From: Mycobacterium decipiens
GTDB lineage: Bacteria > Actinomycetota > Actinomycetes > Mycobacteriales > Mycobacteriaceae
Reading direction: 5' to 3'
Assembly (NCBI RefSeq): GCF_963853665.1
Contig: NZ_OY970459.1
Location: 3,286,001-3,350,000 of the forward strand
DNA: 64,000 bases
The notes below the pieces were generated by a model that was given only the letters and a program-made list of their open reading frames with translations, ran no database searches and was not told where the DNA came from. This document shows, one piece after another, positions 1 through 64,000 of this stretch; positions within the stretch are counted from its first letter, which is position 1; each line of letters begins with the position of its first letter. Position numbers and translations under genes: made by a program.

Positions 1-545
1 TTTCCGGCGGCGGCCCCTATGCCCTGGCCTGCGCCGCGGTGCCCCCGCTGGCCACTCGGGTGGACGCGGTGGCCGTGCTGGATGGCATCGTCCCCGCTGT
101 CGGGTCCGACGCCATCGCAAGTCGCGTCGGCGACCTTGCCCGCCGCTATACCCCGATACTCTCGGGACTGCGTCGGCCGTTGGCCGCACTGAGCAGCGGG
201 CTACAGCTACCTCCTCTGCTCGAGACTGGCGCCCGAAGGCGACCAACGGGTACTGGCCGACTCCGAGGCCGAAGCGATGTTCGTCGACGACATCGTGCTT
301 ATCATCCGGGGCGGCTGCCGATCCCCGATCGACGATCTTCGCTTGTTCGGCCAGGACTGGGGTTTCCGGTTGGCCGACGTGCGGGTGCCGGTGCGGTGGT
401 GGCACGGCGACACCGACCAGCTCGTGCCCCTCGCCGCCCAAGCGGCGGTCTCGCGCCTGCCCGACGCCGAGCTCATCCTGCGAGGGGCGACAGTCACCTC
501 GGCGGCTTCGCCAGGGTCGTCGAGGTGCTCGAGTTCAGTCCTCTG
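1..545 (+). pseudogene. Alpha/beta hydrolase remnant, frameshifted, 5' end outside window
   Basis: The first bases encode S-G-G-G-P-Y-A-L, the nucleophile elbow of an alpha/beta hydrolase, followed by a plausible hydrolase core. Around base 190-208 the coherent reading moves to another frame, which carries a cap-like stretch and the typical W-H-G-D-T-D-Q-L-V-P motif with the acid residue (about 395-430). Near base 485 it returns to the first frame, where the segment with the catalytic-type His (S-H-L-G-G-F-A-R) lies. Two compensating frame changes in one gene mean either a decayed gene or two sequencing errors. The start lies upstream of the window. No full-length product can be made from the sequence as given. 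Confidence 0.75.
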
Positions 546-889
546 AAGGCGGCTATTCGATCACCGGTTCGGCAGATTTTCCGGAATTGGCGGAGTCGAC
601 AATTCTGACCAATGCCGCTACCGCGCCTTCCCTACCGCTGTTCGGCTCACGGCATTTGCGCTGACGCTGAACCGCGACGTGCCAACCGTCGTGTCGGCGC
701 ATGCTTTCGGCTATTGTCCAAGCACGCGTGTACGCGATCAATCGGGGCGTGGCGAACTACTCGCACGATCATTTTGTTCACCTGGCCTTAGCCGGTCGCT
801 GGCCGCTGTGTCGTAGCCTGCTGACGCTCGATTTGCCAACACAACCCGGCGTGAGCAAACAACAGAAAAAGACCAAGGACGGGCATTTC
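546..889. other. Intergenic region upstream of pitB
   Basis: About 340 bases between the broken hydrolase and the chosen pitB start. Open frames run through it, including an in-frame extension of pitB to base 701, but no stretch resembles a protein I recognise. I see no clear hairpin or repeat. It probably holds the pitB promoter. Confidence 0.4.
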
Positions 890-2518
890 GTGGCTAGCGG
901 ACTTCAGAATCCCCCAGCGCCGACACCCCAACACGACGGCTTCGTCGGGTTCCTCGGGCCGGATCGACAGTTGCACCTCTCGTTCAGTTTGTTGCTGGCA
1001 GGGTCGTTCCTGCTGTTCTCCTGGTGGGCAGTCGACTACGTAGGGTCCGGCGCCAACAAGGTCATCCTGGTGTTCGCCACCGTCGTCGGCATGTTCATGG
1101 CCTTCAACGTCGGCGGCAATGACGTCGCCAACTCCTTCGGCACCAGCGTCGGCGCGGGCACGCTGACCATGAAGCAGGCGCTTCTGGTCGCGGCCATCTT
1201 CGAGGTCAGCGGCGCGATGATCGCCGGCGGCGACGTCACCGAGACCATTCGCAGCGGCATCGTTGATCTGTCCGGAGTCTCCATCGGTCCAACCGACTTT
1301 CTGAACATCATGATGTCGGCGCTATTCGCGGCAGCGCTTTGGCTGTTGTTCGCCAACCGCATGGGGTACCCGGTGTCGACCACGCACTCGATCGTCGGCG
1401 GCATCGTCGGCGCCGCGGTCACGCTGGGGTTTGTCAGCGGACAAGGCAGCACAGCCCTCGGGATGGTCCAGTGGGATGAAGTCGGCCAGATCGCGGTGTC
1501 GTGGGTGCTGTCACCGGTTTTGGGCGGGGTGGTGTCGTACCTCCTCTATGGCGCCGTCAAGCGGCACATCCTGCTGTACAACGAAGAGATTGAGCAACGC
1601 CTACTGGAAATCAAGAAGGAGCGAATCGCGCATCGCGAGCGCCACAGGGCGGCTTTCGAGCGGCTCAACGAGATCCAGCAAATCGCCTACACCGGCGCGC
1701 TCGCCCGCGACGCCGTCGCGGCAAACCGCAGGGACTTCGACCCCACTGAGCTGGAGTCCGACTACTACCGCGAACTCCACGAAATCGATACCAAGAAGTC
1801 GTCGATCGACGCGTTCCGCGCCCTGCAGAATTGGGTTCCGCTGTTCGCTGCTGGCGGATCGATGGTCATCGCCGCGATGCTGTTGTTCGAGGGATTCAAG
1901 CACATGCACTTGGGCCTGACCACTATGAACAACTACTTCATCATCGCGATGGTCGGTGCCGCGGTGTGGATGGCCACCTTCATCTTCGCTAAAACGCTTC
2001 GGGGCGAATCACTGTCGCGGTCGACGTTCTTGATGTTCAGCTGGATGCAGGTCTTCACCGCCTCGGGTTTCGCCTTCAGCCACGGAAGCAACGACATCGC
2101 AAACGCCATCGGCCCGTTCGCGGCAATCCTGGACGTGCTGCGCACCGGAAGCATCGAAAGCAAAGCCGCGGTACCGACCGCGGCCATGCTCACCTTCGGA
2201 ATCACATTGTGCGCGGGGCTGTGGTTCATCGGACGCCAGGTCATCGCGACTGTCGGGCGCAACCTCACAACCATGCACCCCGCCTCGGGGTTCTCCGCCG
2301 AATTGTCCGCGGCCGCAGTGGTTATGGGCGCCACCATTTTGGGCCTTCCGGTTTCCAGCACGCACATTCTCATCGGCGCCGTCCTCGGCGTCGGCATCGT
2401 GAACCGGGCCACCAACTGGGCCCTAATGAAGCCGATCGCGCTGGCATGGGTCATCACGTTGCCCTCGGCGGCGATCCTCAGCTCGGTCGGTCTTGTCACG
2501 CTAAGGGCGATCTTCTGA
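890..2518 (+). CDS. pitB: Inorganic phosphate transporter, PiT family (PitB-like)
   Basis: A low-affinity phosphate:cation symporter of the inner membrane, of the PiT/Pho-4 family, about 542 residues. Both halves carry the inverted-repeat signature: [14 protein letters not shown] near the N-terminus and [13 protein letters not shown] in the C-terminal half, each followed by a P-V-S-(T/S)-T-H motif. A charged cytoplasmic loop of about 100 residues with coiled-coil character separates the halves, as in the long PiT proteins. The GTG start at 890 has A-A-G-G-A upstream and gives a length close to M. tuberculosis PitB (Rv2281); GTG 851 is an alternative. Its position matches the Rv2281 locus. It is followed by the sulfite-reduction operon, which is not at this place in M. 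tuberculosis. Confidence 0.93.
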
Positions 2519-2551
2519 CCTGAACTCCCGCCCATCGGTCACCGTCCGGGT

Positions 2552-2590
2552 CACAACAAAACGTTGTGGCGTCACAACATCAAGACCTCT
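2552..2590. promoter_or_regulatory. Composite operator upstream of sirA (CACAAC-N5-GTTGTG-N4-CACAAC)
   Basis: Half-sites lie at 2552-2557 (CACAAC), 2563-2568 (GTTGTG) and 2573-2578 (CACAAC), so each neighbouring pair forms a perfect 6-bp inverted repeat. They are followed by AT, four bases and ACCTCT (2585-2590). The same architecture with identical spacing occurs at 7642-7680 upstream of fprA. A repeated dyad in two promoters of functionally linked genes is strong evidence for a transcription-factor site. The regulator is unknown; the LysR protein encoded between the two units is one candidate. Confidence 0.75.
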
Positions 2591-2791
2591 GCCGCCGGCC
2601 TCGCCGACGGTGCAACATAATCACCACGACCCGTAGGCCCAGTGCAGTACCTATGGCGACCTCTCGGCGACTAACAGCATCTTTGCCCGCATTGCCCCGG
2701 GCCCATGCCGCCGGAGGGGAATTTCCCGGTGATGCGCGCAGAGCAGGCCCCCAGTCCAGGCGCCTGCGGTGTTCGCGAAGGAGTACGCTAC

Positions 2792-4471
2792 ATGACCACA
2801 GCCCACCCCGTAAAGACTCCCGGCAAGACTCGTAGCGAGGGTCAATGGGCGCTCGGAGAGCGTGAGCCGCTCAACGATTCCGAGCAGATCAAGCACGATG
2901 ATGCCCCACTCAATGTGCGTGCCCGCATCGAAAACATTTACGCCAAACAGGGTTTCGACAGCATCGACAAGACGGATTTGCGAGGGCGCTTCCGCTGGAT
3001 GGGTCTGTACACGCAACGTGAGCAGGGTTACGACGGCACCTGGACGGGCGACGAGAACATCGACACCATCGAGGCCAAATACTTCATGATGCGCGTGCGT
3101 TCGGACGGCAAGCCGATGTCGGCCGCCACGCTGCGCACGCTAGGCCAGATCTCAACCGAGTTCGCCCGCGATACCGCCGATATCGGTGACCGCGAGAACG
3201 TCCAATACCACTGGATACGAATCGAGGACGTCCCCGAGATCTGGGACCGGCTCGAGTCGGTCGGTCTTACGACCACCGAGGCCTGCGGTGACTGCCCACG
3301 CGGGATCCACGGTTCACCGCTGGCCGGCGACTCGCTCGACGAGGTGCTCGATCCCTCACCGGCGATCGACGAGATCCTGCGGCGCTTCATGAACAATCCC
3401 GAGTACGCCAATTTGCCCCGCAAGTACAAGAGCGCGATATCGGGTCTGCAGGACGTCTCCCACGAAACCCACGACGTCGCGTTCGTCGGCGTCAACCATC
3501 CCGAGCACGGCCCAGGGATGGACCTGTGGGTGGGCGGCGGCCTGTCGACCAACCCGATGCTGGCCCAGCGGGTCGGTGTCTGGGTTCCGCTCGACGAGGT
3601 CCCCGATGTCTGGGAAGCGGTGACCAAGGTGTTCCGCGACTACGGTTACCGGCGGCTACGCGCCAAGGCCCGGCTGAAATTCCTGATCAAGGACTGGGGT
3701 ATCGCGAAATTCAGGGAAGTTCTCGAAACCGAGTACCTCAAGCGTCCGCTCCTCGATGGCCCGGCCCCCGAACCGGTCAAGCATCCGATCGATCACGTCG
3801 GCGTGCAGCGGCTGAAGAACGGGCTCAACGCGGTCGGGGTTGCCCCGATTGCCGGACGGGTATCGGGCACCATCCTCTCGGCGGTCGCCGACCTCATGGA
3901 GCGGGCCGGCTCGGATCGGGCCCGGTTCACCCCCTACCAGAAGCTGGTCATCCTCGATGTTCCCGACGACAAGCTCGACGAAATGATCGCCGGGCTGGAC
4001 GAGCTGGGGTTACCGTCACGGCCGTCAACGTGGCGAAAGAACATGATGGCCTGCACCGGTATCGAGTTCTGCAAGTTGTCATTTGCCGAAACCCGGGTCC
4101 GGGCACAGTCTTTGGTTCCCGAGCTGGAACGCCGGATGGAGGACATCAACTCGCAGCTTGACGTACCGATCACGGTCAACATCAACGGCTGCCCGAATTC
4201 CTGCGCGCGAATTCAGATCGCCGACATCGGGTTCAAGGGCCAGATGGTCGACGATGGAGATGGGGGCTCGGTCGAGGGGTTCCAGGTGCATCTGGGCGGC
4301 AGCCTCGGCCTGGACGCCGGCTTCGGCCGAAAACTGCGCCAGCACAAGGTCACCAGCGACGAACTCGGCGACTACCTCGACCGGGTGGTGCACAACTTCA
4401 TCAAGCAACGGCGGGACGGCGAACGGTTCGCCACCTGGGCGCTGCGCGCCGAGGAGGCCGACTTGCGATAG
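2792..4471 (+). CDS. sirA: Ferredoxin-dependent sulfite reductase
   Basis: Reduces sulfite to sulfide with six electrons from ferredoxin in assimilatory sulfur metabolism (Rv2391 orthologue, often mislabelled nirA). 559 residues with the two nitrite/sulfite-reductase ferredoxin-like half-domains and two siroheme/4Fe-4S domains. The four cluster Cys are visible at 421, 427, 467 and 471 (C-x5-C and C-x3-C). Tyr73 and Cys165 fall at the positions of the Tyr-Cys pair that is covalently linked beside the siroheme in the M. tuberculosis enzyme (Tyr69-Cys161 there). ATG 2792 is chosen because GAAGGAG lies just upstream. It heads an operon with cysH and the siroheme chelatase, and a composite operator lies about 200 bp upstream. 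Confidence 0.95.
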   Translation: MTTAHPVKTPGKTRSEGQWALGEREPLNDSEQIKHDDAPLNVRARIENIYAKQGFDSIDKTDLRGRFRWMGLYTQREQGYDGTWTGDENIDTIEAKYFMMRVRSDGKPMSAATLRTLGQISTEFARDTADIGDRENVQYHWIRIEDVPEIWDRLESVGLTTTEACGDCPRGIHGSPLAGDSLDEVLDPSPAIDEILRRFMNNPEYANLPRKYKSAISGLQDVSHETHDVAFVGVNHPEHGPGMDLWVGGGLSTNPMLAQRVGVWVPLDEVPDVWEAVTKVFRDYGYRRLRAKARLKFLIKDWGIAKFREVLETEYLKRPLLDGPAPEPVKHPIDHVGVQRLKNGLNAVGVAPIAGRVSGTILSAVADLMERAGSDRARFTPYQKLVILDVPDDKLDEMIAGLDELGLPSRPSTWRKNMMACTGIEFCKLSFAETRVRAQSLVPELERRMEDINSQLDVPITVNINGCPNSCARIQIADIGFKGQMVDDGDGGSVEGFQVHLGGSLGLDAGFGRKLRQHKVTSDELGDYLDRVVHNFIKQRRDGERFATWALRAEEADLR

Positions 4472-4525
4472 GCCCCAAAGGGGGAACCAATCTGAGCGCT
4501 GACGCGATGACCTGAGGACGACGAG

Positions 4526-5269
4526 ATGAGCGATCTGGTGAACGATTTCACCGAGGCGCAGCTGCGCGAGCTAGCGGAGCGCGGCGCGGCCGAGCTGGAT
4601 GGCGCTAGCGCCACCGAGTTGTTGCGTTGGACTGACCAGCATTTCGGTGGGATCAACGGCCCGCGTGGGTGGGCCACTTGCCGCTACGTGGTCGCCTCCG
4701 CCATGCAGGACGCCGTGCTGGTGGATCTGGCCGCCAGGGTGCGTCCGGGCGTGCCGGTACTCTTCCTGGACACCGGCTACCATTTCGCCGAAACCATCGG
4801 CAGCCGTGACGCGATCGAAGCCGTCTACGACATCCGGCTGCTCAACATAACCCCCGAACACACCGTGGCCGAGCAGGACGAGCTGCTGGGCAAGGACCTG
4901 TTCGTCCGCAGCCCCAACGAGTGCTGCCGGTTGCGCAAGGTCGTCCCGCTGACCAAGGCGCTGCGTGGCTACTCGGCGTGGGTCACCGGGCTGCGCCGGG
5001 TCGACGCACCCACCCGCGCCAACGCCCCGCTAATCAGCTTCGACGAGACGTTCCATCTGGTGAAGGTCAACCCGCTGGCCGCATGGACCGACCCGGATGT
5101 GCAGGACTACATCGAGAAGTACAACGTGCTGGTCAATCCTCTTGTGTACGAAGGCTACCCGTCGATCGGCTGCGCGCCGTGTACGGCCAAACCGGCCACG
5201 GACGACGATCCACGCAGTGGACGCTGGCAGGGGCAGACCAAGACCGAATGCGGGCTGCACGCCTCATGA
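4526..5269 (+). CDS. cysH: Adenylyl-sulfate (APS) reductase
   Basis: Reduces adenosine 5'-phosphosulfate to sulfite and AMP using thioredoxin, the step before sulfite reductase. 247 residues, the usual length. The bacterial APS-reductase cluster ligands are present: adjacent Cys133-Cys134 (E-C-C-R-L) and Cys216/Cys219 (G-C-A-P-C). The C-terminal catalytic motif E-C-G-L-H is also present. This marks an iron-sulfur APS reductase rather than a PAPS-specific enzyme. It lies 54 bp after sirA and its stop overlaps the start of the chelatase gene (ATGA), so the three genes form one operon that makes sulfide and builds its siroheme cofactor. Confidence 0.95.
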   Translation: MSDLVNDFTEAQLRELAERGAAELDGASATELLRWTDQHFGGINGPRGWATCRYVVASAMQDAVLVDLAARVRPGVPVLFLDTGYHFAETIGSRDAIEAVYDIRLLNITPEHTVAEQDELLGKDLFVRSPNECCRLRKVVPLTKALRGYSAWVTGLRRVDAPTRANAPLISFDETFHLVKVNPLAAWTDPDVQDYIEKYNVLVNPLVYEGYPSIGCAPCTAKPATDDDPRSGRWQGQTKTECGLHAS

Positions 5270-5982
5270 ACACGCTCGTCCTCACCGCACACGGCAGCAA
5301 AGATCCACGATCAGCCACCAATGCACGAGCCGTCGGGGCCAGCCTAAAGCGCATGCGGCCAGACCTGGACGTGCGCGTCGCATTCTGTGAACAGAATGCG
5401 CCGAACCTCATCGACGTTCTGGCGGGATTGCCGGATAGCCGCCGGGCGGTGGTCGCTCCCCTACTTCTTGCCAGCGCGTACCACGCCCGCGTCGACATCC
5501 CCAAACAGATCACCCGCGCCGGCGCGCACGGTGTACGACAGGCCGGCGCACTCGGTGAAGACGATCGGCTGGTGACGGTGCTGCGCGAACGGCTGGCCGA
5601 GGTGGACATTTCCCCGCTCGACCCCGACCTCGGCGTCGTGGTGGTCGCGATCGGGTCATCAAACACCGCAGTCAACGCGCGCACCGCGCAGGTTGCCGCC
5701 AAGGTGGCGGCCGGCACCCGATGGACCGGGGCAACGATTGCCTTCGCCACCCGACCCGAGCCGTCGGTCGCCGACGCGGCCAGTCAGTTGCGGCGCCGCG
5801 GTGCGCGCCGGCTGGTGATCGCGCCATGGTTCCTGGCTCCAGGAATCATCACCGACCGGGTGTGGACCTATGCGCGAGACAACGGCATTCCGATGGCGCC
5901 ACCGCTGGGCGCACACCCCCTCGTCGCCGCGACCGTGCTCGACCGCTACGACCAAGCGCTGATCGACCACGCCGCAGCTTGA
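5266..5982 (+). CDS. che1: Sirohydrochlorin ferrochelatase, CbiX/SirB type
   Basis: Inserts iron into sirohydrochlorin to make siroheme, the cofactor of SirA. About 238 residues with two related CbiX-type halves. The N-terminus T-A-H-G-S-K-D-P-R carries the metal-chelating His of the family, and the second half has a P-W-F-L-A-P-G-I motif. ATG 5266 overlaps the cysH stop by 4 bp, which argues for translational coupling and fixes the start. The order sirA-cysH-che is that of Rv2391-Rv2393. It ends 11 bp from the convergent LysR gene. Confidence 0.88.
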   Translation: MNTLVLTAHGSKDPRSATNARAVGASLKRMRPDLDVRVAFCEQNAPNLIDVLAGLPDSRRAVVAPLLLASAYHARVDIPKQITRAGAHGVRQAGALGEDDRLVTVLRERLAEVDISPLDPDLGVVVVAIGSSNTAVNARTAQVAAKVAAGTRWTGATIAFATRPEPSVADAASQLRRRGARRLVIAPWFLAPGIITDRVWTYARDNGIPMAPPLGAHPLVAATVLDRYDQALIDHAAA

Positions 5983-5993
5983 CTCGCGCAGTC

Positions 5994-6932
5994 CTACTTG
6001 CTGCGGGAAGTGATGTGGCTGAGCAGGTCTCGTATTGCGCCGGCCGGCGGGGTGCGCCCGCCGACCCAGATTGCCCGAAGCTGGCGCCGCAGGTTCAGCG
6101 CGGGGATGTCAACCGCGCTCAATCGACCGAACGCCAGGTCATCGGCTATCGCCAATCGGCTCATCGCCGCCGGTCCCGCGCCAGCCAACACCGCGGCGCG
6201 CATGGCCGCGGCCGACGTCAGTTCGAGCACCGGTTGCGCTTGCTGCATGTCCTCCCCGAGCGCCTCACGTAACGCCGCTGTGAGTGAATCGCGGATGCCG
6301 GAGCGCGGTTCGCGAGTTACCAGAGGTGTCTGCGCGAGTTCGCGGGCACTCACTACTCGTGACCGCCGGGCCCACTTGTGACCCGGCGGCACGACGACGA
6401 CCAGTTCGTCGCGTGCGACCACGCAGCTGCCTAACCCCGTAGGAGAACCGGGGTTTTCGACGAAGCCAAGATCGGCGGTGCCGTCACGAACGGCGGCGAT
6501 GGCATGCTCGCTGTTGGTGGCGGTCAGGATCACCTGGGGGGCGGTGCCGCGGTGGCGCAGCTCGGCTGCCCGCAAGGACAGCAGCCAATGCGGCATGAGC
6601 TGTTCGGCTATCGTCTGGCTGGCCACCACCCTGATCCGCTGGCGGCCCTTGGTACGCAGCGAGCCGAGGCCGGCATCGACCTCGTTGGCGACTTCGAGCA
6701 AGCGGGCTGCCCATTCGGCGACGACGACGCCCGCGGGCGTAAGTTGTGAGCCACGAGTCGTGCGGACTGCCAACCTCACCCCGATCTGGGCCTCCATCGA
6801 TGCGAGCCGCCTTGACACAGCTTGTTGGGTCAACCCGAGTTCACGCGCGGCGCCGCCGAGACTGCCTGCCTCAGCGATGGCCAGAAAGATCTCAAACGAC
6901 GTGAGCTCGGGCATGCGGGAACTGAGCGGCAT
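5994..6932 (-). CDS. LysR-family transcriptional regulator
   Basis: 312 residues, the same length as Rv2282c. The N-terminus has the LysR winged helix-turn-helix (about residues 8-66: F-L-A-I-A-E-A-G-S-L-G-G-A-A-R-E-L-G-L-T-Q-Q-A-V-S-R) and the rest is a periplasmic-binding-like effector domain. In M. tuberculosis the equivalent follows pitB directly; here the sulfur operon lies between them. It is a plausible regulator of the two operators at 2552 and 7642 because LysR proteins often control sulfur assimilation. That link is inference only. Confidence 0.9.
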   Translation of the reverse strand: MPLSSRMPELTSFEIFLAIAEAGSLGGAARELGLTQQAVSRRLASMEAQIGVRLAVRTTRGSQLTPAGVVVAEWAARLLEVANEVDAGLGSLRTKGRQRIRVVASQTIAEQLMPHWLLSLRAAELRHRGTAPQVILTATNSEHAIAAVRDGTADLGFVENPGSPTGLGSCVVARDELVVVVPPGHKWARRSRVVSARELAQTPLVTREPRSGIRDSLTAALREALGEDMQQAQPVLELTSAAAMRAAVLAGAGPAAMSRLAIADDLAFGRLSAVDIPALNLRRQLRAIWVGGRTPPAGAIRDLLSHITSRSK

Positions 6933-7052
6933 GCTTGATCAAATCACAAATCGCCCGTGCCATGCCCTGGTCAGGGCCGTAGGCGCCGGGTACACCGCAC
7001 GGACGCTGGAGCTGTCGATACCACGTGAATCAGCGAGTTGGGCAAGGCCCGA

Positions 7053-7502
7053 TCAAGCATATCCGCAGCCAGGGTCAGGCGCGTCCCTCGATAGGGGGGT
7101 ATGGGGTGGGTCGATGTAGACCACCTCCATTACCACCGGAGTAGCTCCCAGGTTGCGGCCAATATGGACGTGATCGGGGCCGCCGGGTTCGGCGATCGCC
7201 TCACCCTGGCTATAGATCCCGTCGGTACTGCAGTCTGCGAGATTGTGGGTGAGCGTGCCCTGCCTGATGACGCCGAAGAGGTTACCGTCGTGCCAATGCC
7301 AGCCGGTGCTCCCGCCCGGGTCGATAGTGATCTCGCGAAGGATGTAGTCCTGGGAGTCGCGCATGGTCTGCGACAGCAGCACGCCGCTTACCCCATGGCC
7401 AGGTGTCGCGGACGCGACGGGCGTCCACATTGCCGCCGCTAGCGTCACGATCGCAGCCGGGGCCAGTCCAAGAAGGATCCGCACGGCTCGCCATTCAATC
7501 AC
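7053..7502 (-). CDS. Secreted cupin-domain protein
   Basis: A small exported protein with a single cupin barrel. The N-terminus starting at GTG 7502 is a signal peptide (V-R-I-L-L-G-L-A-P-A-A-I-V-T-L-A-A-A-M) with an A-S-A cleavage site. Cupin motif 1 is visible as G-W-H-W-H-D-G-N-L-F-G-V-I-R-Q-G-T-L, and motif 2 around P-D-H-V-H-I-G-R-N. The two H-x-H pairs suggest a bound metal. An upstream ATG at 7574 would add a hydrophilic N-terminus ahead of the signal peptide, so the shorter form is preferred. It is divergent from fprA, and the shared region holds the composite operator, which could control both. Substrate unknown. Confidence 0.75.
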   Translation of the reverse strand: MIEWRAVRILLGLAPAAIVTLAAAMWTPVASATPGHGVSGVLLSQTMRDSQDYILREITIDPGGSTGWHWHDGNLFGVIRQGTLTHNLADCSTDGIYSQGEAIAEPGGPDHVHIGRNLGATPVVMEVVYIDPPHTPLSRDAPDPGCGYA

Positions 7503-7641
7503 ATGACTCAATCGCGCGCCCGGTACGACTAGGGGCTGGCCCCGATGACCGACTCTGGCGGTGTGGTTTGCCATCGGTGCCGTCGTAGAAGTGGGTGAAG
7601 CAGGCAAACTGCAATGGTTCTCGAGTCGGCGCCGTCGGCGC

Positions 7642-7680
7642 CACAACGAGACATTGTGACAACACAACATGGGAACCTCT
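7642..7680. promoter_or_regulatory. Composite operator upstream of fprA, copy of the sirA operator
   Basis: CACAAC (7642-7647), five bases, ATTGTG (7653-7658), four bases, CACAAC (7663-7668), AT, four bases, ACCTCT (7675-7680). Order and spacing are identical to 2552-2590; only one half-site base differs (ATTGTG for GTTGTG). GACCCGT also recurs about 65 bp further down in both. It lies 117 bp before the fprA start and may also serve the divergent cupin gene. Confidence 0.75.
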
Positions 7681-7797
7681 AGCGACGGTTCATCGCAACG
7701 AGAACGATGAAAGCATGACCCGTCCCAGCAAAGAAGCAGCGTGACCCGGACTGCGCCGGAATAACCGCAGCGTTCACCGCTCCAGGAGGCTTAGAGT

Positions 7798-9165
7798 ATG
7801 CGTCCCTACCACGTCGCGATTGTGGGTTCCGGTCCATCGGGGTTCTTCGCGGCGGCGTCGCTGCTGAAAGCAGCGGACGCCCACGAAGATTTCGAGGTCG
7901 CGGTGGACATGCTGGAGATGCTGCCGACGCCGTGGGGCCTGGTCCGTTCCGGCGTCGCACCCGATCACCCCAAGATCAAGTCGGTGAGCCATCAGTTCGA
8001 AAAGACGGCCGAGGACCCGCGTTTCCGCTTCTTCGGCAATATCACGGTCGGCAAACATGTCGAGACCACCGAACTTGCCGCGCGCTACGACGCGGTGATC
8101 TACGCCGTCGGCGCGCAATCGGACAGGTTGATGAAGATTCCCGGCGAACAATTGCCCGGCAGCGTCGCGGCGGTCGATTTCGTCGGCTGGTACAACGCGC
8201 ACCCGCATTTCGAGCAGATGTCGCCGGACCTGTCGGGCGCCCGTGCCGTGGTGGTGGGCAACGGCAACGTCGCAGTCGACGTCGCCCGCATGTTGGTGAC
8301 CGATCCCGACGTCCTTGCACTTACCGATATCGCCGACCACGCATTGGAGTCGTTGCGCACCAACACCATTGAGGAGGTGCTGATCATCGGTCGGCGCGGC
8401 CCGCTGCAGTCGGCCTTCACGACGTTGGAGTTGCGCGAGCTGGGCGAGCTTGACGGAGTCGACGTGGTGGTCGATCCAGCCCAGCTGGCCGACATCACCG
8501 ACGACGACGCGGCGGCTGCCGGCAAGACCGCCAAGCAGAACATCAAGGTGCTGCGCGACTACGCCAACCGCGCACCCCGGCCCGGGCACCGTCGAATCGT
8601 GTTGCGATTCTTCACGTCTCCGATCGAGATCACCGGCGATGGGAAGGTAGAGCACATCATGCTCGGCAGCAACGAGCTGGTCTGTGACGCCGGTGGGCGG
8701 AAGGTCGCCAAGGACACCGGCGCACGCGAAGAACTCGCCGCGCAGCTGGTGGTGCGCTCGGTCGGCTATCGCGGCGTACCCACACCGGGGCTGCCGTTCG
8801 ACACCGCAAGTGCCACCATCCCCCATGCCGATGGCCGGGTGGCCGGCAGTCGCAACGAGTACGTCGTCGGCTGGATCAAGCGTGGACCGACCGGAGTGAT
8901 CGGCACCAACAAGAAGGACTCCCAGGACACCGTCGACACTCTGCTCGACGACCTGGCCCGCGCAGCGGACAACGGACGAGCCGGCTGCCAGGAGGACCGG
9001 GCCGGCAAACTCGCCGAGTGGCTGGCCTCCCGCCAGCCGCAGCTCGTCACCACCGCGCACTGGCAGGCCATCGACCGCTTTGAACGCCAGGCCGGCCAGC
9101 CACAAGGGCGTCCCCGGGTCAAACTGCCCAGCCTGACCGAGCTACTTCGTATCGGACACGGCTAA
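7798..9165 (+). CDS. fprA: NADPH-ferredoxin reductase FprA (adrenodoxin-reductase type)
   Basis: Transfers electrons from NADPH to ferredoxin. 455 residues, the length of M. tuberculosis FprA (Rv3106). The FAD-binding glycine motif G-S-G-P-S-G-F-F-A-A lies at residues 9-18 and the NADPH-binding motif V-V-G-N-G-N-V-A-V-D-V-A-R in the middle. The C-terminal flavin motif G-W-I-K-R-G-P-T-G-V-I-G-T is also present. Start ATG 7798 has AGGAGG upstream. It is followed 32 bp later by a ferredoxin gene, and its promoter carries the same operator as the ferredoxin-dependent sulfite reductase operon. This makes a role as the electron supply of SirA likely. In M. tuberculosis fprA and sirA are far apart. 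Confidence 0.95.
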   Translation: MRPYHVAIVGSGPSGFFAAASLLKAADAHEDFEVAVDMLEMLPTPWGLVRSGVAPDHPKIKSVSHQFEKTAEDPRFRFFGNITVGKHVETTELAARYDAVIYAVGAQSDRLMKIPGEQLPGSVAAVDFVGWYNAHPHFEQMSPDLSGARAVVVGNGNVAVDVARMLVTDPDVLALTDIADHALESLRTNTIEEVLIIGRRGPLQSAFTTLELRELGELDGVDVVVDPAQLADITDDDAAAAGKTAKQNIKVLRDYANRAPRPGHRRIVLRFFTSPIEITGDGKVEHIMLGSNELVCDAGGRKVAKDTGAREELAAQLVVRSVGYRGVPTPGLPFDTASATIPHADGRVAGSRNEYVVGWIKRGPTGVIGTNKKDSQDTVDTLLDDLARAADNGRAGCQEDRAGKLAEWLASRQPQLVTTAHWQAIDRFERQAGQPQGRPRVKLPSLTELLRIGHG

Positions 9166-9197
9166 CACCGCGACAGCTACCAGGAAAGGAAACGCTC

Positions 9198-9524
<327 letters not shown>

Positions 9525-9532
9525 GTGGAGCT

Positions 9533-9901
9533 CTATTCCTTTCCGGAGAATCGCTCCCATGCTGACTGCCGGGTGATACCAAGGGCCGCACCAATTCTCG
9601 ACCATGTAACGCCGCGGCAACGAAGCTCCCGCACCCAAGACCGCAGGTCGGTCTCGACTTGATGGGCGACGACCGCCATGCGCGGGATATGGCTGAGCAT
9701 CTGCCGATCGCTCATCGGCTCCCACATCGGCAGCCGAACCTCATGCGGCTTGTCGCGATACTCCTTCATGATCCGGTCGGCGATCGCAACACACTCGTTG
9801 CAGATCTGCACCCCCGGACCTGCTACAAGCTTGTCGACCTCGGTGTTCGACTTCCCGCAGAACGAACACCAAATCTGTGCGATTTTGGCACCGGGACTCA
9901 T
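9533..9901 (-). CDS. ClpX-type zinc-finger protein with C-terminal helix-turn-helix
   Basis: About 122 residues. The N-terminus has a C4 zinc finger of the ClpX kind (C-S-F-C-G-K-S ... I-C-N-E-C). The C-terminus ends in a helix-turn-helix-like stretch, [19 protein letters not shown]. There is no AAA domain, so it is not ClpX. It looks like a small DNA-binding regulator with a zinc finger for contacts. The start ATG 9901 is preceded by GGGAGG; GTG 9913 is an alternative. A 17-bp perfect palindrome plus a third half-site lies just upstream, so autoregulation is plausible. Its stop lies 8 bp from the fdxC stop, convergent. Confidence 0.8.
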
Positions 9902-9914
9902 CGCCCCTCCCACT

Positions 9915-9958
9915 GTCAGGCTTTCCCTTACAAGATAGAACGTCAGGCTCAGCCTGAC
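9915..9958. promoter_or_regulatory. GTCAGGCT palindrome, candidate operator of the zinc-finger/HTH gene
   Basis: GTCAGGCT occurs at 9915-9922 and again at 9942-9949, where it pairs with AGCCTGAC (9951-9958) around one central base to make a perfect 17-bp palindrome. The cluster lies between the divergent zinc-finger/HTH gene and lipM. The HTH protein is the natural candidate to bind it. Confidence 0.6.
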
Positions 9959-10030
9959 AAGGGGTTAGGAGGCGATGCTGAATTTTCTGCTCGCCGTCCG
10001 CGGGCTTTGATCACCTCGTAAGGTGGCCGC

Positions 10031-11332
10031 ATGCAGACAGCCCGAATCACCCACATCCTGCGACAAATCGGGGCCTTGGCGGTAGCGGCTATTACCGCCG
10101 CTGCCACGCTCAACGCATATAGGCCGCTGGCGCGCAACGGATTCTCGTCAGTGTGGTCGTGGTTTTTTGGTCTGGTGGTCACGGAGTTCCCCGTTTCGAC
10201 ACTGGCTAGCCAGCTCGGCGGGCTGGTGTTGACAGCCCGGCGCCTGACCGCACCGGTGCGTGCGGTTTCCTGGTTGGTGGCCGGCTTCTCAACGCTGGGG
10301 CTGCTGAACTTTCGGCGCGCGGGCCACCAGGCCGATGTTCAGCTCACCGCCGCACTGGACAGCGGCCTGGGCATCGATCGCCGCACCGACTCGGCCGCTC
10401 TGTGGTGCCGCCCGGCCGGCGGTGGCACCGCCAAGACCCCCGGACCGCTGCGGATGCTGCGGATCTACCGCGATTACGCCCACGATGGCGACATCAGCTA
10501 CGGCCCGTACGGCAGCGCCAATCACCTCGATATCTGGCGACGTCCCGATCTCGATCTGACCAGAAGGGCGCCCGTGCTCTTCCAAATCCCCGGCGGCGCA
10601 TGGACGACCGGAAACAAACGTGGACAGGCGCATCCATTGATGAGCCACCTCGCCGAGCTAGGCTGGATCTGCGTCGCGATCAACTACCGGCACAGCCCGC
10701 GCAACACCTGGCCCGATCACATCATCGATGTCAAGCGTGCCCTCGCATGGGTAAAGACCCACATCACCGAATACGGCGGCGACCCGGACTTCATCGCCAT
10801 TACCGGTGGTTCGGCTGGTGGACATCTGTCGTCGCTGGCCGCGCTGACGCCGAATGATCCACGCTTCCAGCCCGGATTCGAAGACGCCGACACCCGGGTG
10901 CAGGCAGCCGTGCCGTTCTACGGCGTGTATGACTTCACCCGTCTACAGGACGCGATGCATCCAATGATGCTGCCGCTGCTCGAGCGAATGGTTGTCAAAC
11001 AGCCCCGTGCGGCGAACATGCAGTCCTATCTCGACGCCTCACCGGTCACCCACGTTTCCGCTGACGCTCCCCCATTCTTCGTGCTGCATGGCCGCAACGA
11101 CTCGCTGGTTCCCGTGGAGCAGGCGCGTGGCTTCGTCGATCAGCTGCGGCAAGTCAGCAAGCAGCCTGTCGTATACGCCGAATTGCCGTTTACTCAGCAT
11201 GCTTTCGACATGCTCGGCTCGGTCCGCGCTGCGCGCGCGGCGATCGCCGTCGAACAATTCCTAGCCGAGACGTATGCGGAGCAACACCGGCTAGCAGCGC
11301 CAACAAGCAGCGAATCTATTGCAGCAGAATAG
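10031..11332 (+). CDS. lipM: Esterase/lipase LipM, hormone-sensitive-lipase-like
   Basis: Carboxylic-ester hydrolase, 433 residues, matching Rv2284 LipM. The N-terminal 100 residues contain hydrophobic segments that may anchor it in the membrane. The alpha/beta-hydrolase core follows: oxyanion motif P-G-G-A-W (in place of H-G-G-x-W), nucleophile elbow T-G-G-S-A-G-G-H with Ser261, acid in H-G-R-N-D-S-L-V-P, and His in T-Q-H-A-F. The H37Rv neighbour Rv2285 is not found here. Natural substrate unknown. Confidence 0.9.
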   Translation: MQTARITHILRQIGALAVAAITAAATLNAYRPLARNGFSSVWSWFFGLVVTEFPVSTLASQLGGLVLTARRLTAPVRAVSWLVAGFSTLGLLNFRRAGHQADVQLTAALDSGLGIDRRTDSAALWCRPAGGGTAKTPGPLRMLRIYRDYAHDGDISYGPYGSANHLDIWRRPDLDLTRRAPVLFQIPGGAWTTGNKRGQAHPLMSHLAELGWICVAINYRHSPRNTWPDHIIDVKRALAWVKTHITEYGGDPDFIAITGGSAGGHLSSLAALTPNDPRFQPGFEDADTRVQAAVPFYGVYDFTRLQDAMHPMMLPLLERMVVKQPRAANMQSYLDASPVTHVSADAPPFFVLHGRNDSLVPVEQARGFVDQLRQVSKQPVVYAELPFTQHAFDMLGSVRAARAAIAVEQFLAETYAEQHRLAAPTSSESIAAE

Positions 11333-11371
11333 AATTCGTAACGGTGGGCAGCAGCTCGGTCGCCTCGTCAC

Positions 11372-12064
11372 TCAGGAGCGGCCGGCCAGCCGGTCGATAT
11401 CGACGATTTCCCCGCGATTGATGCTGACCCAATCGCGTCCGTCGAGGTAGGGGCGTAGCTGCTCGGCAATGAGTTGCGCATCGGCCGGTGACTTCGGCCG
11501 CTGAAGTTCGTAAACGTGTGGCAGCTCGGCCATGCCGGTGACAACGCTCCACAGTGTCAGGGCGGCCGGTCCAGTCGGCGGATCCACCAGAACCGGTCCA
11601 AAAAGGCATTGTCCGTCGATAAAGAGCGTCGGCACACCGTAACCGCCCGCGCCGACGACCCGCTGGTGCTCGGCGCGAACGTCGTCGTGGGTCGTCGTAT
11701 CGTCCAGCGCCGCATCCAAAGTCGCCGCATCGACGCCGATGTCGCTCAGCAGGCGCCGCGCCACCTCGGGATCGTGCGGTTTGCCGCCCAGGGTGTGTAG
11801 TTCGTGTCCGATCGCTGCATACCATCGGTCGAGCAACGACATGTCGGTTCGACGCAGCAGCGCACCGATCCGCATCAACGACCAGCCATAGGACCAGTCC
11901 CGCTCCCACGGGTGTTTCTTGCCCGCTTCGAGGTTGATCTCCTCGAGGCTGAAGAACCGCCAGTTGATCTCGATTCCCAATTGCGCGCGGACGTCGCGAA
12001 TCCACACCGAAGTCTGATAGGCGAATGGGCACATCGGGTCAAAGTGAAAATCCACTGCGGTCAT
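11372..12064 (-). CDS. DsbA-family thioredoxin-fold protein (Rv2286c-like)
   Basis: 230 residues when started at ATG 12064, the length I recall for Rv2286c. The fold is DsbA/2-hydroxychromene-2-carboxylate-isomerase-like: [10 protein letters not shown] at the N-terminus, a helical insert, then the cis-Pro loop G-V-P-T-L-F-I-D and G-P-V-L. Unlike the related mycothiol-dependent reductase Rv2466c, whose site is C-P-W-C, the active site here is C-P-F-A with only Cys12. A classic dithiol oxidase mechanism is therefore not possible; a mono-thiol mechanism or another substrate is likely. No signal peptide is seen, so it should be cytoplasmic. Confidence 0.85.
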
Positions 12065-12114
12065 CGGGCCTGACTCCTCCGGCTCATCGAGTTGATGCCT
12101 ATATGACATTGTGC

Positions 12115-12540
12115 CTAATGCACGGTCACCTTCGCCGTGAACGTACACACTGGTGCGGTATCGCTGCCGACGACGCTGGAGTACTCCGTGACGATCGTCG
12201 TCGTCCCGGCCTGCAACGCTGTGAACAGCCAAACCTCGGTGCCAGGCGCCCCCATCCGATCGGTGTTCGGCCGCACATACTCGTGACCGGTTTGCTGCAA
12301 GATGGCGGCGTCGCCGACCTTCGGGTCGGCCGTCCAACGGTAGGCAGTGGTGCGATTCGAACCCAATGCCACTTTCAGCGTGTCACCGACCGACAGCGTG
12401 ACGTCCCGGGTGATTGCGCTCTGCGTCAGCACATCGTCGATGGGGACGTCGATGGCGTTGTTCGCCGCACGGCTTGAGGTGCAGCCCAACACCGCCAAGA
12501 AGACGAGCAGGACGAGGGTCACCATGGGCCTGACCTTCAT
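12115..12540 (-). CDS. Lipoprotein with chagasin-like (I42) protease-inhibitor domain
   Basis: 141 residues from ATG 12540. The signal sequence [14 protein letters not shown] places the lipidated Cys at residue 20. The mature part resembles inhibitor family I42 (chagasin), which blocks papain-like cysteine proteases: an N-x-T-T-x-Y-like loop (S-N-R-T-T-A-Y-R-W) and a later loop before [10 protein letters not shown]. It would be anchored on the outer face of the membrane. Such a protein could act against host or competitor proteases; that is inference. It is divergent from the MauE fusion gene. Confidence 0.75.
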
Positions 12541-12642
12541 GGCCACCAGCCTGCCACAAGGGCCGGTGCGAACCGAGCGGACCAACCGAGGTTTTGCTCC
12601 ATAGGATTCACGATGGGCGACGAGCACCGGAGGTGAGCGCAG

Positions 12643-14103
12643 ATGATCGTGTTGGCCGCGCGACTGCTTCTGGGGGGAATGTTCGCTATCGGCGCGACGG
12701 CGAAGTTGGCAGATCGAGACGGTGGGCGACAAGCAGTCGCGGCATTCGGTGTGCCGAGGTCCGCCGCCGCAAGCGCAGGGCTGGCAATAGTCGCCACCGA
12801 GTTCGGCATCGCAGCGCTTCTAGTGGCGGCGCCCAAGTTTGGCGCGTTGGCGGCCCTGATCGCGCTGGCAGGATTCAGCGCGGTGGTGTTGGTCAGTCTC
12901 GCCCATGGCCGCCGGCCGGAATGCCACTGCTTCGGGCGACTGTCCGCCGCGCCGCTCGGGTGGCCGACGCTGGCCCGGAATGGATGCTTCGCGACACTGG
13001 CTGCGATCGTCGCCATTGACGGTCAATTCTGCTGGGCCTTAACGGCTTTGGCGATCGCAATGCTTGCCCTGTGGATTGGCCCCGCGGCGCACCGGCGCCG
13101 GACCGCGCGCGCCGGGACAACGGTCGCAGGGCTGGCGTTGCCCGACCGGGCGGGCCGGACCTGGACGCTGGACCGACTACGGGTGGGGCACAAACCGCTG
13201 GTGCTGATCTTCGGTCAGCCCGGCTGCGGAGCCTGCGATGCCCTGCTGCCCGAGGTGGCCCGGTGGCAACACAACCTGAGCGGGCGGGTCACCGTCGCAC
13301 TCATCAGCGCCGGCGCTGCTACCCACGATGTACCGCTCGAGCTCGTCGATGAGCGTCGGGCCGCGTTTGCCGCCTACGACATCAGGGCCACGCCCAGCGC
13401 GGTGCTGATCGACGACGGTCAACGGCCGGTCACCGCGCGCGGAGCGACTGCAATCCGGGAACTCGTCGACCGGACCGCCCAGGTCTCGGAAGGGAACAAG
13501 TTCACCCGGCGGGGACTGCTTCGCCGCGCATCCGCCGGCCTGGCCTCCGCGGGCGCCGTCACGGTGGCCGCCTGCGACACCCCCAGCAAGAAGCCCGACA
13601 CCTTGGCACTGAAAGTCGACGGTGCCTGGCTGTGCAACCAAACGTTCGCGCTGTGCACCACCGCACCGTGCGTGCCGTCACCGACAGATCCCGACATCTC
13701 GGTGTGCGATTGCGTTGTCGTCAACGGCTACTCGATCGGATTCAAGACCTGTTCCGAGCGAGCGCAGTCGGGGACCAGGGTGCGGTCGGCGTTCTCGACG
13801 GTGAACGTCAACGCCAACTTCGGCGTGCTGAGCTGTCCGTCCGGAGTCCCATGGGCGAATTGCCTCGACGTGGAGTGCGAGATCGATACGACCAACCCTG
13901 CCGTGGCGAAATGCCGCTGCCTGACCGTGAAGACGGGCGAATCGGTGACCTTCGGCGGCGGGTGCGATGCCGCCACCTGCACCTCGACGATATGGTCGGC
14001 CGCCACCCCGGACCTACCGGCCACGGCACAGTACCGCAAAGGCCTGCAGCAGCTCGGCCAACCCATGGTCGACTTCCCGAAGACCTGCCCCGCGCCCAAG
14101 TAG
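12643..14103 (+). CDS. MauE-thioredoxin fusion with Tat-like segment and Cys-rich C-terminal domain
   Basis: 486 residues in four parts. Residues 1-150 are a MauE/DoxX-like membrane domain with about five hydrophobic segments and an E-C-H-C-F-G motif at 93-98. Residues 155-285 are a TlpA/MauD-like thioredoxin domain with C-G-A-C at 195-198 and a T-P-S cis-Pro. At 288-311 there is R-R-G-L-L-R-R followed by a hydrophobic Ala/Gly stretch ending V-A-A-C, like a twin-arginine lipoprotein signal. Residues 312-486 hold about 14 Cys in two related modules (C-x4-C ... N/D-P-x-x-A-x-C-x-C). No ATG, GTG or TTG separates the last two parts, so it is one protein as written. The set recalls mauE, mauD and the Tat-exported disulfide-rich MauA of methylamine dehydrogenase. 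Function unproven. Confidence 0.8.
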   Translation: MIVLAARLLLGGMFAIGATAKLADRDGGRQAVAAFGVPRSAAASAGLAIVATEFGIAALLVAAPKFGALAALIALAGFSAVVLVSLAHGRRPECHCFGRLSAAPLGWPTLARNGCFATLAAIVAIDGQFCWALTALAIAMLALWIGPAAHRRRTARAGTTVAGLALPDRAGRTWTLDRLRVGHKPLVLIFGQPGCGACDALLPEVARWQHNLSGRVTVALISAGAATHDVPLELVDERRAAFAAYDIRATPSAVLIDDGQRPVTARGATAIRELVDRTAQVSEGNKFTRRGLLRRASAGLASAGAVTVAACDTPSKKPDTLALKVDGAWLCNQTFALCTTAPCVPSPTDPDISVCDCVVVNGYSIGFKTCSERAQSGTRVRSAFSTVNVNANFGVLSCPSGVPWANCLDVECEIDTTNPAVAKCRCLTVKTGESVTFGGGCDAATCTSTIWSAATPDLPATAQYRKGLQQLGQPMVDFPKTCPAPK

Positions 14104-14209
14104 CCGCACGGTTTCACGCACCTTCACCGAGGCACCCGGCCAGCAAGAACCCGTCGCGTTGCGAAACCCGCTGGCCGCGACCTGACCCGACGTACGGGAG
14201 GATGGGCTG

Positions 14210-15802
14210 GTGTTTGGGCTCGTCGTTATCGTTGCGCTGGTTGCCACCGTGGTCGTGGGGACGGTCCTGGGCCACCGCTATCGCGTGGGTCCCCCGGTGT
14301 TGCTCGTCGCGCTTGGCGCCCTGCTCGGTCTGATCCCCCGGTTCGGTGACGTTCAGATCGATGGCGAGATCGTGCTGCTGCTGTTCCTGCCCGCGATCCT
14401 CTACTGGGAAAGCATGAACACCAGTTTTCGCGAGATCCGCTGGAACCTGCGCATCATCGTCATGTTCAGCGTCGGTCTGGTGATTGCCACGGCAGTCGCG
14501 GTGTCGTGGACGGCACGAGCGCTCGGCATGGAGTCACACGCGGCGGCCGTCCTGGGTGCCGTGCTTTCTCCCACCGATGCTGCCGCGGTGGCCGGGTTGG
14601 CCAAACGGTTGCCGCGCCGGGCGCTCACCGTGCTGCGGGGCGAGAGCCTGATCAACGACGGGACCGCGCTGGTGCTGTTCGCGGTGACCGTCTCCGTCGC
14701 GGTCGGCGGCGCGGAGATCAGCCCGGTCGCCCTGACCGGCCGGTTCGTCGGCTCCTACCTCGGCGGTATCGCCGCGGGCCTAGTGGTCGGCGGGTTGGTG
14801 ACCCTGCTCCGCCGCAGGATCGACGCACCACTCGAGGAGGGGGCACTGAGCCTGCTGACGCCGTTCGCGGCGTTTCTGCTCGCCCAGACGTTGGAGTGCA
14901 GCGGCGTCGTCGCGGTCCTGGTGTCGGCGCTGGTGCTCACCTACGTTGGGCCGAAGGTAATCCGGGCCCGTTCCCGCCTCCAGGCGTACGCGTTCTGGGA
15001 CATTGCCACGTTTCTGATCAACGGCTCGTTGTGGGTGTTCGTCGGAGTCCAGATCCCGGGTGCGGTGGAACATATCTCCGACGCCAACGGCGGCATTCGC
15101 CGCGCGACATTGCTGGCGCTGGCCGTCACCGGTGTCGTCATCGCGACCCGGATCGCCTGGGTAGAAATCACCACTGTGTTGGGGCGGGCGGTCGATCGGT
15201 GCATGAAGAAGCCCACCCGTCACGTCGACTTCCGTCAGCGTTGCGTCACCAGCTGGGCGGGATTCCGCGGCGCCGTGTCGCTGGCCGCAGCGCTGGCGGT
15301 CCCGCTGACCACGCACAGTGGCGCGCCATTCCCAGATCGCAACCTGATCATTTTCGTCGTCTCGGTCGTCATTCTGGTGACCGTGCTGGTCCAAGGGAGT
15401 TCGCTGCCGGCCGTCGTCCGGTGGGCCCGGATGCCCGAAGACGTCGCCCATGCCGACGAGCTGGCGCTGGCCCGTGGCCGCAGCGCCGAAGCGGCGCTGC
15501 AGGCCCTGCCAACCGTCGCCAGCGAACTCGGGGTCGGCCCGGAGCTACTGAAGCGCCTGACCAACGAGTACGAAGAACACGCCGCGCTCGTCATGGCCGA
15601 CGGCGACACCTCGGCACCCAACGATCTGGCCGCGCGAAACGATCTGCTCCGGCGGGTGCGCCTTCGCCTACTCGAACACCAGCGCCAGGCCGTGACGGCG
15701 CTGCGAAACCAAAATCGCATCGACGACATCGTGCTGCGCGAGTTGCAGATGGAGATGGACCTTGAGGAAGTGCAACTACTCGACCCCGTCGACACCGAAT
15801 GA
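14210..15802 (+). CDS. yjcE: Na+/H+ antiporter, CPA1/NhaP family
   Basis: 530-residue cation:proton antiporter of the inner membrane, matching Rv2287 YjcE. About 12 membrane segments fill residues 1-410. The conserved P-T-D-A-A-A-V ion-site motif and the G-E-S-L-I-N-D-G-T motif are present, followed by G-F-R-G-A-V-S-L-A in the second half. The C-terminal 110 residues are a charged cytoplasmic tail with heptad-like spacing that may sense pH. GTG 14210 opens directly into the first membrane helix. Its 3' end overlaps the convergent P450 gene by 27 bp. Confidence 0.92.
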   Translation: MFGLVVIVALVATVVVGTVLGHRYRVGPPVLLVALGALLGLIPRFGDVQIDGEIVLLLFLPAILYWESMNTSFREIRWNLRIIVMFSVGLVIATAVAVSWTARALGMESHAAAVLGAVLSPTDAAAVAGLAKRLPRRALTVLRGESLINDGTALVLFAVTVSVAVGGAEISPVALTGRFVGSYLGGIAAGLVVGGLVTLLRRRIDAPLEEGALSLLTPFAAFLLAQTLECSGVVAVLVSALVLTYVGPKVIRARSRLQAYAFWDIATFLINGSLWVFVGVQIPGAVEHISDANGGIRRATLLALAVTGVVIATRIAWVEITTVLGRAVDRCMKKPTRHVDFRQRCVTSWAGFRGAVSLAAALAVPLTTHSGAPFPDRNLIIFVVSVVILVTVLVQGSSLPAVVRWARMPEDVAHADELALARGRSAEAALQALPTVASELGVGPELLKRLTNEYEEHAALVMADGDTSAPNDLAARNDLLRRVRLRLLEHQRQAVTALRNQNRIDDIVLRELQMEMDLEEVQLLDPVDTE

Positions 15803-17062
15803 ACCGATGCTGCACGGCAACCGTTTGATCCCGTGGAAGAACGAGGAACGTAGCCGGTCAGGCGGACCAGTGACGGCCAGGCCGGGCACGCGCGCGTACA
15901 ACTCTTCGAACATCACCCGCATCTCGAGGCGGGCCAGCTGAGCGCCGAGACAGAAGTGCACTCCCCCGCCACCGAAGGCAACATGACCGGCCGCCGAACT
16001 GCGGGTGACGTCGAACTCGTCGGGCCGCTCGAACACCTCGTCGTCGCGGTTGGCTGAGAGGTAATGCAGCAGCACCCAGTCGCCGGCCGGGATCAGTTGC
16101 CCGCGGATCTCTACATCACGGGTGACGGTGCGGCGGAAGTGCATCACCGGTGTCGCCCAGCGCAGCAGTTCCGCCACCGCCGGCTTGACCGCTTCGGAAT
16201 CTCGGGCCAGCAGGGCCTGTTGTTCCGGGTGCTCGGACAGCGCCAAGATGCCGTGACTGACCGTGTTACGGGTGGTTTCGTTGCCGGCGATGGCAAGCAG
16301 CAGAAAGAACTCGTTGAGCTGGTCACGGTTGAGCCGGTCGCCGTCGACCTCCGCGGCCAGCAGCGCCGACAAGATGTCGTCGGTGTGGCCATGTTTGCGC
16401 CGATGCGCGACCAACTCGCCGCAGTAGGCGAACATTTCGGCCGCCGCCTGCCTGACGGCCTGCGGTGTGGGAGCGTAGTCAGGGTCCTCTATGCCCAGGC
16501 TTCCGATCGCGTTGCTCCATCGGAAGACCTCCATTCGGTCTTCCACCGGCACCCCAAGTACCTCGGCAATCACCTGCAGTGACATCTCCGCGGAAATGTC
16601 TGCTACCGCATCGAACTCGCCCTTGGCGATGATGTTGGCGACGATGTCGCGCGCGACCTTGCGCAGCTGCGGTTCCAGCTGTGCCACGTTGCGGGCGGTG
16701 AACGCTTGGTTGATCAACTTTCGGTAATGAACGTGACGCGGCGGATCGATTCCGGGCAACATCGCCGAGTTCGACCCCGCCTCGACCTCGACCAGGGTGT
16801 TGCCCTTGCTGCTGGTAAAGGTCTCGGTGTCGTGGCTGACCAGGCGCACGTCGGCGTACCGGGTCAACAGCCACGTCCTGGGCAATCCGGGCAGCTGCAC
16901 CGGATGCACGGGCGAGTTCACCCGTAGCCGGGCCAACGCATCGAAGGGAGCGCCAACGAGGAAAGTGTCCGGATTCAACACCGTCGCCGCGTCGCGGTCG
17001 GCGGCGCTGTCCTGGTTCGCAGGGATCAACGAGAGGATGGACCCCAACTTCGGAATGCTCAT
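15776..17062 (-). CDS. Cytochrome P450
   Basis: 428-residue soluble class-I P450, probably fed by ferredoxin. The I-helix oxygen-activation motif A-G-N-E-T-T-R is present, as are the E-x-x-R of helix K (E-L-L-R-W) and the heme-binding loop F-G-G-G-G-V-H-F-C-L-G with ligand Cys371. Overall it resembles the CYP124/125/142 sterol and lipid hydroxylase group (P-x-H-F-R-R-T, F-x-H-G-I-K-x-L-P near the end), but a family number cannot be given by eye. The TetR gene upstream overlaps its start by 4 bp, so the two form one transcription unit. No equivalent is known to me at this place in M. tuberculosis. Confidence 0.93.
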   Translation of the reverse strand: MSIPKLGSILSLIPANQDSAADRDAATVLNPDTFLVGAPFDALARLRVNSPVHPVQLPGLPRTWLLTRYADVRLVSHDTETFTSSKGNTLVEVEAGSNSAMLPGIDPPRHVHYRKLINQAFTARNVAQLEPQLRKVARDIVANIIAKGEFDAVADISAEMSLQVIAEVLGVPVEDRMEVFRWSNAIGSLGIEDPDYAPTPQAVRQAAAEMFAYCGELVAHRRKHGHTDDILSALLAAEVDGDRLNRDQLNEFFLLLAIAGNETTRNTVSHGILALSEHPEQQALLARDSEAVKPAVAELLRWATPVMHFRRTVTRDVEIRGQLIPAGDWVLLHYLSANRDDEVFERPDEFDVTRSSAAGHVAFGGGGVHFCLGAQLARLEMRVMFEELYARVPGLAVTGPPDRLRSSFFHGIKRLPCSIGSFGVDGVE

Positions 17063-17625
17063 CGGTGTTGTGCAGCTGCCTTGATACCGGCGGTGATCAC
17101 ATCCAGTCCGGCACGATAACGTGCGGCAGCCTGACGTTTGCCACGGGAGCCGGCAACTCGGCGCGACTCCTCCAAAGTCACCGAACCAAGCAGATATGTG
17201 TACAACACCGTATGAGCTGCGGCGGCAACGCCTTTCACCAAACCGGCTTCAGCCAGAAGTGAGCGGCTAAGCCGATCCAGGCGGCGGGCACGTTCCCCGC
17301 CGCCGTTGGTCTGCAGTATGCCGGCGATGCCGGGTACGTCCAAAATCACTTCACGTGCGGCACAGTAGATTTCGATGAGGCGGGTTTCCCACGGGCCGGC
17401 CTCGGGTACAGGAATGCGGGCCAGCACCGACTCGGCGAGCAGATCCAGGGCCGCTTGCTTTCCCGGGACGTGGTAGTAGACCGAGGGTACGGCCGCGCCG
17501 AGCTCGGCTGCGAGCTCACGCATCGTCACCTGTTGCACTCCGACGCGCCGTGCCAAATTTTGCAGGGCGGCCAACACCTGCGCGCGGTCCAGTTCGCCGT
17601 ATGCCCGGCGCATCGTGGAGGTCAT
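17059..17625 (-). CDS. TetR-family regulator, probably controls the adjacent P450
   Basis: 188 residues. The N-terminal helix-turn-helix is clear (T-M-R-E-L-A-A-E-L-G-A-A-V-P-S-V-Y-Y-H-V-P-G-K-Q), and the remainder is a helical ligand domain. The stop overlaps the P450 start (ATGA). Co-transcription with a P450 suggests a repressor that senses the P450 substrate. Direct repeats of TTCGA lie upstream (17675-17700) and might be its site. Confidence 0.9.
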   Translation of the reverse strand: MTSTMRRAYGELDRAQVLAALQNLARRVGVQQVTMRELAAELGAAVPSVYYHVPGKQAALDLLAESVLARIPVPEAGPWETRLIEIYCAAREVILDVPGIAGILQTNGGGERARRLDRLSRSLLAEAGLVKGVAAAAHTVLYTYLLGSVTLEESRRVAGSRGKRQAAARYRAGLDVITAGIKAAAQHR

Positions 17626-18102
17626 CGCGCCACCTAGTTTCCCGTTGTCGCCATGCTATCGGCGGCAAGATTCGATCCTTGTTCGAAATTATTCGATCAC
17701 CGTTAGAATCTATCGCGCTGAGCACCGAAATCGCAAAGCGGTCGATCGCCACACCCGTGCGCCGCAGACTCCCGCGTGAAGTCACTCCCGCCGAGGCCAG
17801 GGGAGCGACAGCCGGACTAGATGCTGCCGCTGAATCCGCCAGTAACGGGTCAGGTTTTCGCCATTGCTTTCACAGCCCCAATCGGCGTTTCATTACACCA
17901 ACCGAAGCGCGATTGAGGCTGGCGGACAACGTTCTTGGCATGTACGCGAAGGTGGTGCGATGGAGACCTGCTGCCGCAAGACACCCCGCGCATGCACGGC
18001 CGCCGCGCCGATAGCGTAGAACATAGTGCCATGGGAGGAACGACGCGAACCGGGCTGGGCGCCCGTTGGTTGGCGCTACGAACTGTCGGCCGCAAGGTGG
18101 CG
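17626..18102. other. Intergenic region between TetR and cdh
   Basis: 477 bases with divergent promoters. Bases 17670-17700 are AT-richer and contain TTCGA three times (TTCGATC, TTCGAAA, TTCGATC), a possible TetR operator. The rest shows no gene or repeat I can support. An upstream in-frame ATG for cdh at 18031 is ignored because the ATG at 18103 has the better ribosome site. Confidence 0.4.
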
Positions 18103-18882
18103 ATGAGCCGCCGACAAGTAGGTCGACGTGTCTTGATAGGCGCGGTGCTAGCAACACTTACCGGGGCGTTGATTTTCGCCAGCATGCCGGCGCCGCCGAA
18201 CCGCCCCACAGCCGATCGTGATGCACTGTGGAAAATCGTGCACGACCGCTGCGAATTCGGCTATCGCCGTACTGGCGCCTACGCCCCCTGCACATTGGTG
18301 GATGAAGACTCCGGGACGGCCTTGTACAAAGCGAATTTTGATCCGTACCAGTTCCTGCTACTCCCGCTTGCTCGCATCACCGGAATCGAAGACCCCGCCC
18401 TGCGGGAGCCGGCGCGTCGCAACTACCTCTACGACGCGTGGGCTGCCCGGTTCCTGGTTACCTCGCGGCTGAACAACTCACTGCCCGAATCGGACGTAGT
18501 CCTGACGATCAATCCCAAGAACGCGCGCACCCAGGATCAGCTGCACATTCACATATCGTGTTCGTCAACGACGACCTCGGCGGTCCTTAAGCAGGTTGAC
18601 GCGTCCGAGTACAGTGGTTGGAAGCAGCTCCCCAGCGATCTTGGTGGTCACACGTTTCAGGGTTTGGCGGTCAGCACGAAGACGCTCGAGTCCAAGAATC
18701 TATTCGGGGACATCTACCTGAAGGTAACCGCAGACCACAAGAAGATGGAGAACGCGTCGGTTGCGGTTGCGCATCTCGCGCAGGACCGATTCCTGCTGCT
18801 CTTGGCTGAGGGAACCGAGGACGAGCCCGTTGCCGCCGAGATCCTGCAGGACCACGACTGCTCCATCGCCAAGCCCTGGTAG
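18103..18882 (+). CDS. cdh: CDP-diacylglycerol pyrophosphatase
   Basis: Hydrolyses CDP-diacylglycerol to phosphatidate and CMP (family of E. coli Cdh; Rv2289). 259 residues. One N-terminal hydrophobic segment ([16 protein letters not shown]) anchors or exports it, followed by the well-conserved core [10 protein letters not shown] and the catalytic histidine region [12 protein letters not shown] 18103 is chosen for the AAGGTGG just before it and because it reproduces the length of the M. tuberculosis protein. It heads the conserved cdh-lppO-sseB group. Confidence 0.92.
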
Positions 18883-19046
18883 CAACAGTCATCCTGGCGC
18901 TTTCGTGGCCCCGGAGCTCACCGAGCGCGCAGCGAGCGAACCCGCACACGCCGGCAGGCCAAGGCAGGCCGTTGCCGGCATTTCGCTTACACCGGAGGGG
19001 CAATCCGGCCTATATTTCTCCTGGCCTGCGAATTGAGGGAGCCGGG

Positions 19047-19562
19047 ATGACCAATCCGCGCCGCACCGTCGCCACCGCTGTCTGCGCTGCCGCGCTCGGC
19101 GTGACGGTGCTCGGGGCAAGCGTGCCGGCCTGCTCCACCAAGAGCGGACCGGGTTCTCCCCCGGGTTCGAGTTCAGCTCCCGCACGCGCGACCGTCATGG
19201 TGGAGGGACACACGCACACAATTTCCGGCGCGGTCGAATGCAGCACCTCACCGGCGGTACGGACCGCGACACCGCCAGAGTCGGGGACTCAAACCACCCG
19301 GGTCAGCGCACGCGACGACTCGGCCTCGGTAACACTGTCCCTGTCCGACTCCACCCCGCCAGACGTCAATGGCTTTAGCATTTCCCTCAAGTCGGGAAAC
19401 ACCAAATACCAGATGCCTTATCAGCCGGTAGAGTCCCCAACCCAGGTCGAAGCGACCAGACAGGGCAAGAGCTACACACTGACCGGGACGGGCCACGCGG
19501 TGATCCCAGGCCAAAGCGGCATGCGTGAGCTGCCGTTCGGAGTACATGTAACCTGCCCCTGA
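19047..19562 (+). CDS. lppO: Lipoprotein LppO
   Basis: 171 residues, same length as Rv2290 LppO. Signal peptide with lipobox ending V-P-A-C (Cys29), then a Ser/Pro-rich linker. The mature domain has the pattern of the mycobacterial 19-kDa/LpqH-like antigen fold: V-M-V-E-G-H-T-H-T-I-S-G-A-V-E-C and a terminal H-V-T-C. Function unknown; it is expected to be surface-anchored. It sits between cdh and sseB as in M. tuberculosis. Confidence 0.92.
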   Translation: MTNPRRTVATAVCAAALGVTVLGASVPACSTKSGPGSPPGSSSAPARATVMVEGHTHTISGAVECSTSPAVRTATPPESGTQTTRVSARDDSASVTLSLSDSTPPDVNGFSISLKSGNTKYQMPYQPVESPTQVEATRQGKSYTLTGTGHAVIPGQSGMRELPFGVHVTCP

Positions 19563-19609
19563 CCACACTGGTTGTGCGACATGCCATTCCATTGAGACGG
19601 AGGTAACCG

Positions 19610-20461
19610 GTGCAAGCACGCGATCGGGTCCTGATCACCGCCGACGAATTGACCGGGCTGATCCAGGCGGGCGACCCGCTGTCGATCCTGGACGTGCGCT
19701 GGCGCCTTGATGAACCCGATGGGCGTGCGGCCCACCTGCGGGGTCACCTACCGGGAGCGGTATACGTCTCACTCGAGGACGAACTCAGCGACCACACGAT
19801 CGCCGGCCGCGGCCGCCACCCGCTGCCATCGGGGTCCGGCCTGCAGGCCGCCGCCCGCCGATGGGGTATCCGCCACGATGCACCGGTCGTGGTGTATGAC
19901 GATTGGAATCGAGCCGGTTCGGCGCGAGCGTGGTGGGTATTGACCGCGGCCGGGATTGCGAATGTACGCATTCTAGACGGCGGGTTGTCCGCGTGGCGGT
20001 CAGTCGGCGGGCGGATCGAGACCGGACCGGTCAGCCCACAGTACGGGAATGTGACTGTGCTGCACGATGATTTGTATGGCGGAGCGCGACCCACCCTGAC
20101 CGCGTCGCAAGCCGGCGCGGGCGGTGTGGCGCTGCTCGATGCCCGCGCACCGGAACGCTTCCGCGGAGATGTCGAGCCCGTCGATCCGGTAGCCGGTCAC
20201 ATCCCCGGCGCGAAAAACGTTCCCAGCGGCGCTGTCCTGGCCGACGACGGCACGTTCCTCAAAGCCGGCGCCCTTCGCCAACTACTGTCCGACCACATCG
20301 ATACCGGCGGCCGCGTAGGTGTTTACTGCGGCTCGGGTGTCAGCGCAACTGTCACCGTCGCGGCACTTGCAACGATCGGCCACGATGCGGCGCTATTCCC
20401 AGGGTCATGGTCCGAGTGGAGTTCGGATTCGACCCGTCCCATCGGCCGCGGCCCGGAATAG
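19610..20461 (+). CDS. sseB: Thiosulfate sulfurtransferase, two rhodanese domains
   Basis: Transfers sulfane sulfur from thiosulfate or 3-mercaptopyruvate to a thiol acceptor. 283 residues with an inactive N-terminal rhodanese domain (about 10-120) and an active C-terminal one (about 150-275). The catalytic loop is Y-C-G-S-G-V-S-A-T with Cys240. GTG 19610 follows GAGACGGAGG. Orthologue of Rv2291. A strong hairpin lies about 40 bp after the stop. Confidence 0.93.
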   Translation: MQARDRVLITADELTGLIQAGDPLSILDVRWRLDEPDGRAAHLRGHLPGAVYVSLEDELSDHTIAGRGRHPLPSGSGLQAAARRWGIRHDAPVVVYDDWNRAGSARAWWVLTAAGIANVRILDGGLSAWRSVGGRIETGPVSPQYGNVTVLHDDLYGGARPTLTASQAGAGGVALLDARAPERFRGDVEPVDPVAGHIPGAKNVPSGAVLADDGTFLKAGALRQLLSDHIDTGGRVGVYCGSGVSATVTVAALATIGHDAALFPGSWSEWSSDSTRPIGRGPE

Positions 20462-20500
20462 TCAGCCGCCGGCTAACGGGACGCCGTGCGCGTCGTGAAG

Positions 20501-20542
20501 CAGCGGGTGTTGCCTCAAGCCAAGCCGCGGCAACACCCGCTG
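20501..20542. terminator. 14-bp perfect stem-loop between sseB and the Pro-rich gene
   Basis: CAGCGGGTGTTGCC (20501-20514) pairs perfectly with 20529-20542 around a 14-base loop. No T-run follows, as is usual in mycobacteria. It lies between convergent genes and could terminate both. A sequence-related hairpin at 21741 sits at the same place relative to the duplicated gene. Confidence 0.65.
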
Positions 20543-20667
20543 TCACTCCGAAAAGCTTTGGGGGGAAACGCAAGTAAGTTTACGAAGAAGACCGTGCGTG
20601 TCCCCCCAAAGCGCCTTAGGCCAGGCTCGATGCCGGCTCCATGTGGAAGCAGTGCACCGGCCTAGTG

Positions 20668-20994
20668 CTAGTGGTTGTTGGGGCGCGGCTGGATCTGCAC
20701 GTGCTGCGGGGGCTGTGGAGCTGGCGGGTTCGCCGGAGCCGGCAGGTGCAACGGCGGTGGGTTGTTGGGGGGCGCTGGCATCGGCCCCAGCCGCGGCGCA
20801 GGCGGCGGTCCCGCCGGCGCAGGCGCCGGCCCCACGTGGATTGGCGGCGGCGGTGCAGGCGATGGCACACCCGGCGCCGCCGGTACCGGCACATTGCCCG
20901 GCGCAGCGCTGGCTACTCCGGCAGCCACGCCAGCACCACCTATCCCGAGCGCGCTAGCCAACAACAGACCAGCAAACACCTTCTTGACCTGCAT
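20668..20994 (-). CDS. Secreted proline-rich protein, copy 1
   Basis: 108 residues. The N-terminus M-Q-V-K-K-V-F-A-G-L-L-L-A is a signal peptide ending A-S-A-A-P. The mature chain is a low-complexity Pro/Ala tail (P-A-P-P-P-P, P-A-P-A-G-P-P-P-A-P-R-L-G-P) with no Cys and one His-rich end. Such chains occur as mycobacterial cell-wall or secreted proteins of unknown role. A paralogue of the same design lies at 21919-22194, and the two share the signal peptide almost identically while the tail has diverged by repeat expansion. Confidence 0.8.
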   Translation of the reverse strand: MQVKKVFAGLLLASALGIGGAGVAAGVASAAPGNVPVPAAPGVPSPAPPPPIHVGPAPAPAGPPPAPRLGPMPAPPNNPPPLHLPAPANPPAPQPPQHVQIQPRPNNH

Positions 20995-21610
20995 AGCTAC
21001 ACCTTTCTAGAGCAACGATAACGAGTTCAATGCACTTCAGTTGCAATCGAAAACGGTATCAATAGGTACCCTATGTTTCTTTGTGGACCGGCTGTGTCTT
21101 TGCTGTGCAGCGGGAAGAGTCATATACCCGCGCTAGCTCCGCGCCGATCTTGGCAAGCCATCCGCACCCGCCAACGCACCCGACATCTGTCAACCAGCTG
21201 CAAACACGCAGAGAAGGATCGTGGATTGGCCAATGATCCGCTCATCATGATTCGTACTTTGGCCTGAGCAAAATCGGCACATCGCCTGGCCCAGCATGCA
21301 AGTTACGCTATCCGCAAATTCCCCTGCCACAGACCCGAACTGGCGTGGCCCGTTCTGGCGAGCGGAATGTCGTCGCGCAGAAATTTGGCTGCTACGCAAC
21401 GACTGCCAACCACGACTATCCCAGTAGATTTGACACGTCTGCCACTAACACGTATATCAGTGCCGATACGGACCGCCGCGGAGTTAGCCGACGCTCAAAG
21501 TCGATCTCGCACACGACACCCAACCGGATATATTGACGCTCACAAAATATTTGCTAGATTCCCGGCCCCAGCGGTCAGTACGCATGCCACACGCGATAGG
21601 ACCGCCGATA
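20930..21610. repeat. Diverged direct repeat, copy 1 (signal peptide and 5' region of Pro-rich gene)
   Basis: Matches 22130-22810 at an offset near 1,200 bases. The identity is high around 20940-21000 (signal peptide), 21145-21260 and 21400-21440, and lower elsewhere. The 900 bases upstream of copy 1 hold no gene I can support; short open frames here are conserved between copies only because the DNA is duplicated. Confidence 0.75.
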
Positions 21611-21740
21611 CGGATAGACGCCTACGGCCGACTAGGACAGTTGCCAAGATCGCTTTCGGCGAGTGGATCGAGCAAGACCACGACCGGCGCAGACGTCACA
21701 CGGCCATCCAAACGGACTCAACCCAGACGTACATGAAGCA

Positions 21741-21778
21741 GTGGGGGTTGCCTCAAACCAAGTCGAGGCAACCCCCAC
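21741..21778. terminator. 14-bp perfect stem-loop downstream of Pro-rich copy 2
   Basis: GTGGGGGTTGCCTC (21741-21754) pairs perfectly with 21765-21778 around a 10-base loop. Loop and flanks (TCAAxCCAAG, then AGTCCGAAAGC) are related to the hairpin at 20501-20542, so the terminator was duplicated along with the gene. Confidence 0.65.
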
Positions 21779-21918
21779 TAATCAGTCCGAAAGCCGATGG
21801 GGGAAAACGCAAGTCGACTCACCAAACCTGCGCATCCCTGCTAGCACACGTTACGGGCCCCAGCTGCAACGGGCCCATACCGTTGAGAGCTGGCACCGGC
21901 CGTTGTGTACGTTGGCTA

Positions 21919-22194
21919 TCAGTTCTGCGGCGGGCGTGGCGCTTGCGGCGGGCGTGGCGCTTGCGGCGGGAGTTGCAACGGCGGTGGGTTGTTGTTGGGG
22001 GGCGCTTGCACCGGCCCAAGCCTAGGCGCCGGGGGTGGCGCCTGTGGCTGTGGCTGTGGCTGTGGCCGTGGCGGTGGCGGTGGCGGTGTCGAATTGTGGG
22101 GCGCGGCGCTGGCTATGCCAGCAGTCACGCCAGCACCACCTATCCCGAGCGCACCAGCCAACAACAAACCAGCAAACACCTTCTTGACCTGCAT
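21919..22194 (-). CDS. Secreted proline-rich protein, copy 2
   Basis: 91 residues, paralogue of 20668-20994. The signal peptide differs at only a few positions and ends A-S-A-A-P. The tail is even lower in complexity: a P-x run of P-Q pairs, then repeated P-P-Q-A-P-R. The DNA of the tail is made of short tandem repeats (GTGGCTGTGGCT-type hexamers at 22040-22070 and CGGGCGTGGCGCTTG at 21930-21965), which explains the difference from copy 1. Role unknown. Confidence 0.75.
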   Translation of the reverse strand: MQVKKVFAGLLLAGALGIGGAGVTAGIASAAPHNSTPPPPPPRPQPQPQPQAPPPAPRLGPVQAPPNNNPPPLQLPPQAPRPPQAPRPPQN

Positions 22195-22810
22195 AGCTAC
22201 ACCCTTCTAGAGCAACGCTAACGACTTCAATGCCTTCAGTTGCAATCGGAAATAGTATCAATAGATACCCTATGTTTTATTGTGGACCTACTGTGCGTTT
22301 GCTGTACAGCGGGTAGCGTCATCGACATGGGCTAGCTCCGCGCCGATCTTGGCAAGCCATCCGCACCCGCCAACGCACCCGACATCTGTCAACCAGCTGC
22401 AAACATGCAGAGAATTGTTGCGGTTCTGCCAATAATCTGATCATCATGATTTGTACTTTGGTCTGAGCTACATCGCCGCACCGCCCGGGCCAGCGTGCAA
22501 GTTGCGCTGTCCGCAAATTGCGTTGTGACCAGGCCTTAACTGGTGTTGTCCGTCCTGGCGAGTGGAAAGTCCTCGGACAAAAATATGACTGCTACGCAAC
22601 GACTGCCAACCACGACTATCCCAGTAGATTTGACACCTCTGCCATTAACGCGTATAAGCGCGCCGATACAAGCGGCCACGGGGTTAGCGGGCGCCCACCG
22701 CCGGTCTCTCACACGACAACCACCCGGATATATTGACGTTCCTGAAATATTTGCCGGCTCTCCCTTTGGCCGGTCGTCGCTGCGCAGGCCACACGCGATG
22801 AGACCGCCGA
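22130..22810. repeat. Diverged direct repeat, copy 2
   Basis: Second copy of the repeat at 20930-21610. Its far end reaches to about 50 bases before the first PPE gene, so the PPE promoter is partly built from the duplicated 5' region. No gene is supported in 22195-22862. Confidence 0.75.
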
Positions 22811-22823
22811 CATCGCCACACCC

Positions 22824-23217
22824 ACGTCGCAACGCACACCCACGTTAGAAAGGCATTTAGCAATGTTCATGGATTTTTCGCTGTTGCCACCGGAGATCAA
22901 CTCCGCGCGAATGTATTGCGGCCCCGGCTCGGGGTCACTGCGGGGGGCCGCAGCCGCCTGGGACGAGGTATCGGCAGAGTTGCAGTCAACTGCTGAAACC
23001 TACAGTTCAGTGCTCTCGGATTTGACCAGCTTTGAATGGCTAGGCCCGTCATCGGAAGCGTTATCCGCCGCCGTCACCCCATATATCGAATGGCTGAACA
23101 TAACCGCCGCACAGACAAAACAGACAGCAACGCAAGCGAGCGCGGCCGCCACCGCATTTGACCAGGCACTCTCGATGACGGTTCCCCCGCCGGCGATCAC
23201 GGCCAACCGCGCCCAAC
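22824..23217 (+). repeat. PPE direct repeat, copy 1
   Basis: The 39 bases before the first PPE gene and its first roughly 350 coding bases are nearly identical to 24152-24545 (offset 1,328). The boundary ACGTCGC is sharp on the upstream side. A tandem duplication or gene conversion is the simplest reading. Confidence 0.85.
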
Positions 23218-24083
23218 TCGCCTATCTGATAGCAACGAACTTCTTCAGCCAAAACACTCCAGCAATCGCAGCCACCGAAACCGCCTACGCCCAAATGTGG
23301 GCGCAAGACGCTACCGCAATGTTCGACTATGCGACCACCTTGACAGCGGCAAAGACACTCACACCATTTACCCCCCCGCAACAGGACACCAACCCTGCCG
23401 GTCTGGCCGCCCAAACCGCCGCCGTTACCAAAGCCGCTACCCTCGCCGGCGATAGATGGCTAGGCAATCTCTTCATTAACATTGGGAATGCCCTAGTACA
23501 GGTTGGTGAGTTGTTGATGCCAGAAGCACCCGAAGTGGGCATCATTCTCGTCACGCTGGGAGATATCCTAAAACTATTGGGCCAACTTATAAATGCCCTC
23601 CCAAGTAATGTCATCTTCAAGGAGGGTTTCACCGTCATGGACGCGGTGCTCGGCTTTTTTCAATTGATTTATGCAACCGACACCGTAAACGGAATGGTCA
23701 CCGGGGCGATTGGCGCGGAGAAAAGCCTGGGCATCTTGCCCAATCTGGGGCCGCCGACGGGCCCACCCCAGGCTCCGCTAGAGTTGGTCGCCCCACTGAA
23801 CTCCATTGCCCAAGCGCTCAACGGAGCTCACGCGGGCCTCGAGCGCCCGGTCTCAGCCACCCTGGGCAGCGCCGATTCGATCGGGTCAATCTCAGTGCCC
23901 CCCAACTGGAAAGCAACGGCGCTCAAGGGCTCGCCGCTGTCCACGTTGCCGGCTCACGAAGCCGCAGCGATAGGGATGCCCGGACCGCCCGGCATGCGTT
24001 CGTCGGGAACGGAACGTCCCCGAGTTGCGCCCCGGTACGGGTTCAAGCTCAACGTCATGTCACGCCCACTCGTCGCAGGATAA
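22863..24083 (+). CDS. PPE-family protein, PPE-SVP subgroup
   Basis: 406 residues. Residues 1-175 are the PPE helical bundle: the start M-D-F-S-L-L-P-P-E-I-N-S-A-R-M, the W-x-G-like F-E-W-L-G-P-S-S turn, and the conserved hydrophobic patch N-F-F-S-Q-N-T-P-A-I-A-A-T-E. The C-terminal domain carries G-S-I-S-V-P-P-N-W, the signature of the SVP subgroup. PPE proteins are exported by type VII (ESX-5 in most SVP members), normally as a dimer with a PE protein. No PE gene is adjacent. AGAAAGG lies 9 bp before ATG 22863. Not present at this place in M. tuberculosis. Confidence 0.93.
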   Translation: MFMDFSLLPPEINSARMYCGPGSGSLRGAAAAWDEVSAELQSTAETYSSVLSDLTSFEWLGPSSEALSAAVTPYIEWLNITAAQTKQTATQASAAATAFDQALSMTVPPPAITANRAQLAYLIATNFFSQNTPAIAATETAYAQMWAQDATAMFDYATTLTAAKTLTPFTPPQQDTNPAGLAAQTAAVTKAATLAGDRWLGNLFINIGNALVQVGELLMPEAPEVGIILVTLGDILKLLGQLINALPSNVIFKEGFTVMDAVLGFFQLIYATDTVNGMVTGAIGAEKSLGILPNLGPPTGPPQAPLELVAPLNSIAQALNGAHAGLERPVSATLGSADSIGSISVPPNWKATALKGSPLSTLPAHEAAAIGMPGPPGMRSSGTERPRVAPRYGFKLNVMSRPLVAG

Positions 24084-24151
24084 GGCCAAGAGGTGCCGCC
24101 TCGACAACACCTCTTGAGGCAGATTCCCACCGCCGATGGTGCCAGTGGAAT

Positions 24152-24545
24152 ACGTCGCAACGCACACCCACGTTAGAAAGGCATTTAGCAATGTTTATGG
24201 ATTTTTCGCTGTTGCCACCGGAGATCAACTCCGCGCGAATGTATTGCGGCCCCGGCTCGGGGTCACTGCGGGGGGCCGCAGCCGCCTGGGACGAGGTATC
24301 AGTAGAATTGCAGTCAATTGCTGAGACCTATGGTTCAGTGCTCTCGGATTTGACCAGCTTTGAATGGCTGGGCCCGTCATCGGAAGCGTTATCCGCCGCC
24401 GTCACCCCATATATCGAATGGCTGAACAAGACCGCCGCACAGACAAAACAGACAGCAACGCAAGCGAGCGTGGCCGCCACCGCATTTGACCAGGCACTCT
24501 CGATGACGGTTCCCCCGCCGGCGATCACGGCCAACCGCGCCCAGC
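24152..24545 (+). repeat. PPE direct repeat, copy 2
   Basis: Partner of 22824-23217. After about 24545 the two genes diverge, then resemble each other again from the I-T/V-T-G-A-I-G-A-E segment to the C-terminus. Confidence 0.85.
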
Positions 24546-25291
24546 TCCGATCGCTGATACCAACAAACTATTTCGGCCAAAATTCCCCAGCCATCGCAGC
24601 CACCGAATCCGCCTACGCCCAAATGTGGGAAAAGGACGCTACCGCAATGTACGACTACCATGCGGGCACCTCGATGGCCGCAAAGACACTCACACCATTC
24701 ACCGCCCCGCAACAGGACACTAACCCTGCCGGTCTGGCCGTCCAAAGCGTCGCCGCTACCAAAGCCGCCACCAAGTTGGGCGCTACGCCAATCTTGAACT
24801 GGATTGTCAGGGAAGACTTCACTCTCCTCGATGGCATGTTCGCCATTTTTGCAACCATGAGCGCGATCAGCACGGTCGAAGGGATGATTACCGGGGCGAT
24901 TGGTGCGGAGCAAAGCTTCGGCGTTTTGCCCTATCTGGGTCCGCCGACCGGCCCACCCCAGGCCCCTCCGGAGTTGGTCGCCCCCATCGACTCCATAGCC
25001 AAGGCGTTGACGGGCGCTGGCGCGGACGTTGAGCGCCAGGTTTCAGCCACCATGCGCGGCGCGGGTCTGATCGGGCAAATGTCCGTGCCTGCCACCTGGA
25101 ACGCACCGGTGGTTGCCACGGCCAGGGCGTTCGAGGGCACGCCCTTGATCACGTTGCCCCCCGAAGACGCCGCGGCCGCCGGAACGCCCGGGCTGCCCGG
25201 CATGCCGCTATCGGGGACCGCACGCCAAGGAGCGGGACCCCGATACGGGGTAAAGCTCACCGTCATGTCACGCCCACTCGCCGGAGGATAG
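24191..25291 (+). CDS. PPE-family protein, PPE-SVP subgroup, tandem paralogue
   Basis: 366 residues, tandem copy of the preceding PPE. The first 120 residues are almost identical. The centre lacks about 40 residues found in copy 1 (a hydrophobic L-V-Q-V-G-E-L-L type segment). The C-terminal domain has G-Q-M-S-V-P-A-T-W, so it is also SVP type. Its own ribosome site is duplicated from copy 1. The pair has a conserved export domain and a diverging surface, as expected for PPE paralogues. Confidence 0.93.
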   Translation: MFMDFSLLPPEINSARMYCGPGSGSLRGAAAAWDEVSVELQSIAETYGSVLSDLTSFEWLGPSSEALSAAVTPYIEWLNKTAAQTKQTATQASVAATAFDQALSMTVPPPAITANRAQLRSLIPTNYFGQNSPAIAATESAYAQMWEKDATAMYDYHAGTSMAAKTLTPFTAPQQDTNPAGLAVQSVAATKAATKLGATPILNWIVREDFTLLDGMFAIFATMSAISTVEGMITGAIGAEQSFGVLPYLGPPTGPPQAPPELVAPIDSIAKALTGAGADVERQVSATMRGAGLIGQMSVPATWNAPVVATARAFEGTPLITLPPEDAAAAGTPGLPGMPLSGTARQGAGPRYGVKLTVMSRPLAGG

Positions 25292-25479
25292 GGGCACGAC
25301 CGAACCAGACAGGTGTCGTGCGTATTTCCTTGTGAGGGAAGAAAATTGGCGCGATGATGATCGGATACGGCGAGAACACCTGGGTGCGCCAGCCCTCAGC
25401 CCCAGCTGGCACGCCTCCACCAAGGTAGCGGGCAGAATGCTAGCCTGCACCCGTCGCTGAACGAGGAGGCACACCGAAA

Positions 25480-26781
25480 TTGACGGACGGGCAATCGCGG
25501 TGGCAAGGACTCGGTCAGTTCTGCAAAGCCCTGACTGTCATCGTGTTAATGCTCGTCGTTGCCGCGTGTACGGTCCCGGCCAGAAACGACGCAATGGCGG
25601 GCGTTACCGTTCCCGACGCGTTCACCCCCCTGACCGTGGCGCCGATCAGCCAGGCAACGTTCCCGTTCCCCGGCACCGATGGCAAATACCACCTGGCCTT
25701 CGACATGCAGCTCACCAACGCCACGTCGGTGCCCGCCAGTCTCACCGCCGTCGACGTGGTCGACGGCCGAAACCCGACGAACGTGCTTGCCTCGTTCGAC
25801 GGCCACCAATTGGTCGACCCCGCTTGCAACTACGGCAACTGCAATCGGCTCCGGCTGCTACCCGCCAGGCCCGCCCCCGACTTCGCGATCCCTGCGCAAA
25901 CATCGCGGTCGCTGCTCATCGATTTCTCGCTGGACACGTTTGGACAGTTCCCGAAAGCGGTGATGCTGCGTTTGCATGGCACCGGGGCGGCCGGTCCGGC
26001 AGCCAAAGATCCCAGCCCGATCAATACCCTGGGGGCTCCGTTCGACATCTCGGCCGACACGCCGCGCGTCATCGGCCCACCGCTGCGAGGCAACAACTGG
26101 GTCGCACTCAACGGGTGCTGTGATCCGGGGTGGGGGCACCGCGACGCAATCCTTCCGGCGAACATGAAGCTCAACAACAGCCAGCGTTTCGCGATCGATT
26201 GGATGCGCACCAACGACCAGGGGCAGTTCTACACCGGAGACCGGACCAGGAACGAGAGCTACGTCGACTATGGATCCCCGGTGTATGCCGTGGCCGACGG
26301 CACCGTTACCGCGACGCTGGATGATCTGGCAGCCAACGTGCCCGGTATCCTGCCCGCGTCCGACCCCACCCTCGCCGCGAAGCTGACCGTGCAGAACGTC
26401 GACGGTAACCACGTCATCCTGGACATCGGCGGCGGTCTGTACGCCATGTACGCCCACTTCCTCAAGGGGTCATTGCTGGTGAAGCCCGGCGACAAGATCA
26501 AAAAAGGCCAGCAGATCGCGAAACTGGGCAACACTGGCAACTCCAACGCCCCGCACCTGCACTTCCAACTGATGAACGGTCCCTCGCTGGTTGAGGCGGA
26601 TGCCGTGCCCTATGTGCTGGACAACTTCAGCTACCAGGGCCAGGTCAGCCGAGAGTCGATCTGGAACGCCGACAACTACCTCAGCGGATCGTTCTTCGGT
26701 CCGGACCGGCTACCGACACCGCAACCGCGGACCAACGAACTGCCCGTTCTGTTGGCGATCGTGAACTTCCCTGAGAACTAA
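25480..26781 (+). CDS. Lipoprotein with M23 (LytM-like) peptidase domain
   Basis: 433 residues from TTG 25480, which follows GAGGAGG. Signal peptide with lipobox V-A-A-C (Cys30). Residues 45-200 form an unassigned beta-rich domain; residues 240-390 are an M23 fold. The second His motif is intact (A-P-H-L-H-F-Q-L), as are G-G-L-Y-A-M-Y-A-H-F and the beta-roll G-D-K-I-K-K-G-Q-Q-I-A-K-L-G-N-T-G. At the usual H-x-x-x-D zinc site the sequence reads Q-R-F-A-I-D-W, so the Asp is present but the His is not obvious. It may be an active variant or a non-catalytic activator. First gene of a three-gene envelope operon. Confidence 0.85.
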   Translation: MTDGQSRWQGLGQFCKALTVIVLMLVVAACTVPARNDAMAGVTVPDAFTPLTVAPISQATFPFPGTDGKYHLAFDMQLTNATSVPASLTAVDVVDGRNPTNVLASFDGHQLVDPACNYGNCNRLRLLPARPAPDFAIPAQTSRSLLIDFSLDTFGQFPKAVMLRLHGTGAAGPAAKDPSPINTLGAPFDISADTPRVIGPPLRGNNWVALNGCCDPGWGHRDAILPANMKLNNSQRFAIDWMRTNDQGQFYTGDRTRNESYVDYGSPVYAVADGTVTATLDDLAANVPGILPASDPTLAAKLTVQNVDGNHVILDIGGGLYAMYAHFLKGSLLVKPGDKIKKGQQIAKLGNTGNSNAPHLHFQLMNGPSLVEADAVPYVLDNFSYQGQVSRESIWNADNYLSGSFFGPDRLPTPQPRTNELPVLLAIVNFPEN

Positions 26782-26802
26782 ACCGACTGGGAGGCTGGCA
26801 TC

Positions 26803-27795
26803 TTGGACATCTTTACGGATTGGCAGAGCGGCGGGACGCAATTGCGCTGGCGGTCGTCCACCGACGCCAACGACGGCGCGGAAGTCACGGTCTTCAGCCG
26901 GCGATGCGGCACGCCGGGGGCACCCCCGCTGGTGTGCGTACACGGCTTCCCGACGTCAAGCATCGATTTCTTCGCCTTGGCGCGAGAACTGGGCGCAGAG
27001 TTCGACATCTTCCTGCTGGACTTCCCGGGCTACGGATTGTCCGACAAACCACCCGCGCCGTATGTCTATTCGTTGTACGACGATGCGCGTCTGCTGGTGC
27101 ACGCGATCACCCAGGTGTGGAAGCTGACCGAATTCCGGATGCTTACCCATGATCGCGGCAGCAGCGTCGGCATGATCGCTCTGAGCATGTTGGCCGCCGC
27201 CGATCCACCGGCCCTGCCGGTCGACGTTTTCGTGACCAACGCCAACATCTACCTTCCGCTGGCCAACCTCACCGCATTTCAAACCGCACTTCTCAACTCC
27301 GCAACGGCACGAGCCACGGCCGCCTCCGTAACGCCGGAGCTGCTGGCGGCCGGCCTGGGAGCGAACACCTATATTCCGCGCCGCACAATGGAGGATCCCG
27401 AGATCGCCGCGGTGGCCAAGTGCTTTGCGCACAACGACGGAATCCGTGTGCTGCCAGACACCATTCAGTATCTGCATGAACGCGCCGCGGATGAAACTAG
27501 TTGGCTCAAAGCGCTTTCCAAGATTCGCGTGAACACCACGCTGGTGTGGGGACTGCACGACAACGTCTCGCCACTGCGCGTCGCGAACCATGTCTGGCAG
27601 GCGTACCTCAGAGACATGCCCGGCCGGAGCCGTTACTGGGTCATACCCAGCGCCGATCACTATCTGCAATGCGACGCTCCTGCGCAATTGGCGCACATCG
27701 TACGGCTCACCGCCGGTGGCGAGGACATCTCGCTTCAGACACTCGAGGACCGACCCGACGGTGCGGTGCTGGTGGACCAGCTGAATCGTGGGTAA
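26803..27795 (+). CDS. Alpha/beta hydrolase with Asp nucleophile (haloalkane-dehalogenase/epoxide-hydrolase-like)
   Basis: 330 residues from TTG 26803 (GGGAGG upstream). Oxyanion motif V-H-G-F-P-T-S near residue 48. The nucleophile elbow reads T-H-D-R-G-S-S-V-G with Asp117, which points to haloalkane dehalogenases or epoxide hydrolases rather than serine esterases. A later W-G-L-H-D segment and a His in S-A-D-H-Y-L-Q-C complete a triad. Substrate unknown. It lies 21 bp after the M23 gene and overlaps the VanX-like gene by 8 bp, so the three are translated together. Confidence 0.85.
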   Translation: MDIFTDWQSGGTQLRWRSSTDANDGAEVTVFSRRCGTPGAPPLVCVHGFPTSSIDFFALARELGAEFDIFLLDFPGYGLSDKPPAPYVYSLYDDARLLVHAITQVWKLTEFRMLTHDRGSSVGMIALSMLAAADPPALPVDVFVTNANIYLPLANLTAFQTALLNSATARATAASVTPELLAAGLGANTYIPRRTMEDPEIAAVAKCFAHNDGIRVLPDTIQYLHERAADETSWLKALSKIRVNTTLVWGLHDNVSPLRVANHVWQAYLRDMPGRSRYWVIPSADHYLQCDAPAQLAHIVRLTAGGEDISLQTLEDRPDGAVLVDQLNRG

Positions 27796-28639
27796 CCGAC
27801 GCTTGATCGTAGCCATCCGCGGGCGATTCGAACTTGCGCTGGCACGGTCGGCCGTGCGCTTGCACATCCTGGCCGTCGTAGTCGCGTTCGTTTCCGCCCT
27901 TGGGGCCGGTGTGGCCTCGGGGCAGCCGGAATCCGTTGCGCCGATGGATTTTGTGGCCCTGCGGGAAGTCGATCCGACAATCTTGCAAGACATCCGATAC
28001 TTCACGCCGCACAACTTCACCGGCGACCCGGTTGATGGGTACCTCGCGCCGGTGTGCATTCTCACGCGTGAGGCGGCGCAAGGACTCAAACGCGCGCAAG
28101 AGCGGCTGGTGGAGCGCGGCTACGCCCTGAAGGTGTACGACTGCTACCGTCCACAGCGGGCGGTCAACGATTTCGTCGCCTGGGCCGAGGATCGCAGCGA
28201 TGCGCGGATGAAGGCCGAGTTCTACCCGCGCGTCGACAAGTCCACCCTCTTCCGCGACGGGTATATCGCCGATCGCTCGGGGCACAGTCGCGGCAGCACC
28301 GTGGATCTCACCCTGGTGAAGCTCCCGGCCGTACCGACTCGGGCGTACGTGCCGGGCGAGCCCCTGGTTGATTGCACCGCCCCCGCCTCGGCGCGCTTCC
28401 CCGACGATTCCATCGACATGGGAACCGGCTTTGATTGCTTCGACACCCTCGCCCACACACTCGACCCGCGGATCCAGGGTGAGCAACTGAAGAATCGGCT
28501 GTTTCTGATGGAGGTTCTGCAATCACAGGGCTTCGTGAACTACGAAAACGAGTGGTGGCACTACACCTACCAACCGGAGCCCTTTCCCGACACATACTTC
28601 GACTTCCCCATCGAGCAATCGTCGCTTGCGCAGCGATAG
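27788..28639 (+). CDS. D-alanyl-D-alanine dipeptidase, VanX/DdpX family, exported
   Basis: Cleaves D-Ala-D-Ala (M15D family). 283 residues. The zinc ligands are present: S-G-H-S-R-G-S-T-V-D with His166 and Asp173, and E-W-W-H with Glu255 and His258. The family D-C-Y-R-P-Q-R-A-V substrate motif is also there. An N-terminal hydrophobic segment (L-H-I-L-A-V-V-V-A-F-V-S-A-L) suggests export, unlike cytoplasmic VanX, so a role in recycling peptidoglycan peptides is more likely than vancomycin resistance. GTG 27788 overlaps the preceding gene. Confidence 0.9.
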   Translation: MGNRRLIVAIRGRFELALARSAVRLHILAVVVAFVSALGAGVASGQPESVAPMDFVALREVDPTILQDIRYFTPHNFTGDPVDGYLAPVCILTREAAQGLKRAQERLVERGYALKVYDCYRPQRAVNDFVAWAEDRSDARMKAEFYPRVDKSTLFRDGYIADRSGHSRGSTVDLTLVKLPAVPTRAYVPGEPLVDCTAPASARFPDDSIDMGTGFDCFDTLAHTLDPRIQGEQLKNRLFLMEVLQSQGFVNYENEWWHYTYQPEPFPDTYFDFPIEQSSLAQR

Positions 28640-28706
28640 TGGATGCCCGCGGGCGAAGGCTCACCTGGTGAGTCAGGACCAACCGGCCGCGGCTTAACCT
28701 GCCGTA

Positions 28707-29921
28707 GTGACACCAAACCCACTCGAACAGCCGACACTCGAGCAACTGCGCAGCCAGCGCACCAGCATGAAGTGGCGTGCGCACCCCGCTGACGTCTTGC
28801 CCCTATGGGTCGCGGAGATGGATGTGCAGCTTCCGCCGACGGTGGCCGAAGCCCTTCATCGAGCTGTCGACAACGGCGACACCGGATATCCATACGGAAC
28901 CGCGTATGCCGAAGCAATCAGCGAATTCGCCTCCGACCGTTGGCAATGGCACGACCTGGACGTCAGCCGCACGGCCGTGGTTCCCGACGTCATGCTGGGC
29001 ATCGTCGAGATGCTGCGGCTGGTCACCAATCGTGGCGACACCGTTGTCGTCAACTCACCGGTATACGCGCCGTTCTACGCCTTCGTGTCGCATGACGGCC
29101 GACGGGTGGTCGAGGCGCCGCTCTCCGGCGACGGCCGGATCGATTTGGACGCGCTGGAGGAAACGTTCTCGCGTGCCCGTGGCTCGGGCGGCAAGGTCGC
29201 CTACCTGTTGTGTAATCCGCACAACCCAACGGGGTCGGTGCACACCGCCAACGAACTGCGCGGCGTCGCGGAACGCGCCAGACGGTTCGATGTCCGGGTG
29301 GTCTCCGACGAGATTCACGCTCCGCTCATTCTGCCCGGCGCACATTTCACTCCCTATCTGAGCGTCCCCGGCGCGGAAAACGCGTTCGCGCTGACGTCGG
29401 CTTCCAAGGCGTGGAACCTGTGCGGACTCAAGGCGGCCCTGGCCATTGCCGGACGCGAGGCGGCGACCGACCTTGCCCGGATGCCGGAGGAGGTCGGCCA
29501 CGGCCCGAGCCACCTAGGCGTTATCGCGCACACCGCGGCATTCAAGACCGGTGGCACCTGGCTCGATGCGCTGCTGCGGGGTCTAGACGGCAACCGAACG
29601 TTACTGGGCGCTCTGGTCGACGAGCATCTTCCCCGGGTGAAATACCAATGGCCACAAGGCACTTACCTTGCGTGGCTAGATTGCCGAGAACTCGGCCTCG
29701 ACGACGCGACCACCGACGAGATGGCCAACGACCTGGCGGTGGTCTCCGATCTGTCCGGGCCGGCCCGCTGGTTCCTCGACCACGCCCGGGTCGCGCTCAG
29801 TTCTGGCCACGTCTTCGGGACCGGCGGCGCCGGGCACGTGCGCATCAACTTTGCGACCTCCCGCGCCATTCTTACCGACGCCGTATCGCGGATGAGCCGG
29901 TCGCTACTCGACCTGCGGTAG
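28707..29921 (+). CDS. PLP-dependent aminotransferase / cystathionine beta-lyase (MalY/PatB type)
   Basis: 404 residues, orthologue of Rv2294. Fold-type I PLP enzyme: P-L-W-V-A-E-M-D near the N-terminus and N-P-H-N-P-T-G-S at about 170 are the MalY/PatB signatures. The PLP lysine is Lys234 in S-A-S-K-A-W-N-L, and a C-terminal Arg in G-H-V-R-I-N-F binds carboxylate. MalY/PatB enzymes split cystathionine to homocysteine, so it may add to sulfur amino-acid metabolism. Confidence 0.9.
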
Positions 29922-29930
29922 CGACCGAAT

Positions 29931-30188
29931 TCAGTGACGGCGCAGTTTGGTGATCAGCTGGTCTTTCGTCAGGCTCGAATACCCAGACAAACCTAGCTCT
30001 TTGGCGCGCTTCTTCAGCTGTGGCACCGTCCAGTCGGCATACGACCCGGCCTTACCGCCTTTCCGGCCGACCGCGGACTTACCGCGCGCGGCAGCCGCGT
30101 TGGAGATTCGGGCAGCCTTCTGCGCCGAGTTGCCCTCCCTGCGTAGGTCCCGGTACAACTTTTCGTTCTTGATCGACGGGTTCGGCAC
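29931..30188 (-). CDS. Small basic protein with Rho N-terminal (SAP-like) domain
   Basis: 85 residues. The first half is a basic segment (N-E-K-L-Y-R-D-L-R-R-E-G-N-S and A-R-G-K-S-A-V-G-R-K-G-G-K) typical of a DUF found with Rho_N in actinobacteria. The second half is a SAP/Rho_N helix-extended-helix (W-T-V-P-Q-L-K-K-R-A-K-E-L-G-L-S-G-Y-S). Such domains bind nucleic acids. It is convergent with the aminotransferase, 10 bp away. Confidence 0.82.
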   Translation of the reverse strand: MPNPSIKNEKLYRDLRREGNSAQKAARISNAAAARGKSAVGRKGGKAGSYADWTVPQLKKRAKELGLSGYSSLTKDQLITKLRRH

Positions 30189-30266
30189 GTCGTCACCTCC
30201 TGTGCGCGATGGAACGCCGCTCTAGTGATGCCCCGGCCGGCGCGGGTCCAAACCTGGGCTCGGCCG

Positions 30267-31439
30267 TCAACGTCCAAGAACGGCCAACGTCAACGCGGTC
30301 AGGTCTTCGGTCACACCTTCGCACGCCGCCAGTCGGTCGTTGTGGATAACTTCGCTGACAACGGAATATGCGGCTCGCGCCCGAGCCTTGGCCGACGCCG
30401 ACGGGATTGACGGATCGGCTTCAGACAATACGAAAGCCAGCTCGTCCGCGTAGGCACGCTGTCGCTTGCGCCGCTCCTGCCGGTCCTCCGGCGGCAAGTT
30501 GTGGGTCTCAAACATGTTGAGGCAAACCAGGTCACGACTGCCGACAGCAGCCGCGACGTAGCTCGAGACCATGTCCTCTACGGCGTCGGAAGGTTCGCTC
30601 GCGTTGGCCAGCGCACGGTAGATCACGGCCCCAATCTGATCGCCAAGCCGCGAGAACGCCGCTGCCAGGAGTTTCTCTTTGCTACCGAATCGCCGGTTGA
30701 CAGCCGAGCCGGTAACGCCCGCTGCCGAGCCGATGTCAGCTAGTGAAACGCCGTTGAAGCCACGCTGATGGAACAGACGTGCCGCTTCGGCCAGGATCGC
30801 CTCTGGCCGGAAGGCTCGCGCCGCCCTCGCGCGAAGGTCCGCTCGCGCGGGGGGAGTCACGATCGTCGACCGTGGTGGCAATCCGACATCGAGGATACTG
30901 CGGAAGATGTCGACGCCCAGTGCCGGCAAGTTCAACTCGGCGGGGCTTTTCGCGAGGGCTAGGCTTACCATTGCGCCGCCGATCGCATAGGCGCGCAGGT
31001 GACGTCGATTGTCTTGTGCGCCATGGCTGTTGACGGCGGAAACTAGTGCCTGGCACCTCGCCTCGAGCGGAGCCCGCATGTCGAGGTCGAGATAGTCGAG
31101 CTGGCGGAGACACACCGCGAGGCAGTCTGGAGCGGCCAGGGCCGCGGCGATCGTTCTCTCGACCGGCCCTGTCCGCGGATCCGCCAACGCCTCGGTATCG
31201 GCGGCCCACTCGAGGTCCGTCAGGAGCCGGTCGATGATCCCGGAGAGCAGACCCTGCTTGCTCGGGAAGTAGTGGTAGACCGCGGGGCCGCTGAGTCCGA
31301 CCGCCGCCCCGATGTCGTCGATTCCGACCCCGGTGAACCCCCGACGCCGGAACAGGGTCGCCGCGGTGGTGAGCACCAGATCGCGGCGCAGGTCGGTACC
31401 GGTCTGCGATCTGGCTCGCGTTCCCACCACCCGGGCCAC
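30267..31439 (-). CDS. Tandem TetR regulator (two TetR units in one chain)
   Basis: 390 residues, about twice the usual length. Two complete TetR DNA-binding domains are visible: G-F-T-G-V-G-I-D-D-I-G-A-A-V-G-L-S near residue 35, and G-F-N-G-V-S-L-A-D-I-G-S-A-A-G-V-T near residue 227. Each is followed by a helical ligand-type domain. One chain may thus fold as a pseudo-dimer. GTG 31439 start. It is divergent from the acyl-CoA dehydrogenase gene, 115 bp away, which it probably controls. Confidence 0.9.
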   Translation of the reverse strand: MARVVGTRARSQTGTDLRRDLVLTTAATLFRRRGFTGVGIDDIGAAVGLSGPAVYHYFPSKQGLLSGIIDRLLTDLEWAADTEALADPRTGPVERTIAAALAAPDCLAVCLRQLDYLDLDMRAPLEARCQALVSAVNSHGAQDNRRHLRAYAIGGAMVSLALAKSPAELNLPALGVDIFRSILDVGLPPRSTIVTPPARADLRARAARAFRPEAILAEAARLFHQRGFNGVSLADIGSAAGVTGSAVNRRFGSKEKLLAAAFSRLGDQIGAVIYRALANASEPSDAVEDMVSSYVAAAVGSRDLVCLNMFETHNLPPEDRQERRKRQRAYADELAFVLSEADPSIPSASAKARARAAYSVVSEVIHNDRLAACEGVTEDLTALTLAVLGR

Positions 31440-31554
31440 CCCCTGATCTTAACGCATGTGCACTTTTGTTGACTTCTACGAAGAAAGGTTGTACCACGTA
31501 ATAGAGGACTAGATTGAACGATGAAGAACTTGTGCATACCGAGCGGAGGACGCT

Positions 31555-33354
31555 TTGACTACGATCGAAACTAGCCCGATGAAAGCGCCCGCTCCGGTCG
31601 GACACATCGCCAACGACACCACGGGCATGAATTTCTGGCGCTCCGACCGCGCCTTCCAAGCCCTGCTGGCCCGCTATCTCTCCCCTGAGCTGCTCGATCA
31701 CCTTGAGCCGTACTTCGACGCACTCGGCGAGCTGGCCGGCGGCAGGCTCGATGACCTGGCCCGCATCGCGGACCGCCATCCGCCGGTGCTGCATCCGCGC
31801 GATCGATTCGGCCGTGACGAAGACTGGATCGAGTACGACCTCGCCTATCGGGAGATGGAGAAGATCGCCTACGAAGACTTCGGCATGCATGCGGTCAGCC
31901 ATCGTGCCGGGGTCCTGGGGTTCGGTGGCACGCTGCCACCGAGCGTGAAGTTCGCGCTGCAGTACCTGTTCGCTCAGGCCGAGTTCGGCCTGACCTGTCC
32001 GATCAGTGCCACCGATACCTCCGCGTATGTCATCCAGAGATTCGGCAGCCCGGCGCTAAAGAGCCATGTCCTTCCGCACATGCTGTCGCAGGACCCGTCC
32101 ACCATGTGGAAGGGGGCCCAGTTCATGACCGAGAAGGCCGGTGGCTCCGATGTCGGCGCGAGTGAAACGATCGCCGAGCACGAGGGCTTCGATGCGAACG
32201 GACTCGATCGGTGGAAGTTGTACGGTGACAAGTGGTTCTGCTCGCATACCGACGCCGACATCGTGATGATCCTGGCCCGGCCGGTGGGTGCCGGCAGCGG
32301 AACCAAGGGACTGGGTCTGTTCGCCATGCCCCGCTGGCTCCCGGAGGGCGGGCGCAACAGTTACCGGATCGTGCGGCTGAAGGACAAGCTTGGGACACGG
32401 TCGATGGCCAGCGGTGAACTCCTGCTAGACGGTGCGACGGCGTACCTGGTGGGCGACGTCGACCGCGGCTTCGCGCAGATGATGGATCAGGTCAATCTTT
32501 GCCGTCTCTCCCAGGGCGTACGCGCGGCGGCGATGATGCGCCGCTGTCTGAACGAGGCGATGGTCATTGCGCACAGCCGAATTGCATTCCGCGAGTGGCT
32601 GATCGACAAGCCGCTGCTGCGTCGTCAGCTGCTCAAGATCATGGTGCCCACCGAGCAGGCGCTGTCGATGGTGAACTACGCCGCTCACCTGTGCGATACC
32701 GAAGACCATGCAACCCTGCGGCTGTTGACGGGGCTGGTGAAGTTCCGCGCATGCCGGGACAACATCAAGGTTGCCGCGGGGGCACTGGAAGTTCGGGGCG
32801 GCAACGGGTACATCGAGGAATTCGTGAATGCGCGCCTGGTCCGCGACGCCCAGCTCGGCACGATCTGGGAAGGGACCAGCAACATTAATGCGCTCGATAT
32901 CGTTACCCGGGCGGTGCAGAAGGACAAGGGGCATGAGGCCCTCGATGCTGCCTTGCATGGCATCCTGGACCGCCAGCCCGGAATTCCGGCCGGTTTCCGC
33001 GGTGAACTCGCGTACTACCTCGACAAAGCGATCGAGTTCGTAGTCGAGGTGGCCGCCGACCCCCAATGCGAACAGGAATGCAGAACCGCAGCCACCGGTC
33101 TCTACAACGCAGCGAGCGCGGTGCTGCTCGCCGCAGAAGGCACCGACTTCGGCGAGGCCGGAGCCGACTCACGCCGGCTGCTGCTCGCACGCCTGGTGAT
33201 CAACCACCGACTCCGTCCGTCCGACCCGTTGGCCGCGCGTGGATCCAGCGCCGAGGACATGATCCACGACCGCTTGCTCGACGAGTCGCCGGTGTCCCTC
33301 GACGACGCCATCGCTTTGGTCGAGGCCGCCGCCCTAGCCAACCAAGTCGGGTGA
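31555..33354 (+). CDS. Acyl-CoA dehydrogenase, long form (FadE5/AidB-like architecture)
   Basis: 599 residues. FAD-dependent oxidation of acyl-CoA. The acyl-CoA dehydrogenase core (about 60-460) has G-L-T-C-P-I-S-A-T-D-T, M-T-E-K-A-G-G-S-D-V-G and the terminal motif I-W-E-G-T-S-N-I-N-A-L-D, in which Glu439 sits where long-form enzymes carry the catalytic base. About 130 further C-terminal helical residues are typical of the long class. TTG 31555 with GCGGAGGA upstream. It is divergent from the double TetR and convergent with the flavoprotein gene (stops 3 bp apart). Confidence 0.9.
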   Translation: MTTIETSPMKAPAPVGHIANDTTGMNFWRSDRAFQALLARYLSPELLDHLEPYFDALGELAGGRLDDLARIADRHPPVLHPRDRFGRDEDWIEYDLAYREMEKIAYEDFGMHAVSHRAGVLGFGGTLPPSVKFALQYLFAQAEFGLTCPISATDTSAYVIQRFGSPALKSHVLPHMLSQDPSTMWKGAQFMTEKAGGSDVGASETIAEHEGFDANGLDRWKLYGDKWFCSHTDADIVMILARPVGAGSGTKGLGLFAMPRWLPEGGRNSYRIVRLKDKLGTRSMASGELLLDGATAYLVGDVDRGFAQMMDQVNLCRLSQGVRAAAMMRRCLNEAMVIAHSRIAFREWLIDKPLLRRQLLKIMVPTEQALSMVNYAAHLCDTEDHATLRLLTGLVKFRACRDNIKVAAGALEVRGGNGYIEEFVNARLVRDAQLGTIWEGTSNINALDIVTRAVQKDKGHEALDAALHGILDRQPGIPAGFRGELAYYLDKAIEFVVEVAADPQCEQECRTAATGLYNAASAVLLAAEGTDFGEAGADSRRLLLARLVINHRLRPSDPLAARGSSAEDMIHDRLLDESPVSLDDAIALVEAAALANQVG

Positions 33355-33357
33355 CCC

Positions 33358-34542
33358 TCAGAGTCCGAATTGGTCCTCGATGAGGCCGAGCCAGATCTGC
33401 GCCGAATCGATGGCAACCTTCTCACTGATGAACGCATGCTGCGTTCCGGTGTACATGTCTCGAAACGCGCGTTCGAGGCGGCTGCCCTCGCGGATCGAGC
33501 TGGTCCCGGCAACCAAATGGGCCCATTCGGCGCAGCTTCGGGCCACATCGGTGGCATAGACGGCGGCCGCGCGCATGTCCGCCCGCAACGCCGGGGTGAG
33601 GTCTGCATCGCCGGCAACGGCTGCCTCGGCGGCGGCAAAGGCATCAAGCACCAAGAGACGAGCGGCGCGCCACGCCGCGACGTGGTGCGCAAGCCCCTTC
33701 TGGAAGGTCGGGCGACTGGCCAATGACGCCATATCGCTCATTCGGTACTTGGTAGCGGCCAACTCGGCGACATCATCAAGCATGCTCTTGGACACCCCGA
33801 GTGCCCACGATGCGTGACCGGCGGCCGTCACTGGCATTAGGCCCATCCGAGTAGCCGGCGAGCTACCCCGGTACGGCACGCGGGTGAACAGCGGAAATGT
33901 CCGATGAAACGGCACGAACACATCCTCGGCGCTGTAATCGTAAGATCCAGTTCCCTTGAGCCCCTGCACATACCAGCCGTCGTTGAATTCGATGTCTTCC
34001 CGCGGCACCACGGCCACCCGCATGTCGGGGATGCCTTCGCTGACCCAACGCATCTGGCCATCGTCCATCGGAAAGAACCCGGCGGCGATGTATTGCGAAT
34101 GACCGATGCCTGAGCCGAAACTCCACGATCCGCTCAACCGGTAACCGCCGTCGACCGCGCTCCCCTGTCCGTTGGGAAAGAACTGGCCGCCCAGGGTGAC
34201 TTGGTTGTCATGAGCACTGAACACCTCGGCAAAACCCTCGTCGGGTAGATACGTCGCGGCCGCGAACCTCGACGGCAGGTTAGCGATGCCGATCCAGCCG
34301 AAAGAACCATCCTGCCAGGCCATTTCGATCCAGGTCTCGATCATGTCGGCAAACGACGGCTCAACACCGCCGGCTGCGACCGGACTGATCGCCGCCATCA
34401 GCCCGCTCGCCCACATCTCATCGACAATCGCGTCGGTGAGGGTGCGTATCCGCTCGGATTCGGCGGCCTCGGCCCGCACCAGGCCGCGCATCCCCCTGGC
34501 CAAAGCAACGACTTGGCCACTCACTTCGGCTGTCGACGTCAT
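33358..34542 (-). CDS. Acyl-CoA-dehydrogenase-fold flavoprotein, probably a two-component monooxygenase oxygenase subunit
   Basis: 394 residues with the type-2 C-terminal domain seen in HsaA, HpaB-like and DszC-like flavin monooxygenases. Visible motifs are G-G-x-E-P-S-F-A-D-M-I at about 60, S-G-S-W-S-F-G-S-G-I, and G-S-Y-D-Y-S-A-E-D-V-F-V-P. It lacks the catalytic Glu region of true acyl-CoA dehydrogenases. No flavin reductase gene is adjacent. It lies 18 bp after the SDR gene in the same direction. Substrate unknown; an aromatic or lipid hydroxylation role is inferred. Confidence 0.82.
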   Translation of the reverse strand: MTSTAEVSGQVVALARGMRGLVRAEAAESERIRTLTDAIVDEMWASGLMAAISPVAAGGVEPSFADMIETWIEMAWQDGSFGWIGIANLPSRFAAATYLPDEGFAEVFSAHDNQVTLGGQFFPNGQGSAVDGGYRLSGSWSFGSGIGHSQYIAAGFFPMDDGQMRWVSEGIPDMRVAVVPREDIEFNDGWYVQGLKGTGSYDYSAEDVFVPFHRTFPLFTRVPYRGSSPATRMGLMPVTAAGHASWALGVSKSMLDDVAELAATKYRMSDMASLASRPTFQKGLAHHVAAWRAARLLVLDAFAAAEAAVAGDADLTPALRADMRAAAVYATDVARSCAEWAHLVAGTSSIREGSRLERAFRDMYTGTQHAFISEKVAIDSAQIWLGLIEDQFGL

Positions 34543-34560
34543 TGCTGTTTCCTATCTACT

Positions 34561-35349
34561 TCACTGGGGAAAGCCAAAAAGCTGGACCACCCCGTGATCG
34601 CGGCCAGCCGTATAGCCGCCGTCGACGGCAATCGCCTGACCGGTGACGAAGGAGGCGTCCGCCGACAACAGGAAGGCCGCCATTGCCGCGACCTCGTCCG
34701 GCCGGCCCAACCGCTGTAGGGCATGTTCAGTGGTGATCGACGCCTGGGGACCCGCCATCCCGGGCATGCCGAAGACGCTCTCGGCCATCGGCGTTGCGAT
34801 GAAGCCCGGGCAGATCGCGTTGGCCCGAATGCCGCTGGGCCCATAGTCGAGTGCAATGTTTTTGGTCAACAGCACCACACCACCTTTGGCGGCGTTGTAT
34901 GAACTGCCGCCGGCGGTGCCTTCAAGCCCCTCGATGCTGGCCAGGGTCACGATTGAGCCACGTTCGCCGTCGATCCGGGATTGCTCGATCATCCTCGCCA
35001 GCGCCGCCTTGGCGACCAGGAATGTGCCGGTGAGGTTGATCGCGATGACCCGGTCCCATTCGGCCCGGCCGAGCAGATGGACTGGGCCGCCGCCGGCAAC
35101 CCCGGCGGAATGGACGACACCGTCGAGCCGGTCGGGCACCGCGTCCATGACCGCGGCAACCGCGGCTTCGTCGGTCACGTCGGCGGTCACGAACGTGAAC
35201 CGCGGGCCGAAGTCCGGCGCCGAGGCCAGGTCGGCGCCGACGACGGTGCCGCCTTCGTCCAGCAGGCGGCGGGCCGTGGCCAGGCCGATGCCCGACGCCG
35301 CACCCGTCACGACGAAGGTGCGCGAGCGGGCACGATCAGCACTTATCAC
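34561..35349 (-). CDS. Short-chain dehydrogenase/reductase
   Basis: 262 residues from GTG 35349 (AAGGGA upstream). NAD(P)-binding T-G-A-A-S-G-I-G near residue 14, D-V-T-D adenine motif, the S-(x12)-Y-N-A-A-K catalytic region, and the C-terminal V-T-G-Q-A-I-A-V-D-G-G. Classic SDR. It is the first gene of a two-gene operon with the flavin monooxygenase and is divergent from the LuxR regulator. Longer upstream frames lack SDR character and were not used. Confidence 0.9.
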   Translation of the reverse strand: MISADRARSRTFVVTGAASGIGLATARRLLDEGGTVVGADLASAPDFGPRFTFVTADVTDEAAVAAVMDAVPDRLDGVVHSAGVAGGGPVHLLGRAEWDRVIAINLTGTFLVAKAALARMIEQSRIDGERGSIVTLASIEGLEGTAGGSSYNAAKGGVVLLTKNIALDYGPSGIRANAICPGFIATPMAESVFGMPGMAGPQASITTEHALQRLGRPDEVAAMAAFLLSADASFVTGQAIAVDGGYTAGRDHGVVQLFGFPQ

Positions 35350-35663
35350 GTCGGTCCCTTCTTGCGGCGGCCTTCGATTGCTCAGCCGGTACGACCGACC
35401 CCGCGCCGGCCGCATTGGATAGCCAAAGGAAGTCTGACACCGTAGCCGCCTCGTCGATCGCGTTTCGCTGAAGAATCGCACACGTCGGCGACTCAGCTCG
35501 GATTCTCTACCGCCCGCGCGCGGCAGCCGGGATCGGAAGAAAGCCCAATAGGTCGGTGAGACAGGTCTATTTCCATTGCGGCGCAAGGCAATTAGCGAAG
35601 TTGGTGATGTCGTCATGGGCAGAATCCGCGCTGGCGTGGGCGAAATGTGGGTAGTATCGGCCC
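35350..35663. other. Intergenic region, divergent promoters of SDR operon and LuxR gene
   Basis: 314 bases between divergent genes. TAGTAT at 35652-35657 could be a -10 for a near-leaderless luxR transcript. I see no long palindrome and no gene. Confidence 0.4.
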
Positions 35664-38312
35664 ATGGCGGGCGGTGTGGTTCCGCTTAACATGTCGTGGC
35701 CGTTGGTGGGACGTGAGGATGAGCTCGAGTGGGCGGCGGCCGTTCGGCGCAACAGGCGATGTCCCGGTTTGGTCGTCAGCGGCGCGACGGGGGTTGGCAA
35801 AACTCGGTTCGCGAGGGAGGTGATTGCCGCCGCGGCCGCGGATCGTCGCGTTACGGAGTGGGTCCAGGCCACGCAGGCCGCCGCGTCGGTTCCGTTCGGT
35901 GCGCTCGCCGCCTTGGTGCCTTCTAGTCCCCCGTCCCAGGAACGGATCCAGCTGTTTCAGCTATGCGCCGAGGCGCTGCGCGAGCGCGCGCGTTCGCAAC
36001 GCCTCATCCTGGGCGTCGACGACGCGCATCTTCTTGACCCAGCTTCGGCGGCGCTGGTGCTGCATCTTGCGGTAAGCGGCACAGCGTTCGTGGTGGCCAC
36101 CGTGCGCGCGGGCGAACGCTGCCCAGACTCGATTGTGGCGCTGTGGAAGGACCTCGGGGCGCCGCGTCTTGAGCTCCAACAGCTTGGCGCCGACCAAACA
36201 GCCGCGCTGATCGAGGCGGTCCTGTCCGGCGAGGTCGCACCAGACGTGAGCCGGTGGGCATACGGCATCAGTGACGGCAACGTCTTGTATCTACGCGAGT
36301 TGGTCAACGGTGCGCTGGCCAGCGAAGCGCTCGTGGCCGAGGGAGGGCTGTGGCGGCTGCGCTCGCGCCCGGAGCCGAGTACCGCGCTGGTGGATCTGAT
36401 CTCGCGCAGCATCGAGGGGCTGGACAAGGCCGAGCTCGACACCGTTCGGCTGCTCGCGCTCGGCGAGCCGCTCAAGCTCGACACCGTGCTTCGTTGGGGC
36501 GGTGCCGGACAGCTGTCCGCGCTGGAAGCCAAAGGTCTGGCGGTGGTGGATCCGGCTACAACCGTGACCGGTGGCCACTACGTGCGTCTTGCCCACCCCC
36601 TCTATGGCGAAGTGGTGCGGGATGCGACGCCGACCCTGCGCGGCATGCAGCTTCGACTGCATTTGGCGCAGGCCGTACTTGCTGGCGGACTCTCCCGACC
36701 CGGGGACGCGCTCAGGGCGGCAACCTGGTTTGAGGATGCCGGCGCCAAGCCCGATGAGCCGCTACTTCTCGCGGCGGCGCGCGAAGCCAATGCCTGCGGC
36801 GATCCCGATCTCGCGCAGCGCTTCATCCACCGGACACCCGGCGCGCCCAGCGCGCAAAAATCGCTCATTCTGGCCCGCGCCCACGAGCTTCGACGCCGTT
36901 TCGGCGACGCGGAGGCGATCCTCGCCGACTGGGAGGGCAAGCTGGCGACCGAGGACCTTGCGGTCGACTACCTGCTGGAGCGGGCGCTTCGGGTCCAGCA
37001 TCGCTGTCTGCGTCACACAGACCAAGCCCTGCGGCTGCTGGACCGGGCCAACGCGTGGTTCGGCGGTGCACAGTGGCGCGATCGGGTCGATTCGATTCGG
37101 CTGATGATCCTGGCGACTAACCGCGGTGCGGGACCCGCGCAGGTCATCCAAGCAGCCGAAAAGGTGCTCGACAACGACTACCTCGCTTCAGACATCCGCC
37201 GCCTTACGATGACGGCGTACGTACGCAGCTTGCACGACGTCGGTAGGTCGGCCGAGGCCCTGCAGCTGACCCAGCGACTCCATCGAACCATCCCGTTGCG
37301 CGACGACGCCGACGTCTACACATTCTGGGCCTGGACGTTGGTGCGTCTGGAGACCGGCCATGAGTGGACGCAGACCGAGCGGTGGCTCCTCGATGCCGAC
37401 CACCACCTATCACGCGTTGACGATCCCGTGTCCCACGGCCAGATCGCGGTCGCGCTTAGCCTCTTTGCGTTGGCGCGCGGCCGGCCGCTGACCGCGATGC
37501 GCCGCGCACGCGAAGCGATCGCAGCCATGCCGCGGCCCGATCCGTCGCGCCGGGTACCGACACTGGCCTGGGTGTGCCTGGTCATCGGCGCCGCGATGCG
37601 CGGCGACGTCGGTGCCGCGCGCGAGGCGGAGGCGGGCTATCGCGAATCCATCGCCGGGGCACCAGTGGGTTTTTTGGCGCCCCAGGACATCAAAGCCCGG
37701 GCCGCGTTGGCCATCGCGGAGGGCGATCTGCGCGCGGCCTGCCGTATCCTGCTGGACGGCGTGGCCGCCGACGAGGGAATGCTGATCGACCAGGCCCACC
37801 TGCTCCACTGGGCGCTGCGCGCCGGAGTCGAACCCAAGACCGTCGCGGCGCAACTGGACCCGATCGCAACCACCGTGGGTGTACCGCTCGTCGGTGCCTT
37901 CGCGCTGCACGCCAGGGCTTTGGCCGCAGGTGACGCCGCGGGATTGCTGACGGCCGCCGACGCGTTCGCAGAGATCGGCGCCTGGCTCTGGGCGGCGGAG
38001 GCCTCCGGACACGCTGGGGTCATCGCGTTGCGCGAGGACAAGCGTGACTCGGCTCGCAGGGCGATGGCGCGAAGCGCACAACTGCGGGCCAAGTGTGAGG
38101 GCGCTCGGTCTCCGATCCTCGACGCCATCGACCTCGCGCCGGTCGAGCTCACCGACCGTGAGCGCGAGATAACTGCCCTGGCGTCGAACGGGGCGTCGAA
38201 CGCCGAAATCGCCGAACGCCTGGTGCTCTCGGTGCGCACCGTCGAATCACACCTCTATCGCGCAATGCGCAAGCTCGGTGTCAGCAGCCGCGATCAGCTT
38301 CGACCCCGCTGA
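35664..38312 (+). CDS. Large LuxR-family ATPase regulator (LAL type)
   Basis: 882 residues. N-terminal P-loop ATPase with Walker A S-G-A-T-G-V-G-K-T near residue 39 and Walker B-like L-I-L-G-V-D-D-A-H. A long helical TPR-like middle (about 320-800) follows, then a C-terminal LuxR/FixJ helix-turn-helix with L-T-D-R-E-R-E-I-T-A-L-A and N-A-E-I-A-E-R-L-V-L-S-V-R-T-V-E-S-H. LAL regulators are ATP-dependent activators that sense a small ligand. The divergent SDR-flavoprotein operon is the likely target. Confidence 0.92.
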   Translation: MAGGVVPLNMSWPLVGREDELEWAAAVRRNRRCPGLVVSGATGVGKTRFAREVIAAAAADRRVTEWVQATQAAASVPFGALAALVPSSPPSQERIQLFQLCAEALRERARSQRLILGVDDAHLLDPASAALVLHLAVSGTAFVVATVRAGERCPDSIVALWKDLGAPRLELQQLGADQTAALIEAVLSGEVAPDVSRWAYGISDGNVLYLRELVNGALASEALVAEGGLWRLRSRPEPSTALVDLISRSIEGLDKAELDTVRLLALGEPLKLDTVLRWGGAGQLSALEAKGLAVVDPATTVTGGHYVRLAHPLYGEVVRDATPTLRGMQLRLHLAQAVLAGGLSRPGDALRAATWFEDAGAKPDEPLLLAAAREANACGDPDLAQRFIHRTPGAPSAQKSLILARAHELRRRFGDAEAILADWEGKLATEDLAVDYLLERALRVQHRCLRHTDQALRLLDRANAWFGGAQWRDRVDSIRLMILATNRGAGPAQVIQAAEKVLDNDYLASDIRRLTMTAYVRSLHDVGRSAEALQLTQRLHRTIPLRDDADVYTFWAWTLVRLETGHEWTQTERWLLDADHHLSRVDDPVSHGQIAVALSLFALARGRPLTAMRRAREAIAAMPRPDPSRRVPTLAWVCLVIGAAMRGDVGAAREAEAGYRESIAGAPVGFLAPQDIKARAALAIAEGDLRAACRILLDGVAADEGMLIDQAHLLHWALRAGVEPKTVAAQLDPIATTVGVPLVGAFALHARALAAGDAAGLLTAADAFAEIGAWLWAAEASGHAGVIALREDKRDSARRAMARSAQLRAKCEGARSPILDAIDLAPVELTDREREITALASNGASNAEIAERLVLSVRTVESHLYRAMRKLGVSSRDQLRPR

Positions 38313-38419
38313 ACACGACCGTATTCCCCGGCCGATGCTGCGATATCAGCAAGCCGAAATTCAGAAGCAGGCCAGCAAGACCCGCTCCCAGTCGGGAGCG
38401 CATCCTGTGGTCGGCCCTT

Positions 38420-39325
38420 TCACAGCTCCGCGCCCGAACGCCGCGCCAGGTCTCGCGCGGATCGAGTGACCAACCTCGGGTTGTGATCGGGGCCCGGAAA
38501 CCACGGGCCGCCCGGTAGGTCAGTGGTCAATTGGTCGATCGCAGCGGCTATCGCCGACGGTGTTCCGGGGCGAAACGTCGAAATCCACTCGCCGTTCAAC
38601 GCACGTGACGTGCTCACCAATACGCGGCCCTCGGTGGTGTCGACGATGCTAACGTCGACCTCCGCGGCGGCATACAGGTCTGCGTCGCAGCGGCAACCGA
38701 CGACTATCTCGACGCATCTGCGCGGGCCGCCGAACACCGACTCCACCACCGATCGAGCCGATTCGGCAATATCCAAGTAATGAGCAACTTCCGCCACCGA
38801 GGCCCCGGCCTGAAACATCTCATCGGCCAGAGACCCCACTTCAGTCGGCAGACTCACCTCGTCGAACCGCGCCGGCGACCGGTCCACCAACCCCACACCG
38901 AGGACCGGAATCAGCGCCCCGGCGGCGCAAATGTCCAGTGCTGCCAAGGTGATCAGTTCCCCGTGGCGAAGCGCGACCACGGTCTCGGCACTGACATCGT
39001 CACAGCGCGCGACGACACCGCGGAGCAGCTCCCAAGCACCCGCGGCCGGGGCGCAAGCCACGTGGCGCAGATCGAGCCACCGGTCCGCAAAGCACACCAC
39101 CCGGACCAAGTCAGCAACCGCCGGCTCGACCACACCGCGTGCAGACAGCACGCCCATCCGAGTCAGTTCCGCACTCTGGCACGCCGACCACGCCTTGTGT
39201 TCTGCGGTATCTTGATGCGGCGTCGTGATCGCCAGCACCGACGGAAAGCTGCCAGCCCCTAACGTTTCCGCGATGAAGCGGGCGTGATCGACGGTGAGCT
39301 CGACAACGTCGGGCTCGACGTTCAT
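38420..39325 (-). CDS. espG3: EspG3-like ESX secretion chaperone, copy 1
   Basis: 301 residues from ATG 39325. EspG proteins bind PE-PPE dimers in the cytosol and deliver them to the type VII secretion machine. The N-terminus V-E-L-T-V-D-H-A-R-F-I-A-E-T-L-G-A-G and A-I-T-T-P, together with I-V-D-T-T-E-G-R-V-L-V-S and E-W-I-S-T-F-R-P-G-T-P, are close to EspG3 (Rv0289). The frame is intact. Nearly all of it lies on a 1,021-bp repeat shared with copy 2; the last roughly 25 residues are specific to this copy. It sits behind broken esxH and PE genes, so it has no intact local client. Confidence 0.88.
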   Translation of the reverse strand: MNVEPDVVELTVDHARFIAETLGAGSFPSVLAITTPHQDTAEHKAWSACQSAELTRMGVLSARGVVEPAVADLVRVVCFADRWLDLRHVACAPAAGAWELLRGVVARCDDVSAETVVALRHGELITLAALDICAAGALIPVLGVGLVDRSPARFDEVSLPTEVGSLADEMFQAGASVAEVAHYLDIAESARSVVESVFGGPRRCVEIVVGCRCDADLYAAAEVDVSIVDTTEGRVLVSTSRALNGEWISTFRPGTPSAIAAAIDQLTTDLPGGPWFPGPDHNPRLVTRSARDLARRSGAEL

Positions 39326-39517
39326 CACGCCCACCGACCCGCCAACCACGACGATCCCTTGGGCCGCTCTTGAACGCACGGTCACCGGACTAGGCACCCC
39401 ATTTGGCGGCTTCGGCACAATCGCGGGCCAACATGGCCATGTTGTTGGACTCATGGCTGCCGGCCATCGTCCGATAGGCCCGCATCAGATCCGCCATCGC
39501 CTGATTCCACTGCGCCT
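38497..39517. repeat. 1,021-bp direct repeat, copy 1 (esxH 3' end plus espG)
   Basis: Matches 40227-41247 at an offset of exactly 1,730. I see one difference, an A at 39056 against C at 40786, which is silent in espG. Flanks differ sharply on both sides. Near identity means a recent duplication or gene conversion. Confidence 0.93.
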
Positions 39518-39522
39518 GCCAA
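39390..39522 (-). pseudogene. esxH: EsxH (TB10.4-like) C-terminal fragment, copy 1
   Basis: In one frame the strand reads [14 protein letters not shown], then [12 protein letters not shown], then A-K-W-G-A and a TAG stop at 39390-39392. This is the C-terminal half of an EsxH/EsxR-type WXG100 protein. Its N-terminal half is gone: the sequence upstream is the 3' part of a PE5-like gene joined out of frame. Confidence 0.85.
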
Positions 39523-39739
39523 CCGCCACGGCATCACCAACGGCATAACTGACACCGGACTCCGCCACACCCACCCCCGACCGACCCAGCTCCTCAACCC
39601 CTTCAGCCGCGATCGCCGCACGCTCGCTGCCCAGCGCACTAAACCCCACCGCGCTTTGCACCGACACCGGATCCGCCCCCGGCGCCACCACCGCCGCAAT
39701 CACCGGCGCCAAACCCTCCGCAACCACGCGCAACGTCAC
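39485..39739 (-). pseudogene. PE5-like remnant with internal deletion, fused out of frame to esxH
   Basis: From GTG 39739 the frame reads [13 protein letters not shown], then [11 protein letters not shown] and [15 protein letters not shown], which is the PE5 (Rv0285) pattern. About 20 residues are missing between G-L-A and P-V-I, where PE5 has its first helix and second-helix start. The end runs out of frame into esxH. It cannot make a normal PE fold. Confidence 0.82.
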
Positions 39740-40143
39740 CGCCCATCTCCTCCCCAGGCGCCTCAGCCGCAGAACATCACCGCAACCAGCGGAAAGATCC
39801 TGTTGACACCTGTCTTGACACGAGCCACGCAGCATTGAGCGACGCCGCACAGGATGCGTTCCCAACCACAAGCGGGTCTTGCGTGGCGCACTACTGCATT
39901 CCGGCTCGCTGCTATCGCAGTACGGCCGAGGCGAACGCAGTTCACGCTCGGCGAGGTCGAAACCGCTTGCGGCAGATGACGCCGCGCTGGCGATCGTGGG
40001 CCACCGGGGTGACTCGACGGCAGGGGAGCGCAGAGCTCATATAGTCCGAGGTCGGGAAGACCGGCCACATGACGAAGTGGCTCAGTTTGTTTCAGCAGCA
40101 ACCAAGGTATGAGAAGGAGACACCGGTAGCTTGACGCTCCCAG
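39740..40143. other. Spacer between the two ESX-3-like units
   Basis: About 400 bases with no recognisable gene. TTGACACCTGTCTTGACA at 39791-39808 repeats a TTGACA-like motif. GAGAAGGAGACACC near 40111 looks like an orphan ribosome site. I find no transposase or tRNA. Confidence 0.4.
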
Positions 40144-41055
40144 TCACCCGCTCTTATGACATAGTGAAGCCCACAGAGCCTCAGGCGAATCGCCTGCTTC
40201 TCTCAAACCACCCACGGGGCGCCACCGAAACCACGGGCCGCCCGGTAGGTCAGTGGTCAATTGGTCGATCGCAGCGGCTATCGCCGACGGTGTTCCGGGG
40301 CGAAACGTCGAAATCCACTCGCCGTTCAACGCACGTGACGTGCTCACCAATACGCGGCCCTCGGTGGTGTCGACGATGCTAACGTCGACCTCCGCGGCGG
40401 CATACAGGTCTGCGTCGCAGCGGCAACCGACGACTATCTCGACGCATCTGCGCGGGCCGCCGAACACCGACTCCACCACCGATCGAGCCGATTCGGCAAT
40501 ATCCAAGTAATGAGCAACTTCCGCCACCGAGGCCCCGGCCTGAAACATCTCATCGGCCAGAGACCCCACTTCAGTCGGCAGACTCACCTCGTCGAACCGC
40601 GCCGGCGACCGGTCCACCAACCCCACACCGAGGACCGGAATCAGCGCCCCGGCGGCGCAAATGTCCAGTGCTGCCAAGGTGATCAGTTCCCCGTGGCGAA
40701 GCGCGACCACGGTCTCGGCACTGACATCGTCACAGCGCGCGACGACACCGCGGAGCAGCTCCCAAGCACCCGCGGCCGGGGCGCACGCCACGTGGCGCAG
40801 ATCGAGCCACCGGTCCGCAAAGCACACCACCCGGACCAAGTCAGCAACCGCCGGCTCGACCACACCGCGTGCAGACAGCACGCCCATCCGAGTCAGTTCC
40901 GCACTCTGGCACGCCGACCACGCCTTGTGTTCTGCGGTATCTTGATGCGGCGTCGTGATCGCCAGCACCGACGGAAAGCTGCCAGCCCCTAACGTTTCCG
41001 CGATGAAGCGGGCGTGATCGACGGTGAGCTCGACAACGTCGGGCTCGACGTTCAT
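40144..41055 (-). CDS. espG3: EspG3-like ESX secretion chaperone, copy 2
   Basis: 303 residues from ATG 41055. The protein is identical to copy 1 up to G-G-P-W-F, then continues into unrelated sequence (R-W-R-P-V-G-G-L-R-E). The native C-terminus has therefore been replaced where the repeat ends at 40227. The replaced tail contains a 7+1+7 inverted repeat (40182-40196). It follows deleted esxG and esxH genes. Whether the changed tail still permits function is unknown. Confidence 0.85.
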   Translation of the reverse strand: MNVEPDVVELTVDHARFIAETLGAGSFPSVLAITTPHQDTAEHKAWSACQSAELTRMGVLSARGVVEPAVADLVRVVCFADRWLDLRHVACAPAAGAWELLRGVVARCDDVSAETVVALRHGELITLAALDICAAGALIPVLGVGLVDRSPARFDEVSLPTEVGSLADEMFQAGASVAEVAHYLDIAESARSVVESVFGGPRRCVEIVVGCRCDADLYAAAEVDVSIVDTTEGRVLVSTSRALNGEWISTFRPGTPSAIAAAIDQLTTDLPGGPWFRWRPVGGLREAGDSPEALWASLCHKSG

Positions 41056-41247
41056 CACGCCCACCGACCCGCCAACCACGACGATCCCTTGGGCCGCTCT
41101 TGAACGCACGGTCACCGGACTAGGCACCCCATTTGGCGGCTTCGGCACAATCGCGGGCCAACATGGCCATGTTGTTGGACTCATGGCTGCCGGCCATCGT
41201 CCGATAGGCCCGCATCAGATCCGCCATCGCCTGATTCCACTGCGCCT
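40227..41247. repeat. 1,021-bp direct repeat, copy 2
   Basis: Partner of 38497-39517, one mismatch seen. It begins inside the espG 3' end and stops inside esxH at the base where both esxH copies are broken. Confidence 0.93.
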
Positions 41248-41258
41248 ATCTGCGACAT
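41120..41258 (-). pseudogene. esxH: EsxH (TB10.4-like) with internal deletion and frameshift, copy 2
   Basis: The start M-S-Q-I at ATG 41258 is authentic EsxH, placed just after the esxG stop as in the esxG-esxH operon. After four codons it jumps to the sequence for Q-A-Q-W-N-Q but in the wrong frame, so only junk is translated. The EsxH C-terminus up to TAG 41120-41122 is present in the other frame. Roughly 50 codons, including most of the first helix, are lost. Confidence 0.85.
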
Positions 41259-41269
41259 CACAAACTCTT

Positions 41270-41401
41270 TCAGAAACCGGTCGACGCGGCGGCGCCATCG
41301 GCGTCGGCCTGACCGATCGTGTGCCGCATCAACCCCGTGTTGGCGGCAAGCGCCGTGTGCGAGGCGATCAACCGCGGAATCTGGGCATCCAACAAACTCA
41401 T
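41270..41401 (-). pseudogene. esxG: EsxG-like, internally deleted to 43 residues
   Basis: The frame from ATG 41401 begins M-S-L-L-D-A-Q-I-P-R-L-I-A-S and continues to L-M-R-H-T-I-G-Q-A. It then jumps in frame to A-A-A-S-T-G-F-stop, the C-terminal end of EsxG (Rv0287). About 50 residues, including the W-x-G turn region and second helix, are missing. It is still an open frame but cannot form the helical hairpin needed to pair with EsxH. Confidence 0.85.
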
Positions 41402-41457
41402 AACGATCCTCTCGATTCGATTCTTCGGGTTACCTCTAGTTGCTGGCAATCACCTCG

Positions 41458-42603
41458 TTAAACCGATACCGAACCTCCATCATTGGGCGCGCCGACCAAA
41501 CCGGTGCCCCAGCTGGCCGGCAGCATCGGTATCCGCGGACCGTCACCAAACTCATCACCGGCGAGCAGGGTCAACCCCGCGGGCTGCCCACCGGACTGCG
41601 TGCCTGAGGTCCCGGCGAACCCCAACGTCCCAGCACCCCGATCACAGGCCACCACGGAAACGAATCTTGCCGCCGGCATTGCCGCGCAAGCGCCGGCAAG
41701 GGGCGCTACGCTGCTTGCTGCTACTGCCCCCGCGGCCCCCACAGGTACTCCAGCCATGCTCGCCAGGGCAGTCGCGGCTGGAATGAGACTGGGCGGCAAC
41801 GCGGCCACCAATGCGGTCGTAGCGCCTCCGGCCAGAGCCTCTGCCGGCGCTCCCCCCTCCGTCACCGTGTAGCCGGGCGTAAACATCATCGGCCCCCATT
41901 CGAACAGCGCGTCAACCGGATTGGTCATGAAGGCATCGACCATTGCTACCACGTTGCCGATCGGTTCGTGCGGGAACGGGGCATCCACTTTTTAAGAACC
42001 ACAAGTTGAAGTCCAGGCGCGCCTCCGCCCCCACCTCGAGGAGCCCCAAATCATCGGGGGATATCCCGGAGCCGGATTGTGTGGTGCCAGCAACGTCGCC
42101 GGCAGGACCGACGCCGGGTTCGACGATGACCGGTGCTGGGCTGGTATGTGGTGTCGAGACCAACGCCGCATCCGTCACGGCCTCGTAGACGCTCATCGTG
42201 GTGGTGGCCTGGATCCAAATCCGCACATTCTCGGCCTTGTCTAGCGCGATCGGGATCGTATTGATCCCAAAGAAATTCGTCGCCACCAACATCGTATGCG
42301 TGATGTGATCGGCGGCCGTTGCCGCACTGTCGGCGCTGGCCTGGGCCAACCGGGCGACGTACGGCGCATACGCGGCCAATACGTCTCAGCGCTCGGGCCC
42401 AGCCACGCCCCTGCCGCCGGCACCGCGGCGACCATCTCGGTGAGTTCTTCGCCCGTTGACGGGCATTCGGCGCTCAGCGATGTCGACGCCGCAGCCGCCG
42501 GCGGCACCACCCCCGTAATCGGCGCCGCCGCAACAGCGTGCGCGGCCGCCAGCCGCGCGGTCAACGCCTCCACCGCCGCACCGGCCGCCGCCAAACCGTC
42601 CAT
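41458..42603 (-). pseudogene. PE5-PPE4-like fusion remnant
   Basis: Read in the transcript direction, the first part has PE sequence (G-L-A-A-A-G-A-A-V-E-A-L-T-A-R-L-A-A-A-H). It passes straight into PPE sequence (S-T-S-L-S-A-E-C, then [12 protein letters not shown]), so the PE C-terminus and PPE N-terminus are deleted. The PPE then continues in a second frame ([14 protein letters not shown], then [12 protein letters not shown]) and in a third for the PPE4-type C-terminus ([14 protein letters not shown]). At least two frameshifts and one deletion are needed. Confidence 0.82.
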
Positions 42604-42759
42604 CCCGCTCGCAGCGTCACCGCCGACACTCTTTCTTCCGAGGTGTTTCATCGGGCAGCGCTGCACGACCGAGGTCGAACCTAGGGGCAACTATCGCACA
42701 TCCCAATTAATAAATCAAGCGTTCGTTTATATATGGCCTGTTGTCCCGAGGCATGCCTG

Positions 42760-42970
42760 AGCGGCTGTTTGACCAGCCACGGCCTGCAACGTAGCCACCA
42801 TCGCGGTGAGTTCTTCTGCCGTCCAGGCGTATTCAGCGCTCAACGATGTCCACGCCGCAGCCGCCGCCTGCAGCCAACCCGGCCCCGGGCCACCGCTCAG
42901 CAGCGCCGAATGCAGGAGCTCCTCGACCCCTTCAGCCGCGACAGCCGCACGCTGCAGCCCGCGGTCACTC
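42760..42970 (-). pseudogene. Second PE-PPE junction remnant
   Basis: A frame reads [12 protein letters not shown] (PE5-type) followed directly by [12 protein letters not shown] and [20 protein letters not shown] (PPE N-terminal helix). It is a further decayed PE/PPE fusion upstream of the larger remnant, which implies at least three PE-derived pieces in 3.5 kb. Confidence 0.75.
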
Positions 42971-43076
42971 ACGCGATCGCGAAAGTCAGCTAGCAGCAAG
43001 CATTCTCGGACTAGCGTCGAACACCATATGGTTCGCGTCGGGCCTGGCAAAGCCGCGCCCGATCGCGAAACCGCCG

Positions 43077-43511
43077 CTACCTCTCGAGCGCCTTCGCACA
43101 GGCAGACAGGATCGCGAGAAAGGTCGAGCGCAGCAGTCGACGGGTGACCGCCTCCATCAGCTTGCCTCCCGCACGAGCCGGGTGGCTGTAGTTGGTCAGC
43201 CAGTCGACGTGCGTGCCGTCACCCGATGGGGTGAAGGTCAGGGTGCCGCCCTCGTGATCGAGCGGCGGGAGGGAGCGGACGATGAGATAGGAGTAGCTGC
43301 GCGGCCGATCGTATGCCGTGATCTCCTCGCGGAACCACGCGCCAAGCCCAAATACCTCACGCACCGCGCCCGCGCCAGGCCCCGCCGAGCCTTTCGCGTA
43401 CCCAGCCTTGACGGCCAGCGGCGCGGCAGCCAAATTGACCGGGTCGGCCAACCAGTCGAAGACTCGTTCCGGAGATGCGGCTATCGTCCTTTCCAAGTGG
43501 ATCTCGACCAT
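43077..43511 (-). CDS. SRPBCC (polyketide cyclase/dehydratase-like) protein
   Basis: 144 residues of the START/SRPBCC ligand-binding fold: [20 protein letters not shown] at the start, a central G-A-V-R-E-V, and a long C-terminal helix. The family binds hydrophobic ligands; this member's ligand is unknown. The gene borders the decayed ESX region and marks the return to normal backbone. Confidence 0.85.
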
Positions 43512-43613
43512 GCTGTCTCCCCTCGTGCAGCACCAGCGTTTTCCCCGGACATCCTAGACGCCGCCGACCGACCCGACTGGCGAGCACGGCGAGACGCAGG
43601 CGAAGATCATGAG

Positions 43614-44177
43614 ATGCATGTCGAAGACAAGTCCGACTCCCAAGAGCTGCCCGAATTTCGTTATCATCCCGACCCCGTCGGCACCGGCTCGCTAGTCGCA
43701 GACCCTGTGAGTTGCGTGAGTTGCGAGCAACTCCGCCCCTACACCTATATCGGCCCGGTGTACGCGAGGGAGGAAATTGACGGCGCCATCTGTCCTTGGT
43801 GTATCGCGGATGGCACTGCGGCGAGTCGGTTCGATGCCACGTTCACCGACTCCATGTGGGCGGTGCCCGACGACGTTCCAGAGGACGCGTCGGAGGAAGT
43901 GCTGTGCCGAACACCCGGGTTCAGCGGCTGGCAGCAAGAGGAGTGGTTGCATCACTGCGGTGACGCCGCCGCCTTCCTCGGCCCGGTAGGCGCCAGTGAT
44001 GTGGCCAAGCTCCCCGATGCCGTGGAGGCATTGCGCAATGAATACCGGGGCTACGACTGGCCCGACGCCAAGATCGAGGACTTTATCCAGACACTCGACA
44101 AGGACGGGCATGCGACCGCCTATCTCTTCAGGTGCCTTCGCTGCGGTGTCCACTTGGCCTACGCGGATTTCATGTGA
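43614..44177 (+). CDS. CbrC family protein (UPF0167, Rv2295-like)
   Basis: 187 residues from ATG 43614. Typical CbrC features are F-R-Y-H-P-D-P near the start, a zinc-binding type C-V-S-C pair, [16 protein letters not shown], and a terminal C-L-R-C-G. E. coli CbrC is linked to colicin M tolerance, but the biochemical role is unknown. It overlaps the methyltransferase gene by 4 bp (GTGA), so the two are probably co-translated. Confidence 0.88.
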
Positions 44178-44794
44178 CCTCTGAGGCGAATGAGTCGACG
44201 GCGGCGGGCCGGGCCATCGATCTCTACCAGCGTCATGCTGATGCGTGGGCCGCCGATCGTGGCGATCATCTGCGTGAAAAGTCCTGGCTTGACCGCTTTT
44301 TAGCTCTGCTTCCGGACCATCCCACGGTGCTTGACGTTGGCTGCGGCCCAGGTGCTCCGATCGCGCACTACCTCATCCAACACCGCTGCCAGGTGACCGG
44401 CGTGGATGCCTCCAGCACGATGATCGCCAGGTGCGCGGCACGGTTTCCGGAACACGAATGGCACGTCGGCGACATGCGCGCGTTGGCTCTCGACCGCAAG
44501 TTCGACGGAATTATTGCCTGGGACAGCTTTTTTCATCTGCCGGGGGCTGACCAACGCCAAGTTCTTCCGCTCCTCCGGCGCCATGCGGCGCCGGGGGCAG
44601 CGCTGATGTTCACCAGCGGCCCATTCGCCGGCGAGCGGATCGGCAGGTACCTGGGTGAGCCCCTGTACCACGCGAGTCTCGACAGCGCCGAGTATCGGAC
44701 GCTTTTGCACAACAATGGTTTCGAAGTGGCAACACACGTGGTGGAAGATCCCGATTGTGGTCTCCACACGATCTGGCTGGCGCGACTCAGATAG
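44174..44794 (+). CDS. SAM-dependent methyltransferase (class I)
   Basis: 206 residues from GTG 44174, which overlaps the CbrC stop. Motif I is V-L-D-V-G-C-G-P-G near residue 50; [10 protein letters not shown] follows as motif II, and [13 protein letters not shown] as motif IV. It resembles small class I methyltransferases with unassigned substrates. I do not recall it between Rv2295 and Rv2296 in M. tuberculosis, so it is probably an insertion in this lineage or a loss there. Confidence 0.9.
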
Positions 44795-44803
44795 GAGCAG
44801 GTC

Positions 44804-45709
44804 ATGGATGTCCTACGAACCCCCGACTCCCGGTTCGAACACCTGGTGGGCTACCCGTTCGCACCTCATTATGTCGACGTGGTGGCCAGCGATACCCAGC
44901 CGCTGCGAATGCACTACGTCGACGAGGGCCCTTCCGACGGTCCGCCGATCGTCTTGCTGCACGGCGAGCCGACCTGGAGCTACCTGTACCGAACCATGAT
45001 TCCGCCGCTGGCCGCGGACGGGCACCGGGTGCTCGCTCCGGATCTGATTGGCTTCGGCCGATCCGACAAACCGACTCGCATCGAGGACTACACCTACCTG
45101 CGGCACGTCGAGTGGGTGACGTCCTGGTTCGAGAACCTCGACCTGCACGACGTCACGCTCTTCGTGCAGGACTGGGGATCATTGATCGGTCTGCGCATCG
45201 CCGCCGAGCACGGTGACCGGATCGCGCGGCTGGTGGTGGCCAACGGGTTTCTTCCCACCGCGGCGCGCCGCACCCCGCCCGCCTTCTATGCGTGGCGGGC
45301 GGTTGCGCGCTACTCCCCCGTGCTTCCCGCCGGCCGTCTGGTCGACTTCGGCACCGTCCGCAAGGTTCCCGCCGACGTGCGGGCCGGCTACGACGCGCCC
45401 TTCCCCGACAAGACGTATCAGGCTGGGGCCCGGGCGTTCCCGCGGTTGGTGCCAACCACACCCCATGATCCGGCGGTTGCGGCCAACCGTGCGGCATGGG
45501 ACGCCCTGGGCCGGTGGGACAAACCATTCTTAGCCATTTTCGGATATCGCGACCCGATCCTCGGCCGAGCCGACCGTCCGCTGATCAAACACATCCCCGG
45601 CGCGGCGGGCCAGCCACACGCCCGCATCAAGGCCAGCCACTTTGTTCAGGAGGACAGCGGGCCCGAGCTCGCCGAACGCATTCATTCCTGGCAGCAGTCG
45701 ATGCGCTAG
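44804..45709 (+). CDS. dmbB: Haloalkane dehalogenase (DmbB/Rv2296 type)
   Basis: Hydrolyses carbon-halogen bonds by an Asp-ester intermediate. 301 residues. Halide-binding and oxyanion motif [10 protein letters not shown] at about 50; nucleophile Asp123 in F-V-Q-D-W-G-S; catalytic His in K-A-S-H-F-V-Q-E-D near the C-terminus. Asp123 is the residue number I recall for the M. tuberculosis enzyme. Cytoplasmic; its natural substrate in mycobacteria is not known. Confidence 0.93.
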
Positions 45710-45790
45710 GACACCACCCGTCACTCATGGCAGCCGGAGATCGGGAGCTCGGTCTTTGCGCGTCCGCCCTCGGGTGCGAGGATCTGGAGA

Positions 45791-46252
45791 ATGGCAATGG
45801 AGATGGCGATGATGGGCCTGCTCGGCACCGTCGTGGGTGCCTCGGCCATGGGCGTAGCGGGCATTGTGCAGTCGATCGCAGATTCGTACTTCCCGGGAGC
45901 CGCGGCCGCCAAGGACCATAAACACCAGCTGAACGTCAATCTGCAGGCGCAGCGTTACGAGGCGGTGAGAATGTGGCGGTCGGGATTGTGCAGCGCGAGC
46001 AGCTCGTATCGGCAGTGGGAGACCGGGTCACGTGACAACGAACCGCCCAACGTGGTGGGCAACGAGTGGTTCGAGGGCTTGCGGCCACATCTGCCCACCG
46101 CCGGTGAAGCTGCGAAGTTCCGTACTGCGCGCGAAATCCATTGCGACAACCAAACCCTCATGGTCTTGTCGCTCGAGATCGGCCGTATCGAGAAGGACTG
46201 GATGGACGACGCGAACGGCCACAAGCGCCGGGCACGAAAGCGGCAGGGGTGA
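45791..46252 (+). CDS. Conserved hypothetical protein (Rv2297-like)
   Basis: 153 residues. A hydrophobic, Gly/Ala/Met-rich first 30 residues (M-M-G-L-L-G-T-V-V-G-A-S-A-M-G-V-A-G-I) could insert in the membrane. The rest is charged and helical, with W-E-T-G-S-R and a basic tail G-H-K-R-R-A-R-K-R. It occupies the place and approximate length of Rv2297. No domain recognised. Confidence 0.75.
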   Translation: MAMEMAMMGLLGTVVGASAMGVAGIVQSIADSYFPGAAAAKDHKHQLNVNLQAQRYEAVRMWRSGLCSASSSYRQWETGSRDNEPPNVVGNEWFEGLRPHLPTAGEAAKFRTAREIHCDNQTLMVLSLEIGRIEKDWMDDANGHKRRARKRQG

Positions 46253-46273
46253 CTGGCCGCGCCGTCGATCGGG

Positions 46274-47110
46274 TCAGCGGACTACCACAGTGGGATCGTC
46301 CGCAGCAACGGCGGCGCTGCTGCGGCGCCAATCCTCGTGTAGCAGCTTGCATCCGAGCCAGCCGAAGATGAGCGGGAAGACGAAGTACTGGTATTGCGTC
46401 CAAACCAGCGCTAGCAGGGTATCGGCAACGCCACCAGGCAGGTTCTGGAAGCCTCCGAACACCTCGCTGAACGAGAAGATGAACGTCGCCACAACCGGCT
46501 CTCCGGCTCCCAGGACTGGGATCAGATAGCGCATCGACGAGCGATTCTTGTTGAGCCGCCAGAAGGCCAGCGCGGTAGCGAGGTTGACGAAGGCGTAGAT
46601 CTCGAGGGTGAAGAACGTCGAGTTGTGATTGACCGTGCGCAGATCGACCGAGCCAAACGATGCCAGGTCCCACCAGTACATATGCAAGACGTTCTCGCGC
46701 ATCCACGAGGTATGGGCGATGACGTCATTCAGCGTATGGAGATCGTGAAAGACGTAGGGGGAGAACATGACCCACGGAATCTCCCAGAGCAGGTTCGTCA
46801 TCACGTAGGAGACCATCCACAGCACCAGGCACTCGTGGAAGAGCGCCATGCGCGGGCGTTTGCGCGCCCCGGGGAGCAGCAACGGGATGAACCACCCGTT
46901 GAGCCAGATGCTGATCCCATAGAGGGAGGTTTTGGCGCTCGTCGTGAAGTCGAGCACGCCCAGATAGAAAAGGGTTGCGCAGACACCGGTCGCGCCCCAG
47001 AAGACCGCCGTCCAGATCCCGAAGGCTCGCCACGTTCGCGGCGACACCCGGCGCTCTTCGACGGCGACCGGCGCGACTTCGTCGACGTCGAAATTGGTCA
47101 GTGCGCTCAT
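46274..47110 (-). CDS. Integral membrane protein, emopamil-binding-protein-like
   Basis: 278 residues from ATG 47110, with about seven hydrophobic segments. Motifs W-F-I-P-L-L-L-P-G, T-N-L-L-W-E-I-P-W-V and a His/Trp-rich E-N-V-L-H-M-Y-W-W-D resemble the EXPERA/emopamil-binding family, which in eukaryotes isomerises sterol double bonds. A sterol or terpenoid role is only inferred. It is divergent from an IclR regulator, and two adjacent palindromes lie in the 46-bp gap. Confidence 0.65.
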   Translation of the reverse strand: MSALTNFDVDEVAPVAVEERRVSPRTWRAFGIWTAVFWGATGVCATLFYLGVLDFTTSAKTSLYGISIWLNGWFIPLLLPGARKRPRMALFHECLVLWMVSYVMTNLLWEIPWVMFSPYVFHDLHTLNDVIAHTSWMRENVLHMYWWDLASFGSVDLRTVNHNSTFFTLEIYAFVNLATALAFWRLNKNRSSMRYLIPVLGAGEPVVATFIFSFSEVFGGFQNLPGGVADTLLALVWTQYQYFVFPLIFGWLGCKLLHEDWRRSSAAVAADDPTVVVR

Positions 47111-47126
47111 GGATAACCCTTGCATG

Positions 47127-47155
47127 TGTCGATATATCGACATATCGTTCGATAT
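47127..47155. promoter_or_regulatory. Two adjacent palindromes, probable IclR operator
   Basis: TGTCGATATATCGACA (47127-47142) is a perfect 16-bp palindrome. ATATCG-TT-CGATAT (47142-47155) is a second, sharing one base with it. Both sit between the divergent membrane-protein and IclR genes and abut the IclR start at 47157. An autoregulated site serving both promoters is likely. Confidence 0.78.
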
Positions 47156-47156
47156 T

Positions 47157-48068
47157 GTGACGGAAAGGGTAGCCGCGGCGCCGGGCCCGAGTCAAGGCTT
47201 GTCGCCGCCGACCGAGCGGGTCGTCGCCGTGCTGGAGCTACTCGGCCGCAACCCGACCAAGCAGTTCTCGTTGGCCGAGATCTGCCGCAACCTCCACCTC
47301 AGCCGGGCCACCGGACATGCCATCCTCACCACATTGGCGGCCCGCGAATGGGCGATCAGGGATCCCGGCACGGCCCACTACACCTGGGGGCCGGCCATCG
47401 CCGCGCTGGCCCGGCCCACCGACGCCCAACTGCACCGGGCCGACCTGCAAGCGCTGGCCAAAACCACCGGCACCCAAGTTCTGCTTGCCCGCCGCGAGGG
47501 CGCCACCCTGGTGGTCATCGATAGCGTCGGCGAGTGCCTGCGCGGGCCCAGGATCGGCCGCGGGATGCGAACACCGTTCGTCGCCCCGATCGGTCGCGAC
47601 TACGTCGCCTGGTGGGGCACCGATGCACAGAACCAGTGGCTGCAAGCGATCGGAACGCCAAGCCGCCAATTCCAGACGAGAATGGCATTGGTACTCAATG
47701 AAATTCGACAACGCGGCTTTGTCGTCGAACGACTCACTCACCAGTACGTGCGTGTCTACACCGCGCTGCGGGCGCTCAGCGCCGACGGCGAGGTCGACGA
47801 GATCACTACCCAACTGGCCCGCGCCTACGCCGATCTCGCCGTCATCGATGTCCTCGACAGCGAACTCGACAGCGGCACAACACACAGCGTCGCCACGATA
47901 TCGGCGCCCATCCACAACGCCGATGACTCCATCACGATGACGGTCATGGCGGCGGTCTTCACCGCCCTCGACGGCGCCGCCATTCGCACGCTCGGTGGAC
48001 AACTGCGCCACGCCGCCCACGGCATCGAACAACGCATCGTTCGCTACGGTGACGGGGCTTCCGCCTGA
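47157..48068 (+). CDS. IclR-family transcriptional regulator
   Basis: 303 residues from GTG 47157. N-terminal winged helix (V-V-A-V-L-E-L-L-G-R, then F-S-L-A-E-I-C-R-N-L-H-L-S-R-A-T-G-H-A-I-L), then an IclR effector domain with G-M-R-T-P-F-V-A-P-I-G. The GTG lies directly after the operator, so the message may be leaderless. An upstream ATG at 47124 would place the palindrome inside the coding region and is less likely. Confidence 0.88.
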   Translation: MTERVAAAPGPSQGLSPPTERVVAVLELLGRNPTKQFSLAEICRNLHLSRATGHAILTTLAAREWAIRDPGTAHYTWGPAIAALARPTDAQLHRADLQALAKTTGTQVLLARREGATLVVIDSVGECLRGPRIGRGMRTPFVAPIGRDYVAWWGTDAQNQWLQAIGTPSRQFQTRMALVLNEIRQRGFVVERLTHQYVRVYTALRALSADGEVDEITTQLARAYADLAVIDVLDSELDSGTTHSVATISAPIHNADDSITMTVMAAVFTALDGAAIRTLGGQLRHAAHGIEQRIVRYGDGASA

Positions 48069-48132
48069 AGCGGCGTTCACCTGGCAGGTCATTCTCTACG
48101 CTGGCAGACATCCGCTTGGCGAAAGGACAGCC

Positions 48133-48630
48133 ATGTCAGTGGCGACTCGGTTGGTAGCCATCCTCGCGCTGGGTTGGTCGGGCGTTGCGGCATGCGCCTC
48201 GCAGCAGCCGTCGCCACCGCAGGCATCTCCTCCGAGCTCGACCCAGCCACCGACGACCACCAGCCCGACCGGTTCGCCATCCACGTCAACCAGCACGCCA
48301 GAGTGCGTTGGACTATCAATATGTGCGCCGCCGCCACCGGATGCCGAGGGGAATCCGCCGTGCTTCTACTCCGATGGCTGGCAAGCTAGGTCATCTGGCG
48401 CCGGGATTGAGGTGTGGTATTTCCATGAGCCGCAGAACCTGTCGAAAGCCGAAAAGGTTACCGCGGTGGTTCGCAAGAAGGATGGCACCAACGAGTCCCA
48501 GGACGCGAACATCGAAGCCGGCCAACAAGTGCATCGCTTCGAGTTTCCGACCATCGATAAGTCCGCTGTCTCAGCAGTATTCCTCGACACCAGCAATGGC
48601 CGCTGCTTCGTGATCGGCCCGGGCAGCTAA
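48133..48630 (+). CDS. Lipoprotein with Ser/Thr/Pro linker
   Basis: 165 residues. Lipobox G-V-A-A-C gives Cys21, followed by about 30 residues of P/S/T-rich linker and a compact domain with four Cys (E-C-V-G-L-S-I-C, P-C-F-Y, R-C-F-V). AAAGGA lies before ATG 48133. It resembles small mycobacterial surface lipoproteins; function unknown. Confidence 0.82.
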   Translation: MSVATRLVAILALGWSGVAACASQQPSPPQASPPSSTQPPTTTSPTGSPSTSTSTPECVGLSICAPPPPDAEGNPPCFYSDGWQARSSGAGIEVWYFHEPQNLSKAEKVTAVVRKKDGTNESQDANIEAGQQVHRFEFPTIDKSAVSAVFLDTSNGRCFVIGPGS

Positions 48631-48633
48631 GAG

Positions 48634-49341
48634 CTATTGACGCTGGGCGCGGCGGTCGCCATGAAAGTAGGTGTAACCGCTTGTCAGCGCGCATACCAGG
48701 GCAGCGACCGCCAACATCTGGCACCCACTCACGACCAAACTGATGCACCCGCCAACAGCGGCGCCGACGCCAAAGCTGGCCCACAAGATGAAATAGCCGA
48801 GCCAGTCCGCGACCTGTCCGCCGCTGATGTGTCGTTCAACGCCTTGACCGAGTTTGACCAGCGTGCCCGTCACATAGCTCAGCGGGGTGGCTACCTCGCC
48901 GTCCTTAACGAACGATGTGTTCAATGCGCCAATTCCCAAGGCAACAAACAGGACTGGCAGGAAGGAGACTTGGCTTGTTGACCATCCATCCACGCCGATG
49001 TCGACGGCAGCGGCGGTCACCAGACACAATGCGGTCAGCACCGTCGGACCGTGCGGATGGGCCAGCGACAGATGCCGTCGACACAGCGAGGCGATCACCA
49101 CACCCGCGACGAACGACGCCAACAACGAAGCGGCCGCCAGCGAGAGCGACCGCTCGTTTCGGAAAAATCCCAGAATTGCGCGTTCGCTATTGCCCGTCAT
49201 GAAGGTGACAAAGTACCCGGCGGAGTGGGTGAATGCCGCGGCGCCGACCAACCCCGCCACCGCGGCCAGCACCCACGACAATCGCGCCTCACGGCCGAAA
49301 ATCTCGCGCATCGCGGGCGCAGACACCGCCGGCTGATCCAT
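48634..49341 (-). CDS. DUF1275 (YoaK-like) membrane protein
   Basis: 235 residues from ATG 49341, with six hydrophobic segments. Family motifs G-A-A-A-F-T-H-S-A-G-Y-F-V-T-F-M-T-G-N and G-A-L-N-T-S-F-V, then T-Y-V/Y-V-T-G-T-L are present. Transport function is suspected for DUF1275 but not shown. An alternative start at 49368 exists. It is convergent with the lipoprotein gene, 3 bp apart. Confidence 0.85.
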   Translation of the reverse strand: MDQPAVSAPAMREIFGREARLSWVLAAVAGLVGAAAFTHSAGYFVTFMTGNSERAILGFFRNERSLSLAAASLLASFVAGVVIASLCRRHLSLAHPHGPTVLTALCLVTAAAVDIGVDGWSTSQVSFLPVLFVALGIGALNTSFVKDGEVATPLSYVTGTLVKLGQGVERHISGGQVADWLGYFILWASFGVGAAVGGCISLVVSGCQMLAVAALVCALTSGYTYFHGDRRAQRQ

Positions 49342-49408
49342 GGGAGTAACGTATGCGCATATTGTCATGATTGCAAGAGTTCCCGTGGCGCCACCGGCAT
49401 GGCGCGCC

Positions 49409-50188
49409 CTAGCGCTGACCGGTGTCGAGCACCGCCCCAGTGCTCGCGGACGCACCTCTGGCAATCACGATCGGCATCGACGTCGCAGCGTCGGTACGCA
49501 GGATGGTGTGCACCACGTCGACGAGGTCCTCGACGGGCATCAGCCGGCCCGGCATGCAGCCACGTGACAACCACAGCGGGTACGCCCGCATAGCCAGCTC
49601 GCGATCCCAGCCGACGTTCATTCCCGTTTGCGCATCGCCCTCGCCGCCCGCGCACTCCCCAACAACGAGGCAGGTAAAGCCGACATCCGGGTGTTCGGCG
49701 CGCCAGGCCTCCACCAGCCTCTCCAGTGCCGCTTTGCTGACGCCGTACGCGCCGAGGCCGGGCCACGGTGGTCCGTACGTCCCCGCGTCGGAAGACAGGT
49801 AAATCGCCTTACCCCCAGAGGCCGTCAGGTGTGGCACCGCCGCCGCCGTCACCAGCGCCGCGCCGATGACGTTGGTAGCGAAGACGTTCCGCCACGTCTC
49901 GGCATCGGTATCGACCAGGCGGACCAGCGGACTGACGGCGGGAGTGTAGACGAGGTTGTCGATGCCACCTAGGGTCTCGACCACATCGTTGACGGCCGAT
50001 CGGCACGATGCCTCGTCGACAACATCGCATTCGACCGCGATCGCGCTCGGCCCGGCTTCCGTCGCCGCAGCCTCGATACGTTCCCGGCGCCGGGCCAGCA
50101 ACGCGACGTGATCGCCGCGCTGCGCAAGGCCTACCCCAATGCAGCGCCCCAGCCCACTCGAGGCTCCGATGACTACCGTTCTCGACAT
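49409..50188 (-). CDS. Short-chain dehydrogenase/reductase
   Basis: 259 residues. N-terminal V-V-I-G-A-S-S-G-L-G cofactor motif, E-C-D-V-V-D, and catalytic Tyr/Lys in Y-G-V-S-K preceded by L-S-S-D-A-G. The usual N-N-A-G is replaced by V-Y-T-P-A, so it is a divergent SDR. The C-terminal G-E-C-A-G-G-E-G region is also unusual. Substrate unknown. Confidence 0.85.
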   Translation of the reverse strand: MSRTVVIGASSGLGRCIGVGLAQRGDHVALLARRRERIEAAATEAGPSAIAVECDVVDEASCRSAVNDVVETLGGIDNLVYTPAVSPLVRLVDTDAETWRNVFATNVIGAALVTAAAVPHLTASGGKAIYLSSDAGTYGPPWPGLGAYGVSKAALERLVEAWRAEHPDVGFTCLVVGECAGGEGDAQTGMNVGWDRELAMRAYPLWLSRGCMPGRLMPVEDLVDVVHTILRTDAATSMPIVIARGASASTGAVLDTGQR

Positions 50189-50292
50189 GTCCCGCCTTCA
50201 GAAACATATCTTAGGGGCCGGCGAATTCAGCCGGTGGCGTCGTCGATGATCGGATCGCGGTAGGCGTTCGCCCGCTCAGTACGGTGGGAGAC

Positions 50293-51282
50293 ATGAAATA
50301 TCTGGACGTCGACGGAATCGGACAGGTCAGCCGGATCGGGCTGGGCACTTGGCAGTTCGGCTCGCGCGAGTGGGGTTACGGTGACCGGTACGCCTCCGGT
50401 GCCGCCCGTGACATCGTCAAACGAGCGCGGGCTTTGGGGGTGACGCTGTTCGATACCGCCGAGGTGTACGGACTGGGCAGAAGCGAGCGGATTCTCGGCG
50501 AGGCACTGGGCGACGAGCGCTCCGAGGTTGCCGTAGCCAGCAAGATCCTCCCAGTCGCACCGTTTCCGGCCGTGATCAAGAAGCGCGAGCGCGCCAGTGC
50601 GCGGCGGCTACGGCTGGACCGCATCCCGCTGTATCAGATCCACCAGCCCAACCCGGTCATCCCCGATTCGGTGATCATGCCAGGAATGCGCGACCTGCTC
50701 GACAGCGGCGACATCGGTGCCGCCGGTGTTTCCAACTACTCATTGGCGCGATGGAGAAAGGCCGACGCCGCGCTTGGGCGTCCGGTCGTCAGCAACCAGG
50801 TGCATTTCTCGCTCGCGCACCCCGATGCGCTCGAAGATCTGGTTCCCTTCGCCGAACTCGAGAACCGCATCGTGATCGCCTACAGCCCGCTGGCACAGGG
50901 ACTTCTGGGTGGCAAGTACGGCCTGGACAACCGCCCCGGCGGCGTTCGCGCGCTAAACCCGCTGTTCGGCACCGAGAACCTGCGCCGGATCGAGCCGCTG
51001 CTGCAGACGTTGCGCGCCGTCGCCGCCGACGTCGACGCCAAGCCCGCACAGGTGGCGCTGGCCTGGCTGATCAGCTTGCCGGGCGTGGTCGCCATTCCCG
51101 GAGCGTCCAGCGTCGAACAGCTCGAATTCAACGTCGCCGCCGCCGACATCGAGCTGAGCGCGGATTCCCGCGACGCGCTCACCGACGCGGCCCGTGCGTT
51201 CCGGCCGGCATCGACCCCACGCTTCCTCGCCGATATGGTCCGCGAAAAGCTGGGAGCCGCTGACCTACACCGTGCGCGCTAG
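50293..51282 (+). CDS. Aldo/keto reductase (Rv2298-like)
   Basis: 329 residues from ATG 50293. NADPH-dependent carbonyl reductase with (beta/alpha)8 fold. The catalytic tetrad is visible: Asp54 and Tyr59 in F-D-T-A-E-V-Y-G, Lys in V-A-S-K-I, His in Y-Q-I-H-Q. It is very close to Rv2298 in my memory, including the start M-K-Y-L-D-V-D-G. The 3' end overlaps convergent htpG by 18 bp, since this copy is a few residues longer. Confidence 0.92.
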   Translation: MKYLDVDGIGQVSRIGLGTWQFGSREWGYGDRYASGAARDIVKRARALGVTLFDTAEVYGLGRSERILGEALGDERSEVAVASKILPVAPFPAVIKKRERASARRLRLDRIPLYQIHQPNPVIPDSVIMPGMRDLLDSGDIGAAGVSNYSLARWRKADAALGRPVVSNQVHFSLAHPDALEDLVPFAELENRIVIAYSPLAQGLLGGKYGLDNRPGGVRALNPLFGTENLRRIEPLLQTLRAVAADVDAKPAQVALAWLISLPGVVAIPGASSVEQLEFNVAAADIELSADSRDALTDAARAFRPASTPRFLADMVREKLGAADLHRAR

Positions 51283-53208
51283 CCGGTCGGCGAGCAGCTC
51301 GGCGAACCGTGCCGGATCTTCGAGTGCGCCGCCTTCCGCAAGAAGTGCTGTGCCGTAAAGTAATTCGGCGGTCTCGGCGAGTTGGGATTTTTGGGCATCG
51401 TCAGGGCAATCCTGGTGCGCTTGGCGCAGGCCGGTGACGAGCGGATGGTTCGGGTTGAGTTCCAGGATCCGTTTCCCGACCGGAACCTCCTGCCCCGACG
51501 CCCGGTAGATCCGCGCCAGCGCCGGGGTGATGCCGAAGGCGTCGGTGATCAGGCAGGCCGGCGACTGGGTCAGGCGGGCGGACAACCGCACTTCCTTGAC
51601 GTGGTCGCTCAGGGTCTCCTTCAACCAGCCCAGCAGGTCGGCGAATTCCTTCTGCTGCTCCTCGCGCTCGGCCTCACTTTGGTCCTGTTCGGAGTCCAGG
51701 TCCACCTCACCCTTGGCCACCGACTGCAGCGGCTTGCCGTCGAACTCGGTCACCGTTCCCACCCAGACCTCGTCGACCGGGTCGGTGAGCAGCAGAACCT
51801 CGTAGCCCTTGGCCTTGAACGCCTCCAGGTGCGGTGACTTCAGCAATTGCTGGCGCGTCTCGCCGGTGGCGTAGAAGATCTGGTTCTGACCGTCCTTCAT
51901 GCGCTCGACGTATTCGGCCAGCGTGGTGGGTTCCTCATCGCTGTGCGTGGAGACGAACGAGGAAATGCCCAGCAGGGTCTCCCGGTTGTCGAAATCCGAC
52001 AGCAGGCCCTCCTTAACGACCCTGCCGAACTGGGTCCAGAACGTGCGGTAGTCCTCTGGCCGGCTGGATTGTAGATCCTTGATCGTGGACAGGACCTTCT
52101 TAGTCAGACGACGACGGATCGCGGTGATTTGCCGATCCTGCTGCAGCATTTCGCGCGAAACGTTGAGCGACATGTCCTGTGCGTCGACCACACCCTTGAT
52201 GAACCGCAGGTACTCGGGCATGAGCTGGTCGCAGTCGGCCATGATGAACACGCGCTTGACGTACAGCTGGACCCCGACATGGGCGTCGCGGTTGAACAGG
52301 TCGAACGGGGCGTGGGACGGGACGAACAGCAGGGCCTGGTACTCGAAGGTGCCCTCGGCCTTCATCGAGATGACCTCGAGCGGGTCGTCCCAAGCGTGCG
52401 CGATGTGCTTGTAGAACTCCTTGTACTCCTCCTCGGACACCTCGTCTTTAGGCCTGGCCCACAGCGCCTTCATCGAGTTGAGGGTCTCGGTTTCCTTTGT
52501 GACGACCTCCTCGCCGCCCTCTTCTTTGGCAGGGGTCCGTCGTTCAACCTCCATCCGGATGGGCCAGCCAATGAAGTCGGAATACTTCTTCACCAGGTTT
52601 CTGATCACCCACTCCCCGGTGTAGTCGTGCAGCTCGTCTTCGGTGTCCTCGGGCTTGAGGTGCAGGGTGACCGACGTTCCCTGCGGGGCGCCCTCGACGG
52701 ATTCAATGGTGTAGGTGCCCTCACCGCTGGATTCCCACCTGGTGGCCACGCTCTCGCCTGCCTTGCGCGTCAGCAGCTCAACCTTGTCGGCGACCATGAA
52801 CGACGAGTAGAAGCCAATGCCGAACTGACCGATCAGTTCCTCGGAGGCGGCCGCGTTCTTGGCCTCCCGCAGCTGCTGACGCAGCTCGGCGGTGCCCGAC
52901 TTGGCCAGGGTGCCGATCAGATCCACCACCTCCTCGCGCGTCATACCGATGCCGTTGTCACGAACGGTAAGAGTCCTTGCACCCTTGTCTACGTCGATCT
53001 CAATGTGCAGATCGGAGGTGTCAATGGTGTTCGGGTCCAGGTCCTTGTTCCGGAGTGCTTCAATCCGAAGCTTGTCCAGCGCATCGGAGGCATTGGAGAT
53101 CAACTCCCGCAGAAACGAGTCCTTGTTGGAGTAGACCGAATGGACCATCAGATCCAGCAGTTGCCGAGCCTCTGCCTGAAACTCCAACTGCTCGACATGC
53201 GCGTTCAT
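51265..53208 (-). CDS. htpG: Chaperone HtpG (Hsp90)
   Basis: 647 residues, the length of Rv2299c. N-terminal GHKL ATPase motifs are intact: L-I-S-N-A-S-D-A-L-D-K, D-N-G-I-G-M, G-Q-F-G-I-G-F-Y-S-S-F. The middle domain has N-V-S-R-E-M-L-Q-Q-D with the ATP-contacting Arg, and the C-terminal dimerisation domain is complete. Cytoplasmic folding chaperone. Confidence 0.97.
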   Translation of the reverse strand: MNAHVEQLEFQAEARQLLDLMVHSVYSNKDSFLRELISNASDALDKLRIEALRNKDLDPNTIDTSDLHIEIDVDKGARTLTVRDNGIGMTREEVVDLIGTLAKSGTAELRQQLREAKNAAASEELIGQFGIGFYSSFMVADKVELLTRKAGESVATRWESSGEGTYTIESVEGAPQGTSVTLHLKPEDTEDELHDYTGEWVIRNLVKKYSDFIGWPIRMEVERRTPAKEEGGEEVVTKETETLNSMKALWARPKDEVSEEEYKEFYKHIAHAWDDPLEVISMKAEGTFEYQALLFVPSHAPFDLFNRDAHVGVQLYVKRVFIMADCDQLMPEYLRFIKGVVDAQDMSLNVSREMLQQDRQITAIRRRLTKKVLSTIKDLQSSRPEDYRTFWTQFGRVVKEGLLSDFDNRETLLGISSFVSTHSDEEPTTLAEYVERMKDGQNQIFYATGETRQQLLKSPHLEAFKAKGYEVLLLTDPVDEVWVGTVTEFDGKPLQSVAKGEVDLDSEQDQSEAEREEQQKEFADLLGWLKETLSDHVKEVRLSARLTQSPACLITDAFGITPALARIYRASGQEVPVGKRILELNPNHPLVTGLRQAHQDCPDDAQKSQLAETAELLYGTALLAEGGALEDPARFAELLADRLARTV

Positions 53209-53272
53209 GAGATTCCTTCCGACGAAATGGCGTCTCGAGTGTAGATATCGTCCACGACCCTATGCTCAAGGC

Positions 53273-53632
53273 ATGGCCAGAGTGGATCCCGACGACGACA
53301 GCATTCAACGTTGGGTCGTCTACCACTACCGCTACGACCCTGACCGCAGCGAACGCAGAAATGTCGCCGTAGCCGCCTTCGACGACCCGCACGAGTTCCA
53401 CGCCGAGCTCGAGACGAGGTCTGCGCAGCTCCGCGCTCGCGAGGAGTCTGCTAGCGACGTCGACGCCGCCGAACACATATCCGGGCAGATCCACCAGCCA
53501 GGCTATCGACGCCTGCAGCAGAACGCGCGCCTGCTTCGGCGCGCCATCGAGCATGGGGTCATGCCCCCACACATCGAGGACCTGGATTTGCCACTCAATG
53601 TGGCGCTGAGCCGAGCCGAGCGTTCTCGTTAG
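53273..53632 (+). CDS. Conserved hypothetical, charged small protein
   Basis: 119 residues from ATG 53273. The sequence W-V-V-Y-H-Y-R-Y-D-P-D-R-S-E-R-R-N is followed by E-L-E-T-R-S-A-Q-L-R-A-R-E-E, which is likely a short coiled coil, and a His-rich P-P-H-I-E-D-L-D-L-P. No signal peptide. Divergent from htpG, so it may share heat-shock-type control. I do not recognise a domain; in M. tuberculosis this place holds Rv2300c, which differs. Confidence 0.65.
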   Translation: MARVDPDDDSIQRWVVYHYRYDPDRSERRNVAVAAFDDPHEFHAELETRSAQLRAREESASDVDAAEHISGQIHQPGYRRLQQNARLLRRAIEHGVMPPHIEDLDLPLNVALSRAERSR

Positions 53633-53691
53633 TGACGCCGACTGGGCAAACTGCCCGCGCGCCCGCGGCCGCTGGTCGCTACCATCCCACT

Positions 53692-54384
53692 GTGACTGAT
53701 TTACTGAGCCGCCGATTTCTGACCGCGGGCGCCGGGTTAGTCCTGCTGACCGCGGTGCTGTTGACCGCCCCTGTGGTAATTCCCGCCGGCTACCCCGGGG
53801 CTGTTGCGCCGGCCACCGCGGCCTGCCCCGACGCCGAAGTGGTGTTCGCCCGTGGCCGCTTCGAATCGCCCGGGATTGGCACGGTCGGCAACGCGTTCCT
53901 CAGCGCGCTACGCTCGAAGGTCAATAAGAACATCGGCGTCTACGCGGTAAAATACCCCGCCGACAATCAAATAGACGTGGGCGCCAACGACATGAGCGCC
54001 CATATCCAAAGCATGGCCAACAGCTGCCCGAACACCCGCCTGGTGCCTGGCGGCTACTCGCTCGGCGCGGCCGTCACCGACGTGGTGCTCGCGGTCCCCA
54101 CTCAGATGTGGGGCTTCACCAATCCCCTACCGGCGGGCAGCGACCAGCACATCGCCGCCGTCGCGCTGTTCGGTAACGGCAGTCAATGGGTTGGCCCCAT
54201 TACGAACTTCAGCCCGCTTTACAACGATCGGACCATCGAGTTGTGTCATGGTGACGACCCCATCTGTCACCCGGCCGATCCCAACACCTGGGAGGCCAAC
54301 TGGCCGCAGCACCTCGCCGGCGCCTACGTCTCGTCGGGAATGGTCAACCAGGCTGCTGACTTCGTCGCCGGAAGGCTGCAGTAA
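53692..54384 (+). CDS. cut2: Secreted cutinase-like esterase
   Basis: 230 residues from GTG 53692. Signal peptide (L-T-A-G-A-G-L-V-L-L-T-A-V-L-L-T) ending A-T-A-A. Cutinase family: catalytic Ser123 in G-G-Y-S-L-G-A-A-V, acid region C-H-G-D-D-P-I-C with its disulfide, and His in H-L-A-G-A-Y. Mycobacterial Culp proteins are lipases/phospholipases or thioesterases. Orthologue of Rv2301. Confidence 0.93.
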   Translation: MTDLLSRRFLTAGAGLVLLTAVLLTAPVVIPAGYPGAVAPATAACPDAEVVFARGRFESPGIGTVGNAFLSALRSKVNKNIGVYAVKYPADNQIDVGANDMSAHIQSMANSCPNTRLVPGGYSLGAAVTDVVLAVPTQMWGFTNPLPAGSDQHIAAVALFGNGSQWVGPITNFSPLYNDRTIELCHGDDPICHPADPNTWEANWPQHLAGAYVSSGMVNQAADFVAGRLQ

Positions 54385-54490
54385 CTTACCGCGCCCGAGC
54401 GCGGGTCATCACTGCACGCTTTCGCTGGGCGACAAACGCGCGCACGATGGAGGGGTCCGTGGTCATACCAAGACGAGAAGGGACTAGACG

Positions 54491-54733
54491 ATGCAAGCGA
54501 AAGTCGGCGACTACCTCGTGGTGAAGGGCACAACCACGGAACGGCATGATCAACATGCTGAGATCATCGAGGTGCGCACCGCAGACGGCTCGCCGCCATA
54601 TGTGGTGCGTTGGCTGGTAAACGGGCACGAGACGACGGTGTACCCCGGGTCTGACGCGGTCGTCGTCACCGCCGCCGAGCACGCGGAGGCCGAAAAGCGC
54701 GCTGCCGCGCGGGCCGGGCACGCCAACCGCTGA
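54491..54733 (+). CDS. DUF1918 protein (Rv2302-like)
   Basis: 80 residues, identical length to Rv2302. SH3-like beta barrel: V-G-D-Y-L-V-V-K-G, R-H-D-Q-H-A-E-I-I-E-V, V-V-R-W-L-V-N-G-H-E-T-T-V-Y-P-G-S-D-A, then an acidic/basic helix. Stress-associated in mycobacteria; molecular role unknown. Confidence 0.92.
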   Translation: MQAKVGDYLVVKGTTTERHDQHAEIIEVRTADGSPPYVVRWLVNGHETTVYPGSDAVVVTAAEHAEAEKRAAARAGHANR

Positions 54734-54756
54734 GCTTCACGCGCGCAGGCAGGGTC

Positions 54757-55680
54757 TTACGTGTCGAGCCCCAGCAGATTGGTGGCGTTTCGCCACAGCC
54801 AATCCTGCAGAACGTCGCGATGGACCGGCAAGGCGCGCATCTCGTCACACAGTTGCCGGTGAGGGCGGTTGATGAGGAATCCGCCGGTGCCGTAGATGAT
54901 CTTGTTGCGGATTGTCGTCTGACCGAAACGCATCAGCGGCTCCCACCCAGCGCCGGACGAAGCAAAGTATTTGGGGCGGTGCGCGGCCAATTCGAGATAG
55001 ACGTTCGTGTGTTTCCAAGCGATTAGGCATGCCTCAAGCACCCACGGGTAGCCGCCGTGGCTCATCAGGATAGTCAGCTCGGGAAAGCGACAGGCCACCT
55101 CATCGATATGGCGGGGGTGGCCGAGATCGCTTGGCCGTGTCCGGGTCCAGTTGGCAGAGGTGTGGATGGAAAGGGGAACACCGAGCTCCACGCATTTGGC
55201 GTAGAAGGGAAAGTAGGCGGGATCGGTGGCTGGCCGTCCAATCATGAACGGACGCAAGCTCAGACCCCAGAAGCCGTGCTCAACTATCCAGCGTTCGAAC
55301 TCGTCGAGCGCTCGGGCGCCGGCCATGACGTCTGCGCCGGCAAAGGGTATGAACCGGTCGGGATAGCGGGCCGCCAGTGCGGCCACCGGGGCGTTGTTGA
55401 CGAAGGTGACACCGCACGTCGACTTTTCATCGAATCCCGTGATCAAACTGCGGGTGATTCCGGCGTCGTCAAGGGAGTCCAGGATTTGGTCGTCGGTCCT
55501 GCGCAGGGACGCTGCGTAATCGCTGAACTGCTCAGCGCTGATCGGCGTCTTGGTGAAAACCTCGAAATACGGCAGCAGCTCGGCGGGAAACCCGGCCAGG
55601 AGATCCTCAACGACCTCAGCAGACGGAACGAACGGTGCCCACATGTCGATCACGGGCACCCGAGGTTCGGTCTGGGTCAT
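54757..55680 (-). CDS. Amidohydrolase-2 family metal hydrolase (Rv2303c-like)
   Basis: 307 residues, the length of Rv2303c, which is annotated as antibiotic-resistance-like from a similarity to macrotetrolide resistance. TIM-barrel amidohydrolase with a central L-G-V-P-L-S-I-H-T-S and L-M-S-H-G-G-Y-P-W. The N-terminal H-x-H is not seen (V-I-D-M-W-A-P), so the metal site may be altered. Its start overlaps the end of the small upstream gene by 4 bp. Confidence 0.85.
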   Translation of the reverse strand: MTQTEPRVPVIDMWAPFVPSAEVVEDLLAGFPAELLPYFEVFTKTPISAEQFSDYAASLRRTDDQILDSLDDAGITRSLITGFDEKSTCGVTFVNNAPVAALAARYPDRFIPFAGADVMAGARALDEFERWIVEHGFWGLSLRPFMIGRPATDPAYFPFYAKCVELGVPLSIHTSANWTRTRPSDLGHPRHIDEVACRFPELTILMSHGGYPWVLEACLIAWKHTNVYLELAAHRPKYFASSGAGWEPLMRFGQTTIRNKIIYGTGGFLINRPHRQLCDEMRALPVHRDVLQDWLWRNATNLLGLDT

Positions 55681-55886
55681 GGGGTGCTCCGGAGGCCGAC
55701 CGAACCCCGCAGGAAGTCATCGAAAACAGCGTCGTGCTCCACGAGGAAGGCCTGCTCGAACGTCGCACTGGTGCGACTGATCAGGTGGCACCTTGGGTAC
55801 TTGAGCAGCCGCTTGGGTCCGCGATCATCGGCGGCCCAGCTTATCGTCGGGTCGGCGAGTCCGGTCATCGGCACCATCGCTAGCAC
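55677..55886 (-). CDS. Small hypothetical protein (Rv2304c-like)
   Basis: 69 residues. The stop overlaps the amidohydrolase start (ATGA), the spacing expected of a real upstream cistron. Content is mixed, with F-E-Q-A-F-L-V-E-H-D-A-V-F-D-D-F-L-R the best conserved-looking stretch. It may be the remnant of a larger gene. Function unknown. Confidence 0.5.
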   Translation of the reverse strand: MLAMVPMTGLADPTISWAADDRGPKRLLKYPRCHLISRTSATFEQAFLVEHDAVFDDFLRGSVGLRSTP

Positions 55887-55935
55887 AACGCCTCATCATT
55901 GCAGTGGTCATGTCGGTTCTCCCACATCAGGAAAG

Positions 55936-56544
55936 CTAACCGATAGGCGCGGCCATACTGCCGAGCCCCCCGGACATATCACCAGCACCCCCGGACATAT
56001 CACCAGCACCCCCGGGCATATCACCAGCACCCCCGGGCATATCACCAGCACCCCCGGGCATATCACCAGCGCCCCCGGGCATATCACCAGCGCCCCCGGG
56101 CATATCACCAATGCCCCCGGGCATACCGCCATCCATCGGCGGTGGCGGTGCCAGAGGCGAAGGGTCCACAGCCGACGGTGGCGCAGCTGGCGGTAGCGGC
56201 GCAGCAGTGTATGGGCTGCCCTGGCACTGGGCTAGGTCGGGAAAGACCCCGCAACGGGGATCATTCGGGTTGTCGGGATAAGGCCAGGTGGGATCGGGGG
56301 CGTTTCCGGCGCCGTGGCACTGGCCTGCCTCGGGGTCGGCCGCGCAGCGGGGATCGTCCGGGTTGGTGGGAGGGCTACCGGGGTTGGGGCCCCGGAGAGG
56401 AACGGGTATACCGGGCATGTCTGCGACGCGGGGCGTCGCATTCGTCGGAACGGTCGCACCCGCAGCGGCTACTCCAATGAGTGCTACGGTCACAGCTGTT
56501 CTCGTCATCGCGCCGCGGATTGCCGCAACCACCGCCCAAGTCAT
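55936..56544 (-). CDS. Secreted protein with GDMPGGA heptapeptide repeats
   Basis: 202 residues from ATG 56544, chosen because AGGAG lies just upstream; ATG 56508 is an alternative. Signal peptide V-T-V-A-L-I-G-V-A-A-A-G-A-T. The mature N-half has two modules N-P-D/N-D-P-R-C-(A/G)-x-x-P-(E/D)-x-x-Q-C, a known mycobacterial motif. A Pro-rich linker follows, then about seven G-D-M-(P/S)-G-G-A repeats and a short end. It resembles secreted repeat proteins of the cell envelope; repeat number should vary between strains. Confidence 0.78.
   Translation of the reverse strand: MTWAVVAAIRGAMTRTAVTVALIGVAAAGATVPTNATPRVADMPGIPVPLRGPNPGSPPTNPDDPRCAADPEAGQCHGAGNAPDPTWPYPDNPNDPRCGVFPDLAQCQGSPYTAAPLPPAAPPSAVDPSPLAPPPPMDGGMPGGIGDMPGGAGDMPGGAGDMPGGAGDMPGGAGDMPGGAGDMSGGAGDMSGGLGSMAAPIG
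55966..56127. repeat. 21-bp coding tandem repeat
   Basis: About 7.5 units of the type CCCCCGGGCATATCACCAG plus two bases, differing at two or three positions per unit. It encodes the heptapeptide repeats of the secreted protein on the minus strand and is a natural VNTR candidate. Confidence 0.9.
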
Positions 56545-56782
56545 CCATCGCTCCTGACGTGCGGGACCCAACGAGCCGCACCAACGTTTGCCGCTACCGA
56601 CGCATCGCCGCATATGGTCGCATGCCCGCTTCCCATACGCCACGCGAAACAGCTATGACGCCCGTCTGGCCGGGCAGCAAAGCTTGAGGTTGGGGGTTTG
56701 AGGTTGCGGGGACGTGTCCGGCCCAGCGGATGAGTGGACGGCGTCGGTGCGCCCGCTCGCACATCCGTCCCTAGTGCTCGCT

Positions 56783-57382
56783 TCAGTTCGGACGATCGAC
56801 CGACGCCTTGCGACGTAGCTGATACCAGCGTGCGTTGTCGATGGTGAAGCGGCGACCAAAGCGCTTGCCCACGAACGTCTTGCTGGCGGTGTGCTCGATG
56901 GTGAAGTTTGTCGAGAATCGCTCGGCGATTTCGTTGGGCCGCATCCGAATGCCTTCCCACATAACCAATAACGCCCCGGGCTTGGCCACCGCGGCGAGTT
57001 CACGCGCCAAGGCCTGTTTGCCGTCATCGGGCAGGGTGTGATAGCAGCCGTTGTCGATGATCAAGTCGAACGGTCCGGTGATGCCCTGCGCGGTCAGCTT
57101 GGTCACGTCGCCTTCGATGAAGCTGGCGCCCGACACCTCTGCCGCGGTGGCCTCGGCCTTTTTGATTGCGGCGGCCGAGAAGTCCACGCCGGTGGCTTGC
57201 CAGCCGTGTCGAGCCAGATACGCCACGTTGCCGCTGGTGCCGCAGCCGACGTCCAACGCTTTGCCGGGCGGGAGGGCGTTCGGGCCGTCGGCCAGGGCAC
57301 GGATTTCGTCGGGGACCGGGGTGTCCCAGATCGGTCGGCCCACCCGGTACATGGTGTTGAACAGTGCTTTCCGCCACGACAT
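56783..57382 (-). CDS. SAM-dependent methyltransferase
   Basis: 199 residues. Motif I A-L-D-V-G-C-G-T-S-G near residue 43; G-V-D-F-S-A-A-A-I-K; F-D-L-I-I-D-N-G-C-Y-H-T-L, close to thiopurine/tellurite-type methyltransferases. It lies downstream of the RT operon on the same strand, separated by a 203-bp gap with the structured element. It is a common mycobacterial gene type, so it is probably backbone rather than part of the RT system. Confidence 0.88.
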   Translation of the reverse strand: MSWRKALFNTMYRVGRPIWDTPVPDEIRALADGPNALPPGKALDVGCGTSGNVAYLARHGWQATGVDFSAAAIKKAEATAAEVSGASFIEGDVTKLTAQGITGPFDLIIDNGCYHTLPDDGKQALARELAAVAKPGALLVMWEGIRMRPNEIAERFSTNFTIEHTASKTFVGKRFGRRFTIDNARWYQLRRKASVDRPN

Positions 57383-57463
57383 TTGCAGGTTTCCTTGTCT
57401 GTGCTGAGACCCACAGTAGAGGTGACGAGTCCGGCGTCAAAGGGCAGCATGAGATCCGTTGAC

Positions 57464-57558
57464 GAGGGCGCGGGGAAAAACAGAAAAAGTGAGGGATCGA
57501 AAGCCGCAGCCTCTGTGACCCCTCGCAGTTACCGCATGAAAGCGGGGTCCGCGCCCTC
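57464..57558 (-). ncRNA. Candidate structured RNA downstream of the reverse transcriptase
   Basis: A perfect 10-bp stem closes the element: GAGGGCGCGG (57464-57473) pairs with 57549-57558. Inside, on the minus strand, one hairpin pairs 57542-57545 with 57532-57535, and a second 7-bp hairpin pairs 57518-57524 with 57491-57497 (one G-U). The transcript thus folds as a three-way junction with a U-rich single strand (CUUUUUCUGUUUUUC) before the closing strand. U-runs are rare in this genome. The element begins 28 bp after the RT stop. It could be an RT template/cofactor RNA or a leader of the methyltransferase gene; the fold is drawn by eye. Confidence 0.5.
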
Positions 57559-57585
57559 TTGACGATCGAACCGCACGCCCCGCGG

Positions 57586-58917
57586 TCAGCGCAAGTTCCG
57601 CAGGTGTACCAGCGACACTAGGCCCATTTCGCGCCGCAGCACCGCGGGCGGCAGCTGCCGAAAGCCGCGCACGCCCGCTTGCCCCGTTGCCGCCTGCACG
57701 ATCTTTCGCGTGATCCGGAAGTCCACGTCCTTGAGCACCCCCCGGTCGGTCGTCGTGTCCAGGAGTGCGGACAAGCCAGCAACCGCAAACGGATTCGTCG
57801 GGTCGAGCATGACGTTTGTGGCCACCACGAGATGGCGCGCTCGCTGGCTGGCTGCCAATCGCGAGAGCGCAGCCGCTGCCGCATCGATGCGTGTCGCAAT
57901 GCGTCCGACGAAGCGGCGCAGCCGATGCGGCGCCAAGGCCATGGTGCCGGCATGGCCGACCGACATGCCAAGGCAGTCGATCCGGTTGCGCCCACGATAG
58001 GCGGGGTCCTCGGCGGAGGGTTGGCCCGTTGCGCTCAGGGCGGTGCGCAGCTCCTTCTCCAGTTTCCGTTTGACGCCCAGGTCATCGAGGAGTGCATCGA
58101 TCCGGGCATCCGCCTTGTGCAGCGCGGCGAGGTCAGGATGGGCGATGATGAAGTCGTCGTTGTATCGGGCGTAAAACACGCCTTCGATGCCGACGATTGC
58201 CCTGTCCATCGGTGCGACCGCCAGATTTCCCAGCACCGGGACAAGAGGCGTTCCCATGGCGACGCCGTAGCGCCGGGTGAACTGCGCACCGTCGGGATCT
58301 CGCACTACGGGTCGGACGAGGGCGGTGATGAGATTCCATGCGTCCGGCCCGATGTCGCCGCTCGGGCTGCCAAGCGCCGCCACCTCGCGCAGGGTGCGCC
58401 ACAGGGCCGCGTTGGGGCCGACCGGCAGATGGTCTCCGTAGTGTTCGAAATCGGATTGCAGGACATAAAGCGGCGGGCCTTTCACCCCCACCCGCTTGCG
58501 ATGGGCGCGGACGAATCCGGCGAGCGCCCGCACCGCGGCCACGTTCGTCGAACCGGGCAGGTAGGAATAGACGCCGGGAAGGCCGTAGCAGCGCGCGTTG
58601 TGCGTAAGAAGCTGAAAGAGTGCCGATCCGACTACGTGGTCGATGAATGCGGGCGCATGGGCGGCGCGAAGCTTGCCGTCGGTTTCGAGAGACCAGAGGT
58701 CAACCGGCTGTGGCCGGTATTGGCCGGTGGTGATGCTGCGGGCGATTGCCCGGGACAGGGTTCGGCGTTGGTTCGCGGTGCTGAAATAGGTGACACCGCC
58801 GCCCACCTCGCCGAAAGCCGATCCGTGCTGCCTTTTTTTGGCGAAGATCCGCAGAATCGTGTCTTCATACGTTTTCGGCTCCGCCAGTCGTCGCGCTATG
58901 TCGATGGGTTCAGTCAT
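57586..58917 (-). CDS. Reverse transcriptase, stand-alone, unassigned group
   Basis: 443 residues from ATG 58917, which overlaps the upstream gene by 8 bp. RT core: the conserved N-terminal Y-F-S-T-A-N-Q-R-R and G-K-L-R-A-A-H-A-P-A-F-I-D-H (motifs 1-2); motif A L-Q-S-D-F-E-H-Y-G-D with Asp156; motif B G-V-A-M-G-T-P-L-V-P-V-L-G-N; motif C Y-A-R-Y-N-D-D with Asp254-Asp255; motif E C-L-G-M-S-V at 315. All catalytic residues are intact. About 125 residues follow, helical, with no maturase, HNH or zinc finger. It is therefore not a group II intron RT. It fits the broad unknown-group/Abi-like RTs, many of which act in phage defence; the exact group cannot be set by eye. Confidence 0.93.
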   Translation of the reverse strand: MTEPIDIARRLAEPKTYEDTILRIFAKKRQHGSAFGEVGGGVTYFSTANQRRTLSRAIARSITTGQYRPQPVDLWSLETDGKLRAAHAPAFIDHVVGSALFQLLTHNARCYGLPGVYSYLPGSTNVAAVRALAGFVRAHRKRVGVKGPPLYVLQSDFEHYGDHLPVGPNAALWRTLREVAALGSPSGDIGPDAWNLITALVRPVVRDPDGAQFTRRYGVAMGTPLVPVLGNLAVAPMDRAIVGIEGVFYARYNDDFIIAHPDLAALHKADARIDALLDDLGVKRKLEKELRTALSATGQPSAEDPAYRGRNRIDCLGMSVGHAGTMALAPHRLRRFVGRIATRIDAAAAALSRLAASQRARHLVVATNVMLDPTNPFAVAGLSALLDTTTDRGVLKDVDFRITRKIVQAATGQAGVRGFRQLPPAVLRREMGLVSLVHLRNLR

Positions 58918-61021
58918 GGCGGGCAGACCCCACGGTGTCCATGCAACCCCAGCTGAAACGCCAAGCCTGCACGGTTTGCAACCAGCGTTTGAATACTGCG
59001 GGTTCGGGATCAGGCGGCAAAAGAAAGAGTTGGCGCAGTCTTCCGTCGTGATACAGCGGAGTGAGCAAGCGGCCAGCCAACGGAACAACGATCGCGCCGC
59101 TTTCCAGGCTTGTTACCGCCGCTGGCAATGCCGCCGCGAGAACGGCTTGCTCGAGGGTGCGCATGTCGCGTGATCCGTCGCGCGTTTCCAGGTCGAAGAC
59201 GATGCCATCGGCAAAAAGCGTACGAAATTCGGAGGTCAGAGCTTCCACATCGCCCCCCTGCGGCGATACGTCATTAATCGGGCGTATCCACTTCTCGGCG
59301 ATGAGCCGATCTAGCGCCGCACGTCCGCTCGCCGTCGGCGTTCCCAGGGCGTTGCCGCGGTTCGCGGCGCCACCCGTGCTCGCTTGCAGCGCCAGATGAG
59401 CGTCTTGCTTCCAATCACCGTTTGCGCATCGGTCGCGATAGACCCGTCGTTCGTAATAGACAAGTGTCGTTGCCGATCGGAACGCGAAATGCCCCTTGCC
59501 GCCAAAGGTTTGCAGCATCAGTTTCACCGCGGCGGATCTCTGCTTCGACGCGATCGAGTCCGGGATCGCGATGCTGCCGACAAGCACCGGCCCGGGCTCT
59601 CGGGCGAGCGCGCGCATCCAGTCCCCCAACATCAGCAGCGTCGGGGGCGGGGGCGGTCGGCGGTCTTGAAGATGCTGCGCGTTGATCAGCACGATGAGTT
59701 GGGTGATCATCGCCGCCGTGATCTCAATGAGGTCGGAGGCGGGATTGCGGTCGATCCAGACAAGCCACAACAACACGGCCAACAGCACGATGCTGGCCAG
59801 GTGTGTGCCGAAATGGCCCTCAGCGAACAGGCGAATCTGGTAGATGCCAATCACACTGCGGACGACAAAGAGCGGCAGGATGGCGAGCAGGAAGCTCGGC
59901 GGTACGTCGTGCAGGACGACCAGCCCGAGCGCGGCGGCAAGAGACCAAAAGAACAGTGCGATGACCGGCGCCATCCACAGGGTCCTATGAAAGTAGAAGA
60001 CGCGAAATTCCCGAAGGGCCGGGATGCCGCACAGCCGGACGAAATCGAAATAGAAAAGGCCCGCGCCCTCGTATGCGCCACGGAACAACGGCAGAACCAG
60101 ATAGAAAAACTGGAACGTATCGACTTGCCGCCAGGCCGAAGCGCCGGCGGTGAGGTCGAAGGACCGAGTGCTCGTCCCGTATATGCCAACGATCCCAAGA
60201 ACGAGTGCGGCGTCCATGCGCAGCGCAAGCCCCGACAGGATCGTCTGCAAGCCTAGCCAGGGTGGAATCTGCGGAAGCTGCCGCCAGAAGGCGTAAGCGG
60301 GTGCCACGAGTCTCGGCCAAAGTCCGGTCAGCCGATAGACCTCGAGCGTGTAGCGCACGGTGATCCAGATGCCGATCGCATTCGACGCGATGATCGCAAT
60401 GATGATCGCGGCAGTCGGGTAGAAGTAAAGGCCGACGCTGAGCAATCCCAGCTGCACGACGGTCGGCGCGAACATTAACGAAATGGGCCGGTATACCCGC
60501 CGTGTGGCGTATATCCCGGAATGAACCACCCGGACGGGAAAGCCCAGCGCAAGCTCGAGGACGACCAGGAACGCATAGAGGTGCGCGACCGGATCGTGGC
60601 CGGATGGACGCAGGAGCGCCAGCACAACACCGGCAATGATCATCAGAATCACCGCCACGATCACCGAGAGGACAAGCCAGCAGCCGATCTCACGTTCGGC
60701 CGCATCCCGTTCCCCGGACCGTGCGAACGCCCTCAGCCGCTGCCGCATTACCTCCAGCAGCCCCCACCACCCGCCGCCGACGATCAGGCTGCCGATCCGC
60801 AGCACCATCACGGTAAACGCCGCCAGGCCGCCAAGACTGGAGAGAAGAATCAGGAATTCGATGACGTGGACGGCGAATCGTGTCGTGTCGAGCAGCAGCG
60901 CATACCGCAGCCGGTAGCGGAAGTACTTGAAGATCCTGCCGGTGAGCAGGCTCGTATACAGGGAGACCGTGCGGTGTTCCCGGCGCCGGATGCGCTCGAA
61001 CCAGCGGTCGATCTCGTTCAC
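58910..61021 (-). CDS. Flippase-like polytopic membrane protein with C-terminal soluble domain, partner of RT
   Basis: 703 residues from GTG 61021. Residues 40-460 hold about 12-14 hydrophobic helices with the look of MATE/MviN/Wzx-type lipid-oligosaccharide exporters (a G-G-G-W-W-G-L-L-E-V-M-R-Q-R segment in the second helix pair, paired helices separated by basic loops). A Pro run (R-R-P-P-P-P-P) at about 470 leads into a soluble domain of about 230 residues that I do not recognise. It contains G-G-K-G-H-F-A-F-R-S-A-T-T-L-V-Y-Y-E-R-R. The 3' end overlaps the RT start by 8 bp, so both proteins are translationally coupled. Ile-rich codon use and lower GC than the neighbours suggest transfer. 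Confidence 0.8.
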   Translation of the reverse strand: MNEIDRWFERIRRREHRTVSLYTSLLTGRIFKYFRYRLRYALLLDTTRFAVHVIEFLILLSSLGGLAAFTVMVLRIGSLIVGGGWWGLLEVMRQRLRAFARSGERDAAEREIGCWLVLSVIVAVILMIIAGVVLALLRPSGHDPVAHLYAFLVVLELALGFPVRVVHSGIYATRRVYRPISLMFAPTVVQLGLLSVGLYFYPTAAIIIAIIASNAIGIWITVRYTLEVYRLTGLWPRLVAPAYAFWRQLPQIPPWLGLQTILSGLALRMDAALVLGIVGIYGTSTRSFDLTAGASAWRQVDTFQFFYLVLPLFRGAYEGAGLFYFDFVRLCGIPALREFRVFYFHRTLWMAPVIALFFWSLAAALGLVVLHDVPPSFLLAILPLFVVRSVIGIYQIRLFAEGHFGTHLASIVLLAVLLWLVWIDRNPASDLIEITAAMITQLIVLINAQHLQDRRPPPPPTLLMLGDWMRALAREPGPVLVGSIAIPDSIASKQRSAAVKLMLQTFGGKGHFAFRSATTLVYYERRVYRDRCANGDWKQDAHLALQASTGGAANRGNALGTPTASGRAALDRLIAEKWIRPINDVSPQGGDVEALTSEFRTLFADGIVFDLETRDGSRDMRTLEQAVLAAALPAAVTSLESGAIVVPLAGRLLTPLYHDGRLRQLFLLPPDPEPAVFKRWLQTVQAWRFSWGCMDTVGSARHD

Positions 61022-61089
61022 TGGACAGGTTCTCCGCGAAATTCACCGCCACGGCGTGAAAGGCTGTACTCCGTTAATCGTTTAGGCGA

Positions 61090-61881
61090 GTGTGGTGGAG
61101 CGTGCAACGAGGCGACGTAACCGTATTCTCCATTTCGGCCGGACTGGCGGCGATGGTCGTCGCGGCCGTCTCCTTCAGCCTGCTCGTCACCGATCGCGCG
61201 CCGCATTCGTCCGGGAACCAATCCGGAAGCAGCACGTCGAGCTTGCTTGTTGTGACTTGGGGCCCCAGCCTTTGCAAGGTTGAGCCGTCCAACCCGGGAT
61301 GCACCTCCGGGCATGTTGGCGACATGGGGCGGACATTGATTCTTCACGGGCTTTGGCCCCAGCCGCCTTCCGAACAGTCCTGTGGGGCGCCAAAGCGGGT
61401 CGACGATCGGGCCCATGGCCTAGAAGATGCCGACATGTCGTCCCTGAATCTGCCGGAGGACGTGCAATCGAGGTTGCAGTCGATGATGTCGGACGTCGCG
61501 GTGATGGTGCCCCACGAGTGGCGTACCCATGGCACCTGTTCCGGTGTCACACCGGCCGAGTATTTCGGCGATGCCGTTGCACTCACCGACCAGGTCAGCA
61601 AGATTCTCGATCCGGTGTTCCGCAAGCATGAGGGTGGGCGATTGTCGCTTGGCGCGGTGCGTGACCGGTTCGATGCCGAATTTGGCGCGGGGACGGGCGA
61701 TCGTGTCGGTCTGACCTGCCGCGACGTCGACAACAGGGAGATCGTCGTTTACGAGGTGCACCTGTCGCTTCCTCCCGTTGTCGATTTGCGGACCGCCGAG
61801 AACACGTTGTCGCTGGGGCACTTACTCGTCAAAGGCCCAACGATATCCGGCGGGTGTTGGCTCGGGCGCGTACCCCAATGA
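61090..61881 (+). CDS. Secreted RNase T2
   Basis: 263 residues. Endoribonuclease of the T2 family with both active-site blocks: I-L-H-G-L-W-P-Q (His86) and H-E-W-R-T-H-G-T-C (His142, Glu143, His147). An N-terminal hydrophobic segment (S-A-G-L-A-A-M-V-V-A-A-V-S-F-S-L-L-V) exports or anchors it. Cys pairs suit an extracytoplasmic protein. Start GTG 61090 is weakly supported; GTG 61102 is possible. It is divergent from the RT operon with only 68 bp between. I do not recall this gene in M. tuberculosis. Confidence 0.9.
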   Translation: MWWSVQRGDVTVFSISAGLAAMVVAAVSFSLLVTDRAPHSSGNQSGSSTSSLLVVTWGPSLCKVEPSNPGCTSGHVGDMGRTLILHGLWPQPPSEQSCGAPKRVDDRAHGLEDADMSSLNLPEDVQSRLQSMMSDVAVMVPHEWRTHGTCSGVTPAEYFGDAVALTDQVSKILDPVFRKHEGGRLSLGAVRDRFDAEFGAGTGDRVGLTCRDVDNREIVVYEVHLSLPPVVDLRTAENTLSLGHLLVKGPTISGGCWLGRVPQ

Positions 61882-61975
61882 CCGACGCGTCGTTCATCGG
61901 GTGCGGGCTCAAGCAGCCCCGAGCCGGCGGATTCGGTCTAGGCTGGCTCCACCCAACCAGCAAAGGATACTGGTC

Positions 61976-62776
61976 ATGACGGGGCGGCTTGCCCAAAAGG
62001 TCGCAGTGATCTCCGGTGGCGGAACCGGCATCGGCGCGGCCATCGCAAAGCGGTTCGCCGCAGAGGGGGCTCGAGTGGTGGTCGCGGGCCGGCGGCCCGA
62101 GCCGATCGAGGCCGTCGCCGCCGACATCGGCGGGGTGGCCGTCGCCGCCGACATCAGCGTGACCGACCATGCGACGGGCGCCATCGCCGCCGCGCTGACC
62201 CACTTTGGCGGGCTCGACATTGTTGTCGCTAACGCCGGCGTCACATCGGGCGGCGATGTGTTGTCGGTTCGCGACGACGATTGGCAGCAGCTGTTGGATG
62301 TGAATGTGACTGGGGCGATGAAGCTCGCCCGGGCGGCCTTGCCGGCGCTCATCGACCGCGGCGGAGGGTCCATCGTCAATATCTCGTCGGTGAGCGGCTT
62401 ATCGGCGTCTCCCGCGCATGCGGGCTATGGCGTGAGCAAATCGGCGTTGCTGGCGCTGACCCGGTCGATGGCCTATGACTATGGCCGCCAACGCATTCGA
62501 GTGAACACGGTGTGCCCCGGCTGGGTGCGCACGCCGATGGCCGACCAGGCGATGGATGCCTTGGCCGACACGAAAGACATCAGCCGCGAAGAGGCGTACC
62601 GACTGGTCGCCGCGGATCTGCCGCTGGGGCGGGTGGCGAGCCCAGAAGAGATCGCACACTGCTGTTTGTTTCTCGCCTCCGAGGAGGCTTCCTTTGTCAC
62701 GGGCGCGGTCTTGGTCGCAGATGGCGGCGCTGAGATCGTCGGCGTGGGCACGCTGGCATTCGTCGACAACGGTTGA
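61976..62776 (+). CDS. Short-chain dehydrogenase/reductase
   Basis: 266 residues from ATG 61976 (AAAGGA upstream). S-G-G-G-T-G-I-G cofactor loop, A-D-I-S, N-A-G-V, catalytic S-S-V-S-G and Y-G-V-S-K, C-terminal V-T-G-A-V-L-V-A-D-G-G. Classical SDR of the 3-oxoacyl-reductase-like kind. Downstream of RNase T2 but with its own ribosome site. Confidence 0.92.
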   Translation: MTGRLAQKVAVISGGGTGIGAAIAKRFAAEGARVVVAGRRPEPIEAVAADIGGVAVAADISVTDHATGAIAAALTHFGGLDIVVANAGVTSGGDVLSVRDDDWQQLLDVNVTGAMKLARAALPALIDRGGGSIVNISSVSGLSASPAHAGYGVSKSALLALTRSMAYDYGRQRIRVNTVCPGWVRTPMADQAMDALADTKDISREEAYRLVAADLPLGRVASPEEIAHCCLFLASEEASFVTGAVLVADGGAEIVGVGTLAFVDNG

Positions 62777-62818
62777 CCCGCCTCCCCTGGTCGCTGGGCC
62801 GCGCCGACGCATCCGTGT

Positions 62819-63664
62819 TCAGTGTCCAAGCACCGGCGTCTCCGCCAAGAAACCCCGGATCGCATCGAGCAGCTCCCGTCCGTCGAGCAGTTCTGGGTCG
62901 TTGTGGCCCACACCGGGAACCACGACGTAGCGCTTGGGCTCGCCGGCCGCTTCGACCAGCCGCTCGCTGAGCGCGGCGGGGACGATGTCGTCGCCGCTGC
63001 CGGCGATGACCAGTACCGGCGCGTCTACTGAGGCGATGCGCTCGACCGACGGGTAGCGGTCCAGCAGCAACCGGCGCACCGGCAGCCACGGGTAGTGCAC
63101 CGCGCCCACATCGGCCAGCGACGTGAACGGCGAACGCAACACAAGCGCCGCCGGGGCCCGCTGCACGGCCAGCGCGACGGCCACCGCCGCGCCGAGGGAT
63201 TCGCCAAAATATGCGATTCGTTTGGGGTCAACGTCGGCCTGGCCGGCCAGCCACTCCCGCGCGGCCCCAGCGTCGGCCGCCAGCCCCTGCTCCGACGGCC
63301 GACCCGGGTTACCGCCATACCCGCGATAGTCAAACAACAACACCGATAAACCCATGCGATTCAGCGCGACGGCCAGCCCCGCACGCATCGACCGGTCGCC
63401 GGCGTTGCCATTGCACACCAGCACCGCGGGCCCGCTACCGCCCGAAGCACGCGGGAAATACCAGGCGCCCAAGCGCATTCCATCGGGTGTTTCGACCACG
63501 ACGTCGCGGCCGGCGGGCAGAACGGAGGAAGCGTGCGGCACCGGACCCGGCGATGGGAAGTAGATCAGCCGACGCTGCTGCGACCATATGAATGCCAGCA
63601 CGCCCGACGCCACCAGCGCGACGATAGCGACAATCGACAACGCGCGACGCCTCTTTCGCGACAT
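62819..63664 (-). CDS. Alpha/beta hydrolase, Bem46/ABHD13 family (Rv2307c-like)
   Basis: 281 residues, the length of Rv2307c. An N-terminal membrane anchor (I-V-A-I-V-A-L-V-A-S-G-V-L-A-F-I-W) is followed by a hydrolase core with C-N-G-N-A-G-D-R, nucleophile G-E-S-L-G-A-A-V, acid in G-S-G-D-D-I-V-P and His in G-V-G-H-N-D. Typical Bem46 layout. It starts directly after the stop of the DUF4349-like gene, on the same strand, so the two form an operon. Confidence 0.92.
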   Translation of the reverse strand: MSRKRRRALSIVAIVALVASGVLAFIWSQQRRLIYFPSPGPVPHASSVLPAGRDVVVETPDGMRLGAWYFPRASGGSGPAVLVCNGNAGDRSMRAGLAVALNRMGLSVLLFDYRGYGGNPGRPSEQGLAADAGAAREWLAGQADVDPKRIAYFGESLGAAVAVALAVQRAPAALVLRSPFTSLADVGAVHYPWLPVRRLLLDRYPSVERIASVDAPVLVIAGSGDDIVPAALSERLVEAAGEPKRYVVVPGVGHNDPELLDGRELLDAIRGFLAETPVLGH

Positions 63665-64000
63665 CTAGCTGGACGACTTGCGGCGCACCAGCCAGATGAC
63701 CACCACGACCAGCACGGCCAACGCCGGTAGCCACGGCAGCAGGAAACCAACCCCCAGCACCACGCCATGCACGGTGGACATCAACGACTGCCACCCGCTT
63801 GCAAGCGCACCCAGGAAACCGCCGCGGGTCACCGCCGGTTCGGCTGAGAGCCTGACATTGATTGTCGCATAAGCAATCTCGTCGCCAAGAGCGGCGCGCT
63901 GTGCCCGCAACGAGTCCAACTCGGCCTGCCGTTGGGTCAGTGACGACTCCGCGGCGAGCAGGTCGGCGACGCTACCCGCCCGGCCCATCAGCTCCAGCAG
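63665..64000 (-). CDS. DUF4349-like membrane protein, C-terminal part only
   Basis: Only the C-terminal 111 residues are inside the window; the frame is open to base 64000. It shows the DUF4349 pattern: E-L-M-G-R-A-G-S-V-A-D-L-L-A-A-E, a coiled-coil like Q-A-E-L-D-S-L-R-A-Q-R-A-A-L, A-T-I-N-V-R-L, and a single C-terminal membrane helix (L-A-V-L-V-V-V-V-I-W-L-V-R-R). Its stop abuts the start of the Bem46 hydrolase gene. Confidence 0.85.
   Translation of the reverse strand: MLELMGRAGSVADLLAAESSLTQRQAELDSLRAQRAALGDEIAYATINVRLSAEPAVTRGGFLGALASGWQSLMSTVHGVVLGVGFLLPWLPALAVLVVVVIWLVRRKSSS

What the first reader, a model, noticed from the sequence alone, without database searches (positions are those of the whole stretch)
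57464..61021. Two-gene reverse transcriptase operon with a flippase-like membrane partner
A catalytically intact RT (Asp156, Y-N-D-D at 252-255) is translationally coupled to a 703-residue polytopic membrane protein that carries an unrecognised 230-residue soluble domain. There is no intron maturase part and no diversity-generating template repeat. RTs of the unknown-group/Abi type are known phage-defence enzymes, and some are encoded with accessory genes, but I know of no described system that pairs an RT with a MATE/Wzx-like protein of this design. The segment interrupts a conserved backbone (between Rv2304c- and Rv2307c-like genes), as defence islands do. Working idea: the RT makes or senses a nucleic acid and the membrane protein is the effector.
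Basis: partly seen in the sequence, partly recalled or inferred. Interest (0 to 1): 0.95.

Follow-up and report, generated by a model that had tools for sequence, protein, structure and literature searches.

The report
Four-part reverse transcriptase and RNA module
A reverse transcriptase, a transporter-like membrane protein, an exported RNA-cutting enzyme and a structured RNA are found together at different chromosomal sites, which suggests a new relative of the bacterial systems that make repetitive DNA from an RNA template.

Summary
RT (57586-58917, YNDD) and a 703-residue MOP-fold (MATE/Wzx-type) membrane protein overlap by 8 nt; the partner was seen in 42 of 43 public loci (the 43rd is cut inside the RT). 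Two parts were missed. (1) A divergent, exported RNase T2 (61090-61881) lies beside them in 40 of 40 loci with upstream DNA, one of them alphaproteobacterial. (2) A ~95-nt structured RNA (57464-57558, minus) with covarying stems and a promoter-like box follows the RT. In 198 genomes of the genus it was found in the 21 with a full-length RT and in none of the 176 without RT (18 of the 21 resemble the model's own rows). In the alphaproteobacterium it lies elsewhere, between two RNase T2 genes. Its loop has U-runs and often an A-B-A' pattern like the DRT10 template. The RT family is its own clade, beside DRT9 in a small tree (SH-aLRT 82). Best reading: the RT copies the loop into repetitive, mostly A-rich cDNA that controls the membrane protein, with RNase T2 as extracytoplasmic effector or sensor. 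Parts and linkage are shown; templating is likely; effector logic and phage defence are inferred (0 of 10 neighbours scanned matched a defence model).

The parts
57464..57558 (-). Structured ncRNA: closing stem (10 bp in the window, 57549-57558 / 57464-57473; inner 6 bp in all) enclosing two hairpins and a single-stranded template-like loop
   Evidence: Alignment of 43; 26 pairs, 95.9% of cells paired, 10 pairs with two-sided changes, 49 cells vs 11.9 in shuffles, 0 of 500 as high; CM hit 57462-57560, 110.4 bits, the window being one of the model's rows
57474..57490 (-). Putative template loop ACUUUUUCUGUUUUUCC (A-B-A' = UUUUUC-UG-UUUUUC; predicted cDNA unit CAGAAAAA)
   Evidence: the assignment as template is inference
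57565..57594 (-). Promoter-like boxes of the ncRNA: -35 TTGCGC (57589-57594, in the last two RT codons), 18-nt spacer, -10 TTCGAT (57565-57570)
   Evidence: Same arrangement in 35 of 43 loci, shuffled mean 0.34, maximum 3; box types recalled as consensus
57586..58917 (-). Reverse transcriptase, 443 aa, YNDD, D156; C-terminal SLV..RN with S435 invariant in the 40 rows of A2
58910..61021 (-). MOP-superfamily-fold membrane protein, 703 aa, with C-terminal alpha/beta domain (about 456-695)
61090..61881 (+). RNase T2-family protein with N-terminal hydrophobic segment; motifs HGLWP and HEWRTHG
   Evidence: Pfam PF00445 E 6.1e-12; next to the pair in 40 of 40 testable loci; motifs
57457..61874 (.). 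Extent of the module as conserved DNA between two different chromosomal sites
   Evidence: 80% identity over 4451 columns to G026, where the module lies near 77 kb while the window's cutinase and hydrolase genes lie near 3.54 Mb without it

Best explanation
It is a four-part mobile module: RNase T2, MOP-fold membrane protein, RT and template ncRNA. The ncRNA is made from its own promoter, folds into a closed three-way junction and binds the RT. The loop between its main hairpin and the closing stem lies in the active site and is copied again and again. This gives short-repeat, mostly A-rich cDNA (window: CAGAAAAA units if A-B-A' realignment as in DRT10 holds; poly-dA if it slips as in DRT9), perhaps primed from the conserved C-terminal serine. 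The cDNA or the ribonucleoprotein sets the state of the membrane protein through its C-terminal domain. When this is disturbed, most plausibly by a phage, the membrane protein changes transport or permeability. The RNase T2 outside the membrane is the killing or sensing arm, for example by gaining access to cell RNA. Shown: parts, linkage, RNA structure, co-occurrence, different chromosomal sites. Inferred: templating, product, gating, defence.
For: Linkage: partner 42 of 43 loci, RNase T2 40 of 40 testable. Genus sample of 198, own genome included: RT in 22; RNase T2 in all 22 (in G852 below the Pfam cut-off and frameshifted) and in 4 of 176 others; ncRNA in 21 of 22 (G852, with a truncated RT, is the exception) and 0 of 176 (Fisher 1.7e-25 and 2e-27, ignoring relatedness). 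Alphaproteobacterial locus L052, not in the model: RT 44%, partner 33%, two RNase T2 genes, ncRNA 51 bits with every model pair formed. Covariation. Promoter-like boxes. The loop lies behind a stable stem-loop and shows A-B-A' more than partner-swapped loops (56 and 35 of 5000 as high), as described for DRT10 (PMC12632851). RT fold like group II, DGR and DRT9 RTs; a DRT9 RT is the best solved match by profile (2.4e-7); tree. DRT10 likewise needs a membrane partner.
Against: No expression, binding or cDNA data. 18 of the 21 genomes with the ncRNA carry a core identical to a row of the model, so only G026, G850 and G860 are fresh finds there; the zero among 176 stands, but that search used strict filters. 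The outer four pairs of the closing stem fail in 4 to 15 of 43 rows. The A-B-A' signal is weak: loops are related and U-runs repeat trivially; one loop, L010, has no run over two U. The -35-like box often lies in conserved RT codons, which may explain it. 0 of 10 neighbours match PADLOC; no close RT relative in plasmids, phages or viral contigs. RNase T2 persists without the rest in 4 genomes, so it is not obviously a toxin needing control. In G852 the partner gene is intact though RT is truncated.
Confidence: 0.5

Rival explanations
1. The RNA element is only a transcription terminator or 3' UTR of the operon, and the RT acts untemplated or on other RNA.
For: It lies 18-103 nt behind the RT stop in 43 of 43 actinobacterial rows and has a hairpin followed by U-runs.
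Against: The U-runs are enclosed by an outer stem whose inner six pairs form in all 43 rows. Promoter-like boxes sit in front of it. In L052 it lies between two RNase T2 genes on the strand opposite to them, not behind the RT. Non-stem letters are conserved; found with full-length RT only.
Confidence: 0.12
2. Retron-like element: the closing stem acts as a1/a2, the RT primes on the RNA and makes one short RNA-linked DNA; partner and RNase T2 are the effectors.
For: RT plus closed-stem ncRNA plus effector genes; a 17-nt loop next to the closing stem.
Against: In the tree the six retron RTs form another clade. Retron profiles match weakly or in few of the 40 members. No long msd-like stem in the model.
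Confidence: 0.13
3. Not defence but envelope or nucleic-acid physiology: RNase T2 processes extracytoplasmic RNA, the MOP protein moves a substrate, and the RT-RNA product is a regulator.
For: 0 of 10 neighbours scanned match a defence model and several are metabolic; no plasmid, phage or viral-contig relative of the RT. An RNase T2 homologue is proposed as an envelope sensor in Acinetobacter (passages of PMC10249906), though that one is said to lack the catalytic residues.
Against: Patchy presence, 22 of 198 genomes of the genus, different chromosomal sites and decay look more like an accessory conflict module.
Confidence: 0.25
4. Defence against RNA phages: RNase T2 destroys RNA outside, the RT handles phage RNA, and the MurJ-like fold is a decoy for lysis proteins that target MurJ.
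For: Fold matches include MurJ bound to single-gene lysis proteins.
Against: MATE and Wzx match better than MurJ; no RNA phages of mycobacteria are known to me.
Confidence: 0.04

Closest known systems
DRT10 (UG17 RT + ncRNA + SLATT; PMC12632851, outline, passages and sections 6 and 10 read)
   Same: RT, separate structured ncRNA, co-encoded membrane protein; A-B-A' loop behind a stable stem-loop; a C-terminal serine (S435 invariant here; DRT10 is said to prime on a C-terminal serine)
   Different: Partner is a 703-residue MOP-fold protein, not SLATT; RNase T2 added; ncRNA behind the RT or between RNase T2 genes, not upstream of the membrane gene; UG17 profile matches 25 of 40 members at 1e-5
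DRT9 (UG28 RT + ncRNA; PMC12483538, passages read)
   Same: Drt9 profile matches 40 of 40 members with the best single E-value, 2e-17, but generic RT, Cas1_IIIb and UG4 models also match 40 of 40; neighbour in the tree (82); U-run of four or more in 43 of 44 loops
   Different: L052 RT scores 60.6 bits against 430-715 for the three high-scoring DRT9 RTs of the same search; 14-16% identity in fold alignments; two further conserved genes
Retrons
   Same: RT, ncRNA and effectors in one locus
   Different: Different RT clade and RNA shape
MATE / Wzx / MurJ (MOP superfamily)
   Same: Fold of the partner
   Different: No transporter family of Pfam at 0.01 in 38 members and no PDB sequence at 0.1; extra C-terminal domain
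RNase T2 family (PF00445)
   Same: Both active-site motifs and a hydrophobic N-terminus
   Different: Fixed genomic link to an RT-ncRNA module

Membership tests
UG/DRT-type RT system with templating ncRNA (Class 2) | RT with intact catalytic residues and a covarying ncRNA at the locus | tested here: met
UG/DRT-type RT system with templating ncRNA (Class 2) | RT groups with UG RTs in a phylogeny | tested here: inconclusive
   Beside DRT9 with SH-aLRT 82 on a 2.27 stem, quick tree, midpoint root; DRT9 was the only named UG group in the set
UG/DRT-type RT system with templating ncRNA (Class 2) | Repetitive cDNA copied from the ncRNA; phage defence | not testable with these tools
   Needs experiments
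DRT9 | RT scores as a DRT9 protein over full length | tested here: not met
   60.6 bits for the L052 RT against 430-715 for DRT9 RTs; window RT 47.1 bits over 63-277 of 488
DRT9 | Universally conserved poly-U in the ncRNA | tested here: inconclusive
   U-run of four or more in 43 of 44 loops; L010 has none over two
DRT10 | SLATT partner | tested here: not met
   Partner has MOP fold; no SLATT match in Pfam at 0.01 for 38 members scanned
DRT10 | A-B-A' template loop behind a stem-loop | tested here: inconclusive
   Two U-runs followed by the same letter in 36 of 44 loops; 56 of 5000 partner swaps as high
Retron | RT in the retron clade | tested here: not met
   Six retron RTs form a separate clade (retron labels)
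Group II intron / DGR | Maturase domain, intron RNA or template/variable repeats | tested here: inconclusive
   No Rfam match in 55-63 kb; Pfam shows RVT_1 only; group II model 44.5 bits against a cut-off of 300; no dedicated repeat scan was run
MOP superfamily (partner) | MOP fold | tested here: met
RNase T2 | Pfam match and active-site motifs | tested here: met
   E 6.1e-12; an ORF with HGLWP at the RNase T2 site of 40 of 40 loci and the window (ORFs were picked by that motif); HEW..HG in 41 of these 42 ORFs; L014 has Tyr for the first His of the second motif

The most novel reading that the evidence does not exclude
A new class of telomerase-like bacterial RT system in which programmed, lineage-specific tandem-repeat DNA made from a 95-nt RNA controls a MOP-type membrane transporter coupled to an extracytoplasmic ribonuclease: an RT module acting across the membrane.
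Probability: 0.33. Interest if true: 0.95.

Novelty: new variant of a known kind. Interest (0 to 1): 0.85.

Why it matters
If true it adds a four-part member to the RNA-templated DNA-synthesis systems, with an unstudied membrane effector and an exported nuclease, and gives many natural template variants (27 distinct loops) to test how template repeats set the product. It also offers a mycobacterial counterpart to systems that, as far as I recall, are studied mostly in enterobacteria, and a conserved small RNA for which Rfam 15 gave no match.

Tried and rejected
Looked for the RT in plasmids, phages and viral contigs, and for the partner in plasmids: only distant RTs (group II, Cas1-RT and others, under 60% identity and under 80% coverage). 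Rfam on 55-63 kb: nothing up to E 0.1. tRNA in 50-64 kb: none. GC profile shows no island-like shift. The stretch between RNase T2 and the partner was aligned in 17 sequences; no comparable conserved block was seen (output cut in its later part). Phylum sample: 1 of 296 genomes at 1e-8, the window's own; class of the alphaproteobacterium: itself plus two genomes with short weak hits, of 385; its order: 1 of 199, itself. More proteobacterial loci (Thiorhodovibrio, Hoeflea and others, proteins) could not be fetched, so the cross-phylum arrangement rests on one locus. The second ncRNA copy in G018 is a decayed piece with no module genes within the 12 kb fetched. The 21-bit hit in decayed L110 (E 0.0085) was taken as chance or remnant. 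DRT2, DRT3, DRT10 and other UG RTs are not in the tree because none was fetched as such; three DRT9 RTs, one from a cut contig, were. Group II labels in the tree: 11 of 13 pass the NCBIfam cut-off, L148 and L202 fall just short; retron labels rest on PADLOC for four and NCBIfam for two; 11 'other' RTs are unnamed. Literature: the listings (0 papers; 11; 6; 15 of 41; 15 of 481; 1; 12 of 30) showed no RT system with RNase T2 or a MOP partner by title and abstract start; the table of DRT1-9 in PMC13213688 (part 1 of 2 read) has none; the 2022 UG/Abi survey I looked for by a recalled DOI was not held. Absence from print is therefore not proven.

Full report
What is there. On the minus strand the RT gene (57586-58917, 443 aa) overlaps the end of the membrane-protein gene (58910-61021, 703 aa) by 8 nt. 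The RT has D156 and YNDD and a confident model (mean pLDDT 92.1) with the RT fold of group II, DGR, G2L4 and DRT9 enzymes. The membrane protein (mean pLDDT 82.4) has the MATE/Wzx/MurJ fold over about residues 21-456 and a further C-terminal domain; of 38 members scanned against Pfam one gave a weak match, to no transporter family.

How widely. The GTDB contig scan returned 43 loci: 42 on records titled as mycobacteria or other actinobacteria (L040 is labelled Bifidobacterium) and one from an alphaproteobacterial MAG, L052. The partner lies directly upstream in 42 of 43, in L031 and L032 cut by the contig start; the 43rd contig starts inside the RT. The RT family also occurs in other Pseudomonadota, such as Thiorhodovibrio and Hoeflea, whose loci I could not fetch.

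First missed part: RNase T2. The divergent gene at 61090-61881 is an RNase T2. A homologue lies in the same place in 40 of the 40 loci that have upstream DNA; L031, L032 and L042 are cut. L052 has two. Each of these loci has an ORF with HGLWP there (ORFs were picked by that motif), and 41 of the 42 ORFs, the window's included, keep HEW..HG. In 198 genomes of the genus, the window's own included, RNase T2 was found in 26: all 22 with the RT and 4 of 176 without it. In G852 the match is below the Pfam cut-off because the gene is frameshifted. A 23rd RT hit, in G853 at E 4.4e-9 over part of the model, was judged another RT and left out of the 22. The four lone RNase T2 genes are 47-59% identical to the window's and have no RT or partner within the stretch fetched, two of which end with the contig.

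Second missed part: the RNA. Just behind the RT stop (18-103 nt) 42 of 42 actinobacterial loci and the window carry a ~95-nt element. Its four helices are supported: 26 pairs, 95.9% of cells paired, 10 pairs and 49 cells with two-sided changes, against 5.1 and 11.9 in shuffles, none of 500 as high. The shuffles do not keep relatedness; sliding the partners by 1 to 3 columns gives at most 4 such pairs and 19 such cells. The inner six pairs of the closing stem form in 43 of 43; the outer four fail in 4, 9, 15 and 8 rows. A covariance model finds the RNA in 21 of 198 genomes, exactly those with a full-length RT, and in none of the 176 without RT (strict filters). 18 of the 21 carry a core identical to a row of the model, so only G026, G850 and G860 are fresh finds. 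The RT genome without it, G852, has a truncated RT. In L052, not in the model, it is found at 51 bits (E 6.4e-10) between the two RNase T2 genes, with all model pairs formed. So the RNA follows the module and not the RT's 3' end.

Promoter. In 35 of 43 loci a TTGNNN box lies 16-19 nt before a T(A/T)NNNT box, which ends 4-8 nt before the first helix; letter-shuffled upstream sequences give 0.34 on average and at most 3. I designed this search after seeing the pattern, and in many loci, as in the window, the -35-like box lies in the last, conserved RT codons, which could explain part of it.

Template. Between the second hairpin and the closing stem is a single-stranded loop of 15-17 nt (13 in L052). 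43 of 44 loops hold a U-run of four or more; L010 has none over two. In 36 of 44 two U-runs are followed by the same letter. The 27 distinct loops have longer shared words between halves than partner-swapped loops do (139 against 131.5; 56 of 5000 as high; for words with a non-U letter 124 against 101.9; 35 of 5000). Relatedness is not corrected for, so this is suggestive only. It is the A-B-A' arrangement reported for DRT10 (PMC12632851: passages, sections 6 and 10). DRT9 copies a conserved poly-U (PMC12483538, passages), and that reading is open too.

Kinship. In a quick tree of 48 RTs the 15 members of this family form one clade (100) on a long stem, placed beside three DRT9 RTs (82) and apart from group II (13), retron (6) and 11 unnamed RTs. 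Drt9, generic RT, Cas1_IIIb and UG4 models of PADLOC each match 40 of 40 members at 1e-5, Drt9 with the best single E-value. But the L052 member scores 60.6 bits with the Drt9 model where three DRT9 RTs score 430-715 and many group II-like RTs over 100. It is therefore not DRT9. Whether it belongs to UG Class 2 is open.

Mobility. In G026 the module is 80% identical over window 57457-61874 but lies near 77 kb, while the cutinase and hydrolase genes that flank it in the window lie near 3.54 Mb without it. Gene neighbourhoods in the other loci fall into several different sets. None of 10 neighbours scanned matched a defence model.

Mechanism. Most likely the RT binds the RNA and copies its loop repeatedly; the product or the complex controls the membrane protein, and the extracytoplasmic RNase T2 is its effector or sensor. 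My odds: loop templating 0.75; tandem repeats by realignment 0.35, poly-dA by slippage 0.3; control of the membrane protein 0.4; anti-phage role 0.5. No step has been tested experimentally.

Verdict. The finding is real and larger than reported: a four-part module. RT and partner have no model of their own in PADLOC 2023, the RNA no match in Rfam 15, and the listings and passages seen describe no such system.

Noticed in passing
L110 (unnamed congener G852): Decayed module: partner gene intact, RT truncated, RNase T2 frameshifted, ncRNA not found behind the RT (one 21-bit hit further on).
   Followed up: partly
L163 around 6116-6214: Second, decayed ncRNA copy in genome G018 (44.7 bits) with the loop altered and no module genes in the 12 kb fetched.
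   Followed up: partly
L106-L109: Lone RNase T2 genes 47-59% identical to the window's, without RT or partner in the stretch fetched.
   Followed up: partly
window 61844-62776 and L226 6990-7199: A short-chain dehydrogenase gene beside RNase T2 in the window has a partial match beside the ncRNA end in G026, hinting at a shared target region.
   Followed up: no
window 55936-56643 (minus): ORF whose C-terminal part is a run of MPGGAGD repeats.
   Followed up: no
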